Positions 1-42,505 of a DNA stretch of 42,505 nt are shown here, in pieces. The stretch spans positions 1 to 42,505 of the forward strand of contig JACUUX010000021.1 of the NCBI GenBank assembly GCA_014859105.1, written 5' to 3'. Source of the DNA: Nitrospirota bacterium. GTDB lineage: Bacteria > Nitrospirota > Thermodesulfovibrionia > Thermodesulfovibrionales > SM23-35. Within the stretch, counting starts at the first letter, position 1, and every line of letters starts with the position of its first letter. A program made the translations under genes and the position numbers. Under the pieces are notes generated by a model. It had not been told where the DNA came from and did no database searches. It saw nothing but the letters and a program-made list of their open reading frames with translations.

Positions 1-863
1 TATATCGCGGTGAATGATATTCAGATCTACAGGATGTTTTTTCAGATTGTTATAAAGCTTTTCTGCAATAGCAGGGGAACGATGATTTCCTCCCGTGCAG
101 CCGATGCCGATAGTCAAATAGGGTCTACCCTCTTTTATGTAAAGAGGAATAAGAAAATCCAGAAAATCTGATAATCTATTCATAAATTCCTTAGATTTCC
201 TGTGCTTAAAGACATAATCCGAAACCCTTTTATCAGTTCCCCTTAATGATTTTAAATCAGGGATAAAGTTTGGATTTGGCAGAAATCTTGTGTCAAAGAG
301 CAAGTCAGTGTTTTGCGGTGCACCGTATTTAAAACCAAAAGAAATAAGTATAATTGTAATCGCTTTTTTGCCTGTCTTTATTCTGTAAAGGGAGAAAATA
401 AACTCTCTCAGCTGATGAGGGGTAAATGATGATGTATCGATGATTCTGTCAGAAGCCTTTTTCAGAATGGAAAGCTGCTCTTTTTCGATCTTGATTGCTT
501 CTTCAATATCGCCACTCAGAGGGTGAGGTCTTCTGGTCTCTTTAAATCTCCTTACGAGTACATCGTTTTCTGCCTCAAGAAAAATGATCTGTACCCTTGA
601 CTTGTTTCTTAGTTTCTTCAGCACTTTATTGATCCCGGATAAGAAGCCTTTCTCTCTTATGTCAATACCGATTCCTATCTTTTTTATTTCTACATTTCTG
701 GTTACGATAGAAACGAATGAATCAATAATCGCAATTGGAAGATTATCAGCACAAAAAAAACCTGAGTCTTCGAGTGCCCTTAGTGCAACGGTTTTACCTG
801 AACCCGAGATGCCCGTAATTATAACTATTAATGGTTTCAATCTGAACTGCTCTTTTTTGTCAT
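1..863 (-). CDS. rapZ: RapZ-family RNase adapter / P-loop nucleotide-binding protein (3' end cut by window)
   Basis: Reading the minus strand from an ATG at 863 gives an open frame running off position 1. It has a P-loop near residue 18 (GISGSGKT) followed by ALEDSGFFCADNLP, the hallmark of the RapZ/YvcJ family. Further in come RFKETRRPHPL, FGFKYGAP, and near the edge the C-terminal GCTGGNHRSPAIAE motif. RapZ in Escherichia coli binds small RNAs and controls glucosamine-6-phosphate synthase; in other phyla the role is less clear. It is the last visible gene of the lptC-lptA-lptB-rpoN-hpf-rapZ cluster, a classical neighbourhood. A stop codon lies 27 bases upstream in frame, so ATG 863 is the only ATG start, yet it sits inside a palindromic repeat and has no well-placed ribosome binding site. 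A TTG seven codons later is an alternative. Confidence 0.93.
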
Positions 864-920
864 TTCGGCTTGTCCGAAATCCTTCTTTTAGTGCCCCAAA
901 AAGATTCAAGCGGGAATGAC
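859..920. repeat. REP-like palindromic repeat overlapping the rapZ start
   Basis: It begins GTCATTTCGGCTTGTCCGAA and ends with CAAGCGGGAATGAC, so its ends are complementary. It belongs to the same family as the repeats at 10704-10763, 14055-14182 and 16702-16755. The rapZ start codon (861-863) lies within its left arm. Confidence 0.75.
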
Positions 921-965
921 ATTAGGGTATAACGTTTTTGAAAAGATAAGTTATATTTTTACACT

Positions 966-1490
966 TCATTTAATCGGTTCTATAAGCCCGAAATTGCCGT
1001 CCTTCCTGCGGTATATAACATTTATATCTCCGCTGTTGTCGTTTGTGAAAATGAAGAAGTCCTTATCAAGCAATTCCATTTGCATTACTGCTTCATCCGG
1101 GCTCATCGGCTTCAATTCAAAACGTTTGTTTTTTATAATTCTTCCAACCTCTGCAGTATCAGGTATCTCAGCCGCTGCAGCACTTGCTTTACCTTCAGTT
1201 TTTCTGTGAGAAACAAGCTTTTCCTTGTATTTTTTTATCTGTCTTTCGAGTTTATCTACAACACCATCGATTGAGGAATATACATCACCTGTGGTTCCTT
1301 CCGCCTGTATGAGTACACCGTTAACCTTGAGCAGAACCTCGACTTTATGTCTATATTTTTGCACATCGAGAGTAACAACAGCCTCTGTTATATTTGAAAG
1401 ATACCGTTTAATCTTTTTAATCTTTTTCTCTGCATAGTTTTTCAGAGCAGGAGTAACTTCAATTTGCCTTCCTGTTACAATAATATTCAT
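966..1490 (-). CDS. hpf: Ribosome hibernation-promoting factor, long form
   Basis: 174 residues with the two-domain layout of long HPF. The N-terminal S30AE/YfiA fold (about 1-105, starting MNIIVTGRQIEVTPALKNYA) binds the 30S decoding centre. The C-terminal dimerisation domain (about 115-174) contains MSPDEAVMQMELLDKDFFIF and a terminal RRKDGNFGLIEP. Long HPF alone causes 100S ribosome dimers in stationary or stressed cells. The start has an excellent AGGAGG site 6-7 bases upstream, which overlaps the rpoN stop (stop at 1504), so the two genes are probably translated from one message. The rpoN-hpf-rapZ order is conserved in many Gram-negative bacteria. Confidence 0.96.
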   Translation of the reverse strand: MNIIVTGRQIEVTPALKNYAEKKIKKIKRYLSNITEAVVTLDVQKYRHKVEVLLKVNGVLIQAEGTTGDVYSSIDGVVDKLERQIKKYKEKLVSHRKTEGKASAAAAEIPDTAEVGRIIKNKRFELKPMSPDEAVMQMELLDKDFFIFTNDNSGDINVIYRRKDGNFGLIEPIK

Positions 1491-1503
1491 GCAGCCCCTC
1501 CTT

Positions 1504-2946
1504 TCAGTTAGCCAGCTTCTTTCTTTGTGTCTGGGGCGGAATTCCTAATTCCTCCCTGTACTTTGCAATAGTCCTTCTTGCGATGATAATACTGCTTTTC
1601 TTCAATATATCAGCTATAAGCTGATCACTTAACGGTTTTTGAGGATTTTCTTCTACCACGATCTTTTTAATAAGATTCTTTACAGATGTTGATGAAACAC
1701 TTCCTATCCCGCTGTTGAGTGCACTGCTGAAAAGGAACCTAAAACCGAATATGCCTTGATCACATGAAAGGTATTTGTTGGATGTAACACGGCTTACTGT
1801 ACTCTCGTGCAGATTCAACGCAGAAGCGACATCTCTGAGAGTTAACGGTTTAAGGTGCTCTATCCCTTTATCAAAAAAATCTCGCTGGATATCTAAAAGG
1901 GTCTCGGTCACTCTATATATAGTCCTGTTTCTCTGATCCAGGCTTTTTAAAAGCCCTATCGCAGAACGTAACTTCTCAATAAGAAAATGTTTATCTTCTC
2001 TTTGGAAGGCGTTATTCTGCTGAATGAGCTTTCTGTAAAAATTACATATTCTTAATCTCGGTACCCCCTCGTCGTTCAATATAATCTGATACCCTTCTGC
2101 TACCTTGATTAAATACACATCCGGGACAATATAGTTTGTATTGGCCCTGGAAAAAATTCTGCCAGGTTTAGGTTCGAGCTTCTCCAGAATCTTTACCGCA
2201 GCCGTAATGTCATTCAGCGGGAGATTGTACTGTTGGGCAATATGAGAGGTTCTCTTTTTTTCAAGTTCATCCATATTATTAACAATTATCTTTTCAACGA
2301 TCGTACCCTGAAGGTCTAATGTTTTAAGCTGCAAAAGGAGACACTCTTTAAGATTTCTTGCTCCCACCCCTGGAGGGTCAAAACTCTGCACAAGAGCAAG
2401 TGCATCTTCTACAATCTCACTTTGTACTTTTGCTGAATCCATTATCTCTTCTATTGATGCTGTCAGATAACCATTTTCATCTATATTGCCTATTATAAGC
2501 TCACCAACTTTTCTTATGGTTTCCGACCTGTTTGAAAGCCTCAATTGCCACAAAAGATGGTCATAGAGGTCAGGCTCTTTGGTCAGAAATTGTTCAAATG
2601 AAGGAGGGGTAACCAACCCGCGATTAAAATATCCCAGGTCTCTCCCGTCTAATTCCCTTTCTTCAAAGTATTCATCTGTCGTGAAGTTCATAAGTTTTTC
2701 AAGCGGTGCCTCCGTATCTTCATTTATCTCTTCAACCTCGATTGCCTCTTTCTCTTCAGGGATAAGTTCGTCTAAAGATATTTCATCAAAAGATTCTTCG
2801 AGGAGCGGGTTTTCCATAAGTTCCTGATTAAGAAACTGTGAAAGTTCCAGGTGGGGAAGCTGAAGGAGTTTTATTGCCTGCTGGAGCTGAGGTGTAAGGA
2901 TTAACTTCTGGGATAATCTAAGCTCTAACCTGTTTTCAAGAGCCAT
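1504..2946 (-). CDS. rpoN: RNA polymerase sigma-54 factor
   Basis: 480 residues, normal length. Region I (about 1-45, LRLSQKLILTPQLQQAIKLL) is the glutamine/leucine-rich activator-interacting domain. It is followed by an acidic linker (about 45-95), the core-binding domain (about 110-310) and the DNA-binding part with a helix-turn-helix near LRDVASALNLHESTVSRV. The RpoN box is at about 456-465 (ARRTIAKYRE) and contacts the -24 element. It needs AAA+ activators to open promoters, none of which is in this window. The start codon overlaps the last base of lptB, showing translational coupling. Intact, with no anomalies seen. Confidence 0.98.
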   Translation of the reverse strand: MALENRLELRLSQKLILTPQLQQAIKLLQLPHLELSQFLNQELMENPLLEESFDEISLDELIPEEKEAIEVEEINEDTEAPLEKLMNFTTDEYFEERELDGRDLGYFNRGLVTPPSFEQFLTKEPDLYDHLLWQLRLSNRSETIRKVGELIIGNIDENGYLTASIEEIMDSAKVQSEIVEDALALVQSFDPPGVGARNLKECLLLQLKTLDLQGTIVEKIIVNNMDELEKKRTSHIAQQYNLPLNDITAAVKILEKLEPKPGRIFSRANTNYIVPDVYLIKVAEGYQIILNDEGVPRLRICNFYRKLIQQNNAFQREDKHFLIEKLRSAIGLLKSLDQRNRTIYRVTETLLDIQRDFFDKGIEHLKPLTLRDVASALNLHESTVSRVTSNKYLSCDQGIFGFRFLFSSALNSGIGSVSSTSVKNLIKKIVVEENPQKPLSDQLIADILKKSSIIIARRTIAKYREELGIPPQTQRKKLAN

Positions 2947-3668
2947 TACAGTGTAAACTCCTCTCCAAGAAAAGTTTCTTTAACCCTGGCGTTTGCTACA
3001 ATTTTATCAGGTCCGCCTTCTTCGAGAATCTCCCCGTTGTTGATGATATAAGCCCTGTCTGTAATGGAAAGAGTTTCTCTGACATTATGATCTGTAATCA
3101 ATATACCGAGACCTTTATTCTTCAGATAATTAAGCATCTTTTTAAGCTCTATTATCGCAATCGGGTCAATGCCTGCAAATGGTTCATCAAATAATATAAA
3201 TATCGGCCTTATAGCAATTGCCCTTGCTATCTCGGTCTTTCTCCTCTCGCCCCCGGACAGCTTGTAACCTTCTTTATTTGCGAGTTCAACAAGGTTGAAC
3301 TCTTTCAGTAAACGCCCTGCTTCAACATCAATTTCATTCCGTTTGAGACCTTTTATTTCAAGCACAGCCCTGATATTATCTTCAACCGTGAGTCTTCTGA
3401 ATATTGAGGGTTCCTGGGGTAAATAGCTTATCCCCATCTGGGATCTGCGGTACATTGGGAATGCTGTTATATCTTGATTATCAAGAAATATTTTCCCGCC
3501 ATCAGGTTTTATAATGCCTACCATCATATAAAAAGTGGTTGTTTTCCCTGCACCGTTCGGACCGAGAAGGCCTGCAATCTCCCCGGCGTTGACATAAAGG
3601 CTTAAATCCATGACGACCTGTCTTTTGCCATAGTATTTTGAAAACCCTTTTGCCTCGAGTATGTGCAT
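2946..3668 (-). CDS. lptB: LPS export ABC transporter ATPase LptB
   Basis: 240 residues. Walker A GPNGAGKTT at 36-44, a Q-loop in ISYLPQEPSIFRRLTVEDNI, the ABC signature LSGGERRKTEIARA, Walker B FILFDEPFAGIDP and the switch histidine in TDHNVRETL. The QEPSIFRRLTV stretch is typical of LptB rather than of other ABC ATPases. LptB powers LptFG to move lipopolysaccharide from the inner membrane across the periplasmic LptC/LptA bridge. It lies directly downstream of lptA (10-base gap) and is followed by rpoN. lptF, lptG and lptD are not in this window. Confidence 0.97.
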   Translation of the reverse strand: MHILEAKGFSKYYGKRQVVMDLSLYVNAGEIAGLLGPNGAGKTTTFYMMVGIIKPDGGKIFLDNQDITAFPMYRRSQMGISYLPQEPSIFRRLTVEDNIRAVLEIKGLKRNEIDVEAGRLLKEFNLVELANKEGYKLSGGERRKTEIARAIAIRPIFILFDEPFAGIDPIAIIELKKMLNYLKNKGLGILITDHNVRETLSITDRAYIINNGEILEEGGPDKIVANARVKETFLGEEFTL

Positions 3669-3678
3669 TAATTATTCC

Positions 3679-4158
3679 TTACTTTTTTATAAGAAAAACC
3701 TTGCTGTCTTCAACAACAAACCGGTCTTCATCCATAAAGTACGTCATTTTTTTGCCGGTAATTACATTTTCTTCTTGAACAGCCCTCGGTTCCCCTGTAA
3801 AAATAACTTTTTCTTCATTAGCAAAATAAGTTGCTTCTTTTGATGTGATTACCCTGTTTTCTTTAATTAATTTAACCGCTTCCTGTGCATCAATCTGCGT
3901 AACATTCCCTGTCACTCCATTATATTGTACAATCATCCTGCCGGCATAAATCGTTAAGTCAGTTGTCCTTGCTATAACGGCGCCTTCAAAAATAGCTGTA
4001 TTCGTTTTATTATCTGCTGTAAGTGTTTCAGAGGTTATAATTATCGGTCCTTTGACCTTATCTTTTCCCGCAGAAAAAACATCTGCAGGCATCGCGAGAA
4101 TGATAACCACCAAACAGTAAAAACAGGTGAGATTACCTATGGAATATTGCCTTGACAT
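3679..4158 (-). CDS. lptA: LPS transport periplasmic protein LptA (OstA-like)
   Basis: 159 residues with a hydrophobic signal sequence (about 10-30) ending near VFSAG. The OstA/LptA beta-jellyroll follows: IIITSETLTADNKTNTAIFE, then a repeated pattern of short beta strands (YAGRMIVQYNG, VITSKEATYF, KVIFTGEPRAVQEENVITGK). LptA forms the periplasmic bridge for lipopolysaccharide. Its start overlaps the end of lptC by 26 bases. It is one of the more divergent members by sequence, so the call leans on both fold-type pattern and the lptC-lptA-lptB order. Confidence 0.93.
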   Translation of the reverse strand: MSRQYSIGNLTCFYCLVVIILAMPADVFSAGKDKVKGPIIITSETLTADNKTNTAIFEGAVIARTTDLTIYAGRMIVQYNGVTGNVTQIDAQEAVKLIKENRVITSKEATYFANEEKVIFTGEPRAVQEENVITGKKMTYFMDEDRFVVEDSKVFLIKK

Positions 4159-4642
4159 CGTTTAATATACTGACCTTTTCTTCGGGTTCTGTCCTCATGC
4201 CAATACCTTCGACGTTAAAACCTTTAGTCTCAAGTATTATCCTGCCATCCGTCTTGATTCTTCCAGAGGAAATCTCATAATCGATAGAATCTGCAGTTAT
4301 TTTATAATCCTTTGACTCAGCCTTTACTACGCCGTCTGTAGTAAAGCTATGTTCTGAAAAACTGTAGATTCCTCTATCAGCAAAGAGAATCACATCATTT
4401 TTTGGTATTGCCATTGTTATATTGTTCAATTCAGCCTTATCCCCGCCTTCTATAAACTCTGCCTTGTTTGCAGTAAGTGTCCATATGGATATGCCGTCCT
4501 CTTTGTGTATTATCCTGATATCCTCAAGAAAAGATTCACCTTTCATTGTGAAATTACCGTTGTCTTCCCTCCCCGTTCTCAACATTACAAAAAGAATGCC
4601 GAAAAGCAAGACAGAAAGCCCTATCAGCAGAACTCTCTTCAT
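4133..4642 (-). CDS. lptC: LPS export protein LptC
   Basis: 169 residues with a single N-terminal membrane anchor (about 3-21, VLLIGLSVLLFGILFVML) and a periplasmic LptC/YrbK beta-jellyroll. Typical phrases are IWTLTANKAEF, LFADRGIYSFSEHSFTTDG and YKITADSIDYEISSGRIKTDG. LptC accepts lipopolysaccharide from LptBFG and hands it to LptA. This is the first gene of the minus-strand cluster. kdsC/kdsD, often found just upstream in proteobacteria, are absent here; instead a repeat element (4755-4893) lies in the upstream spacer. Confidence 0.93.
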   Translation of the reverse strand: MKRVLLIGLSVLLFGILFVMLRTGREDNGNFTMKGESFLEDIRIIHKEDGISIWTLTANKAEFIEGGDKAELNNITMAIPKNDVILFADRGIYSFSEHSFTTDGVVKAESKDYKITADSIDYEISSGRIKTDGRIILETKGFNVEGIGMRTEPEEKVSILNDVKAIFHR

Positions 4643-4754
4643 TCAAAATTCTATCACACAGTGGAAACTATGTAAACACTTTATTATCGAAGCTGCAGAA
4701 AAGTTTTTATTGTAAAAACCACTTCACTTATTGATAATAGGTAGATTATTTTAT

Positions 4755-4893
4755 CCTAAATTGAGCGATTCTTTTGACAAATCAAGGACAGCCGAGACGG
4801 CTGTCCTACCTGAAAGGTAAGCCTTCAAACCCGTAGGACAGGCGTCCCGGCTGTCTCAGCGGCATTATGAGATAATAAATCGCTCAATTTAGG
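4755..4893. mobile_element. 139-bp MITE-like element, copy 1
   Basis: It is bounded by perfect 16-base terminal inverted repeats, CCTAAATTGAGCGATT (4755-4770) and its complement (4878-4893). Inside are two GC-rich hairpins built on GGACAGCCG...CGGCTGTCC and GGACAGGCG...GGCTGTC. A second copy of exactly 139 bp lies inverted at 31071-31209 and is about 90% identical by eye. The flanks TTTAT/CTTAT could be a decayed 5-base target duplication. There is no coding capacity, so movement would need an enzyme supplied from elsewhere. Together with its flanks it accounts for the 282-base spacer between lptC and the next gene. Confidence 0.85.
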
Positions 4894-4924
4894 CTTATGA
4901 AAGATTCAAACGGGGGATTTTAAG

Positions 4925-5251
4925 GTGAACTCGATTACCTTCGATGATTTCAAAAAACTGGATATAAGAATCGGGAAGATTATATCTGCAGAGAAAGTTA
5001 AAGGAACTGACAAACTAATGAAAATGGAAGTCGATATAGGTGCTGAAAAAAGACAGCTTATGGCAGGGATTGCTGAATTCTTCGAACCTGTACATTTAAT
5101 TGGAAAAGAGGTGCCGGTACTTTTGAATTTGGAACCAAGAAATATCAGGGGTTTAGAGAGTCAGGGAATGATTCTGGCAGTAGATGTTGATGGTAAACCA
5201 GTTCTTTTACATCCGGAAAAGGAAGTTCCTCCCGGAAGTGTTATTAGATAA
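4925..5251 (+). CDS. tRNA-binding domain protein, MetRS C-terminal (beta subunit)-like
   Basis: 108 residues forming one EMAPII/Trbp111-type OB fold: FDDFKKLDIRIGKIISAEKV, then LMKMEVDIG, a RQLMAGIAEFF strand and NLEPRNIRGLESQGMIL, ending in LHPEKEVPPGSVI. This is the domain found at the C-terminus of methionyl-tRNA synthetase or as a stand-alone tRNA-binding protein (CsaA/MetG beta). The start is GTG, 8 bases after a GGGGG tract. Stand-alone copies often accompany a MetRS lacking its own C-terminal domain, but metG is not in this window. A CsaA-type chaperone role cannot be separated by sequence alone. Confidence 0.9.
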   Translation: MNSITFDDFKKLDIRIGKIISAEKVKGTDKLMKMEVDIGAEKRQLMAGIAEFFEPVHLIGKEVPVLLNLEPRNIRGLESQGMILAVDVDGKPVLLHPEKEVPPGSVIR

Positions 5252-5317
5252 TAATGAACTACCCCTATTTATACCCCAACGCAGAGTATCAAGGAATTCT
5301 TTTGATTAAAATACATT

Positions 5318-6466
5318 TTAAGGGGCCTGACTTTTCTGCGTATGGCAGGTAAAACATCCTCCTGAGCCACCACCACCAGCGACCATGGTGCTGTAATCCC
5401 ATTTGAGAATATCCGGATAATCTGTTGCATGAGCCCCATGGCAAGAGAGGCACATGACTACGTCTATCCCCGGCTGAACCACACTACTTGCATTATCAGG
5501 TACGGGTGACTGCCTTGCAACAGGGGACTCCACACTATAGGTTGTATATGATGCATATTCACCAGTACCTTTCAGGACTATGTCAGTTGGATGTCTTTTG
5601 AAGGGTGAAGTCGTACTGCCGCCGATCCCGATCCCATCCGATGTTCCGCCTCCAGATCCACCTGTCAGCGCATGAAAGTTTCCATGGCACGTACCACAGA
5701 AAGCGCTTATTGAGCCATTAGAAGAATATACACCATTGCTACCATGACAGTCACTACACCCGTCAGGATTGTCAAGAGGTGAGGTTGTGCCAAAGTATTC
5801 ATTATGATTATTAGTATCGTGGTTCTGCCACTTATATGGGCCTGTATTTTCAAGACCTTTTACACCCATAATGAATCTGTAACTTCCTGCGACAGTATCT
5901 ACATCGGTTTCACACTTACCATCCGTATTCAGGTGGTGGGCTCCTTTTAATGACGGGATTCCAGACCCGCTCCATGGGATACGCTTGCCGTGGCAACCAT
6001 TCTCGCCGGCACACGTTAAGTTTGTATCAAGAACTACCTGCTCGTGGAAGTACAGATTAATCGGGCCTGGAGGCCCGTTCAGAAAGTCATCTTGATTATT
6101 AAGCTCTATTATATTATGGCCTTTTGAATCAGAGGCGCCACTTCCCTTAGCTCCTATAATGTATGCAAAATTTCCACCTGCCAGATCTCCGGAAGGGTCC
6201 GTATGGTAGACCTGAGGGATATCACTGCCACCTATGGATACAATCTTAGAAGTTCCCTGTCCATGACACCCTATACAATCACCACGTAACAATGCTGGCT
6301 GGGGTAAGCTACTCCCTCCGAAGGCAATACCTTCGCTGATGCCGCTCTGTGAAGCATGCATTGTATGACAGTTTGCACAATTGCCTGTAATTTTAGCTTC
6401 AGAATAAATACATGATATTAACAAAAAGACAATGATAGATATGGATATAAAACTGATTTTCCTCAT
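5318..6466 (-). CDS. Secreted multiheme c-type cytochrome (doubled-CXXCH type)
   Basis: 382 residues with a signal peptide (about 1-24, [18 protein letters not shown]). Six canonical CxxCH haem sites are visible (CANCH, CIGCH, CSDCH, CGTCH, CLSCH, CFTCH), plus one wider CAGENGCH site with five residues between the cysteines. Phrases such as NCHTMHxSQ and the repeated GANxxCHG context match the doubled-CXXCH cytochromes of metal-reducing and sulfate-reducing bacteria, where such proteins move electrons in the periplasm or at the cell surface. It is transcribed divergently from the ADP-ribosylglycohydrolase gene. The electron partner is not identifiable from the neighbourhood. Confidence 0.9.
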
Positions 6467-6576
6467 AATAAAAATTCGTTCTTTTTTTATTCGTAGTATT
6501 ATGAATTTTAAGCCTTATTGTCAAGGGAAAATTAGCATAAGCTAATTTATTAAAACTTTGCATCTAATATATATAT

Positions 6577-6606
6577 TTGACAGTACAATGACATAAAGAT
6601 TAATTT
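6577..6606 (+). promoter_or_regulatory. Candidate sigma-70-type promoter for the ADP-ribosylglycohydrolase gene
   Basis: TTGACA at 6577-6582 and TAATTT at 6601-6606 are separated by 18 bases, about 65 bases before the start codon. The region is very AT-rich, so chance matches are possible. Confidence 0.4.
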
Positions 6607-6636
6607 AAATAAATTAGTTCCTGAATTTAAACAAAG

Positions 6637-6652
6637 AACCGCTCAATTTAGG
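6637..6652. repeat. Solo MITE terminal repeat
   Basis: AACCGCTCAATTTAGG matches the terminal inverted repeat of the 139-bp element in 15 of 16 bases. No partner end or internal hairpins are recognisable nearby, so this is either a decayed remnant or a very small deletion derivative. Confidence 0.55.
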
Positions 6653-6671
6653 TAGTTTTAAAATTAATATT

Positions 6672-7694
6672 ATGCTGCCCCATAAAGATCAGTTCAGCGG
6701 TTGTATTATAGGCCAGTGTCTTGGTGATGCAGTTGGCTTTACTGTCGAAGGTTTTTCCCCGGCTGCAAGCAGAAGATACGTTGAAGATTATTTAAGAACA
6801 GGAAAGGCAGTAGAATTCGGCAGATTTCCTTGTCCTTTTGGACAGTATTCAGATGATTCTCAACTTGCCCGCGAGCTTATTCAAAGTTATGTAGCCTGCA
6901 AAAAATTCGACCCATACGATTATGCAGAACGAATAAAATGCCTCTTTATTGAAAGGAGAGTTGTAGGGTTTGGTTATTCAACAAGACAGGCAGCCTTAAG
7001 GCTCTCAGAGGGCATATCATGGGAAGAATCCGGCATACCCTCTCCTTCAGCAGGAAATGGAAGCGCCATGCGTGCTGCACCTATAGGCCTGTTCTTTTTT
7101 GATAACCCCGAGATGCTTATAAAAGCAGCGCATGATCAGGGCAGGATTACCCATAAAGACCCGCGATGTTCAGCCGGAGCAATAGCGATAAGCGGTGCGG
7201 TATCAATTGTCCTTCAAAGCAAAAAATTAGATATCGGATCATTTATATCTTCTCTTTCGGGTTGGACGGGTAATCTTGATTCGGGATTCGCGTCAGAACT
7301 CGGGAAGCTTACCCAATGGTTATCTATGCAGCCTGAGGAGGCAGCTACTTACATTTCCAGAGCCGGTATGGCCCCGGACTATGTTGAAGAAGATGGGTGG
7401 CAGGGCATAACCCCATTTGTTATAAGCAGTGTTCTATGGAGTATATACTCATTCCTCAGAACCCCAGAGGATTACTGGGAAACTATCTGTACGGCTGTTT
7501 CAGTAGGTGGTGATGTTGATACAACAGCAGCAATGGCTGGTGCAATAAGCGGGGCATATCTTGGACTCAGTGCAATCCCCTCAGACTTAACACACTATCT
7601 GACTGACAGAAGAACATGGGGATTTAACGAGCTTGTGGAACTGGCATATAGATGCTATGAAATCAAGACGCAGCAAATTGAAGGAATCCCTTAG
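6672..7694 (+). CDS. ADP-ribosylglycohydrolase family protein
   Basis: 340 residues of the DraG/ARH fold. The N-terminus FSGCIIGQCLGDAVGFTVEG, the metal-binding pair D61-D62 in QYSDDSQLA, GNGSAMRAAPIGLFF, and the second metal site GGDVDTTAAMAGAI (D281, D283) are all intact, so it should be catalytically competent. The family removes ADP-ribose from proteins (DraG reactivates nitrogenase reductase), DNA or small metabolites; the substrate here is unknown. No draT or nif gene is nearby. The stop codon directly abuts a dispersed repeat beginning at 7695. Confidence 0.93.
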   Translation: MLPHKDQFSGCIIGQCLGDAVGFTVEGFSPAASRRYVEDYLRTGKAVEFGRFPCPFGQYSDDSQLARELIQSYVACKKFDPYDYAERIKCLFIERRVVGFGYSTRQAALRLSEGISWEESGIPSPSAGNGSAMRAAPIGLFFFDNPEMLIKAAHDQGRITHKDPRCSAGAIAISGAVSIVLQSKKLDIGSFISSLSGWTGNLDSGFASELGKLTQWLSMQPEEAATYISRAGMAPDYVEEDGWQGITPFVISSVLWSIYSFLRTPEDYWETICTAVSVGGDVDTTAAMAGAISGAYLGLSAIPSDLTHYLTDRRTWGFNELVELAYRCYEIKTQQIEGIP

Positions 7695-7846
7695 CCCATT
7701 TTATTCATAAATTTTCTCAGATATAGACAGGACATAGTATTAGAGCGGATTTATTTTGCCGATATTCATACAGTGTGTATATTGATAATAAAGAGGCAAA
7801 ATACCCCGGAGGTCCCGAAAGCTTTCGGGAGAATGAGCGAAAATAT
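7695..7846. repeat. Dispersed 152-bp repeat, copy 1
   Basis: It is nearly identical to the reverse complement of 22195-22339 over its whole length, apart from the central hairpin. That hairpin is the 18-base palindrome TCCCGAAAGCTTTCGGGA here and a different, shorter palindrome in copy 2. Each copy fills a spacer between convergent genes (here the ADP-ribosylglycohydrolase gene and aspS). No open frame is present. Confidence 0.85.
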
Positions 7847-7851
7847 ATAGA

Positions 7852-9633
7852 TTACACCTCTGGAAGATTCAATTTTATATAAAGGTCTCTCAGCTGCTTA
7901 GGATCAACTGTGGCGGGGCTGCCACTCATCAGGCAGAATGCCTTCTGGGTTTTCGGAAAAGCAATCACGTCCCTGATACTCGATGCACCGACCATGACCA
8001 TCACAAGTCTGTCAAACCCCAGTGCTATCCCACCATGCGGAGGCGCACCATATTCAAGTGCATCTAATAGAAACCCGAATTTTGTCCTTGCTTCTTCTTC
8101 TGTAATACCTAAGATTTCAAACAACTTCCTTTGAACATCCCGTCTATGGATACGAATACTTCCCCCCCCTATTTCGTAACCGTTGAGTATAATGTCGTAT
8201 GCCTTCGCTCTGAGTGAATGAAGCAATTCTTTATTGTTGATATCACCGGCAAGCATTTTATCTATATCATCGTCCATTGGCGAGGTAAAAGGATGATGCA
8301 TTGCCTCAAACCGTCCTTCCTCGTCATTCCATTCAAGGAGTGGAAAATCCGTTACCCATAAAAACCTGTAGCCGGGCTTTATCAGGTTCAGCCTCTTGCC
8401 AAGTTCAATTCTCAGCCTGCTTAACACGTCATGAACTATCTCTTCCTTATCGGCCACAAAAAGCATCAGATCACCCTCATCTGCTTCAAGCCTCTGGGCC
8501 ATCAGTCTCAAAATCTCATCAGGGAAAAACTTTGCTATAGGAGACTCAAAGCCATTTTTAACCTTCATCCATGCAAGTCCTTTTGCTCCAAAAGATTGAG
8601 CTTCTTCAGTAAGCATATCGATTTCTTTTCTTGACAGGACAGCCATCCCCTTGCCATTTATGGCCTTTACCCTGCCACCGGAATTGATCGCATCAAGGAA
8701 TGCTTTGAACGTGCTTTTCCCTGCAAGGTCAGCCATTTCTTTAAGTTCAAGGCCGAAGCGTAGATCAGGCTTGTCATTCCCGAACCTTTCCATTGATTCA
8801 TTAAAGCCCAGGCTGGTAAAGGGAATTTCAAGTTCAACATCCAGAACTTTTTTAAAAAGCAGTTGCATCATTCCTTCTATAGTCTCAATTACATCTTTTT
8901 TATCCACAAAAGACATTTCAAGATCGACCTGTGTGAATTCAGGTTGTCTGTCAGCACGTAAGTCTTCATCTCTGAAACATTTTACGATCTGGAAATACTT
9001 CTCGAACCCGGCAACCATCAGGATCTGTTTAAATAACTGCGGAGACTGAGGTAAGGCATAGAAATGTCCGGGATTCATGCGGCTCGGCACGAGATAATCC
9101 CTTGCACCTTCGGGTGTGGATTTAGTAAGCATAGGTGTTTCCACCTCAAGGAAACCTTTTTCGTAAAGATAGTCCCTGATAACCTTGGTGGCTCTGTGTC
9201 TTATAATGAAATTTTCCTGCATCTCGGGGCGTCTCAGGTCAAGATATCTGTATTTGAGTCTGAGATTTTCGGATGCATCTGCAGCATCTTCTATGGTGAA
9301 AGGTAAAGGAGATGACCGATTCAAAATGTCAATCTTATTTACATACATTTCGAAATTACCTGTTGGAAGATTGGGATTTTCTGTACCGGCAGGCCTTTTC
9401 CTGATTTCACCGGAGACGGCTATTACATATTCGTTCCTTAGATCGTGTGCGCTCCCGTGTAAATCACCTGATGCATCGGGACTGAAAACAACCTGCAATA
9501 CTCCGCTCCTGTCGCGTAAATCTATGAAAATAAGTCCGCCATGGTCTCTCCTCCTGAAGACCCAACCGCAAAGAGTTAAATTTTTGCCTATATCAGATTC
9601 CCTTATCTCTCCACATCCCTTGTCACGAACCAT
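7852..9633 (-). CDS. aspS: Aspartyl-tRNA synthetase
   Basis: 593 residues, the bacterial-length AspRS. The N-terminal OB anticodon-binding domain (about 1-105, [20 protein letters not shown]) is followed by class II motif 1 and motif 2 ([16 protein letters not shown]). The bacteria-specific GAD insertion spans about 290-410, and motif 3 is [11 protein letters not shown] near residue 545. It charges tRNA-Asp with aspartate. Whether it also charges tRNA-Asn cannot be decided from this window, since asnS and gatCAB are not seen. The ATG has a GGAGG site 6 bases upstream. No internal defects. Confidence 0.98.
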
Positions 9634-9703
9634 CTAACCTCCGTTTTTATAGCGGGACAGGAATATCCTGCCTTTCGTTCATGAAAAGTATAATATAATA
9701 AAA

Positions 9704-9869
9704 AATAAGCGGAGGGGAGGCTGTTGAAGAATTTTTATCACGACACCTTAATAAAAAAAATTTTTTGAAGAGTAAACGAATAAGGCATTAATTAATAAAG
9801 TATTGACGACTGCCAGATTAATAATAATTCGTCGTTTATAAAAATTCTGAGAAAGCCTCCCCGCTTATT
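9704..9869. repeat. 166-bp element with long imperfect inverted ends
   Basis: The left end AATAAGCGGAGGGGAGGCT, followed by a spacer and GAATTTTTAT, is mirrored at the right end (ATAAAAATTC ... AGCCTCCCCGCTTATT). The interior is AT-rich with no open frame. It occupies the spacer between the pseudouridine synthase gene and aspS. No second copy was found in this window, so mobility is inferred only from the symmetry. Confidence 0.6.
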
Positions 9870-9879
9870 AGCAAATATT

Positions 9880-10608
9880 TTAAATTTTTTTCCCCTCAAT
9901 TTCACGTTTTATCTTATCAATCTCCTTAGAAGTTAAATATCTAAATACCCCTGGTTTGAGATCGCCTAAATCAATACCGTTTACTCTAATTCTCTTAAGC
10001 TTGAGCACAGGATGGCCTATCTTTTCAAACATCTTTCTTATCTGTCTTTTTTTCCCTTCATGTATTATTATCTCAATCCATGAATTATTTTCGGTTTTTT
10101 CGACCTTTTTCATCTTTGCTGGTGCTGTTATACCATTTTCTAACTTTATACCTTTACTCAGTTTTTTTATTGCGTCTTCCTCGAGAATTCCTTTCACTTT
10201 TACAAGATATGTCTTAGGGACCTTTTTTGATGGATGAAGCACTGCATGAGCAAAATCGCCATCGTTCGTCAGCAAAAGCAGCCCTTCAGAGTCATAGTCG
10301 AGTCTGCCCACCGGAAAGACTCTATATTTTACAACCTTTAGAAAATCTTTTACAGTCGGTCTTCCTTCAGGGTCATGAAGAGATGTCACAACATTCTTAG
10401 GTTTATTAAAAATCATATACACTTTTGGTTCCGACCTCAGGAGAAGTTTTCCATCAACCTTTACATGATCTTTTAAGGGATCTGCCTTCATGCCGAGCGT
10501 TGCAACCCGGCCGTTTACCGTTACCCTGCCTTCTATTATCAACTCCTCAGCCTTTCTTCTCGAAGCAACTCCCATTTCAGATAAAATTTTCTGAAGTCTT
10601 TTTTCCAT
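9880..10608 (-). CDS. rluB: RsuA/RluB-family ribosomal pseudouridine synthase
   Basis: About 242 residues from the ATG at 10608. The open frame extends upstream to 10668, but the extra residues do not resemble the family and MEKRLQKILSEMG is the usual start. An N-terminal S4 RNA-binding domain (about 1-60, GVASRRKAEELI, GRVTVNGRVA) precedes the synthase domain with catalytic motif GRLDYDSEGLLLLTNDGD and the closing HEGKKRQIRKMF stretch. The family isomerises uridines in 16S or 23S rRNA; RluB (23S U2605) is the closest match by eye. No strong ribosome binding site was found before either start. Confidence 0.92.
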   Translation of the reverse strand: MEKRLQKILSEMGVASRRKAEELIIEGRVTVNGRVATLGMKADPLKDHVKVDGKLLLRSEPKVYMIFNKPKNVVTSLHDPEGRPTVKDFLKVVKYRVFPVGRLDYDSEGLLLLTNDGDFAHAVLHPSKKVPKTYLVKVKGILEEDAIKKLSKGIKLENGITAPAKMKKVEKTENNSWIEIIIHEGKKRQIRKMFEKIGHPVLKLKRIRVNGIDLGDLKPGVFRYLTSKEIDKIKREIEGKKI

Positions 10609-10703
10609 AAGTTTACATAATACCATAAAATATATGTATATACCCAAATTTAGGCTATTAATTTTCAAAAATCTTAAAAGTTATTTAAGATTTTTGTTTT
10701 TTT

Positions 10704-10763
10704 GTCATGCCCGCTTGTCCGGCATCCTTCTTTGAAGAAAGATTCCCGACAAGCGGGCATGAC
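10704..10763. repeat. REP-like palindromic repeat (long hairpin)
   Basis: GTCATGCCCGCTTGTC at the left pairs with GACAAGCGGGCATGAC at the right, giving a nearly perfect stem of about 16 base pairs around an imperfect inner stem. It lies between the divergent pseudouridine synthase gene and the RRM-protein operon and could protect or end transcripts. Member of the family at 859-920. Confidence 0.8.
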
Positions 10764-10881
10764 AACTATCGGAACAGAGTTCGCTAAGTATATGCCTAAA
10801 TTTTGCGATAGACGTTAATGGTATTTAAAGTGATTTTATGTTACAATATCTATGCTTTTAGCTTTTAGAGTCTATATTTAA

Positions 10882-10918
10882 AACCTCAGATGCTTTAAAG
10901 CTCTGGGGTTTTTTATTT
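10882..10918 (+). terminator. Intrinsic terminator in the leader of the RRM-protein gene
   Basis: AACCTCAGA (10882-10890) pairs with TCTGGGGTT (10902-10910) with one G-U pair around an 11-base loop, and a T-rich tail TTTTATTT follows. It ends about 20 bases before the start codon. A weak -10-like TACAAT sits at 10842-10847, so a short RNA of about 60 bases could be made and ended here. It is either an attenuator of the downstream operon or the end of a small transcript. Confidence 0.7.
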
Positions 10919-10938
10919 CATTGAAAAGGAGACGTATT

Positions 10939-11259
10939 ATGGGAAAAAGAATTTATGTTGCAAATATTTCCTTTAATGCAACAGAACAAGACGTCAGGGA
11001 TCTCTTCTCAGAGTATGCAGAGGTTGAATCAGTAAAAATAATAACTGATAAGTACACAGGACAATCAAAAGGGTTTGGCTTTGTTGAGATGAGATCAGAA
11101 GACGATGCTAAAAAAACAATTGCAAATCTCAATGGCAAATCATTTATGGGAAAGACACTTACTGCAGCTGAGGCGAGGCCCCAACAACCAAGACACGGTT
11201 TTCAGGATAGAAAGGGCGGCTTCGGCTGGGGAAAGGGTTCAAGGAAAGGCTGGAGATAA
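10939..11259 (+). CDS. RRM-type RNA-binding protein
   Basis: 106 residues from the ATG at 10939, which is preceded by AAGGAG at the right distance; an in-frame TTG at 10921 is less likely because it lies before that site. A single RNA recognition motif spans about 1-80 with RNP2 IYVANI and RNP1 KGFGFVEM. It is followed by a short glycine/arginine-rich tail (GFGWGKGSRKGWR). Such small proteins resemble the cold-inducible RNA-binding proteins of cyanobacteria and other bacteria. It is the first gene of a set with rpsU and a DEAD-box helicase and sits just behind a leader terminator. Confidence 0.94.
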   Translation: MGKRIYVANISFNATEQDVRDLFSEYAEVESVKIITDKYTGQSKGFGFVEMRSEDDAKKTIANLNGKSFMGKTLTAAEARPQQPRHGFQDRKGGFGWGKGSRKGWR

Positions 11260-11264
11260 CTGTT

Positions 11265-11402
11265 TTGGAGATCAAAGTCTACGGGAAGGATATCGAAAAA
11301 GCACTGAAAACCTTGAAGCGCGAACTCCAGAAGGAAGGGCTTTTTGACGGAATCAAAAGTAACAGGTTTTATGAGAAACCTTCTCAATTTCCCTGCAATT
11401 AA
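11265..11402 (+). CDS. rpsU: Ribosomal protein S21, very short form
   Basis: 45 residues, starting MEIKVYGKDIEKALKTLKRE and containing DGIKSNRFYEKPS. This matches the S21 pattern (an N-terminal strand, a basic helix, then R/S-x-x-FYEKPS). The start is TTG, six bases after the RRM-protein stop, with GGAG 9 bases upstream; no ATG is available. Ordinary S21 has 58-70 residues with a lysine/arginine-rich C-terminal helix. Here the stop comes six residues after FYEKP, so that basic tail is missing. S21 sits near the 3' end of 16S rRNA in the 30S platform. Either this is a natural minimal S21 or a C-terminally truncated second copy. Confidence 0.8.
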   Translation: MEIKVYGKDIEKALKTLKRELQKEGLFDGIKSNRFYEKPSQFPCN

Positions 11403-11449
11403 AGATTTTTATCTGGAGCAAGAATAACTTATAAGAAGGATAAGAAAGA

Positions 11450-13003
11450 ATGAATTTCGAGGATTTTAGACTAAGTAAAGAGACAATGAAGTCTGTATCA
11501 GAAATAGGATTTGAGGAGCCGACACCTATTCAGGTTTCTGCTATACCGATTATACTGGGCGGGCGCGATATCGCGGGCGAGGCACAGACCGGCACAGGTA
11601 AAACTGCTGCTTTTGGTATCCCGATCGTAGAAGAATGTCAAAAGGGGAGGAATCCCTTCGCAATTATACTGGAGCCAACGAGGGAACTGGCAGTTCAGGT
11701 TGCACAGGAGATTTATAAAATAGGCAAATATAAAAAAATCAGTGTTCTCCCTGTGTATGGAGGCACGTCTCTTGAAAGGCAGATAAAGACGCTGCAGCGG
11801 GGTGTCAATGTAGTTGTCGGAACACCAGGTCGCGTTATAGATCATCTCAACAGGAAGACCATTTCTCTATCAGATGTAAAAATTGTTGTACTCGATGAAG
11901 CAGATGAAATGCTTGATATGGGATTTATTGAAGATATGGAAACGATACTGAAAGCGACACCGGCTGAGAGACAGACCCTGTTATTTTCAGCAACAATGCC
12001 GCAACCGATCTTGAATATCGCAAGGCGTTATATGCGAAACCCTGAAAAGATACGGGTAAATACGAAGGATGTTGTTATCCCGAAGATAAAACAGCTCTTT
12101 TATGAGGTCAGGGAAGGGGACAAAGTGAATGCCCTTTCCAGGCTCCTTGATGTGGAAGATCCCCAGCTTGCCATTGTCTTCTGCCATACAAAGAGAGATG
12201 TTGATGAAGTTTCCATGAAACTCAGTCAGATGGGATACAATGCCGGCGCTCTTCATGGTGATTTTACCCAGGCGAGAAGGGATGAGGTAATGCATAAATT
12301 CAAGACCGGAATGCTTGATATCCTTGTTGCAACCGATGTAGCTGCAAGGGGGCTTGATATAAAAGATGTGACTCATGTTATCAATTACAGCATTCCACAG
12401 AATCCGGACAACTATGTCCACAGGATTGGAAGGACCGGAAGGGCCGGGAAGTCAGGCATAGCAATAACCCTTGTTACTCCAAGGGAATATAAGCATTTAC
12501 GGTTAATAGAAAAAACTGCAAGGACAGTTATTGACAGAAAGAAACTGCCTTCACAAACAGATGTGATAAAGGCAAGAGAGAAAAACATTATCAGGGAAAT
12601 TTCCGGGATCATTGCTGAAAATAAACATGCAGGATATATCAAGGCTGTAAAAGAGTTATCAGATAGTTATGGTTTGAGCGATATTGCGGCAGCAGCCCTT
12701 TATACTTCATATGGTGAGATAAAGGAAAGACCTCTGGAAGAACATGGTGAAGATGCCGGAACTGTTCGTTTATTCATGACCATCGGCAGAAAAGATAATA
12801 TAAAAGCTGCTGATATTGTGAAATCCATCGTATCAGAAGCAAATATTCCCTTTAAAAAGATCGGAAAAATCAGTGTGTTCGAAAAATTTACCTTTGTGGA
12901 AGTGCCCAGGGAGTTTTCTGACAGGGTCATACGGTCAGTGAATGACATCATGATGAAAGGCAGAAGGGTTAAAGTTCAGCATGCAAAGGAAAAGTCCGTA
13001 TAG
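11450..13003 (+). CDS. deaD: DEAD-box ATP-dependent RNA helicase (DeaD/CsdA type)
   Basis: 517 residues. Q motif FEEPTPIQ, Walker A AQTGTGKT, PTRELAVQ, TPGRVIDHL, the DEAD box at 149-152, SAT in LLFSATMP, and the domain-2 motifs ATDVAARGLDI and HRIGRTGRAG are all present. The C-terminal 80 residues (about 435-515, RLFMTIGRKDNIKAADIVKS) are the DbpA/CsdA RNA-binding fold that targets structured RNA. It acts in ribosome assembly and RNA unwinding, often under cold stress. It follows rpsU by 47 bases, with GAAGGA before the ATG, and is probably co-transcribed with the RRM protein and S21. Confidence 0.97.
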   Translation: MNFEDFRLSKETMKSVSEIGFEEPTPIQVSAIPIILGGRDIAGEAQTGTGKTAAFGIPIVEECQKGRNPFAIILEPTRELAVQVAQEIYKIGKYKKISVLPVYGGTSLERQIKTLQRGVNVVVGTPGRVIDHLNRKTISLSDVKIVVLDEADEMLDMGFIEDMETILKATPAERQTLLFSATMPQPILNIARRYMRNPEKIRVNTKDVVIPKIKQLFYEVREGDKVNALSRLLDVEDPQLAIVFCHTKRDVDEVSMKLSQMGYNAGALHGDFTQARRDEVMHKFKTGMLDILVATDVAARGLDIKDVTHVINYSIPQNPDNYVHRIGRTGRAGKSGIAITLVTPREYKHLRLIEKTARTVIDRKKLPSQTDVIKAREKNIIREISGIIAENKHAGYIKAVKELSDSYGLSDIAAAALYTSYGEIKERPLEEHGEDAGTVRLFMTIGRKDNIKAADIVKSIVSEANIPFKKIGKISVFEKFTFVEVPREFSDRVIRSVNDIMMKGRRVKVQHAKEKSV

Positions 13004-13006
13004 GAA

Positions 13007-14005
13007 CTACGGGTTTTTCAGACTGTTCACAAACTCCCTGTTTTCAAAATACCACTGAACAGTCTTTTTGATGCCTTCTTCAATGGTAGTTTTTGGATAC
13101 CAGTTCAATTTCTCCCTGGATTTATCAATATGTGCCCACGTTGCAACAACATCGGCAGGATGACGTGGATGAAAATTCATAACAGCTTTCTTGCCGAGTG
13201 CATCTTCTATCATCTTTATCACATACATTAATTCGACAGGGTTGTCGTTGCCGAGGTTGAATATCTCATATCCGAAAGGCTGAAGGCATTTTAATGTCCC
13301 CTCAGCTATATCGTCTATAAAAGAAAAATCCCTTTGCTGTTTTCCGTCTCCAAAAACAGTTATAGGGATGCCATTGTCTATATTCTTTATGAAGATAAAG
13401 ATGCTCATGTCAGGCCTTCCGGCAGGACCATAGACGGTGAAATACCTTGGTATGCTGATATCAAGGCCATACAGGTAATGATAGCTGTAACAGAGCACTT
13501 CAGCACTCTTTTTCGTTGCAGAATAAGGTGCCAGTGGAGTATCTGTCCTGTCTGTTTCCTTAAAGGGCATTTCATTGAAACCATAAAGGCTTGAGGTGGA
13601 AGCCAAAAGGAACTTCTTGACCTCGAAGTCTTTACAGCATTCGAGAAGGTTCAAAGTGCCCTTTGTATTCGTATCAAGATAAACCCACGGGTCTTCTACG
13701 GATGCCCTGACGCCGGCTCTTGCAGCGAGGTTGATAACAGCATCGATTTTGTGACTTGAGAAAATTTTCTTAACTTCATCAAAATTCCCTATATCACATT
13801 TTTCAAAAATGAATTCTGTTTTCTTTTCTGCTTTCAACTTTTCACTTTTCACTTTTAACTTTTGAAGTCTCCATTCCTTCAGCCTTGAGTCATAATAATC
13901 ATTCAGGTTATCGATGCCAAAAACCTGTATATTTTCCTCAAGCAATCTCTCAGAAACCCTCCAGCCGATGAAACCTGCACAACCTGTTACTAGTATGGTA
14001 TTCAT
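13007..14005 (-). CDS. NAD-dependent nucleotide-sugar epimerase (UDP-glucuronate 4-epimerase-like)
   Basis: 332 residues of the extended SDR family. The Rossmann motif GCAGFIGWRVSERLLEE is at the N-terminus, followed by GIDNLNDYYDSRLKEWRL, typical of UDP-glucuronate 4-epimerases. The substrate-binding YGFNE, a YSATKKSAE stretch carrying the catalytic Tyr-x-x-x-Lys, and YGPAGRPDM follow. It probably makes UDP-galacturonate for envelope polysaccharide. Residues about 48-62 are lysine-rich and low in complexity (LKVKSEKLKAEKK) and encoded by a repeated AAAGTGAAAAGT pattern, suggesting an in-frame repeat insertion. It ends 4 bases past the converging deaD stop. Confidence 0.9.
   Translation of the reverse strand: MNTILVTGCAGFIGWRVSERLLEENIQVFGIDNLNDYYDSRLKEWRLQKLKVKSEKLKAEKKTEFIFEKCDIGNFDEVKKIFSSHKIDAVINLAARAGVRASVEDPWVYLDTNTKGTLNLLECCKDFEVKKFLLASTSSLYGFNEMPFKETDRTDTPLAPYSATKKSAEVLCYSYHYLYGLDISIPRYFTVYGPAGRPDMSIFIFIKNIDNGIPITVFGDGKQQRDFSFIDDIAEGTLKCLQPFGYEIFNLGNDNPVELMYVIKMIEDALGKKAVMNFHPRHPADVVATWAHIDKSREKLNWYPKTTIEEGIKKTVQWYFENREFVNSLKNP
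13821..13864. repeat. Low-complexity insertion inside the epimerase gene
   Basis: A run of TTTTCACTTTTCACTTTTAA-like units (pyrimidine-rich on the plus strand). It encodes the lysine-rich loop of the epimerase and keeps the reading frame. Confidence 0.6.
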
Positions 14006-14054
14006 TCATTCACCCCTAAGTTAATTAATGGGTAAGACATTCTGTAAGAATCTC

Positions 14055-14182
14055 GTCATTCCCGCTTGCCCCCTTAGAAATGAACTTTATAACGGGGCTT
14101 GTCGGGAATCTTTCTGAAACAATCCCTGAATCCCTTATGGTTCAAACAAAATGAAGAAGGATTCTGGACACGCCAGAATGAC
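14055..14182. repeat. Compound REP-like repeat
   Basis: 128 bases that begin GTCATTCCCGCTTG and end CGCCAGAATGAC. An inner GGGCTTGTCGGGAATCTTTC half is also related to the family at 10704-10763, so it looks like two half-elements joined. It fills the spacer between the epimerase and deaminase genes. Confidence 0.65.
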
Positions 14183-14191
14183 AACAATAGA

Positions 14192-14671
14192 CTAAACCCT
14201 TTTCTTCAACCATTTCTTAGGATCAATAACAACGAAACCATTATTGCCGTCAGAATAAACAACCTTTACAATCCGTGAATTCAGTATCATTCTCTTACAC
14301 ATCATACAAGGCTCGGAACGACATTCACTGTTTCCTTCATCAGTCCCCGATATATAAATTGTTGATCCTCTCAATTCATCAACTGAGGCACGTATAATAG
14401 CATTAGCCTCTGCATGGACACTGTAGCAAAGTTCATATCTTTCGCCATGTGGTATCTGAAGCTCTTTTCTCGAACACTTGCCAATTTCAAGGCAGTCCTT
14501 CATTCCTGCAGGAGCACCATTATAGCCTGTACTTACAATAATGTTGTCTTTTGTAATAACGGCACCGTATTTTCTTCTCAGACACGTTGCCCTTGCTGCA
14601 ACAGCTTTTGCAATGTTCATAAAATATTCATCCCAGTCAGGCCTGAGTTTTTCCTTTTTCATACTATGCAT
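14192..14671 (-). CDS. Deoxycytidylate (dCMP) deaminase family protein
   Basis: 159 residues. The zinc site is complete: the HAEANAII motif (histidine ligand plus catalytic glutamate) and PCMMCKRMI (two cysteine ligands). YNGAPAGMKDC and the second conserved cysteine cluster (CLEIGKCSRKEL) match ComEB/dCMP deaminases, which convert dCMP to dUMP for thymidylate synthesis. Two ATG codons three residues apart are possible starts (14671 or 14662); neither has a clear ribosome binding site. The spacer upstream to the FKBP gene is about 150 bases. Confidence 0.93.
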   Translation of the reverse strand: MHSMKKEKLRPDWDEYFMNIAKAVAARATCLRRKYGAVITKDNIIVSTGYNGAPAGMKDCLEIGKCSRKELQIPHGERYELCYSVHAEANAIIRASVDELRGSTIYISGTDEGNSECRSEPCMMCKRMILNSRIVKVVYSDGNNGFVVIDPKKWLKKRV

Positions 14672-14824
14672 AATATCTTACCAGCATAGTAGCTTTCAAG
14701 CATGAATGATTGTCATCAGCAATTCTCAGAGAATTTAAAAGCATCAAGATTTGCAAAGCTCAGAAAGAGTGAACGGTCAGCGACTTTAATCTCCGCAACA
14801 CCTATCCCCGCTGCCATCTCGGCA

Positions 14825-15244
14825 TTAGATTATCTCGACAATTTCTGCAGAAAAATCAAGCATCTTACCGGATAGAGGATGGTTGAAATTTACCACAACT
14901 GTATTTTCTTTAACCTCGGTTATTCTTGCAGGTATACTTTGGCCCTTGGGGTCCCTTGCGTACAGTATCATACCTGCTTCAGGTTTCGGACCAGGTGGCA
15001 GCATATCCTTTGATACCTCATGTACTATCCCGGGGTTTTCCTGGCCATATCCCTCATCTGGGGGAACCTTGAATGATTTTTTCTCTCCTTGTTTCATCCC
15101 GATGAGCGCTTTCTCAAATCCGTGAATTACTTGTCCGCTCCCGATACGAAATGCAAGAGGTTGACCTTCCCTTGAACTATCAATGACTTCGCCGTCAACT
15201 GTCAGGGTATAATTGACCTTAACCATTTTTCCTTCACTCACCAT
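14825..15244 (-). CDS. FKBP-type peptidyl-prolyl isomerase (SlyD/SlpA-like)
   Basis: 139 residues. The FKBP halves (about 5-70 and 120-139) enclose an inserted 'insert-in-flap' chaperone domain (about 70-120). Key phrases are VKVNYTLTVDGEVIDSSREG, IPARITEVKENTVVVNFNHP and LIGMKQGEKKSFKVPPDEGYG. It catalyses proline isomerisation and aids folding. It lacks the histidine-rich metal-binding tail of E. coli SlyD, so a nickel role is unlikely. The ATG is preceded by a strong GGAGGA. It stands alone, transcribed away from the integrase remnant. Confidence 0.94.
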   Translation of the reverse strand: MVSEGKMVKVNYTLTVDGEVIDSSREGQPLAFRIGSGQVIHGFEKALIGMKQGEKKSFKVPPDEGYGQENPGIVHEVSKDMLPPGPKPEAGMILYARDPKGQSIPARITEVKENTVVVNFNHPLSGKMLDFSAEIVEII

Positions 15245-15608
15245 TTTGTTTCCTCCTCACTTTTTCCATCTTATATCAGTTTTCCCTATATTGGACAGAG
15301 TAACAGGTATTGTATTCAAAATTATCCTTATTCCCGGAATTCATTAGGATAGGAGATTAAATGTAAAATCTTCGCTATACCTCTGTACTTTTTCTTTTTA
15401 ACCTGTATCCTCCTTTTATTTTTTGAAGTTTAAGGGGGTCAAGTTATAAAAGAAAACATGAAAGCAAGATATCTGGTTTATAACATGCAACGCAGAAATT
15501 CCTTAAGCTTCTGTGAAAGAATAACATATTGTTATATCTTGGAGCAAATCACCAGGTTTCAGTCTGTCTATATAAAACCTTTTAAGAAAAACTGGTTAAA
15601 CAGACGCT
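15245..15608. other. Gene-poor spacer upstream of the integrase remnant
   Basis: About 360 bases without a convincing gene. An open frame at 15458-15649 encodes 63 residues, of which the last part (YIKPFKKNWL) resembles the linker that precedes the catalytic domain of tyrosine integrases but is in a different frame from the remnant. The rest shows no motif. Confidence 0.5.
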
Positions 15609-15836
15609 TTGAGCAAAGAAGAAGTTGCAAAAATCCTTTCATCAATTAATAATTTAAAATATAAAGCACTTGTTATGCTTTTATTTTCTTCCGGATTGAG
15701 GGTTGGTAAAGTGATAAAATTAGAAACGGAGCATATTGACAGCCAGAGAATGTTGGTATTTATTAAAGTCGATTTGAAAAACCTTGAGATAATATTGGAG
15801 ACAGTAGCACCGAGCCTGTTCAGTAAAATTGCATAG
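15609..15836 (+). pseudogene. Tyrosine recombinase/integrase remnant
   Basis: 75 residues resembling the start of a phage-type integrase catalytic domain: LSKEEVAKILSSI, then KALVMLLFSSGLRVGKVIKL containing the first catalytic arginine. After about residue 48 the sequence (VDLKNLEIILETVAP) looks like a decayed GKGRKDRYTLL-type strand pair. The later HxxR, H/W and tyrosine motifs are missing altogether. An in-frame stop lies just before the TTG used as the start. So this is a fragment, not a working enzyme. It lies about 580 bases from the 3' end of tRNA-Glu, a common integration target. Confidence 0.75.
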
Positions 15837-15850
15837 GAGGTATAATAATC

Positions 15851-16393
15851 ATGGAGAAAACAATATCAGGCATAAAGATCGAGTGTATTAAGGGTGATAT
15901 AGTATCACAGCCAGATATTACTGCTATTGTCAATGCAGCAAACGCTCAGCTTAGAATTGGAGGGGGTGTAGCGGGTGCTATTCATAGAACTGCAGGTCCT
16001 GAACTGCAAGAAGAGTGTCGTCCTTTAGCGCCTGTTAAGCCGGGAGAAGCTGTTATTACTGCAGGGCATAGGCTTCCCAATCGTCACGTTATTCACTGCC
16101 TGGGACCTATTTACGGCGTGGATAAGCCAGAAAATGAGCTTTTAGCAAATTGCTATCGTAATGCACTAAAACTAGCCGAACAATACAAGATAGATTCAAT
16201 TGCCTTCCCGGCCATTTCTACAGGTGCATTTGGTTACCCTATTGAAGAAGCGGCAGAAGTAGCATTCAAAACGATCATAGAGATTGTGCCGAAACTCCAA
16301 TATGTCAAAAGGATTCGATTTGTGCTTCATAGTAACAGAGACATGGAGATTCATGAAAAAACTTTGACCCGCCTCTTAATGGAAACTGGATAA
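15851..16393 (+). CDS. Macrodomain protein (MacroD/YmdB-like ADP-ribose hydrolase)
   Basis: 180 residues forming one macrodomain: GDIVSQPDITAIVNAANAQL at the N-terminus, the phosphate-binding loop GGGVAGAIHRTAG, HVIHCLGPIYG and the second loop STGAFGYPIEEAAEVA. NAAN and GGGV are the features of the MacroD class, which removes ADP-ribose from aspartate/glutamate and hydrolyses O-acetyl-ADP-ribose. The ATG has AGGAGG 11 bases upstream. It lies between an integrase remnant and two tRNA genes, so it may be cargo left by an old integration, though the sequence looks intact. Confidence 0.94.
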   Translation: MEKTISGIKIECIKGDIVSQPDITAIVNAANAQLRIGGGVAGAIHRTAGPELQEECRPLAPVKPGEAVITAGHRLPNRHVIHCLGPIYGVDKPENELLANCYRNALKLAEQYKIDSIAFPAISTGAFGYPIEEAAEVAFKTIIEIVPKLQYVKRIRFVLHSNRDMEIHEKTLTRLLMETG

Positions 16394-16412
16394 ATGAAAG
16401 GCCTGATTTTAC

Positions 16413-16490
16413 TGGCGTCCCCAACGGGATTCGAACCCGTGTTACCGCCTTGAAAGGGCGATGTCCTAAGCCGGGCTAGACGATGGGGAC
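16413..16490 (-). tRNA. tRNA-Glu (anticodon UUC)
   Basis: The acceptor arms GTCCCCA and TGGGGAC pair fully. The anticodon arm CGCCC-TTTCAA-GGCG carries TTC, and the T arm is ACGGG-TTCGAAT-CCCGT. Discriminator G and an encoded CCA end are present. It follows tRNA-Lys by 4 bases on the same strand and is probably processed from the same transcript. Confidence 0.97.
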
Positions 16491-16494
16491 GTAT

Positions 16495-16570
16495 TGGTGA
16501 GCCGCGTTGGATTCGAACCAACGACCCACGCCTTAAAAGGGCGTTGCTCTACCTGCTGAGCTAGCGGCCC
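16495..16570 (-). tRNA. tRNA-Lys (anticodon UUU)
   Basis: 76 bases with CCA encoded. Acceptor GGGCCGC/GCGGCTC with one G-U pair, D arm GCTCAGCAGGTAGAGC, anticodon arm CGCCC-TTTTAA-GGCG carrying TTT, and T arm GTTGG-TTCGAAT-CCAAC. It is the first of the two tRNAs on the minus strand. Confidence 0.97.
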
Positions 16571-16584
16571 GAAGAATGTCTTTT

Positions 16585-16614
16585 AATTTACCTTTTTAAA
16601 TATTTTCTTGTCAA
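16585..16614 (-). promoter_or_regulatory. Promoter of the tRNA-Lys/tRNA-Glu pair
   Basis: On the minus strand TTGACA (16614-16609) and TAAATT (16590-16585) are 18 bases apart. They place the start of transcription about 8 bases before the mature tRNA-Lys end. Confidence 0.6.
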
Positions 16615-16701
16615 ATTATCAGGATAGTTATCAGGGTTGCGTAATGCTTCCGTGAAACCGCTCAATAACAAAAATGTTTTCTCGAGGAATCGGTTTTCTG
16701 G

Positions 16702-16755
16702 GTCATTCCCGCTCTTGTCCCTGCTTGTCAGGGATCAGTCCGGAATCTTTCTCAG
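16702..16755. repeat. Partial REP-like repeat
   Basis: It begins GTCATTCCCGCTCTTGTCC and includes CTGCTTGTCAGGGATCAGTC and GGAATCTTTCTC, but lacks the closing GGGAATGAC arm. Member of the family at 859, 10704 and 14055. Confidence 0.6.
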
Positions 16756-16959
16756 TTTTAACCCGAAAAATGCAGTTAATATCAGGCATATGCAAAGAAA
16801 AACCTTTCAGAATCGCAATCCGGCAATATGTGTAATCCCTTTGTTTTACATGAAAACATGAAAGATGAATCTGTATGCTTATGTCTTACAAAGGAGGCGA
16901 TATGAAAGCTTTTTCTGCACACATGCCCTCTCTTTTTATTTGTAAATGCATTTCCCGGA

Positions 16960-18903
16960 TTAATGTATATATTTCTTTATATTCTGCAGCAGTCCACCCG
17001 AAAGAATAATCTCTTTCTCCCGGTCATTAAGATTAGAAGATACTTCAAATGAATGATTTTTTGTCATATTAAAGACATCATATCTCTGGCTGCCTGTCAG
17101 GGATTCTTTCACATCCTTTATGATTAATCTATCCCCCTGTTCAATTTTCCGGTAATCCCCCATAATGTTAAATTGCAGCGGGATGATGCCGAAGTTGATC
17201 AAATTTGATTGATGTATCCGTGCAAATGATTTCGCAATCACAGCCTGAATTCCGAGATACATCGGCGCGATGGCAGCATGTTCACGTGAAGAACCCTGGC
17301 CGTAATTTTCGCCTGCAATTATGATGGCACCTCCCTTTATCTTTGATTCTTTCGCTCTTTTGCTGAACGTATTGTCGATATTGTAGAAGACATATTCAGA
17401 AATTGCCGGTATATTTGAACGCAATGGAAGAATTGTCAAACCCGCAGGCATGATATCATCTGTTGTGATATTGTCTCCGAGTTTCAATAAAACATCTGCC
17501 TCGATTTGATCGCCGGGTGGTTCTTTCACAGGGACTTCTTTGATATTAGGGCCTTTTTTGACATGGATATGTTTTGTATCTTCCTGAGGTTTTATGAGCA
17601 TATTGTCGTTAATAAGATATTGTGACGGTTCTCGTGGTATCTCTGCGGTGAGGTGAGAATCACGCGGGTCGATAATTTTTCCTTTGACAGCAAATACAGC
17701 GCATGCAAGAGGATTTGCGAGATATACAAACGCATCTTTATTTCCGCTTCTGCCCTTAAAGTTCCTGTTGTATGACCTGATGGAAATCTGTCCGGTTCCG
17801 GGAGATCCTCCCATTCCGATACAAGGTCCGCACGAACATTCAAGTATTCTTGCTCCTGAGCCGATTATATCGGACAGCAGCCCTTTACGTGAAAGCATCT
17901 CATAGAGCTGTTTTGACCCCGGATTAATAAGCAGGCTGACACCTTTTGCAACTGATCTGCCTTTAAGTATTGAACCTACTGATTTCATAATCTGAAAGGA
18001 AGAGTTGGTACAGCTTCCTATACAAACCTGGTCTATTTTCGTACCAGTGAGTTCTCTTATCGGGACGATATTATCAGGGCTGTGAGGTTGAGCGATAAGA
18101 GGTTCTATTGAATTTAAATCTATCTCTAAAATATCAGAGTACGCTGCATCCTTATCAGCATAAATTTCCATCCATTCTGATTCTCTTCCCTGTGCTTTTA
18201 AATAATGTCTTGTTCTTTTATCACTCGGGAATATTGATGTAGTGGAACCGAGTTCTGCTCCCATGTTCGTTATGGTGGCCCTTTCTGTAACACTTAAATC
18301 CTTCACGCCGGGGCCACTATACTCAAGAATTTTTCCAATTCCTCCCTTGACAGCGAGTTTCCTTAAAATATCCAGTATCACATCCATTGCCGTAACCCAG
18401 GGTCTGTTCAGTTTGCCGGTAAGTTTAACGAGCATAACCTGAGGCATGTTGATTTCAAAAGGAAGACCTGCCATGACAGCAGCAGCATCCAATCCTCCAG
18501 CAGCTATTGCTATCATTCCCATCCCTCCTCCTGTAGGGGTATGGCTATCTGTTCCGAGTGCGATTTTACCGGGAGCAGCGAACCGCTCAAGATGAATTTG
18601 ATGGCTTATTCCGTTGCCGGGTCTCGAAAAGTATGCACCATATCTTGCGGCAACTGTTTCAAGAAAGAGATGGTCATCAGGGTTCATAAAATTTGACTGA
18701 ATCATGTTATGGTCCACATAAGATACAGCAAGAGGTACTTTTATTCTCTCTATACCTATTGCTTCGAATTGTAACCATGTCATTGTGCCTGTAGCATCCT
18801 GAGTGTAGACCTGGTCGACTCTCAATCCAACAGGTGTGCCTGGCTTAAGATTTCCGTACTCCTTGTGTGCTTTAAATATTTTCTCTACAATGTTTTCCCC
18901 CAA
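16960..18903 (-). CDS. Aconitate hydratase
   Basis: About 647 residues of the short, mitochondrial-like aconitase found in deltaproteobacteria and Nitrospirota. The iron-sulfur ligands are present: CIGSCTNSS and the paired cysteines in ECSCGPCIGMGG. LGTDSHTPTGGGMGMIAIAAGG, the swivel-domain GAIIIAGENYGQGSSREHAA and AVIAKSFARIHQSNLINFGI complete the active site. It interconverts citrate and isocitrate. The frame opens at a TTG at 18915, but a GGAGG at 18913-18909 lies inside that version, so the TTG at 18903, five bases after it, is the more likely start. No other TCA gene lies next to it. Confidence 0.95.
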   Translation of the reverse strand: MGENIVEKIFKAHKEYGNLKPGTPVGLRVDQVYTQDATGTMTWLQFEAIGIERIKVPLAVSYVDHNMIQSNFMNPDDHLFLETVAARYGAYFSRPGNGISHQIHLERFAAPGKIALGTDSHTPTGGGMGMIAIAAGGLDAAAVMAGLPFEINMPQVMLVKLTGKLNRPWVTAMDVILDILRKLAVKGGIGKILEYSGPGVKDLSVTERATITNMGAELGSTTSIFPSDKRTRHYLKAQGRESEWMEIYADKDAAYSDILEIDLNSIEPLIAQPHSPDNIVPIRELTGTKIDQVCIGSCTNSSFQIMKSVGSILKGRSVAKGVSLLINPGSKQLYEMLSRKGLLSDIIGSGARILECSCGPCIGMGGSPGTGQISIRSYNRNFKGRSGNKDAFVYLANPLACAVFAVKGKIIDPRDSHLTAEIPREPSQYLINDNMLIKPQEDTKHIHVKKGPNIKEVPVKEPPGDQIEADVLLKLGDNITTDDIMPAGLTILPLRSNIPAISEYVFYNIDNTFSKRAKESKIKGGAIIIAGENYGQGSSREHAAIAPMYLGIQAVIAKSFARIHQSNLINFGIIPLQFNIMGDYRKIEQGDRLIIKDVKESLTGSQRYDVFNMTKNHSFEVSSNLNDREKEIILSGGLLQNIKKYIH

Positions 18904-19081
18904 ATTTTCCTCCAATATGAGTTATTTAAATGAAAATGATTCCAGAAAAGTTGGAATAACTTTTATATAAAAATTTAACATATGTAACGAGTTGAAATCC
19001 AAATCCTGTTCGCTCATCCCTTGAGATAAAGGAGAAATATGTATAAAATATAGCAAAATCAACAAAACCCGGGAGACCCCG

Positions 19082-20338
19082 ATGCACTTATTTCGATACA
19101 GGTCAGGTGAATTGTATGCCGAGGAAGTACCTGTAAAGCAACTTGCAGAAAAATATGGCACACCATTATATATATACAGTTATAATACACTTGTAAGGCA
19201 TCTCAAAGCATATTCAGATGCTTTCAATGACTATCCACACATCATATGCTTTGCTGTAAAGGCTAATTCAAACACCGCCATCCTCAGATTATTTGCAAAA
19301 AATGGCGGTGGAGCTGATATTGTTTCAGGAGGCGAACTTTATGTTGCATTAAAGGCAGGCGTACCTGCAAAAAAAATAGTTTATGCCGGTGTTGGAAAAA
19401 CAGAGTATGAGATAAGATTTGCCCTTAAGTCAAAGATACTTATGTTCAATGTAGAGTCCGAAGCTGAACTCAGAGAGATAGACAGGATTGCCGGGAAGAT
19501 GAGAACCATGGCTCCTGTCGCATTACGGATTAATCCTGATATTGACCCTGAGACGCATCCTTATATAGCAACAGGTCTTAAGAAACATAAATTCGGAATA
19601 CCAATAGAGGATGCCTTAGAACATTACAGGCTTGCTTCAAGATTGAAAAATATTAAGATTATTGGTGTACACAAGCATATTGGTTCACAGATAACAAAGA
19701 TATCTCCCTTTGTAGATGCCTTAAAAAAGATACTGCTTCTCATAGATGAGTTGAGCATACAGGGTGTAGAGTTAAAATATCTTGATGCCGGAGGAGGGCT
19801 CGGTATTTCATACAGGGGTGAAGAGCCACCTGTACCAAAAGAACTTGCCAGGAATCTAATCCCGTTGCTTAAAAATAGAAAACTTACACTTATTATGGAG
19901 CCAGGCAGGTCGATAGCCGGCAATGCCGGGATACTCGTTACGAGAGTGCTCTATCTGAAAAAGGGTGCTGAGAAAGAATTCATAATTGTTGATGCGGGTA
20001 TGAATGACCTGATCAGGCCGTCTTATTACAATGCATATCATAATGTTATCCCTGTATTAAAGAAAAAAAGAGAAAAGGTTTTTTGCGATGTTGTCGGGCC
20101 TATATGTGAATCGAGTGATTTTCTTGCCAGGGACAGAGAACTTAAACGGTTAAAACAGGGAGAATACCTGGCAGTTATGAGCGCAGGGGCATACGGATTT
20201 TCTATGAGTTCAAACTATAACAGCAGGCCCAGGGCTGCAGAAGTTATTGTCAAAAGCAAAGGGCATTTCTTAGTAAGGAAAAGGGAGACCTATGATGATC
20301 TTATAAGAAACGAGAGGATACCAGTGTTTCTAAAATGA
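19082..20338 (+). CDS. lysA: Diaminopimelate decarboxylase
   Basis: 418 residues. The PLP lysine is K60 in CFAVKANSN. GGADIVSGGELYVALKAG, HKHIGSQI, LDAGGGLGISY, the phosphate-binding MEPGRSIAGNAG, and the C-terminal VVGPICESSDFLARDR and SAGAYGFSMSSNYNSRPR are all typical of LysA. It makes lysine from meso-diaminopimelate. A GGGAGA precedes the ATG. Its stop overlaps the dapF start by 4 bases (ATGA), so lysA-dapF-dapA form one lysine/peptidoglycan-precursor operon, transcribed away from aconitase. Confidence 0.98.
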   Translation: MHLFRYRSGELYAEEVPVKQLAEKYGTPLYIYSYNTLVRHLKAYSDAFNDYPHIICFAVKANSNTAILRLFAKNGGGADIVSGGELYVALKAGVPAKKIVYAGVGKTEYEIRFALKSKILMFNVESEAELREIDRIAGKMRTMAPVALRINPDIDPETHPYIATGLKKHKFGIPIEDALEHYRLASRLKNIKIIGVHKHIGSQITKISPFVDALKKILLLIDELSIQGVELKYLDAGGGLGISYRGEEPPVPKELARNLIPLLKNRKLTLIMEPGRSIAGNAGILVTRVLYLKKGAEKEFIIVDAGMNDLIRPSYYNAYHNVIPVLKKKREKVFCDVVGPICESSDFLARDRELKRLKQGEYLAVMSAGAYGFSMSSNYNSRPRAAEVIVKSKGHFLVRKRETYDDLIRNERIPVFLK

Positions 20339-21261
20339 AAATACATTTCACAAAGATGCATGGTCTTGGTAATGACTTTATTTTAATAGATTGTCTGAAA
20401 CAGGATTTTGGAATTACCCCCCCTCAGTCCCCCCCTTACGAAGGGGGGGAGACATGGGGGGGTGGTTCTGAGTTAGGCGATTTAGCAAAAAGGTTATGCC
20501 ACAGGCGTTTTGGGATAGGTGCTGATCAAATCCTGCTTTTGAATGATTCTGAAATCGCAGAGTTTAAGATGAGGATTTTTAATGCTGATGGCAGCGAGGT
20601 AGAGATGTGCGGTAATGGCATGCGTTGCCTTGCAAAGTACATATGGGACAGGAATCTTTCCGATAAAAGCATACTTGCAGTAGAAACACTTGCAGGAATA
20701 ATAAAGCCTGAAAAGGCAGGTGACATGGTCAGAGTTGATATGGGAGAGCCAATATTTGAGCCTGAAAGGATACCGGTAAACCCCCCTAACCCCCCTTTAG
20801 AAAAGGGGGGGATGGGGGGATTTGAAGAAAGAGGGCGAGGAATGATTATCGATTATCCTTTAAAAATAGATGACAGGGAATTTAAAATTACTTGTGTCTC
20901 CATGGGGAATCCGCACGCGGTTATTTTTATTGAAGATATTTCTGATTTTCCTGTGCAATATTACGGTCCTTTGATAGAAAACAACTTAATATTTCCGAAG
21001 AAGACAAATGTAGAATTTGTAGAAGTACTCAATGGCAGTGAGGTAAAAATGAGAGTATGGGAAAGGGGTGCCGGTGAAACGATGGCCTGTGGCACAGGAG
21101 CATCTGCGGCGGCCGTTACATCAAACATGAAAGGTTTAACTGACAGGAATGTATTAGTTCATTTATCAGGCGGAGACCTTTTTACAGAATGGGCTAATGA
21201 CAACCATGTCTATATGACAGGGCCCGCTGTTGAGGTTTTTGAGGGGATAATTGAGGTTTAA
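20335..21261 (+). CDS. dapF: Diaminopimelate epimerase with two repeat-derived insertions
   Basis: 308 residues against about 275 in most species. The start MKIHFTKMHGLGNDFI, the first catalytic cysteine in EMCGNGMRC and the second in MACGTGASA are intact, so activity is plausible. It converts LL- to meso-diaminopimelate for lysine and peptidoglycan. The extra length comes from two proline/glycine-rich segments, about 27-46 (TPPQSPPYEGGE...) and about 147-167 (NPPNPPLEKGGMGG). Both are encoded by C-run/G-run palindromic repeats that keep the frame. They fall between conserved strands, presumably as surface loops. Confidence 0.95.
   Translation: MKIHFTKMHGLGNDFILIDCLKQDFGITPPQSPPYEGGETWGGGSELGDLAKRLCHRRFGIGADQILLLNDSEIAEFKMRIFNADGSEVEMCGNGMRCLAKYIWDRNLSDKSILAVETLAGIIKPEKAGDMVRVDMGEPIFEPERIPVNPPNPPLEKGGMGGFEERGRGMIIDYPLKIDDREFKITCVSMGNPHAVIFIEDISDFPVQYYGPLIENNLIFPKKTNVEFVEVLNGSEVKMRVWERGAGETMACGTGASAAAVTSNMKGLTDRNVLVHLSGGDLFTEWANDNHVYMTGPAVEVFEGIIEV
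20416..20463. repeat. C/G-run palindromic repeat inserted in dapF, copy 1
   Basis: Blocks of seven Cs followed by a CTTACGAAG core and blocks of seven Gs form a hairpin. The frame is kept, giving PPQSPPYEGGE. Confidence 0.8.
20778..20823. repeat. C/G-run palindromic repeat inserted in dapF, copy 2
   Basis: Two C6 blocks separated by TAA, a TTTAGAAAA core, then G7 and G6 blocks separated by AT. It is encoded in frame as NPPNPPLEKGGMGG. Confidence 0.8.
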
Positions 21262-21281
21262 GTTTAAGAAAGGAGGATTTT

Positions 21282-22154
21282 ATGTTTAAGGGGTCAATAG
21301 TTGCAATAGTAACGCCCTTTAAAAAAGGGAAGGTAGATGAAAAGGCACTTGGAGATCTTATAGAGTGGCATATAGCCCAGGGAACCAACGCCATTGTGCC
21401 ATGCGGTACTACAGGAGAATCAGCAACTCTCGATTATAAGGAGCATTACAGGGTAATTGATTTTACTGTCAAGACAGTTAATAAAAGGGCCCCTGTTATT
21501 GCAGGGACGGGTGCAAATTCTACCGATGAAACAATAGAGATAACAAAACACGCAAAAAAGTCAGGTGCCGATGCTGTGCTGCTTGTAGCACCTTATTATA
21601 ACAAGCCCACACAGGAGGGTCTTTACAGGCATTATAAAACAGTTTCAGAGGCGGTTGATATCCCCATAGTCTTATACAACGTGCCCGGAAGAACTGCGGT
21701 AAATATTCTTCCGGCGACGGTTGCAAGATTGTCAGAGATTGAAAACATTGTTGCAATAAAGGAAGCAACGGGTGATATGAAACAGGTGAGCGAGATTATC
21801 AGGCTCTGCGGCGATAGAATTACCGTTATCTCAGGGGATGATTTTACGACCCTCACACTGCTTGCCCTTGGCGGAAAAGGAGCGATATCTGTTTCTGCGA
21901 ATGTAATGCCTAAGGACGTATCAAATATGTGTTCTTTATGGCTTGAAGGCAAGCATGATGAAGCGAGGGAGCTGCACTACAAACTTGAACCTTTAAATGC
22001 AGCCATGTTTATAGAGACGAACCCGATACCTGTTAAAACCGCACTCGCAATGATGGGCAGGATACAGGAGGAATTCAGGCTACCGCTATGCGAAATGGTT
22101 CCGTCGAACAGGGAAAAGCTGAAAAGAGTACTGGAAGATTTAAAGCTGGTTTAG
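21282..22154 (+). CDS. dapA: 4-hydroxy-tetrahydrodipicolinate synthase
   Basis: 290 residues, usual length. The Schiff-base lysine is K160 in AIKEATGD. The TTGESATL motif, the tyrosine in VLYNVPGRTAVN and GDDFTTLTLLALGGKG are intact. It condenses pyruvate with aspartate semialdehyde, the first committed step toward diaminopimelate. An AGGAGG lies 5 bases before the ATG and it follows dapF by 20 bases. The downstream spacer holds copy 2 of the dispersed 145-152 bp repeat, convergent with bioD. dapB is not in this window. Confidence 0.97.
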   Translation: MFKGSIVAIVTPFKKGKVDEKALGDLIEWHIAQGTNAIVPCGTTGESATLDYKEHYRVIDFTVKTVNKRAPVIAGTGANSTDETIEITKHAKKSGADAVLLVAPYYNKPTQEGLYRHYKTVSEAVDIPIVLYNVPGRTAVNILPATVARLSEIENIVAIKEATGDMKQVSEIIRLCGDRITVISGDDFTTLTLLALGGKGAISVSANVMPKDVSNMCSLWLEGKHDEARELHYKLEPLNAAMFIETNPIPVKTALAMMGRIQEEFRLPLCEMVPSNREKLKRVLEDLKLV

Positions 22155-22194
22155 ACCTTTTAATCCATAAATTTTGCATATATTGGCAGATACG

Positions 22195-22339
22195 ATATTT
22201 TCGCTCATTCTCGGTCTTCGACCTCCGAGGTATTTTGCCTCTTTATTATCAATATACACACTGTATGAATATCGGCAAAATAAATCCGCTCTAATACTAT
22301 GCCCTGTCTATATCTGAGAAAATTTATGAATAAAATGGG
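22195..22339. repeat. Dispersed 145-bp repeat, copy 2 (inverted relative to copy 1)
   Basis: It matches the reverse complement of 7695-7846 almost base for base; the main difference is a shorter central hairpin. To the left, 22163-22194 (CATAAATTTTGCATATATTG) resembles the inverse of the right end (AAAATTTATGAATAAAATGG), suggesting imperfect terminal inverted repeats that are lost from one side of copy 1. Confidence 0.85.
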
Positions 22340-22397
22340 TTAGTTTGGAAAAAATTATTCCTTAAAAAGGCGGGACTGGGATGTCACGACTATCTTG

Positions 22398-23108
22398 CTA
22401 TTCAAAAAGATATCGTTTAATTAATTCTAAATCCAGATATTTCACTACCGCCTTTTCGATACTGCTGCTTTCCAAATCTTTAAGGAAAGGGAAAATGCCC
22501 ATTACAGGGACAGGGCTTATCTGATTTATAATATCCGGATTTGTTTCTTCAGTGAGCGTATCCTCAGGAGGACGGCTGTAATTAATAATGATGCCTGCTA
22601 CATCAAGACCTTCTCTTATTGCATAATTGACTGTTAACATGGTATGGTTGAGTGTCCCGAGGCCAGGTCTTGATACAACTATAATGGGCAGGCCGAACTC
22701 TCTTGCAAGGTCAATGACGAAATAATCTCTTTTGACCGGTACGAGAAGACCTCCGATTCCTTCAACAATAATTGCGTCGTAATTTTTAGTGAGGTTTTCA
22801 TATGCTTTTCTTATATTTGCGAGATGAACAGGTGCCCCTTCTATTTCAGAGGCCGGAAATGGCGCGAGCGGATTCTCAAAACAACATGGTGAAATATTTT
22901 TTATATTTCCTTCCATGTGTGCCATTGTTTTTATAAACACTCCGTCTGATGGAATGAGTATATCCCCTTGTTTAAAGCATCCTGTTTCAATGGGTTTCAT
23001 ACCACCTGTCCTGAAACCTAAAAGGCTGGCGGCTTTAATCAAAGCTACGGATATAACTGTTTTGCCAACGCCTGTGTCCGTGCCTGTTATGAAAAAACCT
23101 TTTACCAT
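22398..23108 (-). CDS. bioD: Dethiobiotin synthetase
   Basis: 236 residues. P-loop GTDTGVGKT at 8-16, the GMKPIETGC strand with the conserved lysine, IVEGIGGLLVP for the diaminopelargonate site, and RPGLGTLNHTMLTVNYA. It forms the ureido ring of biotin with ATP and carbon dioxide. It is immediately downstream of bioF (3-base gap), making a bioF-bioD operon; bioA and bioB are not visible. It converges on dapA. Confidence 0.96.
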   Translation of the reverse strand: MVKGFFITGTDTGVGKTVISVALIKAASLLGFRTGGMKPIETGCFKQGDILIPSDGVFIKTMAHMEGNIKNISPCCFENPLAPFPASEIEGAPVHLANIRKAYENLTKNYDAIIVEGIGGLLVPVKRDYFVIDLAREFGLPIIVVSRPGLGTLNHTMLTVNYAIREGLDVAGIIINYSRPPEDTLTEETNPDIINQISPVPVMGIFPFLKDLESSSIEKAVVKYLDLELIKRYLFE

Positions 23109-23111
23109 AAT

Positions 23112-24245
23112 TTAAGATACTTCCCTGATTGCATCTATAAGCCTTCCTATATCTTCATCGGTATGTGCTGCGGTAATATTTATTCTTATTCTTGGTTCTT
23201 TCACAGTAGGTGGCCTTATGGCCGGTGCATAAATACCCTTTTCAAAAAGATGCATTGATATACGCAGAGTATTTTCAATAGTTCCTGTTCTTATAGGTAT
23301 TATAGGGGTTTCGCTTCCCATAATGTCATATCCTGAATCTTTAATATTTTTAACTGCCTTTTCCGTGTTTGTCCATAGCTTCTTTATTAATGCCGGATTA
23401 TTTTCTATCAATTCTATGGCAGCAATGGAAGCAGCAATTACACAGGGAGGCAGGGCTGTTGAGAATATGAAGCTCCGCGATCTATTCAGTATCCACTGAA
23501 TAATATCTGCAGTGCCGGCAACAAAGGCACCGAGAGAACCAAATGACTTTGAGAATGTTCCCATTTGAATAACCCATGATTCAGGCTTTAAATTGAAGTG
23601 TGAAAGGGCACCTTTGCCATTACCAAGTAGCCCTGTACCATGAGCATCATCTAAATATAGAAGTGCATCATATTTCTTACATATATAAAAAAGATCTTTC
23701 AACGGGACAATGTCGCCATCCATACTGAAGACCGTATCAGTTATAACAAGCTTCTTTCTCGCTCTCTCCTTTCGTAATAGTTCTTCAAGGCGTGATAAAT
23801 CTTTATGTCTGTATATAAAGGTTCTGGACACGCTGAGCCTGCATCCGTCAATTATACTCGCATGATTAAACTCGTCACTGAAGATCAGGGTATCTTTATC
23901 AGTAATGGCAGGGATTATACCCGTGTTTGCTGCATACCCGGCATTGAATATAAGAGCAGAGTCCGTATTTTTGAACTGCGCAATCATTGTCTCAAGCTCT
24001 CTGTGAAGGACGGTTCCGCCGCTTAGCAACCTTGAAGCACCAGAGCCGTAGCCATATTCATCAAGGGCTTTTTTCGCTTTATCAATAATATGGGGATGAT
24101 TCACAAGGCCGAGATAATCATTAGAAGAGAAATTTATATATTCTTTACCATTAATTTTTATCCTGGAACCCTGTGGAGATTCCCTGTCTTTCAAAGACCG
24201 GAGAAGGTTTTTTTCTTTTAAAATCTTGATTTTTTCTTTAAACAT
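23112..24245 (-). CDS. bioF: 8-amino-7-oxononanoate synthase
   Basis: 377 residues of the alpha-oxoamine synthase family. The PLP lysine is K233 in GTFSKSFGSLGAF. YINFSSNDYLGLVNHP, GYGSGASRLLSGG, DDAHGTGLLG and the C-terminal TAAHTDEDIGRLIDA are typical of BioF. It joins pimeloyl-ACP or -CoA and alanine in biotin synthesis. The close relative glycine C-acetyltransferase (Kbl) is less likely because bioD follows directly. It is divergent from the ATP synthase operon. Confidence 0.93.
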   Translation of the reverse strand: MFKEKIKILKEKNLLRSLKDRESPQGSRIKINGKEYINFSSNDYLGLVNHPHIIDKAKKALDEYGYGSGASRLLSGGTVLHRELETMIAQFKNTDSALIFNAGYAANTGIIPAITDKDTLIFSDEFNHASIIDGCRLSVSRTFIYRHKDLSRLEELLRKERARKKLVITDTVFSMDGDIVPLKDLFYICKKYDALLYLDDAHGTGLLGNGKGALSHFNLKPESWVIQMGTFSKSFGSLGAFVAGTADIIQWILNRSRSFIFSTALPPCVIAASIAAIELIENNPALIKKLWTNTEKAVKNIKDSGYDIMGSETPIIPIRTGTIENTLRISMHLFEKGIYAPAIRPPTVKEPRIRINITAAHTDEDIGRLIDAIREVS

Positions 24246-24332
24246 CAGTTATAGTTTAGCATATCAATACAAAAGAATTTTTTTGCTAAATCCGGGGAAT
24301 TTTTATTAAGTTTACTTATAAATAAAAATCTC

Positions 24333-24362
24333 TTGACAATCTTTTTTATACTGTGGTAATCT
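24333..24362 (+). promoter_or_regulatory. Candidate promoter of the ATP synthase operon
   Basis: TTGACA at 24333-24338 and TAATCT at 24357-24362, 18 bases apart, end about 37 bases before the first start codon. Confidence 0.5.
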
Positions 24363-24398
24363 TCCCCTGTTTTTAAACTACTTGATGGAAGGTGAAAT

Positions 24399-24818
24399 AT
24401 GCTTGAGCTAAACAAGTGGTTTTTTGTCTTGGCCGTAAATTTTTTCATACTGCTTTTCATTTTAAATGCCATCCTGTTCAGACCCCTCCTTAAACTTTTC
24501 AAAGAAAGAGAAGATACCGTGAAAGGAGCCCTTGATGCCTCTAAAGAAATGGCAAATAAAAGGGAAGAGAGTATTGCCAGGTTAAACAGGGAGCTTGCCG
24601 AAGCAAGAAGCAAGGCAAAGGGAACTTTCGAGGCGCTTAAGGCTGAAGGTATTAACACTCAGAAAGAAGTCCTTTCTGCCACAGACTCAGAGGCTTCTCA
24701 GATACTCGACAAAGCAAAGGCAGAGATAAGGGCTGAAGCTGAAAAAGCAAGAAATGCTTTAAGAGCAGATATTGATAAGTTTTCTGACGAGATAGTAAGA
24801 AAGCTGGTGAGGGTATGA
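24399..24818 (+). CDS. atpF': F-type ATP synthase subunit b' (peripheral stalk)
   Basis: 139 residues: one N-terminal membrane segment (about 7-29, VLAVNFFILLFILNAILF) followed by a long charged coiled coil. This is the layout of b/b' stalk subunits. A GGAAGGTG precedes the ATG. It overlaps the second b-type gene by 4 bases. Having both b' and b next to delta and alpha is typical of photosynthetic bacteria, deltaproteobacteria and Nitrospirota. Membrane subunits a and c are not encoded here and must lie elsewhere. Confidence 0.9.
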   Translation: MLELNKWFFVLAVNFFILLFILNAILFRPLLKLFKEREDTVKGALDASKEMANKREESIARLNRELAEARSKAKGTFEALKAEGINTQKEVLSATDSEASQILDKAKAEIRAEAEKARNALRADIDKFSDEIVRKLVRV

Positions 24819-25432
24819 GAAAAAAAGAGGGAAGTTCAAAGATAAAAATCAATAGTAAAGGGCTTTTAAGTATTTTTGCTATTTGCGTTTTTAATATTTT
24901 ATTCATATCTTTTGCATTTGCCGCTGCCGGAGGAGAAGAAGCAGCACACCCCCCTCTATGGAAAGATTATCTATGGAAAATTATCAATTTTGGGGTTCTT
25001 GTTTTTATCATTTATAAATTCGGAAGGAAGCCACTGCAGAATTTCCTCAGAAACAGGACAGAGCTAATCGAGAAGACCCTGAATGAAGCCACAGCGGCAA
25101 AAGAGGCGTCACAGAAGGCACTCAAAGAAGTTGAGGAGAGGCTGAGGATGAAAGATGAAGAGATAGAGAAAATTATATCTGCTGCACAAAAATCCGGAGA
25201 ACAGGAGCGCGACAGGATTATTGAACAAAGTTCAAAACTCAGGGAAAAAATACTGGAACAGGCAAAAACAAATATAGAATATGAGCTTAAACATGCCAAA
25301 GAGGAGATTAAAGCCGAGGCTGTTGAATTAGCTATGGAACTTGCAGAGAAGAAACTGAAAGAGAAGTTGACAAAGGAAGAACAGGAACGACTTCTTGAAG
25401 AATCTCTTACCAAGATAGGAGGAAGAGGTTGA
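24815..25432 (+). CDS. atpF: F-type ATP synthase subunit b (peripheral stalk)
   Basis: 205 residues. A hydrophobic N-terminal stretch (about 12-35, IFAICVFNILFISFAFAAAG) looks like a signal or extra membrane segment. It is followed by the real stalk anchor YLWKIINFGVLVFIIYKFG (about 50-68) and a long amphipathic coiled coil rich in Glu and Lys. It pairs with b' to hold the F1 head still. The start overlaps b' and the end overlaps atpH, each by 4 bases, so translation is coupled. Confidence 0.93.
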   Translation: MRKKEGSSKIKINSKGLLSIFAICVFNILFISFAFAAAGGEEAAHPPLWKDYLWKIINFGVLVFIIYKFGRKPLQNFLRNRTELIEKTLNEATAAKEASQKALKEVEERLRMKDEEIEKIISAAQKSGEQERDRIIEQSSKLREKILEQAKTNIEYELKHAKEEIKAEAVELAMELAEKKLKEKLTKEEQERLLEESLTKIGGRG

Positions 25433-25968
25433 AACAAAGAAAGGAAGCAAAAAGATACGCAAAGGCACTGCTCAGAAAAGTTGGCATGGAGGATGCGTTT
25501 CAGGCACTTTCTGAGATCAGCTCAATCAATGATCTTATGCTAAAAAGCAAGGAATTCAGGAATCTGCTTGTCAATCCGCGTTTCACAGATGAAGAGAAGG
25601 AAAATGTAATCAGGGAGATTGCAGTAAAACTTAAACTTTCTGAAAATATAGTAAAATTTATTCTAGATCTGTCGCAGATTGGAGTCATCATTTTCTTGCC
25701 GGAGATTCTCAGAATAGCTACAAATCTTTATCTTGAAAGTAGACAAAAGGCTAAGGCAGTTGTTATGACACCTGCTGAAATAGGCAAGAATTATGAAGAC
25801 AAGATTAAAGCATCTCTAAAGAAAGCGACCAACAGAGATATAGAGTTAGAGTATGTTATAGACCCTTCGCTCTTGGGCGGTATTCTCGTCAAGATCGGGA
25901 GTATTATGTATGATACAAGCATAAGAGGCCAGTTAAGGCTTTTAAAAGATGAGCTTATAAAGGGGTGA
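25429..25968 (+). CDS. atpH: F-type ATP synthase subunit delta
   Basis: 179 residues of the OSCP/delta family: [16 protein letters not shown] at the N-terminus, [17 protein letters not shown] in the middle and the C-terminal [24 protein letters not shown]. It joins the b/b' stalk to the alpha3-beta3 head. The start is TTG, overlapping the atpF stop as TTGA, with GGAAGAGG just upstream; no ATG fits the family's N-terminus. atpA begins 4 bases after its stop. Confidence 0.95.
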
Positions 25969-25972
25969 TATT

Positions 25973-27490
25973 ATGGCAATTGAAGGAATCAAGACAGAAG
26001 AAATAAGTGAGCTGTTAAAGAAACAAATTACGGATTTCGAGAAAAAGGTAGATGTCAGCGAAATAGGTGTCGTTACATATCTCGGGGACGGTGTTGCAAG
26101 GGTATACGGACTTGACAATTGCATGAATATGGAGATGCTCGAATTCCCGAACGGTGTTTTTGGAATGGCACTGAACCTTGAGGAGGATGCTGTTGGTGCT
26201 ATTCTCTTCGGGGAAGACAAACTCGTCAAGGAAGGCGACATCGTTAAGCGCACCGGCAAGGTTATGTCGGTCCCGGTCGGAGAAGCCATGGTAGGGAGGG
26301 TTGTGAATGCAATCGGACAGCCGATCGACGGAAAAGGACCTATCACTACAGAGGAAACGAGACTGGTTGAAATAGTAGCACCCGGTATCATCAGGAGGCA
26401 ACCTGTCAACCAGCCCCTTCAGACAGGTCTTAAGGCAATAGACTCCATGATTCCAATAGGAAGGGGACAGAGGGAACTTTGTATCGGTGACCGTCAGATA
26501 GGCAAGACTGCCATTTTGATTGATACAATTATCAATCAGAAAGGCGGAGACGTTATTTGTGTATACTGTGCTGTCGGTCAGAGGAGACCAGCCGTTGTCA
26601 ATACAGTAAAGAAACTTGAGGACATGGGTGCAATGGAGCACACCATTGTTGTAGTTTCAACAGCAAGTGAACCTGCACCAATGCAATATATAGCTCCATA
26701 TGTGGCATGCACCATGGGTGAATATTTCAGGGATTCCGGAAGACATGCCTTTGTCGGCTATGATGACCTCACCAAACAGGCCCATTCATATAGACAGCTT
26801 TCACTCATTCTGAGAAGACCGCCTGCCCGCGAGGCATATCCCGGTGACGTTTTTTACCTCCATTCGAGATTACTTGAAAGAGCAGCAAAGATGAGCGATG
26901 CGATGGGAGGCGGTTCACTTACTGCAATACCGGTGATTGAGACTCAGGCAGGTGACGTTTCCGGATATATACCGACTAATGTCATTTCGATTACCGATGG
27001 CCAGATATATCTCGAGCCAGAGCTCTTTTATGCTGGTGTAAGACCTGCTGTTAACGCGGGCCTTTCTGTCAGCCGGGTCGGAGGTGCAGCCCAGATAAAA
27101 GCAATGAAACAGATTGCAGGAATGCTGAGGCTCGACCTTGCACAGTATAGAGAGCTTGCTGCATTTGCACAGTTCGCCTCTGACCTCGATAAGGCGACAC
27201 TCGCACAGATTGAGAGAGGGAAACGAATGATCGAGCTTTTAAAACAGGATCAGTATGTCCCTATGCCTGTTGAGGATCAGATAATAGTTATATTTGCAGG
27301 AACGCAGGGCTTTCTTGATGATGTTTCTGTTGAGGCAATAAAATCATTTGAAGAAGGATTACTCAGATATGTAAGAGCAGAGAAACAGGATCTCAGGAAG
27401 GAAATTGTTGAAAAGCAGGCAATTGACGACGACCTGAGAGCAAAGATTTCTGATGCGATAGCAGCATATAAGAAAACATTCCAGGCATAA
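25973..27490 (+). CDS. atpA: F-type ATP synthase subunit alpha
   Basis: 505 residues, standard length. Walker A-type GDRQIGKT at 172-179, [43 protein letters not shown], and [15 protein letters not shown] are all near-invariant alpha-subunit stretches. It forms the non-catalytic nucleotide sites of F1. It is co-transcribed with the other F1 genes. Confidence 0.99.
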
Positions 27491-27514
27491 TGACCGTTTA
27501 ACAGGAGAATGTAG

Positions 27515-28396
27515 ATGCCAACGTTAAGGGATATAAGGAAAAGATTAAGAGCAATACAGAACACAAAAAAGATAACAGCTGCCATGAAAATGGTTGCAGC
27601 TGCAAAGCTGAGGAAGGTTCAGGACAGGATGCTGAATTTCAGGCCATATGCGACAAAGATGGAGTCGGTCCTGTCTGACCTCTCAAAAGTTGCGGAAAGG
27701 GAGATTCACCCACTTTTTGTATTGAGACCCCGGAAGACGGTTGAGCTATTAGTTATTACCTCTGATAAGGGTCTCTGTGGTGCATTCAATTCAAATCTTC
27801 TGAGGTTCGCCAGCAAGCACCTTGATGCCCTGAAACACGAGGGTGTTGAATTTACTATGAATGTCGTTGGAAGAAAGTCACGTGATTACTTCCGCAGGAG
27901 AAATGTACCGATGAGGAAGACATGGTTAGGACTTTCGGGAAGAATAGCATTTTCGGATGCACAAAATATTGCAAATGATCTTGTTGAGAATTATACAAAT
28001 GAAACGATAGATGAAGTGGTTGTCATCTTTAATGAATTTAAATCTTTGATAGCCCAGAAAGTTACCACAATGAAGCTTCTACCTATCGGTACGATTGAAC
28101 CGGAAGGCGCAGAGGCCAGAGAGCCTTCGATTTTCGGTGATTATATGTATGAACCCACACGGCAGGCTATTTTTGAAACACTTTTACCGAAATATATTGA
28201 AGTAGAGATTTACAGGGCTTTACTTGAATCATCGGCAGCTGAAGAAGCAGCACGAATGACCGCTATGGAAAATGCTACGAAGAACTGTTCTGAAATGATC
28301 GATAAAGTAACGCTCCTGGCAAACAAGGTAAGGCAGGCCTCGATCACAAAAGAATTAATGGATGTTGTTGGAGGTGTCGAGGCACTAAAGGGATAA
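27515..28396 (+). CDS. atpG: F-type ATP synthase subunit gamma
   Basis: 293 residues. The N-terminal helix LRDIRKRLRAIQNTKKITAA and the C-terminal helix RMTAMENATKNCSEMIDKVT form the rotor coiled coil. SDKGLCGAFNSNLLRF marks the Rossmann-like middle domain. It is the central rotating shaft. A CAGGAG precedes the ATG. Confidence 0.98.
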   Translation: MPTLRDIRKRLRAIQNTKKITAAMKMVAAAKLRKVQDRMLNFRPYATKMESVLSDLSKVAEREIHPLFVLRPRKTVELLVITSDKGLCGAFNSNLLRFASKHLDALKHEGVEFTMNVVGRKSRDYFRRRNVPMRKTWLGLSGRIAFSDAQNIANDLVENYTNETIDEVVVIFNEFKSLIAQKVTTMKLLPIGTIEPEGAEAREPSIFGDYMYEPTRQAIFETLLPKYIEVEIYRALLESSAAEEAARMTAMENATKNCSEMIDKVTLLANKVRQASITKELMDVVGGVEALKG

Positions 28397-28440
28397 AAAA
28401 GTTTTACAGTATAAAGTCTTTCTTGATAAAGGGGGTATGA

Positions 28441-29865
<1,425 letters not shown>

Positions 29866-29886
29866 AATAAAGGGGGAAATAATTTC

Positions 29887-30288
29887 ATGGAGAATAAATT
29901 ACTGCTTGAGGTAGTAACCCCTTATGGTCTTGTATTGAGTGAGGAAGTGGATGAGGTTGTATGTGCCGGGAGCGAAGGAGAGTTTGGTGTGCTTCCGGGA
30001 CATGTCCCGTTCTTTACAACTCTGAAAATAGGCATGCTCACCTATAAAAAAGGAAACGCAACAAGGTATGTATTTGTGAACTGGGGATATGCAGAAGTCG
30101 AACCTGATAAAGTCAGGATCCTTGCTGACAGCGCTGAGAAATCTGAAGATATAGATGTTGAAAGGGCAAAGGCTGCAATGAAAAGGGCGGAAGAAAGACT
30201 GAAACAGGCAGCGGATGTTGATTTTACAAGGGCGACATCATCTGTTGAGAGGTCTGTGACAAGAATTCAGGTAGCAGAAAGAAGATAG
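29887..30288 (+). CDS. atpC: F-type ATP synthase subunit epsilon
   Basis: 133 residues: an N-terminal beta sandwich ([39 protein letters not shown]) and a C-terminal helical hairpin rich in Arg and Glu. Epsilon couples and inhibits F1. It is the last gene of the operon, followed 32 bases later by a strong terminator. Confidence 0.97.
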
Positions 30289-30319
30289 AATAATCCTGAA
30301 GTTTAATTTTTCGAAAAAA

Positions 30320-30349
30320 GGCCATGCAAGAATGCATGGCCTTTTTTTT
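30320..30349 (+). terminator. Intrinsic terminator of the ATP synthase operon
   Basis: GGCCATGCA (30320-30328) and TGCATGGCC (30333-30341) form a perfect 9-base-pair stem with a four-base loop, followed by eight Ts. An ATG at 30332 lies in its loop and should not be taken as the start of the next gene. Confidence 0.95.
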
Positions 30350-30364
30350 GAATTTGAACAATAT

Positions 30365-31075
30365 ATGGATATTACCTTTGACAGCATCCGTGATATAAAA
30401 TTATATCAATCGAAAACAGGATACCGTTTTTCAGTAGACTCCCTTCTTCTCCATGACTTTGTGAACCTTAAAAAAGTTGACAGTATTGCTGACCTTGGAG
30501 CGGGTTCAGGTATTGTCGGAATCTTACTTGCAAAGAAATATCCTGAATCATATGTTACACTCTTTGAGATTCAGGAAAATCTTGCCGGGCTTGCGGAAAA
30601 AAACGTTATTCTGAACAACCTTCAGGACAGGGTCAAAGTAATTCAGTGCGACATAAGGGAAATACCAACTTTACAGATATCCCCGGGGTTTGACCTTATT
30701 GTTTCAAATCCACCGTTCAGAAGATTGAAGAGCGGCCTTTTAAGTCTCGGAGAAGAAAAAGCAGTAGCACGCCACGAAATAAAGCTGAACATACATGAAC
30801 TGATTGGTGCATCCTCGTCACTCTTAAAATCAAAAAAACGGTTATGTATTATTTATCACCCGTGGAGACTGCCGGAATTAATGGACATTTTAAAAAAGAA
30901 CGGCATCGAGCCGAAGAGATTGAGATTTGTTCATTCGAGAATTTCTTCAGAGGCAAAGATGGTTTTACTGGAGGCTGTCAAAAATGGAAGGGCTGGATTA
31001 AAAGTAGATAGGCCATTTTATATCTATAATGAAAAAGGAGATTATACCGAAGAGATGAAAAAGATTTATACCTAA
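30365..31075 (+). CDS. tRNA1(Val) adenine-37 N6-methyltransferase-like (YfiC/TrmN6 family)
   Basis: About 236 residues from the ATG at 30365; the frame opens at 30332, but that codon lies inside the atp terminator. The SAM-binding DLGAGSGIVGILLAKKYP and the adenine-methylase NPPF box (115-118, in SNPPFRR) mark an N6-adenine methyltransferase. The N-terminal YRFSVDSLLLHDFV matches the YfiC/TrmN6 type. The stop codon TAA (31073-31075) is supplied by the terminal repeat of the MITE-like element that begins at 31071, so the natural C-terminus may have been slightly longer or different. Confidence 0.87.
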   Translation: MDITFDSIRDIKLYQSKTGYRFSVDSLLLHDFVNLKKVDSIADLGAGSGIVGILLAKKYPESYVTLFEIQENLAGLAEKNVILNNLQDRVKVIQCDIREIPTLQISPGFDLIVSNPPFRRLKSGLLSLGEEKAVARHEIKLNIHELIGASSSLLKSKKRLCIIYHPWRLPELMDILKKNGIEPKRLRFVHSRISSEAKMVLLEAVKNGRAGLKVDRPFYIYNEKGDYTEEMKKIYT

Positions 31076-31209
31076 GTTGAGCGATTTATTATCTCATAAT
31101 GCCGCTGAGACAGGCGAGACGCCTGTCCTGCGGGTTTGAAGGCTCACCTTTCAAGTAGGACAGACGTCCCGGCTGTCCTTGATTTGTCAAAAGGGTCGCT
31201 CAAATTAGG
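31071..31209. mobile_element. 139-bp MITE-like element, copy 2, with 5-bp target duplication
   Basis: Ends CCTAAGTTGAGCGATT and GGTCGCTCAAATTAGG (13 of 16 complementary), flanked on both sides by TTATA (31066-31070 and 31210-31214). It has the same length as copy 1 at 4755-4893 but lies in the opposite orientation. Its left end gives the methyltransferase its stop codon. At its right junction the duplicated TTATA plus AT spells TATAAT, 5 bases before the recombinase ATG. Confidence 0.9.
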
Positions 31210-31221
31210 TTATAATTAGAT

Positions 31222-32106
31222 ATGGAGTTAATTAATAACTTCCTCTCTTATTTATCTGCAGAAAAAGGTCTCTCGAGAAATACCGTTGAATCATATTTCT
31301 TTGATCTTAAAAAGTTTCAGGAGTTTATGTTATCAAAGGACAGAAAATTTATCTCTTTCTCGAAATCTGATATAGTTGATTTTATTGAAAAGCTCAGAAA
31401 CGAGGGTTATTCACTATCAAGTATCTGCAGATTTATGTCTTCAATTAAGGGGTTGTGCAAATATCTCATCATAGAGGGCGTTATAAAAGAAGACCCGTCA
31501 GAAAATCTGCAGACGCCGAAACGATGGGAAAAATTACCGAAATCGCTAAGCGTTTCTGAAGTCAAATCTTTTCTGGAGGCAGGTCAGTCATCTAATACTT
31601 CTGATCCGGCCACAATAAGAGACTATGTAATGTTTGAGCTGCTTTATTCCTCCGGATTACGCGTCAGCGAATTAATATCTTTGAAACTCGAAGATATTAA
31701 TCTGGAATCAGGCTTCATAAGAGTACTGGGAAAGGGTTCAAAAGAAAGAATAGTTCCTTTCAATAATAGGGCATTAAAAGGATTGAAAATATATTTAAGC
31801 CAGCACAGACAGGATATACTGAAAAAAAAGGAATCTCCCTATCTTTTCATTACAAATAGAGGGAAGCCGATGACCAGGCAGCGTTTCTGGCAGAAGATAA
31901 AAGCACTGGGCAGAAGACTCGGCATCGATCTTTCACCCCATACGATGAGGCATTCCTTCGCCACACATCTTCTTGAAGGCGGAGCCGATTTGCGATCTTT
32001 ACAGAAAATGCTTGGCCATTCGGATATATCAACAACCCAGATATATACAAAGATTACCGCTGAAAGGCTAAAACAGGTTTATTCAAAACACCATCCAAGG
32101 GCCTGA
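31222..32106 (+). CDS. Site-specific tyrosine recombinase XerC/XerD-like
   Basis: 294 residues, typical Xer length. The N-terminal SAM-like domain (LSYLSAEKGLSRNTVESY) is followed by the catalytic set: R147 in SSGLRVSELISL, the beta-hairpin lysine in GKGSKERIVPF, H240/R243 in HTMRHSFATHLLEGGAD, LGHSDISTTQIY and the nucleophile tyrosine. It resembles XerD, used in chromosome dimer resolution, but a dedicated Xer of an integrating element cannot be excluded. It borders the accessory island on its right. There is no clear ribosome binding site; the mobile element inserted just upstream. Confidence 0.93.
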   Translation: MELINNFLSYLSAEKGLSRNTVESYFFDLKKFQEFMLSKDRKFISFSKSDIVDFIEKLRNEGYSLSSICRFMSSIKGLCKYLIIEGVIKEDPSENLQTPKRWEKLPKSLSVSEVKSFLEAGQSSNTSDPATIRDYVMFELLYSSGLRVSELISLKLEDINLESGFIRVLGKGSKERIVPFNNRALKGLKIYLSQHRQDILKKKESPYLFITNRGKPMTRQRFWQKIKALGRRLGIDLSPHTMRHSFATHLLEGGADLRSLQKMLGHSDISTTQIYTKITAERLKQVYSKHHPRA

Positions 32107-32161
32107 AAAGTTTACTCAGTTTGCCCAGTTTACCGAGTTTATTGAGTGAAAAACTTAAAAG

Positions 32162-32186
32162 AAAACTGTGTAAACTGTGTAAACTG
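32162..32186. repeat. GTGTAAACT tandem repeat, left flank of the accessory island
   Basis: AAAACTGTGTAAACTGTGTA plus AACTG; a close direct match is at 37105-37128, just before the next core gene. Confidence 0.65.
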
Positions 32187-32539
32187 ATACAAACGCATTA
32201 GGATTTGTCTGTCCAACTATGAAGATTTAATAAATTTTTCTTAAGCTTACATAAACAAGGATAATCTGGACCAGCAGTTCCAAGAGTTACATATCAGCAG
32301 ATAAATAAGTGCAAACGGTTAAATGCCTTGTCAGGATTTTCCCACCAGAGATTATATGGAATCAATAACTCTCTGTATTGCAATGATATTTTGCACCTTT
32401 CCCAAATATGCTTATTATAAACAGCATAATGGGGAAATATTGTAAAGAGACTTATTTTTCATGGGGTTAGGGTGCCCATTTTTCTGTGCTTGCAATTTCG
32501 CTTCAGTGCTTTTTATAGTCGCAATCGACCCGCAACGAA

Positions 32540-32556
32540 AATGCCCGGTGTCAGGG
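32540..32556. repeat. 17-base direct repeat, left copy
   Basis: AATGCCCGGTGTCAGGG; the right copy at 33593-33609 reads AATGCCCGGCATCAGGG (15 of 17). Together they bracket the RNA candidate and the DUF3800 gene. Confidence 0.6.
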
Positions 32557-32601
32557 AATCAAATAAATACTTATAAATTTATAAAATAAAACAATTTGAA
32601 A

Positions 32602-32698
32602 TATAGTTAATAATATTATTAACTATAAGTAATCCAGCTTGCTGGAGGTGGATGGTCCGAATGGGCCAGCGTGAGAAGCCGGTTAAACCCGGCTTTTT
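32602..32698 (+). ncRNA. Candidate structured RNA: AT palindrome, two hairpins and an intrinsic terminator
   Basis: A perfect 26-base palindrome (32602-32627) is followed by CCAGC-TT-GCTGG (32634-32645), TGGTCC-GAAT-GGGCCA (32653-32668) and a terminator hairpin AAGCCGG-TTAAAC-CCGGCTT (32676-32695) with a T run. GCTGG at 32641-32645 can instead pair with CCAGC at 32666-32670, so two exclusive folds are possible. No open frame precedes the terminator on this strand. It resembles no RNA family I recognise. The palindrome could be either part of the RNA or an operator at its promoter. Confidence 0.4.
32676..32698 (+). terminator. Intrinsic terminator without an upstream protein gene
   Basis: 7-base-pair stem (32676-32682 with 32689-32695), six-base loop and five Ts. 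On the opposite strand there is no T run, so it serves plus-strand transcription, ending exactly at the 3' end of the converging DUF3800 gene. Confidence 0.75.
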
Positions 32699-33561
32699 CA
32701 TTTTATGAATACCAAACCATATCCATCGATACATCCATCACTTGCTCTGCAATCCAACTTTGGCTTTACTGCTCCTATTATTTTTAACCAGAATAAACCC
32801 TCATCAGATTCTTGCAAAAGTCCTTTCTGTAATAATGTATATTTTTTAAGTGGATGTGCAAGGATATCGGCCAATTGAAGCCCCGCAACATTTTTCTCTT
32901 TGGGCTTTATTTTTATTTCCTTAGAAGTAAGATATTGATGGTAAAATGCGCTCGATTGATGTCGTGTCCCATTCTCATAAGTGTTGAAATAAGCTTTCTT
33001 CAATTCAAAATCTTCAGTTTTTCCACGACTCTCAGCTATAACATCACCTCTCGCCCTGCGCTTTTTTAGAAATAAGCAATAGCGCCCAAGCATATTTACA
33101 AGGCAGTAATGATATGGATGCCATGCATATGATCCATAATTCTCTATATGGTTTTTCTTGTCAATTACAACATTTATGATTGTGTAATCCGCGTTAGCTA
33201 TTAAATCAATTATTCCAGCATTAAAACGTGGAGCAGTCTCTATATTCCGTAAAATATGGAAAGCACCTCGACATTGCATTATTTCCTTGGCATGAAGAAT
33301 TACCTGTTCATCTGGATCAAAAAAGTCTCCTTTGAAGGCTTCAAAGGTTGGCACAAATTGTTCTCTGTAATAATCGAGTTTAAAAATACAGCCTGTAAGG
33401 CTAAGATAACGCTTGTCATCTTTTTCGAGTTGTGGATAATAGTCTAACGTGCCGATGACTTCTTTTTTGGCACCATGCCTGATGATAAATGGAGACTTTT
33501 CCTTTTTCCCATAAGTATGATCGCCAGACTCATCAATATATAATCTATAAATAGGTCGCAA
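32698..33561 (-). CDS. DUF3800 domain-containing protein
   Basis: 287 residues. YIDESGDHTYG at the N-terminus is the DUF3800 hallmark; the fold is RNase H-like, with acidic residues (D9, E10 here, plus the aspartate in LQLADILAHPL) as possible metal ligands. The start is TTG, 10 bases after AAGGAGA. The family is frequent in phages, mobile elements and defence islands, and its biochemical role is not established. Here it is bracketed by 17-base direct repeats and converges on the RNA candidate. Length and motifs look complete. Confidence 0.88.
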   Translation of the reverse strand: MRPIYRLYIDESGDHTYGKKEKSPFIIRHGAKKEVIGTLDYYPQLEKDDKRYLSLTGCIFKLDYYREQFVPTFEAFKGDFFDPDEQVILHAKEIMQCRGAFHILRNIETAPRFNAGIIDLIANADYTIINVVIDKKNHIENYGSYAWHPYHYCLVNMLGRYCLFLKKRRARGDVIAESRGKTEDFELKKAYFNTYENGTRHQSSAFYHQYLTSKEIKIKPKEKNVAGLQLADILAHPLKKYTLLQKGLLQESDEGLFWLKIIGAVKPKLDCRASDGCIDGYGLVFIK

Positions 33562-33592
33562 TCTAAAGTTCTCCTTTAAACGCCTTATCCAG

Positions 33593-33609
33593 AATGCCCG
33601 GCATCAGGG
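33593..33609. repeat. 17-base direct repeat, right copy
   Basis: AATGCCCGGCATCAGGG, same orientation as 32540-32556, 1.05 kb away. Confidence 0.6.
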
Positions 33610-33646
33610 CCTAAGATTTTTATCTCACTCAAACAACTCCCGAATA

Positions 33647-33998
33647 TTATTTTTTATATTTCTTCAGTTTTCTTCGTTCAACATCTTTCGCAAATTGAAT
33701 ACCTTGCTTTGTAAGTTTCCATCCCTTTACCCACTCGCCCAGCGCGTAATGCCACTTGGTAGATTTTGCCCCTTTAAGAGCATTACTGTAATATATGTAT
33801 CTGGTAAATTTTTATTACCAACTTTAGTCAAAAAAATATCAGGATAAGTTCTATCTGCTTGATCTGCTGTTACTTCTGTTTCAACATATTCTTTAATAGC
33901 ATCACAGATATAGAGGACAAATGTAATCTTTGTAACAAAAACCCCCATTCTATATTCTTCTCTGAGAAATATCTTAATTTTAAAGAAAATGAACCCAT
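33647..33998 (-). pseudogene. Frameshifted hypothetical gene
   Basis: Three overlapping pieces on the minus strand fit one broken protein. One begins at an ATG at 33998 behind a strong AAGGAG (MGSFSLKLRYFSEKNIEWGF). A second spans 33948 to about 33785 (VFVTKITFVLYICDAIKEYV ... TYPDIFLTKVGNK). A third, in another frame, ends at 33647 (ALKGAKSTKWHYALGEWVKG ... KLTKQGIQFAKDVE). The joins fall near 33945 and 33783. The C-terminal piece reads like a small winged-helix. No known family is recognised. It directly follows the glycosylase gene. Confidence 0.55.
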
Positions 33999-33999
33999 A

Positions 34000-34545
34000 T
34001 TATTCTCCTTTCTTTATACCATGGATAAAATAATGGCAATTTCCAGATAAAGGACACTGTTCGTGTTTCGGTCTTCTCGGGGTACAGATAATAGCTGCAA
34101 AATCAAGTAAAGCCAGATTAGCCTTTTTTGGATACTTACAATCTGCATAGGTTCTTGCGATATCGATGACTTGCTTATCCCGTCTTCCTTCTTTTGAAGT
34201 TGGGATACCAAAATATCTTTTAAAAACTCTTGCAACGTTACTATCAACAATCCATTCTTTCTTATTAAATGCAATTGACAGAACAATACCGGCAACATAG
34301 TCTCCAACACCTGGCAGTCTTGAAATTTCACCACGGGTCTGAGGTACCTTACCTCTAAATTTTTCCACAATCGACTGAGAAACCTCTTTAAATCTTTTTA
34401 TTCTCCATCTTAAACCGAGAGGATAAAGCATACTATTTAATTTTTTCATGTTCGTGCTGGCAACATCAGAAGGTGTTTTAAAATTCGAAAAAAAATTGAG
34501 ATAAACAGGCAGAACCTGATCAGCTTTTGTTCTCTGCAGCATCAT
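34000..34545 (-). CDS. HhH-GPD DNA glycosylase, MIG/TDG-like, N-terminally interrupted
   Basis: 181 residues from the first ATG (MMLQRTKADQVLPVY). The helix-hairpin-helix LPGVGDYVAGIVLSIAF and the catalytic aspartate in VDSNVARVFKRYF closely match the MIG-type T:G mismatch glycosylases, including the tyrosine of GDY. The same frame continues upstream to a TTG at 34629 with good family sequence (WFNKKRRDYPW, KTEEPFRILIAE), but a TGA at 34582-34584 replaces the usual arginine of PWR. The iron-sulfur site reads C-x6-H-x2-C-x5-C, with His where the second Cys is expected. Either a truncated enzyme starting at 34545 or a young pseudogene. Confidence 0.8.
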   Translation of the reverse strand: MMLQRTKADQVLPVYLNFFSNFKTPSDVASTNMKKLNSMLYPLGLRWRIKRFKEVSQSIVEKFRGKVPQTRGEISRLPGVGDYVAGIVLSIAFNKKEWIVDSNVARVFKRYFGIPTSKEGRRDKQVIDIARTYADCKYPKKANLALLDFAAIICTPRRPKHEQCPLSGNCHYFIHGIKKGE

Positions 34546-34618
34546 TTCAGCAATCAGAATCCTGAAGGGCTCCTCTGTTTTTCACCAGGGATAGTCTCGT
34601 CTCTTTTTGTTAAACCAT

Positions 34619-35383
34619 TTAGCCAACAAAAATATTATTGCGATGGAATTCTAAAAATTTCCTATCAGGAAGAAATCTGTCAGGTAATATTATGTTTGAA
34701 TCCTGGTATGCAAGGAATCCTCTTTGTACTGCTGGTTCATTAGATAGTTTTATAAGAGCTTTAGAAATTATTAGCTTATAATCATCATTAATTGTGATTA
34801 AACCTTTATCAAAAGCTTTGTCGTGTAAAACACACATACATATACCATTTCTGGGATTCATACGCAAGACAGCATCAACAGACCACGGTATAATATGTCC
34901 TGCTACAAGTAAATCAGGTTCAGGCAAAAAACAAACAGCGCATCTGCTTTTATAACTTGCAAGTACCATCTCCCGAAAGAAGCTCTGATTAATTCTGATT
35001 CTAACCATTGCTTCTTTTTCTTTTCCCTCTGGTAAATCTTTTTCAAATCTTACTATATCTTCTTTTCTCAATCCCTTAAGTTCAGCTAAAGCTATCTCAC
35101 TTTGATATGCAAGTTCTTCCCAATTCTGATTGAATTCATCCCAGATTTGTTCTTCGAGTTTGCTGCCATGTTGCATTCCCTTTATTCCACGCTTTCGATG
35201 GGTGGGATCAAGTCGAGCAAAATTACATAACTTAAGTGCAACAGCACTTGGAGTCCGTCCTAAAATCCCAGCAAGTTCTATTACCTTTGGATTATTTTTA
35301 TGATATTGCCCAAAAGGGAGTTTGCAGTAAAGATTAAAGGCAATTATTAGTTCCTGTCTTGTCCAATTTTTTCTTTCATTCAT
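34619..35383 (-). CDS. HNH endonuclease (restriction-type)
   Basis: 254 residues. An N-terminal helix-turn-helix-like region (WTRQELIIAFNLYCKLPFGQ, LGRTPSAVALKL) precedes the nuclease domain SRCAVCFLPEPDLLVAGHII, NPRNGICMCVLHDKAFDKGL. The paired cysteines, AGHI and the H-D-AFD motif are the HNH_2-type metal site, so it looks active. Related proteins are encoded beside DNA cytosine methyltransferases. No methyltransferase is seen here. The stop overlaps the full-length frame of the glycosylase, implying co-expression. The ATG follows AAGAT, a poor ribosome binding site. Confidence 0.88.
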   Translation of the reverse strand: MNERKNWTRQELIIAFNLYCKLPFGQYHKNNPKVIELAGILGRTPSAVALKLCNFARLDPTHRKRGIKGMQHGSKLEEQIWDEFNQNWEELAYQSEIALAELKGLRKEDIVRFEKDLPEGKEKEAMVRIRINQSFFREMVLASYKSRCAVCFLPEPDLLVAGHIIPWSVDAVLRMNPRNGICMCVLHDKAFDKGLITINDDYKLIISKALIKLSNEPAVQRGFLAYQDSNIILPDRFLPDRKFLEFHRNNIFVG

Positions 35384-35530
35384 ATCTTATAAATTCTAAG
35401 TATTTTAAACGGCGCTCTTCCCAATAGTAATTCACGGGAATCGTCCTGCCTTATAGTGCGTTTGAAAAAATTGAGCATCATAAGAGTCACGTTCAGGTAT
35501 CCCCAGCTCCCGTTTTTTAAATCTCCACAT
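35376..35530 (-). pseudogene. Small decayed reading frame between the 71-residue protein and the HNH gene
   Basis: An ATG at 35530 with AGGA upstream opens MWRFKKRELGIPERDSYDAQ and stops at 35432. Another frame then reads IPVNYYWEERRLKYLEFIRY and stops at 35376, overlapping the HNH start. The two pieces look like the beginning and end of one gene that suffered a frameshift or internal deletion. No family is recognised. Confidence 0.4.
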
Positions 35531-35541
35531 AATTTTTCCTG

Positions 35542-35757
35542 TTACAGCTTAAACCTCTCTCTTTTCCCTGCCAGAAACTTAGCTTTGGTCAGCTTTAACT
35601 GCTTGTCTATTTCAGAAAAAATTTTATTCACCTCTTCCCCGGTATATTCATAAGAACTCTTATTCGAACAATTTCCGAGTATTCTTATTTTCTCAAGAAT
35701 TTCGTTAGTTCTTTTAGATGCAACCCTTTTAAAACGGTCGTGCCTTGTTTCTTCCAT
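35542..35757 (-). CDS. Small conserved hypothetical protein
   Basis: 71 residues, charged and mostly helical: RHDRFKRVASKRTNEILEKI, then ILGNCSNKSSYEYTGEEVNK and a basic C-terminus. Similar small proteins with the RHDRFKR...LGNCSN pattern are common in bacteria, but I know of no assigned role. It starts 26 bases after the nucleotidyltransferase stop and may be the third gene of that cassette. Its ribosome binding site is weak. Confidence 0.72.
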   Translation of the reverse strand: MEETRHDRFKRVASKRTNEILEKIRILGNCSNKSSYEYTGEEVNKIFSEIDKQLKLTKAKFLAGKRERFKL

Positions 35758-35783
35758 TTACATGCGCCGAATTGATCAGGTTC

Positions 35784-36242
35784 TTAAATGTCCTTTTTCT
35801 TCTTATCCCTGATTTTTTTAATCTCATGCAAAATTTTGAGATCCTCCAGGTCCTTGGGACCCGCTGCCTTTTTCATCTTGATAAGATCATCAAGTGAAGC
35901 GAAATAAACAAATGTATTGCCGAATTTTGCTCTTACTTTGTTCTTCCATACTTGCTCAAAGCTCACCCCTTTAACGAATGGATGAATATCGGTTTCAACT
36001 GCATACTGACGGATTAGTAATTTCTTTTGCAGGAGGTCTTGAATTGAGACATCTGTCATATCATAGCCAAATTTTTTTAATGCCCGCCATGCCCTCTCAG
36101 CATTTTCTCTAATGGGTTTTAAAAAAATATCAATATCAAGAGTTGCACGTGCATATCCATGAACGGGAAAGGCAGTTGCCCCTATTATTATAAAAACAAC
36201 TTTATGTTCTTTTAATAATCTCAAAAGCTTTTCTGTATCCAC
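35784..36242 (-). CDS. Nucleotidyltransferase-fold protein (DUF6036/AbiEii-like)
   Basis: 152 residues of the minimal nucleotidyltransferase fold: GATAFPVHGY, then TLDIDIFLKP holding the D-x-D metal pair, and a later acidic residue in ETDIHPF. The C-terminal FASLDDLIKMKKAAGPKDLE-type helix, ending in a lysine-rich tail, is seen in nucleotidyltransferase toxins and related proteins. Its start overlaps the 61-residue upstream gene by 41 bases, the layout of a toxin-antitoxin-like pair. Whether it is toxic, and what it transfers, cannot be told from sequence. Confidence 0.8.
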   Translation of the reverse strand: MDTEKLLRLLKEHKVVFIIIGATAFPVHGYARATLDIDIFLKPIRENAERAWRALKKFGYDMTDVSIQDLLQKKLLIRQYAVETDIHPFVKGVSFEQVWKNKVRAKFGNTFVYFASLDDLIKMKKAAGPKDLEDLKILHEIKKIRDKKKKDI

Positions 36243-36387
36243 TTTTCTCCAGTAATTTTTTCATTTCTTGTGATTTTTTGAGCATCATCTCAAATCGCTG
36301 GCGGGTTGTAAGAGACATTTGAAATTTTAATTCAAAAGTGATTTCCGCTTTTTCGTTGTGTCTGTCAAGTTTTAATATCGAACTCAT
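36202..36387 (-). CDS. Small protein upstream of the nucleotidyltransferase (possible partner)
   Basis: 61 residues: a short N-terminal strand pair (ITFELKFQMSLTT) then two basic helices (RFEMMLKKSQEMKKLLEKSG) and RKAFEIIKRT. Similar proteins commonly precede this class of nucleotidyltransferase. The gene overlaps its partner by 41 bases. An antitoxin role is only inferred from gene order. A very AT-rich region upstream (36410-36500) probably holds the promoter. AAGGAG lies close before the ATG at 36387. Confidence 0.68.
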   Translation of the reverse strand: MSSILKLDRHNEKAEITFELKFQMSLTTRQRFEMMLKKSQEMKKLLEKSGYRKAFEIIKRT

Positions 36388-36608
36388 TATATAACTCCTT
36401 TATTTTGAAAATGTTATCATATTTCTAAAATAGTGTCAATATATAAAGTTTATTTTGATATATAGTTATACTATTTATATATATAATTGCGAATAAAGCT
36501 ATTATTTTCAATTTGTTATAAGTTTATTTGTAATGTTGTATTATTGAGGTCTATTTTACTATGAGATATCAGGAATTCGTGCAGGTTTTTCGGTGAGCTT
36601 GGTTTTTT

Positions 36609-36746
36609 TCATTCCAGTAGCCTTTTAAAATCTTCCTCTGTTATCTGAGCCTGTTTTAACATTTTATGAAACAATGCCTTTGGGATGTCTTTACTGTGCT
36701 GGTGACTTAGTCTAACCTGCAGGATTGTTCCGTCAGAAAGGATTTT
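36609..36746 (-). pseudogene. C-terminal fragment resembling a HicA/YcfA-type toxin
   Basis: 45 codons ending at a TGA. The sequence DGTILQVRLSHQHSKDIPK, followed by FHKMLKQAQITEEDFKRLL, has the H-S-x-D-I-P...L...L-K-Q pattern of HicA-type mRNA interferase C-termini. No start codon or N-terminal half is present. The frame meets the radC fragment at about 36745. Confidence 0.5.
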
Positions 36747-36952
36747 CTGCCATTAAACTCAAGAAACTTTTCAATTGGCTGGTTTGCCATACCTTTGAAT
36801 GAGCCGAATTTATCAAGGATTTCCTGTGCAACTTTCTCGGCAGGTTTGCCCTTTGTGCCGGTAGAGATAAGAATTGATAATAACTCAGCATCTGTTAATG
36901 ATTCAGCGCCAAGCTCTCTTAACTTACCGCCAGGATGTGACCATGTCTTCAT
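36707..36952 (-). pseudogene. radC N-terminal fragment
   Basis: 81 codons. MKTWSHPGGKLRELGAESLT, then DAELLSILISTGTKGKPAEK and GSFKGMANQPIEKFLEF match the helix-hairpin-helix N-terminal part of RadC (UPF0758). After FLEFNG the sequence becomes unrelated (RKSFLTEQSC) and stops. The JAMM metalloprotease-like domain, with its HxHxxxxxxxxxxD motif, is absent. The break point is the junction with the hicA-like fragment, so a deletion probably fused the two. Confidence 0.8.
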
Positions 36953-37104
36953 AGTGTCACTCTGTGGATTTATTTAAGCATATTGTCTGATTTTATATCT
37001 ACAAATAGTGTATCCATTCAGGGAATCACTGCAAGTAGAGAAACATTATTTTATAGCGAAAAGTTGACAAGATTTGATTAATTGAATGAGTTGAAACAAT
37101 TAAC

Positions 37105-37128
37105 AAAACCGTGTAAACTGTGTAAATT
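37105..37128. repeat. GTGTAAACT tandem repeat, right flank of the accessory island
   Basis: AAAACCGTGTAAACTGTGTA followed by AATT, a direct match to 32162-32186 with few differences. It lies 37 bases before the protease gene. Confidence 0.65.
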
Positions 37129-37164
37129 ATGTAACCAAAATAAATTTTAATCCGGAGGTAATTC

Positions 37165-39624
37165 ATGCCTGAAAAGTTGAGCTTCAACGAGATGTACAGA
37201 TTATGTGACCCTGATATTTTTTCCTTTAATACAACAGAAGATCTGCCAGACGTTAGAGAGACCATCGGACAGGACAGAGCCATGCATGCTATTGATTTTG
37301 GCTTGAGTCTCAATAATATCGGATATAACATATTTGTTCTGGGTGAATATGGTACAGGCAAAATGACTACAGTGAAATCGTTTCTCTCACAGAAAGCACT
37401 GAAAGAGCCTGTTCCTCCGGATTGGTGTTATGTATACAATTTTAAAGATCCGGATGTCCCCATGGCTATCTCTCTCGATCCGGGTATGGCGCTGACATTC
37501 CAGAAGGATATGCAAGAAATTTTAAAGATACTGAAGGTTGAAATTCCAAAGGTCTTTGAATCAAAAGAATACGAGAAGCAAAAAAATAAGATAATAGAAG
37601 AATCACAGAAAAAGCAGAGGGAAATCTTTGCAGCCCTTGAAGAAGAAGCCCGTCAGAAAGGGTTTTCAGTACGTAAGACGATCAGCGGATTGGTAATTGT
37701 CCCGTTAAAAAAGACAGGAGAACCCCTGACAGAGGAGGGGTACGAATTAATAGATGAGAAGACAAGGGGAAAAATAGACGAGATGGGCAGAATCCTTCAG
37801 GAAAAATTAACTGATATAGTGCGTCTGGTTCGTGAAAATGAAAAAGAGGTTAAAGAAGCATTAAAAAAGCTTGAAAAAGAAGCTGCTCTATCTGCAATAG
37901 GCCACCTCATTTATGAATTAAAAAACAAATACATGAAATATGAAAAGATTCCTATATATCTTGAAGATGTAAAGGAGGATATACTTGAACATCTTGATGA
38001 TTTTAAAGTGCAGGAAGAACAGCCTCCGCAGCTGCCCCTTATGAAACTTCCCAGGACAGAACCCACTTTCACAAGATATGAAGTGAATGTCCTGGTTAAT
38101 AATAGAGATCAAAGTGGTGCCCCCTGTGTATTTGAAAGCAATCCAACTTATTATAATCTCTTCGGGAGAATAGAACACAGGATACAATACGGGATTGCAT
38201 TGACAGATTTCTCGATGATCAAAGAAGGCTCGTTGCATAAGGCAAACGGCGGTTATATTGTTATTAATGCACTTGACCTTTTAAGGAATTTGTTTGCCTA
38301 TGATGCACTCAAACGGGCAGTCAGGAATCAGGAGTTAAAGATAGAAGATGTGTGGGAACAATACAGATTGATATCAACGACAACCCTTAAGCCCGAACCG
38401 ATACCTCTAAATATTAAGGTGATACTTGTCGGAACCCTATATCTTTATTATCTGCTCTATATACTTGATGAGGATTACAGGGAACTTTTTAAAGTCAAGG
38501 CTGATTTTGATAACAGAATAGACAGGACGGACCATAATATTCAAAAATATGCATCTTTTATATCCGTTATTTGTAAGGAAGAAAAACTTCTGCCGTTTGA
38601 CAGGAAGGGAGTTTCGAGGATAGTTGAGGTTGGATCAAGACTCGCTGAGAATCAGAACAAATTATCCTTAAAATTCAGCGATATAGCCGATATTATAAGA
38701 GAGTCGAGTTACTGGGCTTCAAAGTCCGGCAGCAGTATTGTCAGCAGCGAGCATGTTCAAAAGGCAATAGACGAAAAAGTATATAGATCAAACAGGATTG
38801 AAGAACGTTTGAGGGAGATGATCCTGGACGGAACAATAATTGTTGATACTTCGGGAGAAAAGGTGGGGCAGGTTAACGGACTTGCCGTAATTGACCTCGG
38901 AGACTACACTTTCGGAAAACCTTCCAGGATAACAGCAAGGACATATGCAGGAAAAGCAGGGGTTGTAAACATAGAGCGAGAGACCAAAATGAGCGGCAGG
39001 ATACATGAAAAGGCCATACTCATTATCACGAACTATCTGGGAAGCAGGTACGCAGCAAAGAAACCGATTAGCCTTTCAGCCTCGATTACCTTCGAGCAGC
39101 TGTATGAAATGGTTGAAGGTGACAGCGCGTCATGCGCCGAGTTTTATGCTCTTTTAAGCAGTATAGCAGGTGTGTCCTTGAAACAGAATATAGCGGTTAC
39201 AGGGTCCATGGACCAGAGTGGAACAGTCCAGCCTGTGGGCGGTATAAATGAAAAGATCGAGGGTTTCTTTGACCTCTGTAAATTAAATGGTCTGGATGGA
39301 AGTCACGGCGTAATAATACCAAAGAGTAATGTTAAAAATCTGATGCTTAAGAAAGAAGTTGTTGAGGCTGTCAGGGAGGGTAAGTTTTCAATCTATCCAA
39401 TCCAGAAGGTTGATGAAGGTTTAGAAATAATGACGGGTATGAAGGTGGGAGAACCCGGGGAAGACGGGACATATCCTGAAAGTACTGTTAATTACCTTGT
39501 AGTGAAAAGGCTTACAGAAATAACCGAAGCAATGGAAAAGAAAAAGGAAAAAGAAGAGGAGGGAGAGGAAGAAAAGAAGAGAGAGCAAAAGGAAGAAGAA
39601 AAAGAACAAGAAAAAAATAAATGA
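37165..39624 (+). CDS. Lon-family ATP-dependent protease (AAA_32 type)
   Basis: 819 residues of the Lon-like family with a divergent ATPase. P-loop GEYGTGKMTT near residue 59, a long helical insertion (about 115-270), the second ATPase part with ANGGYIVINALDLL, and a C-terminal Lon protease domain. Its catalytic dyad is probably S654 in EGDSASCAEF and K697 in GGINEKIEGF. GSMDQSGTVQPVGG is a typical Lon stretch. The last 35 residues are nearly all Glu and Lys. It degrades damaged or regulatory proteins. GGAGG stands 8 bases before the ATG. Confidence 0.93.
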   Translation: MPEKLSFNEMYRLCDPDIFSFNTTEDLPDVRETIGQDRAMHAIDFGLSLNNIGYNIFVLGEYGTGKMTTVKSFLSQKALKEPVPPDWCYVYNFKDPDVPMAISLDPGMALTFQKDMQEILKILKVEIPKVFESKEYEKQKNKIIEESQKKQREIFAALEEEARQKGFSVRKTISGLVIVPLKKTGEPLTEEGYELIDEKTRGKIDEMGRILQEKLTDIVRLVRENEKEVKEALKKLEKEAALSAIGHLIYELKNKYMKYEKIPIYLEDVKEDILEHLDDFKVQEEQPPQLPLMKLPRTEPTFTRYEVNVLVNNRDQSGAPCVFESNPTYYNLFGRIEHRIQYGIALTDFSMIKEGSLHKANGGYIVINALDLLRNLFAYDALKRAVRNQELKIEDVWEQYRLISTTTLKPEPIPLNIKVILVGTLYLYYLLYILDEDYRELFKVKADFDNRIDRTDHNIQKYASFISVICKEEKLLPFDRKGVSRIVEVGSRLAENQNKLSLKFSDIADIIRESSYWASKSGSSIVSSEHVQKAIDEKVYRSNRIEERLREMILDGTIIVDTSGEKVGQVNGLAVIDLGDYTFGKPSRITARTYAGKAGVVNIERETKMSGRIHEKAILIITNYLGSRYAAKKPISLSASITFEQLYEMVEGDSASCAEFYALLSSIAGVSLKQNIAVTGSMDQSGTVQPVGGINEKIEGFFDLCKLNGLDGSHGVIIPKSNVKNLMLKKEVVEAVREGKFSIYPIQKVDEGLEIMTGMKVGEPGEDGTYPESTVNYLVVKRLTEITEAMEKKKEKEEEGEEEKKREQKEEEKEQEKNK

Positions 39625-40514
39625 AAAAAGCGGTATGGTTTTTTGAGACAGTCCTGTTGGTTATTCTTTCCATACCGCTTGCAATCATGCCCTTAAGAGT
39701 CTCTATGAAGGCCGGCGAAATGCTCGGCCTTCTGCTTTTCTATTTATGGGGCAGCAGAAGAAAGATAGCCCTTGATAACCTTAATAAGGCGGTGCTGACC
39801 GGCAGGGTAGTCATTCCGGACCCGACAGAAAAAATCATCAAAGATAATTTTAAACACCTCGGGATGTCCTTTATTGAAATTATAAAAATCTATTACGGGT
39901 TCGGCAAGAAGATACTGGGTGCTGTAGATATTGAAGGCATCGAGAACTTTCATGCAGCCCTGTCAAAAGGAAAGGGCATCCTGTTCATAACAGGGCACTG
40001 CGGGAACTGGGAACTTATGGCACTTTTAACGTCGGCAAGGATTCAGGATATTGCTGTTGTCGCAAGACCGATGAATAACCCGCACATTAATTATTTAATT
40101 GCAAATGTAAGAAAGAAATATGGTAATAGTGTTATTCATAAAAAAGGTGCTTTAAAACCCATCATTCAGACGCTCAGAAATAATGGATGTATAGGTATAT
40201 TGATGGATCAGGCCGTTTTAGCTGAGGAGGGCTATGTGATAGATTTTCTTGGAAGGGGTGCGTGGACAACAAAAATACCTGCACTTATAGCAAGGAAGAC
40301 CGATGCTGCTGTTCTTCCTGTGTTTATTCACAGGACAGACAGAGGCCATACGGTAAAAGTCAATCCTGAAGTAGAACTCTCAAAGAATAACGACAGGGAA
40401 GCTGCGGTCATAGAAGATACAAAAAGATTTTCAGAATATATTGAAAGGTATATTCAAGAACACCCTTCTGAGTGGCTCTGGATCCACAGGAGATGGAAGA
40501 GGGTCAGCTCTTAA
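39621..40514 (+). CDS. Lysophospholipid/lipid A acyltransferase (LpxL/HtrB family)
   Basis: 297 residues. An N-terminal membrane segment (about 5-25, FFETVLLVILSIPLAIMPL) anchors it in the inner membrane. The acyltransferase motif H-x4-E is H126-E131 in TGHCGNWEL. VVARPMNNPHINYLIANVRK and LMDQAVLAEEGYVIDFLGR are typical of LpxL/LpxM enzymes, which add the secondary acyl chains to lipid A. The chain preference cannot be told. It overlaps the protease gene by 4 bases (ATGA) and ends inside the converging flavoprotein gene by 11 bases. Confidence 0.93.
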   Translation: MKKAVWFFETVLLVILSIPLAIMPLRVSMKAGEMLGLLLFYLWGSRRKIALDNLNKAVLTGRVVIPDPTEKIIKDNFKHLGMSFIEIIKIYYGFGKKILGAVDIEGIENFHAALSKGKGILFITGHCGNWELMALLTSARIQDIAVVARPMNNPHINYLIANVRKKYGNSVIHKKGALKPIIQTLRNNGCIGILMDQAVLAEEGYVIDFLGRGAWTTKIPALIARKTDAAVLPVFIHRTDRGHTVKVNPEVELSKNNDREAAVIEDTKRFSEYIERYIQEHPSEWLWIHRRWKRVSS

Positions 40515-41085
40515 CCAACTCCCTTCCCGCTTCATAAGCCTCTTTTAAGGCATCAGGGTGCTTTAATATCGCACCCTTCGCATCGATTCCCGTGTAACCT
40601 AATGTTTTATGTTCAGATACACTGACTGTCCTGAAGAATGCCTTTGCAGATGTCCCGGCGCACTGGATGCCTTGAAGACCGATCTCTTTCTTCTGCCCGC
40701 CCACCAGCAATAATAAACCTTTTCTGCCATAAGAACCGGCAGGGATCGGTTTCTTGAGGATATATTTTTCGCACCAGAATGCCTGGCATCTGTCTATCAT
40801 GGTTTTTATCTGGGCACTGAGGGCGGAAAAAAAGATGGGTGATGCAAGGATAAGCCGGCTAGCAGTCCTTATCGCATCATATATCTGGAACATGTCGTCT
40901 TCAAAAACGCATATACCTGTATCATCGCATCCCCCGCAGTTCTGACATGGTGAGATGTTCATCGTATTAAGATTAAATGTCTGAGCACCGAAGCCGGATT
41001 CCTCCACACCCTTAACAGCCTCTTTAAGAAGAAGTTCTGTATTGCCACCTTCCCTGGGGCTTCCGAGAAAAGCTATAATCTTCAT
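40504..41085 (-). CDS. Iron-sulfur flavoprotein / NADPH-dependent FMN reductase family
   Basis: 193 residues from the ATG at 41085. The open frame extends 26 codons upstream, but those overlap the cytochrome gene, and MKIIAFLGSPREGGNTELLL is the usual start. FMN binding is shown by GSPREGGNTE and ASPIFFSALSAQIKTMIDR. The compact cysteine motif CQNCGGCDDTGIC (C-x2-C-x2-C-x5-C) is that of archaeal/bacterial iron-sulfur flavoproteins carrying a 4Fe-4S cluster. It overlaps the octaheme cytochrome gene by 4 bases (ATGA), suggesting shared expression and possibly electron transfer. Confidence 0.92.
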   Translation of the reverse strand: MKIIAFLGSPREGGNTELLLKEAVKGVEESGFGAQTFNLNTMNISPCQNCGGCDDTGICVFEDDMFQIYDAIRTASRLILASPIFFSALSAQIKTMIDRCQAFWCEKYILKKPIPAGSYGRKGLLLLVGGQKKEIGLQGIQCAGTSAKAFFRTVSVSEHKTLGYTGIDAKGAILKHPDALKEAYEAGRELVKS

Positions 41086-42505
41086 TCGCTCTCTATCTTC
41101 CTCATGTTTTTTTTCATATCTATCCACTCTTTCATCTCTTTGAGGTTTCCTGTAAGATACCACCAGCCATTCTTAAATGTTGCGTAATCCGGGGCGCCTG
41201 ACATCGCAGAGGCATACCTGATGGAATTAGTATAAAAGAGCCACTGTTTTATCCACTTCTGTTCTATAGACTCATCGAAGGGGTTAGTTTTGTCTTCTAT
41301 CCCTTGCTCCCATGCATATAATAATAATTTTGTTGCTGAAAGGGTCATCTCATCGGTCTCTTTCAGCGTATTATCGAGTTTTTCAAAATGCCCATAAATC
41401 AAGGTTTTGCTATGACAGCTATTACATATGTTTTTCATTTTGCCGAATCTGTTCTCCTGCTCTCTTTTATCTATGAGATAATCCTGAGCTAACTCACCGG
41501 TAAAAGAAGTCGGCAGTGGTAACCCGTCTTTATTTTTTATTATGGTTGTATCACCGGATTCAGGCTGTGGATGACTGTATATAAGCCCGAAGACCCTGAC
41601 CCATAATCTTGAACCAAAATCATGTGTTCTCTCGGCAATCACGTTGCCTGCCGGAGAAACGAGAAGGCTATTATGACACGTTGCACAGGTGGGTGTATTA
41701 AAGTCCTTTCCAACAGTCCAGGGTACTGAAGTAAAATTCCATTCATGATATCTGGAGAAAAAGATATTTCCGTGTTTGCTTTCATGATAGACATTCCAGG
41801 CCGGAACGTCAGGCTCCAGATGGCATTGGGAACAGGTGTATGGTTTTCTTGCCATCTCTATAGAGAAGCTGTGTCTTGTGTGACATGCTGAACAGGCTCC
41901 ACGACTTCCGTCAGGGTTTATTCTCCCGACTCCCTGGCTCGGCCAATTTGTGAGATGCGGGACATTAATATTGCCCATTTTTGTAGCAACATCCTTCATG
42001 CCTCTGGATTCTACCTTTGTGCCGTGACATCCGAGGCATGTTTCGTGAAGAGTGGCATATGAAGGTTTTTCAGACACCGGCTTGCCATCCTCAATTTTCT
42101 TCATTCCTGTTATTGTCTCGACAAGTGTAAGGTAAACAGGATTTTCCATAAGGTTCTTATAAGCATATCCCTTTTTACTCTCTGAAAATTGTTCAGCCTC
42201 TACAGGATGGCAGGTCTTACAATCATGAGGAGTGACAATAACATTTATTTTATGTCCCATATGTTCAAAATTATCCATGTCACTTGCCGGATTCAGACTG
42301 TGGCATTCATAACAGCCGACAGCATAACCTGCAAGTTGCTCCGGCAGGCTTTCGGCAGAAATCCTTTTCTCAAGGGTGGATTTTCCCATAGCTTCTGACG
42401 GAGTAATCATTGAATGCCTGCTCGTGAGCCAGTCTTGAACGATTCCAGGTGTGTACATAGTGTGACAACCAATACAGCTTCTGGTTTCCTGGCTTAAAGA
42501 AATAT
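41082..42505 (-). CDS. Octaheme c-type cytochrome, hydroxylamine oxidoreductase-like (5' end beyond window)
   Basis: At least 474 codons; the frame is open through the right edge, so the signal peptide is not visible. Eight CxxCH sites are seen: CIGCH (beyond the internal ATG at 42458), CYECH, CKTCH, CLGCH, CSACH, CSQCH, CATCH and CNSCH. Spacing, LTNWPSQGVGRINPDGSRGA and the C-terminal helical part (LKETDEMTLSATKLLLYAWE, APDYATFKNGWWYL) match the HAO-like octaheme family of periplasmic enzymes acting on hydroxylamine, nitrite or hydrazine. Whether the cross-linking tyrosine of the oxidative enzymes is present cannot be settled by eye. Start lies outside the window. Confidence 0.88.
   Translation of the reverse strand, partial: ISLSQETRSCIGCHTMYTPGIVQDWLTSRHSMITPSEAMGKSTLEKRISAESLPEQLAGYAVGCYECHSLNPASDMDNFEHMGHKINVIVTPHDCKTCHPVEAEQFSESKKGYAYKNLMENPVYLTLVETITGMKKIEDGKPVSEKPSYATLHETCLGCHGTKVESRGMKDVATKMGNINVPHLTNWPSQGVGRINPDGSRGACSACHTRHSFSIEMARKPYTCSQCHLEPDVPAWNVYHESKHGNIFFSRYHEWNFTSVPWTVGKDFNTPTCATCHNSLLVSPAGNVIAERTHDFGSRLWVRVFGLIYSHPQPESGDTTIIKNKDGLPLPTSFTGELAQDYLIDKREQENRFGKMKNICNSCHSKTLIYGHFEKLDNTLKETDEMTLSATKLLLYAWEQGIEDKTNPFDESIEQKWIKQWLFYTNSIRYASAMSGAPDYATFKNGWWYLTGNLKEMKEWIDMKKNMRKIESE

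Follow-up and report, generated by a model that had tools for sequence, protein, structure and literature searches.

In a type III toxin-antitoxin system, the antitoxin RNA is encoded as repeats upstream of the toxin gene, and the two form one operon. For ToxIN, the accessible parts of the published accounts describe phages that carry RNA-only copies of the antitoxin, pseudo-ToxI, in one case captured by recombination. The accessible parts of the work on AbiF (Abi_2) of Clostridioides difficile describe its neutralization by a dedicated structured RNA, RCd22, through direct binding, and those of the work on RNA anti-CRISPRs (Racr) describe solitary phage-borne copies of the RNA of a defence system. 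DUF3800 RNAs were reportedly described by Weinberg in 2017. Rfam holds a number of DUF3800-associated families (DUF3800-I, RF02969; DUF3800-VIII, RF03075; DUF3800-IX, RF02968; and others) which, like the RNA considered here, are small structured RNAs located beside DUF3800 genes. A literature search, with most subscription papers outside its reach, showed no paper on the present RNA among the titles listed, and in the literature searched the DUF3800 proteins and their RNAs are without an assigned function.

The locus lies in a window of 42,505 nucleotides of DNA from a Nitrospirota bacterium, in which a first-pass annotation had singled out positions 32602-32698 as a possible structured RNA with a switchable fold. 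The RNA gene proves to be real, and its extent was misjudged: an alignment of 28 RNAs of the window's own type, together with a match of 60.7 bits to the covariance model R1 built from them, places a structured RNA of about 69 nt at 32630-32698 on the plus strand, since in the relatives the RNA starts at the base aligned with 32630, with an uncertainty of 1-3 bases at the 5' end. The two short hairpins and the terminator that had been read from the window sequence are present. Hairpin P1 (stem TCCAG/CTGGA, loop CTTG; 32633-32646) and hairpin P2 (stem TGGTCC/GGGCCA, loop GAAT; 32653-32668) are both backed by covariation and are joined by a conserved linker, GGTGGA, at 32647-32652; the terminator hairpin P3 and its T run (32673-32698) reach, at 32698, the stop codon with which the convergent DUF3800 gene ends, so that the transcript would end at the 3' end of that gene, as had been proposed. 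The consensus across relatives consists of YAA, P1 (five base pairs, with a loop usually of 4 nt), the linker GGUGGA (exact in 62 of 69 RNAs), P2 and the terminator. In type A, to which the window RNA belongs, P2 has six base pairs and is followed by GCG, and in type B it is shorter; 28 RNAs were assigned to each type and 13 of the 69 have no clear type.

The stretch 32602-32698 folds at -40.4 kcal/mol compared with -22.0 for shuffled sequences (z -5.5). It contains no open reading frame of at least 60 amino acids apart from the last base of the DUF3800 frame, which ends at 32698, in agreement with the earlier statement that these 97 bases hold no protein gene; a short reading frame inside the window RNA is, on inspection by eye, not kept in relatives. 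A repeat or transposon end, the kind of known element that would have accounted for the signal, is made very improbable by the occurrence of the stretch as a single copy in its own genome, and no Rfam element matches it. The E. coli genomes searched with the window stretch gave no match. A 15-nt inverted match to the upstream xerC-like gene was taken as chance.

The assignment of the RNA to the plus strand follows from its promoter and its terminator; G-U and A-C pairs, counted in the anchored loci for the choice of strand, number 10 against 5. The -35 box, TTGAAA (32596-32601, plus strand), lies at position -34, where the other RNAs typically have TTGAC: of 69 upstream stretches, which do not include that of the window, 49 contain this motif, always 33-35 bases before the RNA. 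A possible, weak -10 box, TATTAA, follows at 32617-32622 with a spacer of 15. Between the -35 box and the RNA start is the perfect 26-base AT palindrome (32602-32627, without strand) that the first-pass annotation had described. It is indeed there, and it is the longest palindrome in the window; none of 40 dinucleotide shuffles of the window reaches 26 bases, the longest being 24. Its proposed membership of the RNA does not hold, because an RNA start at 32630 and a -35 box at -34 place it upstream of the RNA, in promoter DNA, and no counterpart was visible by eye in the upstream stretches of relatives. The palindrome may perhaps act as an operator. A 17-nt direct repeat (88% identical; 32540-32556 and 33593-33609) flanks the RNA and the DUF3800 gene and may be an insertion mark.

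The covariation that had been named as a check on the RNA proved strong among the RNAs beside DUF3800 genes. The score is 0.567 for type A compared with 0.229 for shuffled alignments and 0.380 for type B compared with 0.152, the rows behind both scores having been picked for pairing. A fairer test anchors each locus on AA and GGTGGA only: after eight of 81 loci with a weak anchor were dropped, P1 was fully paired in 64 of the remaining 73, against a shuffled mean of 17 and a maximum of 28. The switchable fold proposed in the first-pass annotation, in which a GCTGG segment pairs with one or the other of two CCAGC segments, can be drawn in the window sequence and is not kept in relatives. Among the 28 aligned type A sequences, whose rows were picked for pairing, the P1/P2 fold is kept in all 28 and its pairs form in 100% of cells; for the alternative helix the figure is 61.4%, and 25 of the 28 sequences cannot form one particular pair of its five. 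Only one of the two exclusive folds that define a riboswitch is thus conserved, the RNA is closed by a terminator, and its strand has no gene immediately beyond; a riboswitch-like RNA is extremely improbable here. A second alternative helix (AUCC with GGAU) shows no covariation.

The linkage of the RNA with DUF3800 emerges from its homologs. The first of these (E 3.3e-9), the one homolog among an initial 61 genomes, lies in genome G057, from another family of the same order, at the end of a DUF3800 gene to which it is convergent; further homologs are found in G172 and G369, whose DUF3800 proteins are 71% and 39% identical. For a wider search, an alignment of four such proteins was compared with one genome for each of 84,980 species, and the best 80 of 144 relatives, ranked by similarity to the window protein, were kept. 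R1 finds the RNA beside the DUF3800 gene in all 80 of these best 80 of 144 (weakest E 1.1e-4), 54 of the 80 loci lying outside the 28 RNAs from which the model was built; no full-length member of the subfamily among them is without the RNA. It is convergent with the gene and downstream of it in 79 of the best 80 of 144, and upstream and divergent in one (locus L083), which indicates that the RNA need not pair with the 3' end of the gene itself. At least 26 phyla are represented among the 70 tree rows with a named phylum. One of the carriers is a named strain, Desulfoferrobacter suflitae DRH4 (L048). A hairpin rule used earlier had missed the RNA in 14 of 81 loci; the model later found it in all except the record of L106. 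On the evidence of sequence, then, the stretch is a real RNA gene, and it belongs with DUF3800, as the first-pass annotation had supposed.

The boundaries of this association are visible in the phylum itself. Nine more distant or fragmentary DUF3800 loci, one of them (L018) a fragment only, lack the RNA in every case, and another of them, L020, carries instead a match to Rfam DUF3800-VIII (L020 2474-2538), upstream and divergent of a DUF3800 gene of another subfamily. That family resembles the window RNA in its small size, with 64 positions, and is typed as an sRNA; it differs from the window RNA in folding as one long nested hairpin, in its upstream and divergent position and in its DUF3800 subfamily (about 31% identical); DUF3800-I differs in its length of 115 positions. 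RF02969 gave no match anywhere in 118 genomes and 14 controls, the controls included. The earlier remark that the RNA fits no recognized family is supported by Rfam 15, which gives no family match at thresholds for the whole window and 18 related loci, and by a permissive search with E up to 10, which gives none for window positions 32500-32800 and 12 loci; the near-misses BSnc120, sroD and MicX are far below their gathering scores. Compared with the Rfam DUF3800-associated RNAs, therefore, the window RNA scores below every gathering threshold and shares the adjacency to DUF3800, found in 80 of 80 loci (the best 80 of 144), these loci having been found through DUF3800 so that adjacency is sampled via the gene. 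In three loci (L039, L043 and L102), the DUF3800 relative has one in-frame stop and a strong RNA is kept. A broken DUF3800 gene beside a retained RNA would be expected if the RNA outlives the nuclease, and sequencing errors are also possible; the three proteins with an internal stop, out of 81, were left out of A4.

The RNA and the protein share their descent. Mapped on the DUF3800 tree, the RNA type shows a single change over the 53 rows scored (the 13 of 69 RNAs without a clear type were left out, and three of the remaining 56 had no row), where shuffled labels give a mean of 18 changes and a minimum of 13 in 200 shuffles. The second base of P1 changes seven times among 66 rows (shuffled 15.3, minimum 13). 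For phylum, 38 changes are counted in 70 rows, where shuffling gives a mean of 50.5 and a minimum of 44. The RNA and the protein thus appear to move between phyla as a unit and to change together.

The DUF3800 protein itself (287 amino acids; 32698-33561, minus strand; Pfam PF12686, E 4.3e-11), which is convergent with the RNA, is a predicted RNase H2-like nuclease with conserved acidic residues. Its AlphaFold2 model has a pLDDT of 96.1. When this predicted model is compared with known structures, the first 16 ranks among the matches listed by VIA-align (Z 10.5-8.1) go to RNase HII, H2 and HIII, the PIWI domain of Argonaute comes next, and the only PDB match below 0.001 in a Foldseek search is human RNase H2. 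Residues D10, E11, D134, E177 and D232 are conserved in no fewer than 76 of 79 rows, so that an RNase H fold and a conserved acidic site are found together on the predicted model. The accessible parts of two earlier reports (PMC10910872, PMC12669027) likewise assign an RNase H fold to DUF3800 and describe its occurrence with Cas12 and type VI-F loci. According to the accessible part of another account, a DUF3800 gene, its subfamily not stated, is essential in one Legionella strain, which fits poorly with a simple toxin.

The next genes in the window, which follow the RNA and DUF3800 on the DUF3800 strand, encode two restriction-type nucleases (34000-35383): an HhH-GPD/EndoIII-like protein (34000-34545, minus strand) matched by the PADLOC type II nicking endonuclease model, and an HNH endonuclease (34619-35383, minus strand) matched by PADLOC HNH and type II restriction models. 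By raw counts, the commonest Pfam families among 75 upstream neighbours of the relatives are N6_Mtase (7), Eco57I (6) and ResIII (5), and PADLOC restriction-modification models occur there likewise; the 66 downstream neighbours are mixed. Farther along the window, an 81-amino acid open frame at 36707-36952 contains just the N-terminal portion of a UPF0758 (RadC-like) protein and is perhaps a broken gene.

Copies of the RNA also occur without DUF3800. Across 395 genomes of the phylum, six matches to R1 exceed 30 bits, and five of them lie beside DUF3800; in one of the genomes, G207, only the last 36 residues of DUF3800 are present beside the RNA, at a contig edge. The sixth, in G154, is a strong match in a genome in which no DUF3800 was found. 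This solitary RNA (L109 1501-1543) has a good promoter and lies near a toxin-antitoxin-like gene pair. With a second model, R2, which was derived from 27 RNAs of type B, the same 395 genomes yield no additional copy above 30 bits; matches of either model under about 30 bits were not counted in genomes, and part of them were inspected by eye. Viral candidates were collected with three patterns, of which one included the -35 box and the other two no promoter; the resulting number of viral copies, in at least 20 records, is a lower bound. The -35-box pattern gave 25 matches in viral contigs, 14 of them with a fully paired P1 (some being near copies of each other); with three free pairs (1 in 64), chance would account for about 0.4.

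Confident viral copies are those above 35 bits by R1 or R2, and their records, most of which are fragments, were searched whole for DUF3800. Among the matches listed, 19 of the 20 records with a confident copy have no DUF3800, and one (L259) has DUF3800 beside the RNA. Since L271 and L274 come from one sample and share a common RNA core, and L162 and L230 are alike, the 19 correspond to at least about 17 lineages. Because no more than about 200 bases separate the gene from the RNA in cells, the absence of DUF3800 is visible wherever the viral record runs on. A comparison of 17 viral records (two with weak RNA matches) with the six cellular copies among the matches listed gives a Fisher p of 0.001, which is a guide only, the two sets having been found by different routes. 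Phage genes are present on seven of the contigs listed that have the RNA and lack DUF3800: terminase and portal (L162), major head (L230), tail (L253 and L167), portal (L207), terminase (L257) and replication initiation (L147). By eye, the end of a DUF3800 gene seems to survive in L207 and L147 (WLP-stop and GKFL-stop), which suggests that the phages captured the RNA from the two-gene cassette. In 13 of the 19 viral copies examined, L259 included, the promoter scores at least 9 of 12, compared with 7% of shuffles, and the terminator is recognizable in nine. In cultured phage records, nothing beyond weak partial matches came up for four phage RNA stretches. In L162, three tRNA genes and a tmRNA match are neighbours of the solitary RNA (6427-7974), an arrangement like an RNA gene cluster, and L167 has one strong and one weaker (20.8 bits) copy, at 5141-5179 and 5734-5771.

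An RNA that always accompanies the protein, is sometimes found without it, co-evolves with it and occurs alone in phages is best read as a protective RNA. We accordingly favour, with modest confidence, a two-gene cassette of defence islands in which the RNA would be the antitoxin of an RNase H2-like nuclease and would have been captured by phages as a counter-defence. The cassette would consist of the nuclease of one DUF3800 subfamily and a dedicated small RNA, which would be transcribed from its own sigma-70-type promoter, ended by its own terminator and folded into P1, the GGUGGA linker, P2 and the terminator hairpin. The RNA would bind the nuclease directly and keep it inactive, in the manner of the ToxIN or AbiF RNA antitoxins; infection would lower the RNA, free the nuclease and thereby abort the infection, and phages carrying the RNA alone would hold the nuclease off. 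The RNA gene, its covarying fold, the promoter, the fixed linkage, the joint descent, the predicted protein fold and the solitary phage copies are features that can be read from the genomes, while transcription, binding, inhibition, toxicity, release on infection and a benefit to the phage are what the proposal would add to them. Several observations count against it: a DUF3800 fragment in G165, 71% identical, is without the RNA; the viral copy in L106, which has DUF3800, reaches an RNA score of only 7 bits; and ten of the 19 viral copies examined have no recognizable terminator and six no good promoter.

This antitoxin proposal is patterned on described systems, as far as the accessible parts of their accounts go, and departs from each. 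It would share with AbiF and RCd22 the pairing of a nuclease-type toxin with a dedicated structured RNA, and the protein fold and the RNA both differ. It would share with ToxIN a host RNA antitoxin mirrored by RNA-only phage copies; ToxI, however, is a repeat array, whereas the present RNA consists of one unit that has a promoter of its own and converges on the gene, and the protein is RNase H2-like rather than ToxN. Nor is the layout that of a type III system, the RNA being a single unit that is convergent in 79 and divergent in one of the best 80 of 144 relatives. With Racr it would share solitary phage copies of the RNA of a (here proposed) defence system, although Racr, in the accessible part of their description, mimic CRISPR repeats.

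The main rival, which we regard as unlikely and yet well above the other alternatives, makes the RNA a required cofactor of the nuclease, a scaffold or an activator, and the phage copies decoys that form faulty complexes as Racr do. The linkage and the co-evolution fit such a cofactor equally, and both the association of DUF3800 with Cas12 and type VI-F loci in the accessible parts of the reports (PMC10910872, PMC12669027) and the similarly documented Racr precedent for phage RNA decoys speak for it. The RNA, however, has no long variable segment usable as a guide, the phage copies examined keep the whole P1-linker-P2 core and not a part of it, and a solitary cellular copy exists in G154. That same solitary copy, with those in phages, is what would be expected of an independent regulatory RNA directed at other targets (such as mRNAs, or the 3' end of 16S RNA via GGAGGUGG) that is tied to DUF3800 by co-mobility only, and many members have a Shine-Dalgarno-like GGAGG in the core; but in the AATGC and AATTC members the GGUGGA linker is conserved and GGAGG is not, and the RNA type follows the DUF3800 tree across phyla, which leaves this explanation quite improbable.

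The convergent arrangement in 79 of the best 80 of 144 relatives, with the RNA end near the stop codon, would also suit an antisense or 3'-end regulator acting on the DUF3800 mRNA by pairing or transcriptional interference, like convergent type I toxin-antitoxin pairs. Pairing alone would not need a conserved GGUGGA or covarying hairpins, the RNA of L083 is upstream and divergent, and the RNA-only phage copies contain DUF3800 sequence in at most the last codons, so that such a regulator is improbable. As a good terminator that reaches the stop codon, the final hairpin is compatible with an element that is no more than a bidirectional transcription terminator closing DUF3800, or the end of a mobile element. 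Both are very improbable: the promoter box at a fixed place, the two further covarying hairpins, the conserved linker, the divergent case and the solitary phage copies go beyond what a terminator would explain, and the stretch is single-copy in its genome.

In its most far-reaching form, the antitoxin proposal describes an anti-phage system that crosses phyla, in which a single-unit RNA would restrain an RNase H2-like DUF3800 protein and which many phages would defeat with the RNA gene alone, sometimes with the tip of the nuclease gene attached; this form is put forward tentatively, as somewhat short of an even chance. The fixed RNA (80 of 80, the best 80 of 144 relatives), the single change of architecture and the RNA-only copies in phages make for a concrete and cheap test. 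If true, the system would explain why DUF3800 subfamilies have their own RNAs, and it would be a further case of phage RNA mimicry beside pseudo-ToxI and the RNA anti-CRISPRs.
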